Shown here in pieces: positions 1 through 21,540 of a DNA stretch of 21,540 nucleotides. Below the pieces are notes generated by a model. The model had not been told where the DNA came from and ran no database searches. It saw only the letters and a list, made by a program, of their open reading frames with translations. This DNA is from a virus. Position 1 is the first letter of the stretch, and each line of letters begins with the position of its first letter. A program made the position numbers and the translations under genes. Location: positions 1 to 21,540 of IMG/VR virus record IMGVR_UViG_3300030380_000377. The stretch is one strand, 5' to 3'.

Positions 1-151
1 AGATAAACCAAATAAAAATGAACATTCCCATGTTGGGGATAGTGTTGGTTATTGTCTGCTCGGTGGTGGTGAGATGAAAAGAATGACTAGAGGAACAAAA
101 ACATTTAGCCAGCCAGTTATAGCCCAAACTGATTTTAACGTATTTGCATGA
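1..151 (+). CDS. terL: Terminase large subunit, C-terminal end (partial)
   Basis: The frame starting at base 2 is open from the window edge to a TGA at 149-151, giving the last 49 residues of a longer protein. It contains NKNEHSHVGDSVGYCLL, which resembles the C-terminal end of phage large terminase nuclease domains, where a conserved SH..D...Y segment carries a metal-binding aspartate and is followed by a short basic tail. The terminase would cut concatemeric DNA and drive ATP-dependent packaging through the portal. Its place just upstream of portal, scaffold and capsid genes fits. The ATPase domain and most of the nuclease domain lie outside the window, so the call rests on the short C-terminal motif and the context. 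The stop overlaps the next start as ATGA. Confidence 0.72.
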   Translation, partial: DKPNKNEHSHVGDSVGYCLLGGGEMKRMTRGTKTFSQPVIAQTDFNVFA

Positions 152-645
152 GGACAGCTATGTTTACTTCAGAAGAAATTATGGAGATTATGAACCTCGA
201 TGGCATCAAGCATAGAGTTGTTCCCTTCCATCAAAGACATATCCATATGGCTAATTTTAGATCATTTGAAAAAGAGGTCCTGGAAGGTTATGGAAGACCA
301 CATATCGAAGATTATGGTGTCGAAGGATTATCTTTTACAGCTATCAGAAATGCCAAGGTTGTCGTTATATGGGGATTGTATCCCCTATGGAAAGGTGTAG
401 CCGAAGCCTGGATGCTTCCAACACATGATCTTGAACCCAGCAAAATGATTTTTCATAAAGGTGCATTGAGGTTTTTTGAGCATGCAACCAAGAAATTAGA
501 GCTTCATAGACTTCAGACCTATGTTTGTACGTCAAATTACCGAGCCGTTAAATGGATGGAGATGTGTTATTTTGATCGTGAGGGCTTATTGAAAAGATAT
601 GGCCCTGATATCAAAGACTATTATGTTTATGGGAGATTGTTTTAA
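148..645 (+). CDS. GNAT-like protein, similar to T7 gp13-type internal virion protein A
   Basis: A 165-residue protein whose start overlaps the terminase stop (ATGA). It has the outline of a GNAT acetyltransferase: a central strand stretch AKVVVIWGLYPLW (about residues 69-81), a following strand EAWMLPTHDL, a helix with FFEHATKKL, then LHRLQTYVCTSNYRAVKWMEMCYF, which resembles the last GNAT motif, where a neighbour helix positions the cofactor. Phage proteins of this kind (the DUF2833 family, with T7 gp13) are virion proteins and are not proven enzymes. An alternative start at 160 is attractive because GAGGA at 150-154 lies 5 nt upstream; I kept 148 because ATGA coupling recurs in this cluster. 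In T7 the homologue lies after tail tubular B; here it lies beside terL. A virion role is inferred. Confidence 0.72.
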   Translation: MRTAMFTSEEIMEIMNLDGIKHRVVPFHQRHIHMANFRSFEKEVLEGYGRPHIEDYGVEGLSFTAIRNAKVVVIWGLYPLWKGVAEAWMLPTHDLEPSKMIFHKGALRFFEHATKKLELHRLQTYVCTSNYRAVKWMEMCYFDREGLLKRYGPDIKDYYVYGRLF

Positions 646-878
646 TGGGTGGTTTATTCGGTGGCTCAAAGCCACCACCAGGTCCTTCTCAGGAAGAGCT
701 AGACAGACAAGCAGATAGAGAAGCAAGAGCAGAAGCTAGAGAAACTGAAGAGAAAAGAAAGATAGCTTCTAGGCAAATCTCAAGAAGCAGACGTAACAGA
801 ATGCTTATGTCAGGTGATGCCACTGGTGTTGAGCCACCACAAAGAACTTTAGGACCAGGTAGAAATCCAAGAGCATGA
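645..878 (+). CDS. Small Gly/Pro-start, charged helical protein of unknown function
   Basis: 77 residues starting in a TAATG overlap with the upstream gene; GGGAGA at 631-636 is a plausible ribosome binding site. The N-terminus is MGGLFGGSKPPPGP, followed by a very charged helix rich in Arg, Glu and Ala (about residues 16-52) and a Pro/Gly-rich tail ending RTLGPGRNPRA. Small proteins with this GGLFGG...PPP start are common between terminase and portal genes in podophages, but I know of no proven role. The second-position glycine and the amphipathic charged helix could fit a capsid-bound or membrane-associated protein. No catalytic motif is visible. Confidence 0.75.
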   Translation: MGGLFGGSKPPPGPSQEELDRQADREARAEARETEEKRKIASRQISRSRRNRMLMSGDATGVEPPQRTLGPGRNPRA

Positions 879-1021
879 GATCATACCCTCGTAATCCTAA
901 GAAGTTTGAGAAGGGCTTACCTATCTGCCCTATCTGCCGGATCGCTATGGCAAAGGTGGAAGAAGGTGATGAGGTTAAGTTTGAATGTCCAGCTTGTCAG
1001 TTAAAAACAGATGGTAGCTAA
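875..1021 (+). CDS. Small zinc-ribbon-like protein (CxxC...CxxC)
   Basis: A 48-residue reading frame starts in an ATGA overlap with the previous stop and ends with TAA at 1019-1021, running 11 nt into the next gene. It carries two CPxC knuckles, CPIC at residues 18-21 and CPAC at 38-41, separated by 16 residues, which is a typical zinc-ribbon spacing. The N-terminus is basic (RSYPRNPKKFEK). The tight overlaps on both sides and the intact cysteine pairs support a real gene despite its size. Such small ribbons bind zinc and often nucleic acid or protein partners; which one applies here is not visible. Function unknown. Confidence 0.7.
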   Translation: MRSYPRNPKKFEKGLPICPICRIAMAKVEEGDEVKFECPACQLKTDGS

Positions 1022-1283
1022 AAAATTTCAAAATCCAAAGGGTGGACTTAATGAAGCTGGCAGACAGCATTTTAAAAAAACAGAAGGATCAAATCTCAAA
1101 AGGCCAATCAAAACCGGAACAAGTCCAAGACGAGTATCATTTGCTTCAAGGTTTGCCGGTATGAAAGGTCCTGAGAAAGATGAAAAAGGAAGGCCAACAA
1201 GATTAGCATTAGCTCTCAAAGCATGGGGTTTTAGATCAAAAGAGAGTGCTAGAAACTTTGCGAATAGGCATAAAAAAACATGA
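1011..1283 (+). CDS. Small basic phage protein (DUF6321-like)
   Basis: A 90-residue, strongly basic protein. It contains GGLNEAGRQHF near the N-terminus, PRRVSFASRFAGMKGP in the middle and KGRPTRLALALKAWGF toward the end, an arrangement I associate with the DUF6321 family found in marine phages; the family name is from memory. The run of Arg/Lys and the lack of hydrophobic core segments suggest nucleic-acid or capsid-interior binding, but this is inference. It overlaps the zinc-ribbon gene by 11 nt and its TGA overlaps the portal start as ATGA, so the cluster is translationally coupled. Confidence 0.75.
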   Translation: MVAKKFQNPKGGLNEAGRQHFKKTEGSNLKRPIKTGTSPRRVSFASRFAGMKGPEKDEKGRPTRLALALKAWGFRSKESARNFANRHKKT

Positions 1284-2851
1284 CAAAATTAAATCCCAAA
1301 GACCTAAAAAAAAGATATGACCAGGCAGAACGTCAGAAGTCTCACTGGAGATCAATATACGAAGATGCCTACCGGTATGCCCTACCAAATAAAAATTTAT
1401 ATGATGGATACTATGAAGGCCAAGTGCCTGGACAAGATAAGAGTTCAAGAGTTTTTGATTCCACTGCACAGCAATCGACACAGAAGTTTGCTAATAGAAT
1501 CCAATCAGGCCTATTTCCTCCCCAGCAGACTTGGTGTCGGTTGCAACCGGGTGATCAGATACCTGAAGAAAGACAGATAGAAGTACAACAAATTCTCGAT
1601 AAATATGCAGAGCAAATGTTCTCGGTTATGAGACAATCCAAGTTTGACCTGGCGATTGGTGAGTTTCTCCAGGAACTGGCCATAGGAACAGCCGTCATGC
1701 TGATTCAGCCAGGAGATGATGTAGAGCCTATCAGATATACTTGCATACCAACCTTTCTGATTTCATACGATGAAGGGCCAAATGGGAATGTAGAAAAAGT
1801 CTATAGACGTATGAAGAGACCTTATGAAGTTTTGGACCAGGAGTTCCCTGATATAAAAATACCACCTTCAATGAAAAGCAGATACGAACAAGACCCAACT
1901 GAAATGGTTGAGATGATTGAAGGCACATATTTCGATAAGGTAACCGGTAATGTTCACTATCAGATTATATCCGATAATGGTGAGGATGAACTTGTTTATA
2001 GAGAGCTTAAAAGCTTTCCCTGGGTTATATCAAGATACAGTAAAACTGCCGGTGAGAGATATGGAAGAGGTCCGGTATTGCTGGCCTTGCCTGATATAAA
2101 ATCATTGAATGTAACCAAACAACTTGCCCTCAAGAATGCCAGTCTATCTATCGGTGGTGTCTTTACTGCCAGTGATGATGGTGTCCTGAATCCGAATACA
2201 GTTCGTATTGTACCTGGGGCTATCATACCAGTGGCAAGAAATGGTGGTCCACAAGGTGAAAGCCTGAAGCCCCTACCAAGATCAGGAGATGCACAACTTA
2301 CCCAGTTTACAGCTAATGATCTAATATCATCTATAAAAACAATCATGCTGGATGAAAGTCTGCCACCGGATAATATGTCAGCAAGATCAGCTACCGAGAT
2401 ACAAGAAAGAATGAAGCAGTTATCTCAGAACCTGGGATCAGCTTTTGGAAGATTAATATCGGAGACTATGTATCCGGTGGTTAGACGTACACTGGAACTT
2501 ATGAATGAGCTTGGCATGATAGAACTGCCGTTGAAGATCAATGGACTGCAAGTCAAGATCAGTCCTACAGCACCACTTGCAATGGCTCAGAATATGGAAA
2601 AAGTACAAGAAGTTTTAAATTATATGCAGATACTTCAGGGGCTAGGACCACAAGGTCAATTATTTATGAACCAGGAAAGAGCTATGGATTTTATTGCTGA
2701 TAATCTTGGTATACCGGCAAGCTTGAGAACGACACCGGAAGAAAGACAAGCCTTGTTACAGCAAGCTCAGGAAGTAGCACAAATGGCACAACAAGGAGGA
2801 ATGATGGATGGACCAGGACCAGGCACAGAAGATCAGATACCTGAACAGTAA
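1280..2851 (+). CDS. Portal protein (T7 gp8-like head-to-tail connector)
   Basis: 523 residues, close to the T7 gp8 length of about 536. The N-terminal region (residues about 10-95) has the familiar podophage portal layout: RYDQAERQKSHWRSIYEDAYRY, then DSTAQQSTQKFANRIQSGLFPP and the W-containing segment TWCRLQPG. The middle carries wing and stem regions (VISRYSKTAGERYGRGP; LPDIKSLNVTKQLALK), and the C-terminus is Gln/Met-rich and likely disordered. Twelve copies would form the ring that DNA enters and leaves through, the docking site for terminase and then for tail tubular A. It starts in an ATGA overlap with the upstream gene. Its last 44 nt overlap the start of the next gene in another frame. 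The DNA here is visibly richer in CCGG than the ejection-protein genes. Confidence 0.93.
   Translation: MTKLNPKDLKKRYDQAERQKSHWRSIYEDAYRYALPNKNLYDGYYEGQVPGQDKSSRVFDSTAQQSTQKFANRIQSGLFPPQQTWCRLQPGDQIPEERQIEVQQILDKYAEQMFSVMRQSKFDLAIGEFLQELAIGTAVMLIQPGDDVEPIRYTCIPTFLISYDEGPNGNVEKVYRRMKRPYEVLDQEFPDIKIPPSMKSRYEQDPTEMVEMIEGTYFDKVTGNVHYQIISDNGEDELVYRELKSFPWVISRYSKTAGERYGRGPVLLALPDIKSLNVTKQLALKNASLSIGGVFTASDDGVLNPNTVRIVPGAIIPVARNGGPQGESLKPLPRSGDAQLTQFTANDLISSIKTIMLDESLPPDNMSARSATEIQERMKQLSQNLGSAFGRLISETMYPVVRRTLELMNELGMIELPLKINGLQVKISPTAPLAMAQNMEKVQEVLNYMQILQGLGPQGQLFMNQERAMDFIADNLGIPASLRTTPEERQALLQQAQEVAQMAQQGGMMDGPGPGTEDQIPEQ
2794..2800 (+). promoter_or_regulatory. Strong Shine-Dalgarno inside the portal gene
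   Basis: AGGAGGA lies 7 nt before the ATG at 2808. It sits inside the portal coding region and fixes the start of the following gene 44 nt before the portal stop. Two nearby ATGs (2801, 2804) are in the portal frame and are internal methionines. Confidence 0.65.
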
Positions 2852-3101
2852 TAATGGCTGGGATGGTATTGATGATCCCTATGTAGTATTTAAAAACGAA
2901 CCCAGTGAGATCGACAAAACCTATCTAAGGGTCTTTTCATCAGAAGAAGGCCAAAAGGTTCTAGAACATTTAAAGTCAATCACTATTGATCAACCAGCCT
3001 GGACACCAGGCAGTGATCCCTCTTTTGGTTATGCAAGAGAAGGACAGAACTCACTGGTAAGAGAAATCATTCAACGTATGAGGAGATGTAATAATGAATG
3101 A
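2808..3101 (+). CDS. Bbp19-like small phage protein
   Basis: A 97-residue protein overlapping the portal 3' end by 44 nt and the scaffold start by 8 nt. The C-terminal half has DQPAWTPGSDPS, then GYAREGQNSLVREIIQRM, matching the recurrent pattern of small podophage proteins described as Bbp19-like, which lie next to portal and scaffold genes. The middle has a helix FSSEEGQKVLEHLKSI. No enzymatic motif is visible. The position between portal and scaffold suggests a head-assembly or virion role, but the family's function is not established as far as I know. No other in-frame ATG follows near the start, and the strong upstream AGGAGGA supports 2808. Confidence 0.8.
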   Translation: MDQDQAQKIRYLNSNNGWDGIDDPYVVFKNEPSEIDKTYLRVFSSEEGQKVLEHLKSITIDQPAWTPGSDPSFGYAREGQNSLVREIIQRMRRCNNE

Positions 3102-3879
3102 AGAAAAAGATGTAGCCCAGGAAACTACCCAGGAGCAATCTGCTGGCCTTATGGCTGAAGAAGCTCAGAACATAGAAAGCGAGGAGAACAATGCCGAAGA
3201 AGAAGGAATCTCTCACATCCAAAATGAGGAAGCTGGAGAAGAAGAAGAACTTGGAGAAGGCGAAGTCTATGAAAGGCCGGACTGGTTTCCTGAAAAATTT
3301 TGGGATGAAAAGGATGGTCCAAACATTGAGAACATGGCTAAAAGCATTAATCACCTGGAGAAAAAATTAGGCGAGACAGCCCCTGATAAATATGACTTGT
3401 CTGATATAGCAGTTGATCCTGATGATGCAGTTATCCAGGCAGTCCTGGAGTTTGGTAAAGAAAAACAACTATCCAATAAATCTGTAACCGGTTTGATCAA
3501 TAAAGTTATAGAAATAACTGGTGGTGAACAGCAAGAAGAAGAAATCAGTGTGGCCCAGGAAAAAGAAAAGCTTGGTGTCAATGCAACAGAAATTATTCAG
3601 TCAAATATTAACTGGGGTAAAAAGTTAGTTGCTGATGGTGTATTTACAAAAGATGATTATGCCGAGCTAGAAATTCTTGGTGGTACTGCCGAAGGTCAAA
3701 GAGTGATGCAAAAAATAAGAGGTCTTATCAACGGCAAGCAAGAAATACCAACTGTATCTTTAGCTGGAGATGCACCTGACAAAGATGAGCTTACAGCAAT
3801 GGTAGCTGATCCTAAGTACCAAACTGATCCGGTCTATAGAAGAAAGGTTGAGAAAGCATTTGAGCAAGCTTATGGTTAA
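3094..3879 (+). CDS. Capsid scaffolding protein
   Basis: 261 residues with the composition of a podophage scaffold: a very acidic N-terminal third (repeated Glu, for example EEAGEEEELGEGE near residues 46-58), then a region PDWFPEKFWDEKDGPNIENMAKSI that recurs in T7-like scaffolds, helical segments, and a basic C-terminal end RRKVEKAFEQAYG that would contact the coat protein. T7 gp9 is about 307 residues. It lies directly upstream of the capsid gene, the standard order. It would template procapsid assembly and then leave or be lost before DNA fills the head. AGGAG at 3081-3085 lies 8 nt before the ATG. A long non-coding leader follows it. Confidence 0.9.
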   Translation: MNEEKDVAQETTQEQSAGLMAEEAQNIESEENNAEEEGISHIQNEEAGEEEELGEGEVYERPDWFPEKFWDEKDGPNIENMAKSINHLEKKLGETAPDKYDLSDIAVDPDDAVIQAVLEFGKEKQLSNKSVTGLINKVIEITGGEQQEEEISVAQEKEKLGVNATEIIQSNINWGKKLVADGVFTKDDYAELEILGGTAEGQRVMQKIRGLINGKQEIPTVSLAGDAPDKDELTAMVADPKYQTDPVYRRKVEKAFEQAYG

Positions 3880-3885
3880 ATTTAT

Positions 3886-3900
3886 TGTATAAATACTAGA
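3886..3900 (+). promoter_or_regulatory. Putative late promoter motif, copy 1 (ahead of capsid gene)
   Basis: TGTATAAATACTAGA lies just after the scaffold stop and 150 nt before the capsid ATG. Fourteen of its 15 bases recur at 14948-14962 before the fibre genes; by eye I find no third copy. There is no TTGACA-like box at the usual -35 spacing. It contains TATAAATA, the -10 consensus of T4-type late promoters, but it could equally be recognised by a phage RNA polymerase or by the host factor. The function is inferred from repetition and position. Confidence 0.55.
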
Positions 3901-3912
3901 TATATATTCTAG
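3896..3912 (+). repeat. Short inverted repeat after the promoter motif
   Basis: CTAGATATATATTCTAG has arms CTAGA and TCTAG around an AT spacer and overlaps the 3' end of the promoter-like motif. It could be an operator-like site or simply AT-rich initial transcribed DNA. It is not present at the second promoter copy. Confidence 0.35.
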
Positions 3913-4050
3913 GCTTTACAAACTACTATATCTTGGTGTATCGTCTAATTAGATCGATAACTCTCGTCAGCCGATCATACTTGTAAAAAGTTGAGGTCGG
4001 ATTTTCCGGTAACCAAAACGATGTAATAATTTAACTATGGAGAAGTCTTT
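3901..4050 (+). other. Non-coding, structured leader of the capsid gene
   Basis: About 150 nt without a supportable gene. It holds a hairpin at 3939-3959 (arms TATCG and CGATA, inner pairs TCT/AGA, loop AATT, one bulged T), a GATCG/CGATC pairing spanning about 3952-3976, and a small CGGA-TTT-TCCG hairpin with flanking GGT/ACC near 3994-4013. The capsid ribosome binding site GGAGAAG is at 4039-4045, 6 nt before the ATG. None of the hairpins is followed by a T run, so they do not look like terminators. I checked for a tRNA and saw no TTCRA-type T loop or acceptor stem. Confidence 0.5.
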
Positions 4051-4857
4051 ATGGCTACAACTTTAAGTCCAGCGTTTGTAACGCTGTTTGAAGCTGAGGT
4101 TCATCAAGCTTATCAGGCATCAGCCACTCTAAGAAATGTTGCTCGTATGAGAACTGGAGTGGAAGGTAGCACTGCTAAGTTTCCAATCTTGGCTAAAGGT
4201 TCAGCTTCTGTAAGAACACCTTCTACAGATGTTGTGCCACTCAATGGTACATTTTCAAGTGTAACTGCAACTCTTACTGATTACATTGCTTCTGAGTATT
4301 CAGACATATTCAACCAGGCAAAAATCAACTTTGATGAAAGACAAGAGCTAGCAAAGTTAGTTGGAAATGCAATAGGAAGAAGAGAAGATCAAATCATTAT
4401 TGATGCATTAATAGCTGGTTCTGCTGGTACTACAGTGGCTAACACTGTTGTGACTACTGGTAGTGCTAGTGCTTCAGATTTGAATGTAGGAAAGATAATC
4501 GAAGCGAAAAAAGGTATGGATGCTAAGTCAGTACCACCTACAGATCGTCACATGATTATCCATGCCAACTCACTAGCATCATTGCTTGGAGATGAAAGAG
4601 CCGTTTCAGCAGACTTTGCTCAGATTCAGGCTCTAGTTAGAGGCCAGGTGGATTCGTTCATGGGCTTTCAGATCCACATGGTTGGTGATCGTGATGAAGG
4701 TGGACTTCCAAAAGATGGGTCTAACGACAGAACTTGTTTAGCATTTCATAGAGATGCTATCGGTTGTGCTGTTGGTATCCCACCTAAAACAGAAGTCAAC
4801 TACATTCCTGAGAAAACTTCCTTCTTGGTAACAGCAATGTATTCAGCCGGAGCATGA
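4051..4857 (+). CDS. Major capsid protein (HK97-fold type)
   Basis: 268 residues. The N-terminal part FVTLFEAEVHQAYQASATLRNV, then GSTAKFPILAKGSASVRTP, TDYIASEYSDIFNQAKINFDERQELA and GRREDQIIIDALIAG follows the phage coat protein family of marine and T7-like podophages, which adopts the HK97 fold (N-arm, spine helix, P- and A-domains). The C-terminal half has DRHMIIHANSLASLLGDERA and the closing GIPPKTEVNYIPEKTSFLVTAMYSAGA. It is shorter than T7 gp10A (345 residues). It has its own leader and putative promoter, as expected for the most abundant virion protein. The stop is TGA followed by C, a weak termination context, and a +1 frame stays open for 34 codons beyond it; see the next entries. 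Confidence 0.9.
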   Translation: MATTLSPAFVTLFEAEVHQAYQASATLRNVARMRTGVEGSTAKFPILAKGSASVRTPSTDVVPLNGTFSSVTATLTDYIASEYSDIFNQAKINFDERQELAKLVGNAIGRREDQIIIDALIAGSAGTTVANTVVTTGSASASDLNVGKIIEAKKGMDAKSVPPTDRHMIIHANSLASLLGDERAVSADFAQIQALVRGQVDSFMGFQIHMVGDRDEGGLPKDGSNDRTCLAFHRDAIGCAVGIPPKTEVNYIPEKTSFLVTAMYSAGA

Positions 4858-4960
4858 CAGCAATACACCAACACTAAGTATAGTGATGGTTGCATCTAAT
4901 GCATCCAGTGTTGTTGATGTTACAGATGGCACAACTGTGGCTATGACAGATAGCGACTAA
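4832..4960 (+). other. +1-frame open stretch overlapping and extending the capsid 3' end
   Basis: In the frame one base ahead of the capsid gene there is no stop from 4832 to the TAA at 4958-4960. Beyond the capsid TGA it would add 34 residues starting DSNTPTLSIVMVASNASS and ending DGTTVAMTDSD, giving a 302-residue product. A free-standing start would have to be ATG 4886, which has no visible ribosome binding site. It may be a recoded capsid extension, the remnant of a longer coat protein, or plain spacer. The P-site codon GCA would re-pair poorly after a +1 slip, which argues against an efficient prfB-like event. Confidence 0.3.
4867..4890 (+). other. Stem-loop downstream of the capsid stop
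   Basis: ACCA-a-CACTA, loop AGTA, TAGTG-a-TGGT: nine base pairs with one A/A mismatch, starting 9 nt after the TGA. There is no T run, so it is not a standard intrinsic terminator. It may stabilise the capsid mRNA or help recoding. Confidence 0.45.
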
Positions 4961-4978
4961 AAACTAAAAGGCGAGGAT

Positions 4979-5596
4979 ATGGCTGAAGGCGATACTGACG
5001 TAAGCATTTGTTCACAAGCTCTCCTTCTACTTGGAGCAAATCAAATCACATCGTTTGCAGACGGCACAGCCCCTAGCTCAGTCTGCTCAGTGCTGTATCC
5101 TCGTGTAAAAGCACAAACCCTGGGAATGTATCCCTGGTCTTTCACTCTTACAAAACAGCAATTAGGACAGCTTACAACAGCACCTACAAATGTTTACTTA
5201 CATGCTTATCAATTACCATCAGATATGTTCAATGGTGTTCCAAGGGCTGTGTATGCTTCTTTATCAACTGGCACACTACCTAAGATTACTGACTATGAAA
5301 TCCAGGGTGATCAGTTATTTACAAATGAAACAACAATAGTTTTAGATTATCAAAAACTAGTATCTGAAGTTGATATGCCTTCATACTTTGTGCAGATGCT
5401 GGTTTATCAGATGGCCTGGCATTTAGCCGAGCCGGTTACAGATCAGACTACCAAGAGTGATTATTGGCGAACTATAGCTCTAGGAACACCTTCTGAGAAT
5501 ATGAGAGGTGGATATTTTAGACAAGCAATCAACATAGATGGGGCTGGGCAATCAAAAACAGTAATCGCTGATTATCTATTGACGGATGTTAGATAA
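4979..5596 (+). CDS. Tail tubular protein A (T7 gp11-like adaptor/gatekeeper)
   Basis: 205 residues, near the T7 gp11 length of 196. The N-terminal helix ICSQALLLLGANQITSF with a following DGTAPSSVCSVLYPRVKAQTLGMYPWSF is the hallmark of this family: a short helix, then LYP...L..YPW. It continues with HAYQLPSDMFNGVPRAVY and later LVYQMAWHLAEPVTDQ. Twelve copies form the ring under the portal that adapts the head to the nozzle. AAAAGG at 4966-4971 lies 7 nt before the ATG. Its TAA overlaps the next start (TAATG), coupling it to tubular protein B. Confidence 0.9.
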   Translation: MAEGDTDVSICSQALLLLGANQITSFADGTAPSSVCSVLYPRVKAQTLGMYPWSFTLTKQQLGQLTTAPTNVYLHAYQLPSDMFNGVPRAVYASLSTGTLPKITDYEIQGDQLFTNETTIVLDYQKLVSEVDMPSYFVQMLVYQMAWHLAEPVTDQTTKSDYWRTIALGTPSENMRGGYFRQAINIDGAGQSKTVIADYLLTDVR

Positions 5597-7629
5597 TGGC
5601 CAGGGTTACCCAGTATCAATCAAATTTTACTGTAGGTGAGATTGACCCTCTTCTACATGGCAGAATAGATATACAGCAATATGCATCAGCTTTAGAAAAA
5701 GCTCAGAATGTTGTTGTGCTTCCCCAAGGTGGTTTTGAAAGACGGCCTGGTCTTAGATTCATGCTGGATATATCATCTCACCTGGGTGGATCATTTACTA
5801 CCTTAGATGGTATTAGATTAGTTCCTTTTGAATTTTCTACGACACAATCCTATATGCTGGTGTTTGTTAAAAACACAACTAGCAATACCAGGATGTTTGT
5901 TTTTGCAAATGGACAACAGATAACCAACATCAATGGATCAGGCAATGACTTCCTTGTTTGTGCCTTGGGTGACATTGATCTTGATCGTATGTACTTTACT
6001 CAAAGTGCAGATACACTAATCCTGGTGCATGAGGATATGTCTCCTAAGTCTATTGTTAGAGGTGGTAGTAATTCAACCTGGACCTTTGCGACTATATCCC
6101 TCACCTCACCCAAACATGCTTTTACTTTATCTAGTAGCAATCCCTCTGCTACGATTACTCCGGATGCTGTAGACGGCACAGTCAACCTAACAGCTTCATC
6201 AGGAGTGTTTTCTGCAGGGAATGTTGATCAGTATATCAATGTTCTTAATGGTTTTGGAAGAGCCAGGATTGTAGAGTTTACATCATCGACTGTCGTTAAA
6301 GTTGTAACCGAGTTCCCCTTCTTTGAAAAAGACGTAGCTATAGCATCCGGTTCTTGGGAGCTTGAGCAAGGGTATGAAGATGTCTTTTCCAGCACTAGAG
6401 GTTTTCCAAGAACTTGTACATTCCATGAAGGAAGATTGTTTTTTGGTGGTAGTAAGTCTTTACCCAATGCTTTGTTTGGATCAAAGATAGGTGACTTTTT
6501 TAAATTTAAAACACATGAAGCCCTCGATGATGATGCCTTGTTTGTGACGATAGCGACCGATAGTGTCAATGCTATAACAGCTATGAGATCAGGAAGAGAC
6601 CTACAGATATTTACAACTGATGCTGAGTTCTTTGTACCCCAGGCTGATCTTGATCCTATCACACCATCTAACCTGGTTATTAAGAATGCGACAAGACGAG
6701 GATCAAAAGAAGGTATCAAGCCGGTGTCAGCAGAAGGTGGTACATTATTTATTCAAAGAGAAGGCAAGGCCCTAAGAGAGTTTTTATTTAGTGATGTTGA
6801 TCTAAACTACCAGGCTAATAATATCTCACTGCTATCATCTCATTTACTTAAAACACCAAGATCAATGGCATTGAGGGTTGCGACATCTACTGATGATGGT
6901 GATCTACTTTTAATTACAAATGATCAGGATGGCACAATGGGAGTGTTCTCAATACTGAGATCACAGAATGTTGTAGCTCCTTCAGAGTTCATCACAGATG
7001 GTAAGTTTTTAGACGTAGGTGTTGATATTACTGACATTTATGTTGTTACAGAAAGAACAATCAATAGTGCTACAAAACGATATGTTGAGATGTTTGACGA
7101 TCAAAGAACGACAGATGCCAACATACAATACTTCTCAGGGGCAACCAGCCCTGATCAATCTTTACCAGGTAATACAACTTGCTCCAACCTATCTCACCTG
7201 GAAGGCAAGACTGTAGATGTAGTAAGAGATAATTTTGTTTTGACTGACAAGACTGTTTCAAGTGGGGCTATAACTATAGATCAAGCACCCTCATCATTTG
7301 TTGAGGTTGGCCTTCCCTACACTGTCGAAGTCAAGACATTACCAGCAGAACCCAAGTTGTCATCCGGTGTGGTTGTTAGCCGGAAACGTAGAATATTAGA
7401 AGCTACACCAGTTTTAGACAGAACTCAGAATGTAGCCATCAATGGGTTTCAATGTGTCTTAGAATCTTTTCCTTATACATTAGGATCAGTACCTACGACA
7501 TTTACCGGAAGAAAAAGGATTGCTCCCCTACTGGGATACAGTGATACAGCACAACTTACATTTACACAAACACAACCTCTATTCGCTACTGTATTAGGAG
7601 TAGAGTACAAACTAAGTACTGGACAATAA
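5596..7629 (+). CDS. Tail tubular protein B (T7 gp12-like nozzle)
   Basis: 677 residues (T7 gp12 is 794). The N-terminus is diagnostic: QSNFTVGEIDPLLHGRID, then YASALEKAQNVVVLPQGGFERRPGLRF, a segment strongly conserved in podophage nozzle and stabilization proteins. The rest is beta-rich, with GYEDVFSSTRGFPRTCTFHEGRLFFGG (about residues 255-282), another signature of the family, in which a propeller-like platform forms the tail tube. Six copies would form the tail nozzle that passes DNA and to which fibres attach. It starts within the stop of tubular protein A and ends 1 nt before the first internal virion protein. No enzymatic domain is visible. Confidence 0.92.
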   Translation: MARVTQYQSNFTVGEIDPLLHGRIDIQQYASALEKAQNVVVLPQGGFERRPGLRFMLDISSHLGGSFTTLDGIRLVPFEFSTTQSYMLVFVKNTTSNTRMFVFANGQQITNINGSGNDFLVCALGDIDLDRMYFTQSADTLILVHEDMSPKSIVRGGSNSTWTFATISLTSPKHAFTLSSSNPSATITPDAVDGTVNLTASSGVFSAGNVDQYINVLNGFGRARIVEFTSSTVVKVVTEFPFFEKDVAIASGSWELEQGYEDVFSSTRGFPRTCTFHEGRLFFGGSKSLPNALFGSKIGDFFKFKTHEALDDDALFVTIATDSVNAITAMRSGRDLQIFTTDAEFFVPQADLDPITPSNLVIKNATRRGSKEGIKPVSAEGGTLFIQREGKALREFLFSDVDLNYQANNISLLSSHLLKTPRSMALRVATSTDDGDLLLITNDQDGTMGVFSILRSQNVVAPSEFITDGKFLDVGVDITDIYVVTERTINSATKRYVEMFDDQRTTDANIQYFSGATSPDQSLPGNTTCSNLSHLEGKTVDVVRDNFVLTDKTVSSGAITIDQAPSSFVEVGLPYTVEVKTLPAEPKLSSGVVVSRKRRILEATPVLDRTQNVAINGFQCVLESFPYTLGSVPTTFTGRKRIAPLLGYSDTAQLTFTQTQPLFATVLGVEYKLSTGQ

Positions 7630-7630
7630 C

Positions 7631-8179
7631 ATGACAGTAGCAGTCGCATCATTAGTATTAGCCGGAGTAAGTGCTTTTGCTCAGATAAAAGCCGGAGAAG
7701 CACAAAAGAAAGCACTCTACTCTCAGGCACAATTTAAGGAACTAGAGGGCCGTATAGAAGCAGTAAAGGCAAAAGAGCAAGGCACAAAAGCTTTGGAGAA
7801 TACAAGACGAGCTTTAGCTTCTGTAAATGCTACAGCTTTTGCTGGTGGCCTAGAGCCTACAATCGGCACACCGAATACATTTGCAATCAACAATATTATA
7901 AAACCTGGTACATCAGACTTTTTTACTGCAAGGGATAATGCATTCTTAGCAATAAGTTCTTCTCAGGCCCAAGCCGAAGATTTACGTTTTGCTGGAAGGC
8001 AAGCAAAGAAACAAGGATATATAAGTGCTTTAGGAACTATTGCTGGTGCTGGCTTGAACTATGCTTCATTAGGTGGTCCTGGAACTACTGGAACAACATC
8101 CACTAGCACAACATCCACAAGTATGACAAGAGGTCCAAGTCCTGGCTCTTATCAGGCAAGGTATAGTACATATGGCTAG
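7631..8179 (+). CDS. Internal virion protein (T7 gp14-like)
   Basis: 182 residues, close to T7 gp14 (196). It begins with a hydrophobic segment VAVASLVLAGVSAFA, followed by long Ala/Lys/Gln/Glu helices (GEAQKKALYSQAQFKELEGR; NTRRALASVNATAFAGGL), then a Gly/Thr/Ser-rich low-complexity tail. This pattern of hydrophobic start plus Ala-rich helix is shared by podophage gp14-type proteins, which are ejected first and form a pore in the outer membrane. Position just after the nozzle gene matches T7. The start has no clear Shine-Dalgarno and probably relies on coupling to the upstream stop. It overlaps the next gene by 8 nt. Confidence 0.75.
   Translation: MTVAVASLVLAGVSAFAQIKAGEAQKKALYSQAQFKELEGRIEAVKAKEQGTKALENTRRALASVNATAFAGGLEPTIGTPNTFAINNIIKPGTSDFFTARDNAFLAISSSQAQAEDLRFAGRQAKKQGYISALGTIAGAGLNYASLGGPGTTGTTSTSTTSTSMTRGPSPGSYQARYSTYG
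8093..8122 (+). repeat. Two-copy 15-bp tandem repeat
   Basis: ACAACATCCACTAGC is followed directly by ACAACATCCACAAGT (13 of 15 identical). It encodes a doubled TTSTS in the tail of the gp14-like protein and may vary in copy number between relatives. Confidence 0.7.
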
Positions 8180-10028
8180 AACAAGGTTTCAATCATTATC
8201 ATCTAGAATACAACTTGGTAATATCCAAGGGCCTTCCGGTATTGGAGCAAGAGAGCAAGGTAGGACATTGAGTTTGTTGAGCAGTGAGCTTAACAAAATG
8301 AGTAACTTTTTTTTCAAAAGAGCAGAAGCAGAAGCACAGATACAAGGTGAAAAATTTGGTGCTGAAAACACTCCGACTGTACAAGACTATCAAAAATCTA
8401 TAGCCAAAGGTGAGAACCCTTTAGAACAATTTGATAGAAAAACAGTTTTTGGATCATCTGCATTTAATCAGGTAGCCAAGACACTTGGTAACAGTCTGAT
8501 TGTTTCTGCTAGTAATCAAATGAATCAAAAGTTTCTAGAGGTCGAACAAACTCCAATAAGTATTGATGAATTTAAAAAAGACCTGAATGCAATAATTTTA
8601 GAAACATCCAAACTAGCATATGACATTTCACCTGGCATTGGTGAACAAGTAACATCTGATCTAAGTATTAAGGCTAATGGTCACTTCTACAAGTATGGTG
8701 TTCAGGTTAATAAAATTACAACTCGTGGTTTACAAAGTGGTGCAACATTAATTTTAGACAATCACCTTAATAATTTAGAGAGTGAGATAACAGCTATACT
8801 TCCAAAAAACACAGACACTGTAAATCAAAAAGAACTCGCACAAAAAATATATGGCAAGGGTGGTATCAAAGACAGTCTGTTAAACAAATACAGTCAAACA
8901 ATGGTTGGTGCTAGATTTGAAAAAGAAGCATTTAAATCAGGTGTAAAAGATTGGAACACAGCATTTAAGACAAGTATGTTCTCAACACTCAAAACATTGG
9001 CATTTAATAATTCAAAAGATTTATCAGACATAACAGATAATCTAAGAAGAGGTAAAGCCACTGGTGATAAAACTATAGATGCTTTGGTATCAGGATTGTC
9101 TTTAGGTGATCGGCAACAACTAGCCACTGAAATTACAGCTATGGCTAATAATCAAAACTCAATAGAAGATTTAGCTGATGAAGAAAAAAATAAGTTGGCT
9201 GGTCAGACAGCTTCAGAATTAGAAGTTAAAATTACTAACGATATACAGCAAGGTAAACCTCAAGCAACAATAACAGCAGATTTAGCTAAGTTAAAAAAAC
9301 TTGTTGATCTAGACGATGAAACAAATGCCTGGGAAACTCTAACAAAAATGAACAACAAGGCTGGTGGTGTAAGAACTGTTAGTGATGCTGTAACATTGAG
9401 AGACTTAACTAAGAAAGCTGGTTTTGGAACACTCACATATAAAGAACTTAATGAAAAGGCTGACCTATTAACACCCTCAGATTTTAACACTATACTTACA
9501 AAACTTAATGGACAGCAAACACAAAGCTTTGCAGATGCGAAAACTATACTAGCAAAAGAATTAGGATTTTTAGTTGATAGAGAAATAAGAGATAAGAAAG
9601 ATCCACAATATGCAAAAGGTGAAGTTTTTGTTCAGATACTAGGTAAACTGCAAGAACAAGAGTTGAACTACAATAAAACAAAAACCACTGCCGATGCTCC
9701 CTTTGATCATGTAAAAGCTGTGCAAGACTTAGTTAAAGTTGATGGTGAAATAATCTTACAAGAAATATTTACAAAAAAAAGAGATAGCTTCAAAAGAAAT
9801 TACTTTGACACATTTAGAAAGGAATATTCTGATTTAATAGCAAGTGGCGAGCCTATGACAAGAGATAATGTTTTGAAAATGGAAGATAAGCTTGAAGATA
9901 TGTTGAGTGATGTTGAACAAAGAAAAGGTTTGTTTTTGTCAGGTAACGAGAAAAAAGAAAAAGCAAGAATAGAAACATTTATATCAATTACAAAAAGTAT
10001 GCTTGCTGAAGAAAGGTTTAGCGAATGA
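8172..10028 (+). CDS. Internal virion protein (T7 gp15-like, helical)
   Basis: 618 residues, almost entirely predicted helical from composition, with no membrane segment. The N-terminal part NFFFKRAEAEAQIQGEKFGAENTPT (about residues 45-69) is a pattern seen in core and ejection proteins of marine podophages. T7 gp15 is 747 residues and forms, with gp16, the periplasmic part of the DNA-ejection conduit. Position between the gp14-like protein and two further large proteins gives the assignment; sequence alone gives no domain. It starts 8 nt before the upstream stop and ends in an ATGA overlap with the next gene. The DNA is more AT-rich here than in the head genes. Confidence 0.7.
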   Translation: MARTRFQSLSSRIQLGNIQGPSGIGAREQGRTLSLLSSELNKMSNFFFKRAEAEAQIQGEKFGAENTPTVQDYQKSIAKGENPLEQFDRKTVFGSSAFNQVAKTLGNSLIVSASNQMNQKFLEVEQTPISIDEFKKDLNAIILETSKLAYDISPGIGEQVTSDLSIKANGHFYKYGVQVNKITTRGLQSGATLILDNHLNNLESEITAILPKNTDTVNQKELAQKIYGKGGIKDSLLNKYSQTMVGARFEKEAFKSGVKDWNTAFKTSMFSTLKTLAFNNSKDLSDITDNLRRGKATGDKTIDALVSGLSLGDRQQLATEITAMANNQNSIEDLADEEKNKLAGQTASELEVKITNDIQQGKPQATITADLAKLKKLVDLDDETNAWETLTKMNNKAGGVRTVSDAVTLRDLTKKAGFGTLTYKELNEKADLLTPSDFNTILTKLNGQQTQSFADAKTILAKELGFLVDREIRDKKDPQYAKGEVFVQILGKLQEQELNYNKTKTTADAPFDHVKAVQDLVKVDGEIILQEIFTKKRDSFKRNYFDTFRKEYSDLIASGEPMTRDNVLKMEDKLEDMLSDVEQRKGLFLSGNEKKEKARIETFISITKSMLAEERFSE

Positions 10029-12079
10029 TTATATTTGATGAAGATCAGATTTTATCAGAAATATTTGCTAGTAATACACTAAGAGACAAAGGTGTAAATC
10101 TTAACATTGCTATTTCAGAAAATGGTGCAAACATTCAAAAACAAACAACTTTTGTCGATAAAGCATTAGATGTTGTCAAAGCCACTCCAGGTGCTGTCGG
10201 TGATTTTGGTGTAGGTGTTGCTAAAGGAGTTCCGACTGGTGCAAGTAAGTTTGGCACTGAGATAATGGACACTATTACTAATGGTGCATACAGCAAATCA
10301 TTTATACCTTTTGTAAATGAAAAGTTACCTATCATAGGTGATATAAATAATTATATAAATAATTTGTTGAAACCTGAGGGTACTGCACAAGAAGTTGGTT
10401 CGGCTATCGGTGAAGGTGTTGGCCAGGTCGTTTTACCTGGTGCTATGGGAACAAAAGCTCTTCAAGGTGCTAATATAGGATCAACATTTTTAAGAAATGT
10501 TTTAGGGTATGGTAGTGCAGAAGCAATAGGAATGAATCCACAAGACCAAGGGTTGTTAGAGTTAGGCACATCCTTTTTTGTATCAAATGATAATTTAAAA
10601 CAAGAAATAATAAACAGCCTAAAAGCCGATGAAGATCAATCTGTATTGATGCAAAAAATACAAAAAGCACCACAAAGGTTTTTTGAGGGTGGCATTGTAG
10701 GAGAATCACTAGGCAAGGCTCTAGAAGGTGTTGGTGTTTTATATAGAGCTATGAAAGGTAGTGATAAGATTAAGAATGCCTTGCAGAACATCGGAGAAAA
10801 AGCCCAGGGTGAATTAGACCTAGATGCTAATACGACTACCCTATCCATGAATGCTGTAGGTGAAGCAGATAAATTAATCAAACAAGGTTTGGCTAAGTTC
10901 GCACCTAACAATATTATGGATGATACGAAGCTTGTTCTTAGCAAAAGAGCAGAAGAAATGAAGTTGCCTACTAACAAACGAACAATGCCTAGTGGACAAA
11001 ACCCATTGTTTGACACATCTGATGAAGCATATCAAAAATTAGAAGTTGAGCAAAAAGAAACACCAGTACCAAGAAAAACAGAAGATCAGGTTTATCCTTT
11101 GAATAATAGAGCTAAGGCTATTGAGGACAAAGCCGATGCTATTGCTGATGCTTTGGCAAAAAAAATAATTCCATTTAAAGGTCGTAATATACAATATTTT
11201 TACAACACATCACCTATTATCAAAAAAGCTATAGAACTAGGAATACCAAGGGAAACAGCTATAGAGCAACTAATGAAGTTTGGTAAAAATTATGCTTCTA
11301 CTAGCCCAAGAACTATGACTGATCAGAATCTAAGAAATGCATCTCTTGTTGCCACAAAAGAAAATATTGGTGTTGACTTAAATAAAATACTTGGACCAGG
11401 TGGTGATGGTGTAAATGAAAAGGGTTATCCTATGATGATTAACCCTGGTGGTATACATAAAAAACTTATAGATGCTTCTAGAGCAGAAGGAATAAGTTTT
11501 GATACAAATCCAAAGCCGGCAACTTTTGCCCAAAATGTGGCTGGTAATTTAGAAGGTGTAACAGTTGATACTCATGCTATCAGAGCAGTTATTGACGTTA
11601 TGAATGAACTAGAACCAGGATCAGTTCCTATAGAATGGATTGGTGGTAAGACAGCTAAAAAGACTAAGCAATTTCAAGAGATGTATAAAAATGATCCATC
11701 ATCATTAGATGTATCAACTATGGTTAGAGATACACTAGAGACACAAGCTCTTAACAAAATAAGCAAGCAAACAGAATATGCTGTTTTTTCTGATTTATAT
11801 AAAAAGGTTGCTGAGAAAGCTGGAGTAAAACCAGCCGAAGCCCAATCATTATCATGGTTTGCTAATGGAGAAAAAACTGGATTAGCTTCTGAACCTAAGA
11901 CCATTGTTGAATTGATAGATGATAGAATTGACGTAACAGCACAACTGACTGGAATGACTAAAGAAGAAGTATTCAAAAAATTTATGCAAGGTTCAATACC
12001 TTTAGCAAGTGCCGGTGGACTAACACTTTTAGATACTGGGGCAATGATACAAGAAGGGGATGATGATGGCTCTACTTGA
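10025..12079 (+). CDS. Internal virion protein with HhH-GPD glycosylase-like domain
   Basis: 684 residues. Residues about 45-245 are Gly/Ala-rich and hydrophobic or amphipathic (GAVGDFGVGVAKGVPTGASK; EVGSAIGEGVGQVVLPGAMG), as expected for a protein that enters membranes on ejection. Residues about 380-640 look like a separate domain: YFYNTSPIIKKAIELG, YASTSPRTMTDQNLRNA (424-439), then PKPATFAQNVAG and VTVDTHAIR (512-520), then AEAQSLSWFANGEKTG (604-619). This order resembles endonuclease III family DNA glycosylases: Lys497 and Asp515 have the same 18-residue spacing as the EndoIII catalytic Lys120 and Asp138, with Asn at +7 and Ala at +9 also shared. The glycine hairpin LPGVG and the Fe-S cysteines are absent. 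Enzyme activity is inference. The C-terminus has a short hydrophobic stretch PLASAGGLTLL. It overlaps the next gene by 20 nt. Confidence 0.75.
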   Translation: MIIFDEDQILSEIFASNTLRDKGVNLNIAISENGANIQKQTTFVDKALDVVKATPGAVGDFGVGVAKGVPTGASKFGTEIMDTITNGAYSKSFIPFVNEKLPIIGDINNYINNLLKPEGTAQEVGSAIGEGVGQVVLPGAMGTKALQGANIGSTFLRNVLGYGSAEAIGMNPQDQGLLELGTSFFVSNDNLKQEIINSLKADEDQSVLMQKIQKAPQRFFEGGIVGESLGKALEGVGVLYRAMKGSDKIKNALQNIGEKAQGELDLDANTTTLSMNAVGEADKLIKQGLAKFAPNNIMDDTKLVLSKRAEEMKLPTNKRTMPSGQNPLFDTSDEAYQKLEVEQKETPVPRKTEDQVYPLNNRAKAIEDKADAIADALAKKIIPFKGRNIQYFYNTSPIIKKAIELGIPRETAIEQLMKFGKNYASTSPRTMTDQNLRNASLVATKENIGVDLNKILGPGGDGVNEKGYPMMINPGGIHKKLIDASRAEGISFDTNPKPATFAQNVAGNLEGVTVDTHAIRAVIDVMNELEPGSVPIEWIGGKTAKKTKQFQEMYKNDPSSLDVSTMVRDTLETQALNKISKQTEYAVFSDLYKKVAEKAGVKPAEAQSLSWFANGEKTGLASEPKTIVELIDDRIDVTAQLTGMTKEEVFKKFMQGSIPLASAGGLTLLDTGAMIQEGDDDGST

Positions 12080-14921
12080 TAATCTTATAAAGATATTAAA
12101 AGCTGGTGAGAAAAAACAAGCACAGATAACTAAAGATAGACTGCCAAGTGATGAAGTTACTTTTGGCTCATCAGGTGTTACCTTCAGGGCTATTGATGAT
12201 AAAAATATAGATGCATTCAACCAGGCATTGAAGCAAGAAGGCTATCAAGGTCCAGGCATAAACCTTCAAAGAGTTGGTGAAATATTATCTGAAAAACTAG
12301 ATGGTCAAATGAAAACTCTTAATTTAGAAGAGATGATATTAGCCATTTCAAAAGACAATGAACAATTTTTTAAGTTCTTAAAAAGAGACCCACAAAGCTT
12401 AGAGAATGTTGTTGCGACTGCACAAGGCATGGGCCTTGATAAAATAGCAGATGATTTACTCAGAAGAAAGCCAGGTGATGTTTTACCAGTAGAGCATATG
12501 GTTGGTGGCATGATGTTGATAACGTCTCTTAGTAGAAACTTAGATGACATGGCTACAAAAATTAAAGGTATGTCAAAAGGTCAAGAGAAAGTTGATTTAT
12601 ACAAACAATTTAATATTAACATGGGTATTATGAAAAATCTTATTGGCCAGGTAAGTGGTGTAGGATCAGAATCTGCTAGAACTCTTGGCATATTATCAGC
12701 TATGAAAAAATTATCTAACATTGATATGGCAGATTTTTATGTAAAGGCAGATAAGATTTTACCAACTGAAGATGATGATTTTATAAATGCACATATAGAA
12801 ATGTATGCAACACTTCCAAAACCAGGTCGTATGGAGTTTGCAAAACAAAGTGTTTTTTCTAGAGGTTATGATGTTCTGATGGAGATATACATAAATGCCC
12901 TACTATCTTCTCCAGTAACTCATGTAGTCAATATGGCTGGTAATGCTATTTATTCTGCACAAAGAACTTTAGAAACTGGACTAGCTGGTCTTGTTGGAGA
13001 AGCAAGAACTAGGATGGGTATAGGTAGCAAAACTGGTGATAGAGTTTATCTTGGTGAGTTCAATGCAGAAGCACATGGAGCTAAGATGGCATTGATGGAT
13101 GCTATGAAAAGCTTTGCACTTACCCTGGGTATTGAAGGCTCAGAAAATGTTGCAACAAAGATTGATCTTAAAAATCTTACATCTATAGGTAACACTGACA
13201 ATATACGAACAGTAGTTGAACAGATACAGAATATCAAAGGTGGTGGCCTGGTAGAGTTTGGCAAAACATCATTTATGCCAGCCTTAAATATTTTAGGTAT
13301 TATGACTAGGATGCCAGGCAGATTTCTCGCTTCAGAAGATGCATTTTTTAAAGTGATTACTGAGAGAAAGGTTTTATATAGAGAAGCTTATCGTAATATG
13401 CAGATTAAATATGAAACACTTATAAATGGTGGTGCAAGTAAAGAGGTAGCAAAGAGAGAAGCAGAAAACGTATACAAAGATATTTTACTTAATACTGATA
13501 AGTATGATGATATCAAACAGCTAATGACACAAGAAGCTAGGGAATCTACTTTTCAAGAAGACCCACAAGGAGCTTTTTCTGCATTGGTCAGGGCATCTAA
13601 CATACCTGGTGGTAAAGTAATTATACCTTTTTCCAAGACACCTACAAACATTGTAAAGGCTGTTTTTGACAGAACTTTGAATTGGTCACCAGTTTATAGA
13701 GCAGTAAAAAAAGGTGAAGGTGCTGAGTTCGACAAAGCTTTTTCAAAATTAGTTTTAGGTAACTCAATATTTGCTGGCATGGTATATATGGCTATGGGTG
13801 AGTATGGAGACCAGGTTGTTATAAATGGAAGTGGTCCTAGTAATCCAAAGGCTAGGAAGTTTAGTGATGCACCACCCTACTCTATTGGTTTTAAACAAGA
13901 AGATGGCTCATATAAATATTTTACATTTTCAAGGTTTGATCCTATCTCAGGTGTTTTAGCTATGGCATCTGACTATGCATACTATGCTCAAAACTCAGGT
14001 GATGCAGATATGGTAAGTCTAGAAAATTTATTTACATCCGGTGTATTGGCTGTTTCTGAATATGCTATGAATATGCCATTTCTCCAGGGTGTATCTGAAT
14101 TACACAAAGCAAGTTTTAATCCTCAAGGGTCTACTGAAAAGTTTATTGAACGTATACAAATATATCTTGGTCAGAAAGCTGGTGGTGTAATAACTACAAC
14201 TAATGATTTTATAAATCAATTTTTGCCAGGACAACCTCTCATAGGTGCAACATCATTTACTGCAACACTTGAAAGAGTTGGCAATCCTGATGCATCAAAT
14301 GTAATGCTTGATGAAGAGCAATTACTTAAAGTTGAAAGATCAGGTATACCAAATGTTATGAGAGGTTTTTATTTAGCCTTAAATAAAGCTAAGTCTAGAA
14401 ATCCAATATTTAGTGATCAGTTACCACCCTCTCTTAATTACTGGGGAGAAGTAAGACAGCAAACATCAGGTAAGTTTACAGATTATTTTAATCCAATAAA
14501 AATACAAGAAGTTGGGTATGATGCTGTCAATGAAGAGTTAAAAACTTTAGCAGAAAATGGATCAGGTGTTTTTGGTGGTCATAAAAAAAGATATGAAGGC
14601 AGTTACTTTACAGCAGAAGAGTATAATAAATACATTGAGTTATTTAACACTATCAATGTTGTTGATCAAAATCGTGGTTTGTATTTAACTAAAAGTGATC
14701 CTGGTTGGAGACCTGAAAATACTATCAAAGAAAAATTAAGAATAAAAATTACAGATGATCAATCAGGATATAAAGAATTATCTTCTGATGAAAAGTTTCA
14801 AGAACTAAATGCTATCAGGTCTAAGTACTCAACTGGAGCTATAAAAAAACTATTTGAAATGATGCCAAGTACAAAGATGAGAGTAGAAAATCCTGAGAAG
14901 CTTGCGATAGGAGGATCATAA
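12060..14921 (+). CDS. Large internal virion protein (T7 gp16 position)
   Basis: 953 residues, or 951 if translation begins at the third of three consecutive ATGs (12060, 12063, 12066); GGGGA at 12056-12060 favours 12066. Recognisable segments are YINALLSSPVTHVVNMAGN (about 277-295), with a following Gly/Ala helix, and GGKVIIPFSKTPTNIVKAVF (about 516-535). Both recur in giant phage ejection or polyvalent proteins. It holds the position of T7 gp16 (1318 residues), which spans the inner membrane during ejection, but I see no lytic transglycosylase motif at its N-terminus, unlike T7. Hydrophobic stretches near 285-305 and 570-585 could insert in the inner membrane. It is the last gene before the fibre promoter. 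Confidence 0.75.
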   Translation: MMMALLDNLIKILKAGEKKQAQITKDRLPSDEVTFGSSGVTFRAIDDKNIDAFNQALKQEGYQGPGINLQRVGEILSEKLDGQMKTLNLEEMILAISKDNEQFFKFLKRDPQSLENVVATAQGMGLDKIADDLLRRKPGDVLPVEHMVGGMMLITSLSRNLDDMATKIKGMSKGQEKVDLYKQFNINMGIMKNLIGQVSGVGSESARTLGILSAMKKLSNIDMADFYVKADKILPTEDDDFINAHIEMYATLPKPGRMEFAKQSVFSRGYDVLMEIYINALLSSPVTHVVNMAGNAIYSAQRTLETGLAGLVGEARTRMGIGSKTGDRVYLGEFNAEAHGAKMALMDAMKSFALTLGIEGSENVATKIDLKNLTSIGNTDNIRTVVEQIQNIKGGGLVEFGKTSFMPALNILGIMTRMPGRFLASEDAFFKVITERKVLYREAYRNMQIKYETLINGGASKEVAKREAENVYKDILLNTDKYDDIKQLMTQEARESTFQEDPQGAFSALVRASNIPGGKVIIPFSKTPTNIVKAVFDRTLNWSPVYRAVKKGEGAEFDKAFSKLVLGNSIFAGMVYMAMGEYGDQVVINGSGPSNPKARKFSDAPPYSIGFKQEDGSYKYFTFSRFDPISGVLAMASDYAYYAQNSGDADMVSLENLFTSGVLAVSEYAMNMPFLQGVSELHKASFNPQGSTEKFIERIQIYLGQKAGGVITTTNDFINQFLPGQPLIGATSFTATLERVGNPDASNVMLDEEQLLKVERSGIPNVMRGFYLALNKAKSRNPIFSDQLPPSLNYWGEVRQQTSGKFTDYFNPIKIQEVGYDAVNEELKTLAENGSGVFGGHKKRYEGSYFTAEEYNKYIELFNTINVVDQNRGLYLTKSDPGWRPENTIKEKLRIKITDDQSGYKELSSDEKFQELNAIRSKYSTGAIKKLFEMMPSTKMRVENPEKLAIGGS

Positions 14922-14974
14922 TATTCTTTATAATTATTTTAATTTAGTGTATAAATCCTAGAGAGGTATCTAAT
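14922..14974 (+). other. Short AT-rich intergenic gap before the fibre genes
   Basis: 53 nt, very AT-rich, holding the second promoter-like motif. There is no GC-rich hairpin with a T run, so no intrinsic terminator is seen after the 953-residue gene. Confidence 0.6.
14948..14962 (+). promoter_or_regulatory. Putative late promoter motif, copy 2 (ahead of fibre genes)
   Basis: TGTATAAATCCTAGA differs from copy 1 (3886-3900) only at one position (C for A). It lies 12 nt before the fibre ATG at 14975. Its last bases run into GAGAGG (14961-14966), the fibre ribosome binding site. If the start point were 6-7 nt after TATAAA, the leader would be only about a dozen bases and would clip that site. 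This suggests an unusual promoter geometry, or that the motif serves another purpose. Confidence 0.55.
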
Positions 14975-17962
14975 ATGGCTACATATGACGTAACAGATCA
15001 GACTTCAGCACGAAGAGTGCAATTTACCGGTAATGGCACTGCCGGACCTTTTGCTTTTGCCTTCCAGGTAAATGCTACAAGTGAAGTTAAAGTTTTTGTA
15101 GATACAACAGAAAAAACAGAAACAACTCATTATACAGTAACTTTAAATTCTAGCACTGGTGCTGGCACAATATCTTTTACAACTGGTAACCACCCTACTT
15201 CAAGTCAGACAATAACAATCCTAGGTGACATACCTTTATCCAGGACATCAGTTTATACATCCGGTGGCCAGTTTACAGCTTCATCTTTAGAATCTGACTT
15301 TGATACAAATATGTTCATACACCAGCAAACTAATGAAGAGATTAATAGATCATTAAGACAAGCAGAACATGATGTGATATCAGGTGCAGATATGACATTG
15401 CCAGTCAAGGATACCAGGAAAGGTACAGTTCTAGGTTTCAATGCAACAACTGGTAATCCTGAAGCTGGTCCAAATATAACTGCTGTACAAAGTTTAGCTG
15501 ATGTAACAACAGCCATAAATTTATTAGGTACATCAGATGTAGTAACTGATATGGGGTTGTTAGCTACAAGTGCAAATGTCACTGCTATGGGATTGTTAGG
15601 AACAAGCTCAAATGTGACTGCGATTGGATTGTTGGGTACTAGTGATGTTGTGGCAGATATGGCATTGCTTGGAACTTCTGATGTTGTTGCAGACATGGCA
15701 TTACTTGCTGACACAGATGTCATAGCTGACATGAATACACTTGCAACTAGTGATATAATTTCAGACCTTAATACTTTGGCAACAAGTGACATTGTCACTG
15801 ATATGAATTTGCTTGCTACATCTGACAATGTAACAGCTATGGGCATACTAGGTACTTCAGCGAATGTTACTGCTATGGGCTTGCTAGGCACAAGTGCAGT
15901 AGTAACTGATATGGGGTTGTTAGCAACATCTACTGTTATAGAGGACATGGGTATATTAGCAACATCTGCAAATGTCACAGCTATGGGATTACTGGGAACA
16001 TCTTCTAATGTTACGGCAATGGGTCTTTTAGGAACGAGTGCAGTGGTAACGGATATGGGGTTATTGGCTACTAGTGCAGTCATAGAGGATATGGGCTTAT
16101 TGGCAACTAGTGCAAATGTAACTAATATGGCTACATTAGGTGCTAGTGGTGTTGTTGCTAATATTGCTACAGTTGCATCTAATGTATCAGGTGTTAATAG
16201 TTTTGCTGAAAGATATAGAGTACAAGCTGGAGTGCCAGGGTCTGACAATGACATTGGTGATTTAGTCTTTGATACTACTGCAAACACACTAAAAGTTTTT
16301 GGATCAAGTGGTTATCAAAATGCTGGATCATCAGTAAATGGCACATCAGAAAGATTTACATATAATATTACTGGCACACCAACAACATTAACTGGTGCAT
16401 CAGGAACTGGATTTGCAGAAGCTAATGGTAATACTTTAGCATATGATGCTGGGTTTATTGATGTATACCTAAATGGTGTAAAGATGGTAAATGGCACAGA
16501 TGTCACTGTTACATCAGGAACTTCTGTTGTTTTTGCTAGTGCATTATCTAATGGTGATGTTGTTGATATTGTTACGTTTGGAACATTTAGTGTGGCAAAC
16601 ATTGTGTCTACTGGTGCATTGAACTCAGGCTCAATCACAAGTGGCTTTGGTAATATAGATAATGGATCAAGTACAATTACAACTACTGGTGCTATTACTG
16701 GTGGCACATTAACTGGTACATTACAAACTGCTTCACAAACAAATATAACAAGTGTTGGCACTTTATCAGGACTTGCAGTAAGTGGTGCAACTACAATAAC
16801 TACTGCTGATAATACTGCACAATTAACTTTAAAATCTACTGATGCAGATGCAAACTCTGCACCTTTATTAGATATGAAAAGAGATAGCTCAAGTCCTTCT
16901 GCTGATGATTTTCTAGGTCAAATAAATTTTATAGGTGAAAATAATGCAAGTGAAGAAACAACATACTCACAAATAACTGGAAGAATTGAAGATGTTACAG
17001 ATGGTGCTGAAGATGGTAGACTAACTTTAAAAACAATGAGAGCAGGAAGTTCAAGGTCAGCAATAGATTGTAGAATTGATTCAATCACAATTAATGATGA
17101 TGGTGATGATGTAGATTTTCGTGTTGAAGCTGTTGGATTTAATAATGCTCTACTAATACGAGGTAGTGATGGTAATGTTTTTGTAGGAAAAAGTAGCACA
17201 AGTGCTTCAGTACAAGGATTACAATTAAGAACTACCACTGCTAATGGTAATGCTATTACTGCAAATAGCTCAACAGTATTAAGAATAAACAGACAATCTG
17301 ATGATGGTGACTTACTACATTTTTTACAAGCAAATAATAAAGAGGGTGGTGTATCAGTAAGTGGTAGCACTGTTTTTTATAATACTTTTACTGGCTCACA
17401 TTGGAGTAGATTATCTGATAATTCAAAGCCAACAATTTTAAAAGGAACTGTTATTGAAACCATTGACGAGATGTGTGATTGGTATCAAGCAGAATTTACT
17501 ATGGAAGAAGCAACAAAAGATACACCAAAAGTAGTAGAAAAAATATCCATAGCATTACCAAAAGGTAAGTCTGTAGGTGATAAGATTTCAATTACACACG
17601 AAGGTGTTACCTATGATGATGCAACAATATTAAAAGAAAAGGATAACAAACATCCCAAATGTAAAATATCAGACACAGCAGATAGTAAAAAAGTTTATGG
17701 AGTATATTCAGCTTGGGATAATGATGATGATGCAGTTAATGATATGTTTGTTACAGCAGTTGGAACTTATGTAGTAAGAATCAATAAAGATGTAACAGTA
17801 CAAGCTGGTGACTTACTTTCGTCTAATGGTGATGGCACAGCTAAAGTGCAAGATGATGACATTATTAGAAGTAAAACTATAGGCAAAGTATTAACAAAAA
17901 TAAAACAAGAAACTTATGATGATGGTAGTTATACAGTTCCTTGTGCATTGTATTGTGGGTAG
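14975..17962 (+). CDS. Tail fibre with T7 gp17-like N-terminus and 12-residue repeats
   Basis: 995 residues. Residues 1-170 match the T7 gp17 N-terminal tail-attachment domain (RRVQFTGNGTAGPFAFAF; HYTVTLNSSTGAGTISF; FDTNMFIHQQTNEEINRSLRQAE). Residues 182-397 are 18 tandem 12-residue repeats of the form GLL(A/G)TSxxVTxM, probably a trimeric shaft. Beyond these come FDTTANTLKVF, a beta module FTYNITGTPTTLTGASGTGF, a module GTLQTASQTNITSVGTLSGL (about 580-600) common in phage fibres, and DDVDFRVEAVGFNNALLIRG (about 710-729), which is shared with the next gene. The last 190 residues, from FTGSHWSRLSD (about 806), resemble a C-terminal intramolecular chaperone domain of the peptidase G2 type, ending YCG. 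GAGAGG lies 8 nt before the ATG. The protein would bind the host receptor. The C-terminal assignment is moderate. Confidence 0.88.
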   Translation: MATYDVTDQTSARRVQFTGNGTAGPFAFAFQVNATSEVKVFVDTTEKTETTHYTVTLNSSTGAGTISFTTGNHPTSSQTITILGDIPLSRTSVYTSGGQFTASSLESDFDTNMFIHQQTNEEINRSLRQAEHDVISGADMTLPVKDTRKGTVLGFNATTGNPEAGPNITAVQSLADVTTAINLLGTSDVVTDMGLLATSANVTAMGLLGTSSNVTAIGLLGTSDVVADMALLGTSDVVADMALLADTDVIADMNTLATSDIISDLNTLATSDIVTDMNLLATSDNVTAMGILGTSANVTAMGLLGTSAVVTDMGLLATSTVIEDMGILATSANVTAMGLLGTSSNVTAMGLLGTSAVVTDMGLLATSAVIEDMGLLATSANVTNMATLGASGVVANIATVASNVSGVNSFAERYRVQAGVPGSDNDIGDLVFDTTANTLKVFGSSGYQNAGSSVNGTSERFTYNITGTPTTLTGASGTGFAEANGNTLAYDAGFIDVYLNGVKMVNGTDVTVTSGTSVVFASALSNGDVVDIVTFGTFSVANIVSTGALNSGSITSGFGNIDNGSSTITTTGAITGGTLTGTLQTASQTNITSVGTLSGLAVSGATTITTADNTAQLTLKSTDADANSAPLLDMKRDSSSPSADDFLGQINFIGENNASEETTYSQITGRIEDVTDGAEDGRLTLKTMRAGSSRSAIDCRIDSITINDDGDDVDFRVEAVGFNNALLIRGSDGNVFVGKSSTSASVQGLQLRTTTANGNAITANSSTVLRINRQSDDGDLLHFLQANNKEGGVSVSGSTVFYNTFTGSHWSRLSDNSKPTILKGTVIETIDEMCDWYQAEFTMEEATKDTPKVVEKISIALPKGKSVGDKISITHEGVTYDDATILKEKDNKHPKCKISDTADSKKVYGVYSAWDNDDDAVNDMFVTAVGTYVVRINKDVTVQAGDLLSSNGDGTAKVQDDDIIRSKTIGKVLTKIKQETYDDGSYTVPCALYCG
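15518..16165 (+). repeat. 18 tandem 36-bp (12-codon) repeats in the fibre shaft
   Basis: Eighteen in-frame copies, consensus GLLxTSxxVTxM. Units 10-13 and 14-17 match each other unit for unit, which suggests a 144-bp higher-order duplication (about 15842-15985 and 15986-16129). Units with the same protein sequence differ at many synonymous sites: units 11 and 15 both read GLLGTSAVVTDM, but one uses GGC TTG CTA and the other GGT CTT TTA. The last unit (ATLGASGVVANI) is degenerate. Confidence 0.92.
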
Positions 17963-17971
17963 GAGTGCATA

Positions 17972-19159
17972 ATGACAAGAGCAAGAGATATATCAAACGT
18001 AATAACTGATGCAGATTTGGCTGGTGACATTGATGTAGATGGCACAACTAATCTTGATGTTGTGGATATTGATGGTGCATTAACACAAGATGGTGGAGCA
18101 GTATTTAATGAAGATAGTGCAGACGTAGATTTTAGAGTTGAGTCAAATGGTGAAGCAAATATGCTTGTTGTTGATGGTGGAAACAATGCAGTTGTAATTG
18201 GGGAGTCTGCACCTGATACAAGTATTAGTGGTGGAACTCCTGCTTTTCAAGTTATTGGAAGTGCAATTGATTCTTTCATGTCTTTAACAAGAAGAGTGGC
18301 GTCTGCTTCTGCACCAGTTTTAGGATTAACAAAAAGTAGGAACACAAGTGTAGGTTCTCATACTATAGTACAAAATGATGATACAATAGGAGAAATTGTC
18401 TTTTTTGCAGATGATGGAACAGACTTTGATTCAAGGGTTGCAACTATAAAAGCTGAAGTTGATGGTACTCCGGGTGCAAACGACACTCCGGGCAGATTAG
18501 TTTTTATGACGTCAGCAGATGGCTCAAACTCACCAACACAACGTATGAAAATAGAAAGCAATGGTAATGTTATATTTGGTGCAAGTACTTTTGGTGCAGA
18601 TGATTCAATCGGATTAGCTACTGGTGGAACAATTTTTAGTACTAAAGCTAGTTCTGGTGGCACAACACATTTAAATATTCAAAATGGTGGAAGCCAAGTA
18701 GGTGGTATAACTTCTAATACTGGTGCAACATTTTTTAATACTTCTAGTGATTACAGATTAAAAGAAAACGTAACATACAACTTTGATGCTACAACTAAAC
18801 TAAAACAATTAAAACCATGTAGATTTAATTTTATTGTAAATAAAGATGATACAGTAGATGGTTTCTTAGCACATGAGGTATCAAGCATTGTTCCAGAAGC
18901 TATAAGTGGAGAAAAAGATGCGACTAAAGATGTGCCAAATGTTGTTCTTAATGCAGATGGTACAATAAAAGCACAAGGTATATCTCAACAAGATTGGATA
19001 CAAGGTAAGTCTGATGGAACTTATGCGAATGAAACTACTTGGGTTGCTAGTAAAAATATTATAGATGCACAAGGCATAGACCAAAGCAAGTTAGTGCCTT
19101 TACTCGTAAAAACCATACAAGAATTAGAAGCTAGAATTACAGCACTGGAGAATGCATAA
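17972..19159 (+). CDS. Tail fibre/spike with C-terminal S74 chaperone domain
   Basis: 395 residues. It has no T7-like attachment domain: the N-terminus RARDISNVITDADLAGDIDV is short and Asp-rich. A module SADVDFRVESNGEANMLVVD (residues 49-68) closely matches a module in the fibre encoded just upstream. The middle is beta-rich and Gly/Thr/Ser-rich. The C-terminal domain is a peptidase S74 intramolecular chaperone: SSDYRLKENV at 258-267, with Ser259 and Lys264 spaced like the Ser-Lys catalytic pair of endosialidase-type chaperones, then FLAHEVSSIVPEA and a final coiled coil LVKTIQELEARITALENA. It would trimerise and then cut itself off. AGGAG at 17961-17965, overlapping the upstream stop, lies 6 nt before the ATG. 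It may attach to fibre 1 or be a separate receptor protein. Confidence 0.88.
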   Translation: MTRARDISNVITDADLAGDIDVDGTTNLDVVDIDGALTQDGGAVFNEDSADVDFRVESNGEANMLVVDGGNNAVVIGESAPDTSISGGTPAFQVIGSAIDSFMSLTRRVASASAPVLGLTKSRNTSVGSHTIVQNDDTIGEIVFFADDGTDFDSRVATIKAEVDGTPGANDTPGRLVFMTSADGSNSPTQRMKIESNGNVIFGASTFGADDSIGLATGGTIFSTKASSGGTTHLNIQNGGSQVGGITSNTGATFFNTSSDYRLKENVTYNFDATTKLKQLKPCRFNFIVNKDDTVDGFLAHEVSSIVPEAISGEKDATKDVPNVVLNADGTIKAQGISQQDWIQGKSDGTYANETTWVASKNIIDAQGIDQSKLVPLLVKTIQELEARITALENA

Positions 19160-19368
19160 TGACTGAACAAGCACAAGTCGTAACTATTGATGGCAAAGAG
19201 TACAAACAAGAAGATTTAACTCAGGAGCAGATAAGGCTATTTAATAAAACAAGCAAGTGGCAAGGAGAAGCACACAGATTAAAAGATGCTTTTGAAGATG
19301 CTAACAAGTTACATCAATCATATTTATTTGATCTAAAAACATCACTTAATAACTCTAAGGAAAAGTAA
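19159..19368 (+). CDS. Small protein, DUF6447-like
   Basis: 69 residues, starting in a TAATG overlap with the fibre stop. It begins with VTIDGKEYKQEDLTQEQIRL, a pattern I recall from small phage proteins grouped as DUF6447, followed by two charged helices (WQGEAHRLKDAFEDANKLHQ; LFDLKTSLNNSK), probably a coiled coil. Such genes often sit just after fibre genes in marine phages. No function is known to me. The family name is from memory. Confidence 0.7.
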   Translation: MTEQAQVVTIDGKEYKQEDLTQEQIRLFNKTSKWQGEAHRLKDAFEDANKLHQSYLFDLKTSLNNSKEK

Positions 19369-19478
19369 TGGCACATTTATATGATTTAAATCCACATTTA
19401 AAACCAAAGCCCCAGGCACAAGAAGAAAAACCAAAGCCAGTTAAAAAAGGTAGGCCAAAGAAAGAGGTCAAAGAGTAA
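19368..19478 (+). CDS. 36-residue AT-hook-like peptide
   Basis: Starts in a TAATG overlap with the upstream stop and ends in a TAATG overlap with the next gene. The peptide begins MAHLYDLNPHLKPKPQ and ends VKKGRPKKEVKE. The GRP core flanked by lysines is an AT-hook-like motif, which binds the minor groove of AT-rich DNA. The Pro/Lys-rich composition supports a disordered peptide. The coupling on both sides supports a real gene, but at this size coding status is moderate. Confidence 0.6.
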   Translation: MAHLYDLNPHLKPKPQAQEEKPKPVKKGRPKKEVKE

Positions 19479-19633
19479 TGTCCAAACCCACAATGACAAG
19501 CTTACAAAGTGAAATAAATAGTCTCAAAACAATCATGGAAGATTTAAGTTCTCGAACTCGTAGGTTGGAAAATGGTCTCTATGCTGGGATGGGATCTATT
19601 ATATTGCTTCTGATCGGCTTGTTAGTGAGGTAG
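19478..19633 (+). CDS. 51-residue coiled-coil plus membrane-anchor protein (XhlA-like)
   Basis: An N-terminal helix with heptad character (SLQSEINSLKTIMEDLSSRTRRLEN, about 8-32) is followed by a single membrane span YAGMGSIILLLIGLLV and a terminal Arg. This coiled-coil then C-terminal span arrangement resembles haemolysin XhlA-type phage proteins that accompany holins. It begins in a TAATG overlap and ends 4 nt before the next gene. Lysis or membrane function is inferred from topology and the nearby holin. Confidence 0.62.
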   Translation: MSKPTMTSLQSEINSLKTIMEDLSSRTRRLENGLYAGMGSIILLLIGLLVR

Positions 19634-19637
19634 AGAT

Positions 19638-20108
19638 ATGCTCGAAGCATTGGCATTGGCGAATGGTGCTTATGCAATAATTAAAAAGACTATAGAAAAT
19701 GGTCGTGAAATTTCTAGTGCTGGTTCTGCAATAGCAAAGTTTGTAGGTGCAGAAGATCAACTACAGCAAGACCTTCACAAAAGAAAAAATAGTATGTGGA
19801 CCAACTTTTTAGGCAAACAAGATAATGACCTGGAAGAGTTCATGGCATTAGAGGAGATCAGACGTAAGAAAGAAATTTTAAGGGAGTTCATGCAAATACA
19901 TGGCCGTGCAAATCTGTACTCCGACTATGTGGCTTTTTGCTCTGAAGCCCGAAGAAAAAGAAAAGAAGCATTATTAGCTCAGAAGAAAAAAAGACAGCAG
20001 ATGCAAGATTTAATTTTAAAAATTATTTTAGGAATTTTAGTGGCTTGTTTGTTAGCTGGTGTAGTTACAGTCCTGGCAATCATAGCTAAAAAGAAAGGTA
20101 TCATATGA
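19638..20108 (+). CDS. Membrane-anchored protein of a family common in marine phages
   Basis: 156 residues. The N-terminal part MLEALALANGAYAIIKKTIENG, followed by SAIAKFVGAEDQLQQDLHKRK, then DLEEFMALEEIRRKKEILREFM and a basic stretch EARRKRKEALLAQKKKRQQ, leads to one C-terminal membrane span (about 128-149) and a KKKGII tail. I recognise the pattern from cyanophage and other marine phage genomes but know no established function. The topology (large cytoplasmic helical part, one span) and the place among lysis-type genes suggest a membrane or lysis role. GAGG at 19627-19630 lies 7 nt before the ATG. Its stop overlaps the next start as ATGA. Confidence 0.72.
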   Translation: MLEALALANGAYAIIKKTIENGREISSAGSAIAKFVGAEDQLQQDLHKRKNSMWTNFLGKQDNDLEEFMALEEIRRKKEILREFMQIHGRANLYSDYVAFCSEARRKRKEALLAQKKKRQQMQDLILKIILGILVACLLAGVVTVLAIIAKKKGII

Positions 20109-20305
20109 CTTCATTTATGTTGGCTTGTTATCTATCAGGAAGTCTTAGTGCAACTTTGCATTTTAGAAATGTAAATGATTGCTTGTACTATTCAAGATAT
20201 TTGAGTGAGCAAACTTACGACACGGCTAAAGGTAAGGAAGTTATTTACGAATGTATGTGTAAGGTAGTTCCAAACGTAGATACAAAGAAAGTGAGGGTGT
20301 ACTAA
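20105..20305 (+). CDS. Small four-cysteine protein
   Basis: 66 residues with Cys at 8, 26, 50 and 52 (the last two as CMC), a mildly hydrophobic start MTSFMLACYLSGSLSATLHF and NDCLYYSRYLSEQ in the middle. The start lacks the positive charges of a normal signal peptide, and MLAC is at best a weak lipobox. The four cysteines could form two disulphides if exported or bind a metal if cytoplasmic. It is coupled on both sides (ATGA and TAATG). Function unknown. Confidence 0.65.
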   Translation: MTSFMLACYLSGSLSATLHFRNVNDCLYYSRYLSEQTYDTAKGKEVIYECMCKVVPNVDTKKVRVY

Positions 20306-20466
20306 TGGAAACAAAAAAGAAACTAACCAAACGTCAGGAAGATACGATGAAGAGACATTCAAAGCATCACACATCAAAGCATATGAAGTTGATGAGATCA
20401 AAGATGATGCAAGGAATGTCATTCGGAGAAGCACACAAACTAGCACAAAAGCAAGTAGGAAAGTAA
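20305..20466 (+). CDS. 53-residue basic Lys/His/Met-rich protein
   Basis: Opens in a TAATG overlap and closes in a TAATG overlap. The sequence starts METKKKLTKRQEDTMKRHSK, continues HHTSKHMKLMRSKMMQG and ends with a helix MSFGEAHKLAQKQVGK. It is strongly basic, with five His, eight Met and no Cys. Its end resembles small phage proteins with an F.EAH..A..KVGK-type terminus. It could bind nucleic acid or metal, which is speculative. Tight coupling supports coding status. Confidence 0.65.
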   Translation: METKKKLTKRQEDTMKRHSKHHTSKHMKLMRSKMMQGMSFGEAHKLAQKQVGK

Positions 20467-20684
20467 TGACTGATAAAAAACCATTATCAGATTGGGGCAA
20501 TGTAAAGGTCAGTGACAATTCCTTTGAGTTGTCTTTGCGAATACTTGGTAATGAGTTTGTGGCAATCAAAATCGGATCAACAAACTTCAGTGGTAAACTC
20601 ATAGCTGGTGGCATCTTGTTATTATTTTTTACTCTAATTTTGCTAGAGGGTTTTGGTTTAAATGAAGTGTTAAAAGGAGGTTAG
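20466..20684 (+). CDS. Small single-span membrane protein
   Basis: 72 residues: a soluble N-terminal half (WGNVKVSDNSFELSLRILG) and one clear membrane span LIAGGILLLFFTLILLEGF (about 45-63), then a short tail. It lies immediately upstream of the holin and carries the holin's ribosome binding site in its last codons. It could be an antiholin or accessory membrane protein; nothing in the sequence decides this. Confidence 0.65.
   Translation: MTDKKPLSDWGNVKVSDNSFELSLRILGNEFVAIKIGSTNFSGKLIAGGILLLFFTLILLEGFGLNEVLKGG
20675..20680 (+). promoter_or_regulatory. Perfect Shine-Dalgarno for the holin
   Basis: AGGAGG, 5 nt before the ATG at 20686, is one of the strongest ribosome binding sites in the window. 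It lies within the last codons of the upstream gene. Confidence 0.65.
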
Positions 20685-20685
20685 A

Positions 20686-21060
20686 ATGTTACAAGCATTG
20701 ATAGGTCCGGTCACTGGACTATTAGATAAGTTTATACCTGATGCAGATCAGAAGGCGAAGCTCGCTCACGAGATAGCAACAATGTCTGAGAAGCATGCTC
20801 AAGAAATAGCCCTGGCACAAATCAAAGTTAATGAAGCAGAAGCAAAAGGTAACTGGTTTCAATCATCCTGGAGACCAGCAATAGCCTGGGTATGTGTTCT
20901 AGGTTTTCTTGTAAATTTTTTAGTCAGTCCAATATGTGCTGGGTTTGGTGTTGTTATTCCTCAGGCTGATACTGGAACAATGCTTCCGGTTTTATTAGGC
21001 ATGCTGGGCCTTGGAACTATGAGAACTGTAGAACGTCTTAAAGGAAAGGATAGAAAATGA
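20686..21060 (+). CDS. Holin (3-TM holin family)
   Basis: 124 residues. The N-terminal amphipathic part LIGPVTGLLDKFIPDADQKAKLAHE and AQIKVNEAEAKGNWFQSSWRPAIAW, followed by hydrophobic spans AWVCVLGFLVNFLVSPICAGF and TMLPVLLGMLGLGTM, then RTVERLKGK, matches the holin of 3 TMs family first named from gene transfer agent release. The FQSSWRP..AW segment is the signature. Holins oligomerise in the inner membrane late in infection and release or activate the endolysin. No endolysin gene is visible next to it. The stop overlaps the next start as ATGA. Confidence 0.85.
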   Translation: MLQALIGPVTGLLDKFIPDADQKAKLAHEIATMSEKHAQEIALAQIKVNEAEAKGNWFQSSWRPAIAWVCVLGFLVNFLVSPICAGFGVVIPQADTGTMLPVLLGMLGLGTMRTVERLKGKDRK

Positions 21061-21266
21061 AGAAGCCCTACCCTAAAGAAAAGTTCAAACGAAAGTTTGC
21101 CAAAGTTCCTAAGACTAAGAAAGGCACACCAATAAAATATGTAGCTGGTGCAAAGAACCCTAAAGCAAGAGAAGCTGAGATCAAGAGGACTGCCAGGTTA
21201 TATAAAGAAGGTAAACTTACACCAGCCATGATGGACAAAATAGCTAAACAAAGAATGAGAGGTTAA
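21057..21266 (+). CDS. Small basic phage protein of unknown function
   Basis: 69 residues, very basic, starting KKPYPKEKFKRKFAKVPKTK, followed by GTPIKYVAGAKNPKAREAEI, KRTARLYKEGKLTPAMMDKI and a terminal KQRMRG. The KYV.GAKNPKAR..E.KRTA..YK.G pattern recurs among small proteins of marine phages. The terminal helix is amphipathic. I would guess a nucleic-acid-binding or virion-interior protein, without proof. It starts in an ATGA overlap with the holin. Confidence 0.7.
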   Translation: MKKPYPKEKFKRKFAKVPKTKKGTPIKYVAGAKNPKAREAEIKRTARLYKEGKLTPAMMDKIAKQRMRG

Positions 21267-21267
21267 C

Positions 21268-21477
21268 ATGTCAGCACCAGCAAAATATCAAAAGATGTTC
21301 GGAACAGAAAGAGCAAACAAGATTTATAAGAGAGGTTTAGGAGCTTACTACTCATCCGGTAGTAGACCTAAAATGTCTCCTCATCAATGGGCTGTCGCAA
21401 GACTAAAGGCACATGCGAAGGGGAAGGCAACTGTCAAAAAGGCAGATGGCGATTTATTTAGAAAAAAGAAAGGATAA
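21268..21477 (+). CDS. Small basic protein (DUF5824-like)
   Basis: 69 residues. The segments GLGAYYSSGSRPKMSPHQWAV and ARLKAHAKGKA match a pattern (AYYSSGSRP...SP..WA.AR) that I associate with DUF5824 proteins of marine phages; the family name is from memory. The C-terminus is basic (LFRKKKG). It lies 1 nt after the previous stop, continuing the close-packed array. No function is established to my knowledge. Confidence 0.7.
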   Translation: MSAPAKYQKMFGTERANKIYKRGLGAYYSSGSRPKMSPHQWAVARLKAHAKGKATVKKADGDLFRKKKG

Positions 21478-21481
21478 GATC

Positions 21482-21540
21482 ATGCCAGGAAGTTATGGAA
21501 GTTATTCATCAAAGCAAAAAAAGATTGCGAAGATGTCAGG
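21482..21540 (+). CDS. Start of another small basic phage protein (partial)
   Basis: An ATG 4 nt after the previous stop opens a frame that runs off the window. The visible residues are MPGSYGSYSSKQKKIAKMSG (the last codon is incomplete). The KQKKIAK stretch is common in short Lys-rich phage proteins. AAAGGAT upstream could serve as ribosome binding site. Too little is visible to assign a function. Confidence 0.55.
   Translation, partial: MPGSYGSYSSKQKKIAKMS

Follow-up and report, generated by a model that had tools for sequence, protein, structure and literature searches.

The fibre gene and its surroundings

The window, meaning the whole 21.5-kb stretch of DNA analysed here, is a fragment from a marine phage with a short tail (a podovirus). 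Among phage records, its head-tail adaptor is closest to that of Methylophilales phage MEP301 (57.7%), followed by Pelagibacter phage Hodr (34%). An open reading frame at 14975-17962 on the plus strand encodes a tail fibre of 995 amino acids. PHROG 21412 (tail fiber protein) matches residues 198-614 with an E-value of 1.8e-19, PHROG 1640 (tail protein) matches residues 12-128 at 1.1e-9, and a tblastn search with the fibre matched 89 phage records, with tail fibre being the annotation of most among the matches listed.

The protein begins with a conserved N-terminal anchor of about 163 residues (14975-15463), which has relatives at 34 loci in IMG/VR. In a profile search of the PDB, it matched the N-termini of phage tailspikes Dpo31 and Dpo36 (E 8.9e-18), which, together with the PHROG 1640 match, identifies it as a podoviral fibre or tailspike anchor. 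PF03906, the N-terminal domain of the phage T7 tail fibre, gave no match to the window N-terminus at E-values up to 1; it matches two related fibres, L120 and L121, with 95 and 105 bits. The anchor is followed by a linker at 15464-15517, which is the site where anchor and shaft switch and the last part of which is a degenerate unit, AVQSLADVTTAI. Next come 18 tandem 12-residue shaft units (15518-16165), of which unit 18 is degenerate, and a transition out of the array, ATVASNVSGVNS (16166-16201).

Downstream of the shaft lies a conserved domain (AERYRV...FGNID, 16202-16660) that is common to many marine phage fibres: at least 569 relatives are encoded among the 600 matched IMG/VR stretches listed, pelagiphage fibres included. 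The gene ends in a C-terminal tip module (residues 603-995, 16781-17962), and similar modules occur in pelagiphage genes annotated as hypothetical protein. The C-terminal sequence of the fibre had no match in the PDB. A second fibre-like gene follows on the same strand (17972-19159), with matches to PHROG tail fibre families and an S74 chaperone-type C-terminus (PF13884, 28.2 bits against a cutoff of 22). Three window proteins searched against NCBIfam had no match. With its tandem repeat set between a conserved anchor and C-terminal modules, the first gene has the layout of a repeat-shaft tail fibre.

The ends of these two adjacent genes are swapped relative to those of a related locus, L001 (genes at 6001-8649 and 8649-9983). 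The first window fibre ends in the module that closes the second L001 gene (73% identity), and the second window gene ends in the S74 module that closes the first L001 fibre (55%), with the starts of both genes conserved between the two. When 139 fibre genes were scanned for motifs, the tip module (module X) in first place with S74 in second was found only in the window, and the reverse only in L001.

An array of 12-residue units

The 18 units share a consensus of roughly xLLxTSxxVxxM and remain in register throughout the translation. Over the best 216-residue stretch, 66.7% of residues match at a period of 12, whereas 500 shuffled versions of the fibre reached 16.7% at most. This agrees with the tandem array described in the original prediction. 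TRF likewise reports periodicity, at 36 and 144 bp. Calling the protein repeat near-perfect, as that prediction did, is too strong: any two units average 57% identity at the protein level and 58% at the DNA level, only 1 of 153 unit pairs is identical in protein, and only position 3 (Leu) is invariant. Positions 7, 8, 10 and 11 alternate among a few residues. The identical pair, units 11 and 15, does differ in DNA as had been claimed (78% identity, 4 of 11 codons in common).

A higher-order duplication of 48 residues had also been proposed for units 10-13 and 14-17. The order of the protein units supports it, with 90% identity between the blocks, a value equalled or bettered in only 0.13% of random unit orders. 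The DNA carries no trace of it beyond this protein constraint: codons agree at 12 of 39 positions (31%, against 38% expected), with a pS of 0.73 and a pN of 0.10. If the two blocks do stem from a duplication, it would be an old one.

An antisense open frame of 344 amino acids (15253-16287, minus strand) spans the array and is also long in L042, L044 and L129. In 500 random synonymous recodings of the fibre, the open stretch in this antisense frame averaged 288 amino acids and 3.4% of recodings reached the 352 observed. The open frame therefore follows mostly from the protein sequence, and it was rejected as a gene.

Age and inheritance of the units

Silent sites between units behave as codon usage alone would predict. 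Two units that share a residue encode it with the same codon 343 times out of 949 (36%), and drawing codons at random from the usage of the phage also gives 36% (0.361 against 0.356, z +0.23). This agreement with expectation indicates that silent sites between units are saturated, and pS between paralogous units is 0.69-0.73.

The scrambling had tentatively been attributed in part to selection against DNA identity between units, which would prevent their loss by recombination. The stable copy number of the array would suit such selection, and, when the rest of the fibre gene serves as the yardstick, codon agreement in the window falls 2.4 SD below prediction (2.7 SD with pooled pseudo-counts). 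Relative to genome usage, the codons for Gly, Val and Asp are also more mixed. However, those for Leu, Ala, Asn and Ser are less mixed, and the deficit disappears against genome-wide usage, as given above, and against the array's own codons (z +0.34). Across 102 non-redundant related arrays of at least six units each, the mean z was +0.46; it exceeded 2 in 12 arrays and was less than -2 in 6. Neighbouring units agreed slightly more often than expected (0.451 against 0.412). Some arrays even retain DNA-identical units. For instance, units 7-9 and 16-18 of L154 are 97-100% identical, a fresh block duplication in another phage. Avoidance of DNA identity was therefore rejected as a general rule and is an improbable explanation for the window; age alone accounts for the scrambled codons, and no such selection is needed.

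Comparison with relatives shows how the units have been passed on. The N-terminus of L001 is 97% identical to that of the window, and the DNA alignment pairs 12 of the 18 window units in order with L001 units. Of 119 residues that paired units have in common, 83 use the same codon. For ten of the window units (1 and 4-12), a set that leaves out 2 and 3 as unpaired and 13 and 14 as doubtful, dS is 0.50 and dN 0.040. In 14 orthologous array pairs drawn from the flank-aligned pairs described below, dN/dS ranges from 0.019 to 0.46, with a median of 0.076. The units are thus old, have been inherited one by one and are under purifying selection at the protein level, which upholds the predicted combination of old duplication and protein selection.

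Copy number among relatives

In total, 281 loci including the window were compiled, of which 186 have at least three consecutive units and 179 of these are uncut. The 141 distinct complete arrays hold between 4 and 30 units. Two viral-contig searches drew on resemblance to 12-mer shafts and yielded the best 80 of 560 and the best 80 of 207, respectively, so this range describes such shafts and not fibres as a whole. Flanks of at least 300 bases on both sides are present in 161 arrays, and these give 90 pairs, drawn from different contigs, that can be aligned over both flanks.

Copy number is equal in 85 of these 90 pairs, which are not independent as contigs are shared among them. The counts come mostly from assembled metagenomes, presumably built from short reads, in which arrays with differing units are probably easier to resolve than uniform ones, so they are biased in favour of the former. 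By flank identity, equal numbers were found in 38 of 39 pairs at 95% or above, 10 of 11 at 90-95%, 24 of 25 at 80-90% and 13 of 15 at 65-80%. The unequal pairs are L222/L272 (differing by 2), L136/L177 (by 13), L001/window (by 4), and L160/L179 and L164/L179 (by 1 each). Supporting long-term stability, L178 and L260 both have 18 units despite a dS of 1.58. The cultured phage Skadi has 8 units in each of three isolates (nine among the matches listed), with 1-6 differences per 5462 bases.

These counts bear on the suggestion that fibre length could be tuned by copy number. In its strongest form, the array would be a contingency-type locus, where slippage quickly alters copy number and with it the reach of the fibre. 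The 4-30 span would fit, as would the 18, 14 and 10 units of the window, L001 and L002, whose N-termini are 94-97% identical. Nevertheless, near-identical relatives almost always agree, as the pairs with the most similar flanks, L178/L260 and Skadi show, and the longest exact repeat within the window array is 26 bases. Rapid change was therefore rejected, and contingency-type variation is very unlikely. Length does differ widely between lineages, but its near-constancy in close relatives points to slow evolution instead of rapid tuning. The present stability may result from units lacking long mutual DNA identity, which would keep slippage low. The opposite picture, a fixed ancient shaft of constant copy number with units aligning one-to-one, also holds only in part: units do align one-to-one with the closest relative, but copy number varies across relatives.

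One anchor with several shafts

The same anchor carries different rods in different phages. Among the 34 anchor loci, 9 have 12-mer arrays (6 of them with 10-mers too), 8 have only 10-mers of the ISSNVTTVAG kind, and 8 have collagen-like runs of at least six G-X-Y triplets (one with 10-mers too). A further 6 have weak runs of 4-5, 2 have other sequence and 1 is cut off. DNA alignment with the window extends beyond base 15400 in 23 of the 34 loci, and 19 of these 23 alignments stop within 15463-15467, roughly 50 bases short of unit 1. For example, L008 and L011 are 90-93% identical to the window from about 12051 to this point, where the alignment stops. In L002, identity of 91% continues to 15707 (the start of unit 6), after which only a weak 72% match resumes at 15934.

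Judging from these alignments, swapping of the shaft beside the anchor may be the main way in which rod type and length change. Recombination would be the likely route, bearing in mind that the end of a local alignment is no proof of a recombination point.

Several relatives combine 10-mers and 12-mers within one fibre. In pelagiphage Bylgja (L120, 3076-3465), two 12-mer blocks of 6 and 4 units lie 30 bases apart, the length of one 10-residue unit.

Structure and role of the shaft

A trimeric coiled coil would show a long helix with a coiled-coil period, and twelve residues is not a usual one. AlphaFold2 monomer modelling of the window shaft, run with 18 relatives, predicts roughly one short helix in each unit, with breaks close to the TS residues. 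Mean pLDDT is 59.6, rising to 70-85 where the array is modelled best, and pTM is 0.22. The 12-mer arrays of other phages (40 sequences) were modelled as a nearly unbroken helix, with a mean pLDDT of 88.4 and a pTM of 0.37. Searches of the PDB by sequence and by fold gave no convincing match for the shaft; the fold search did return fibrinogen, but weakly, with a Z of 3.4 and an rmsd of 6.8 across 122 residues. A Foldseek search of BFVD returned eight viral proteins at E-values up to 0.001 with query TM-scores of at most 0.28, including the tail fibre of pelagiphage HTVC019P.

The array is most likely an ordinary spacer shaft between the tail and a receptor-binding tip. That it is mainly a receptor-binding or enzymatic region is highly improbable: the variable unit positions could form binding surfaces, but the repeat is regular, predicted to be helical and placed between a conserved anchor and separate C-terminal modules, dN/dS across the array is low, and relatives with the same anchor bear collagen-like or 10-mer repeats instead.

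Taken together, the array is probably the shaft of a tail fibre, presumably homotrimeric, built from old duplicated units that are stable in number and subject to rare block changes or replacement of the shaft. The N-terminal anchor would hold the fibre at the short tail, with the 18 units forming an extended, mainly helical rod of perhaps 30 nm and the C-terminal modules folding the putative trimer and binding the host. The units would go back to old tandem and block duplications, which would also have set the length. Each unit would then have diverged alone, with silent sites saturating and the protein held by purifying selection. Changes in copy number would be rare and take one of two forms: blocks would be gained or lost, or recombination beside the anchor would replace the shaft as a whole. 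The data themselves show the array, its saturated silent sites, purifying selection, the stable numbers among relatives and the different shafts on one anchor, whereas trimeric assembly, the spacer role, the functions of the tip, low slippage as the cause of stability and recombination as the route of exchange are all inferred.

A broader reading makes the 12-residue unit the mark of a helical rod class that has not yet been described and occurs widely in marine phages, with short helices resetting every 12 residues. Recombination at a single fixed site following the anchor would swap this rod, as a cassette, for collagen-like and 10-residue ones. This reading is conceivable but on balance doubtful. 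If true, rod type and length would be exchanged between phages as modules independent of anchor and tip.

In arrays of the NTLATSDIVSD(L/I) kind (L222, L272 and related arrays), Ile at position 12 is mostly isolated between Leu units. The two alternate in 97 of 148 steps against 74.6 expected, a value that none of 2000 shuffles reached. This hints at a longer structural period, but related arrays share the pattern.

Relation to known fibres

The general kind of fibre was published in 2014: pelagiphage fibres have a T7-like N-terminus followed by fibre-specific repeats and a variable C-terminus, an arrangement said there to suggest a secondary structure like that of T7 (Mizuno et al. 2014, PMC3909814). 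The window fits this kind in having an anchor and fibre-specific repeats, and differs in that its anchor has no PF03906 match. The passages of that paper examined here do not touch on how long the units are, how many there are, their codons or any swapping of shafts. Titles and abstract openings of the open-licence papers listed did not name the 12-residue unit, and no account of its codon behaviour, of copy-number counts or of one rod type replacing another was found in these searches.

Among cultured pelagiphages, Skadi and Bylgja have the same 12-residue unit under the scoring used for the window, with fewer units in both. Bylgja shares the post-shaft domain with the window, and differs in its PF03906 anchor and the gap between its two blocks. 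Of 16 named phage records examined, these (three Skadi records and Bylgja) were the 4 with arrays of at least three units. Methylophilales phage MEP301, the nearest cultured phage judged by the head-tail adaptor, has an anchor related to that of the window (40% identity), and its fibre has Ala/Ser/Thr-rich repeats instead of a 12-mer array. The LED repeat family of Pfam (PF20854) matches the window shaft with an E-value of 3e-8, but the score of 34 bits lies below the curated cutoff of 59, as do those of L222, L023 and L154 (27-32 bits).

The shafts of marine phage fibres thus differ greatly in length between lineages and are inherited faithfully over short times, and their scrambled codons call for no special selection. 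With at least three rod types on one anchor, these fibres form a natural panel in which the effects of rod type and length on adsorption could be tested.

One of the database records appears to be mislabelled. Limnohabitans phage DC33 (L285, PQ492659) is assigned to the Inoviridae, yet its record is 39 kb long and contains a tail-fibre-like gene.
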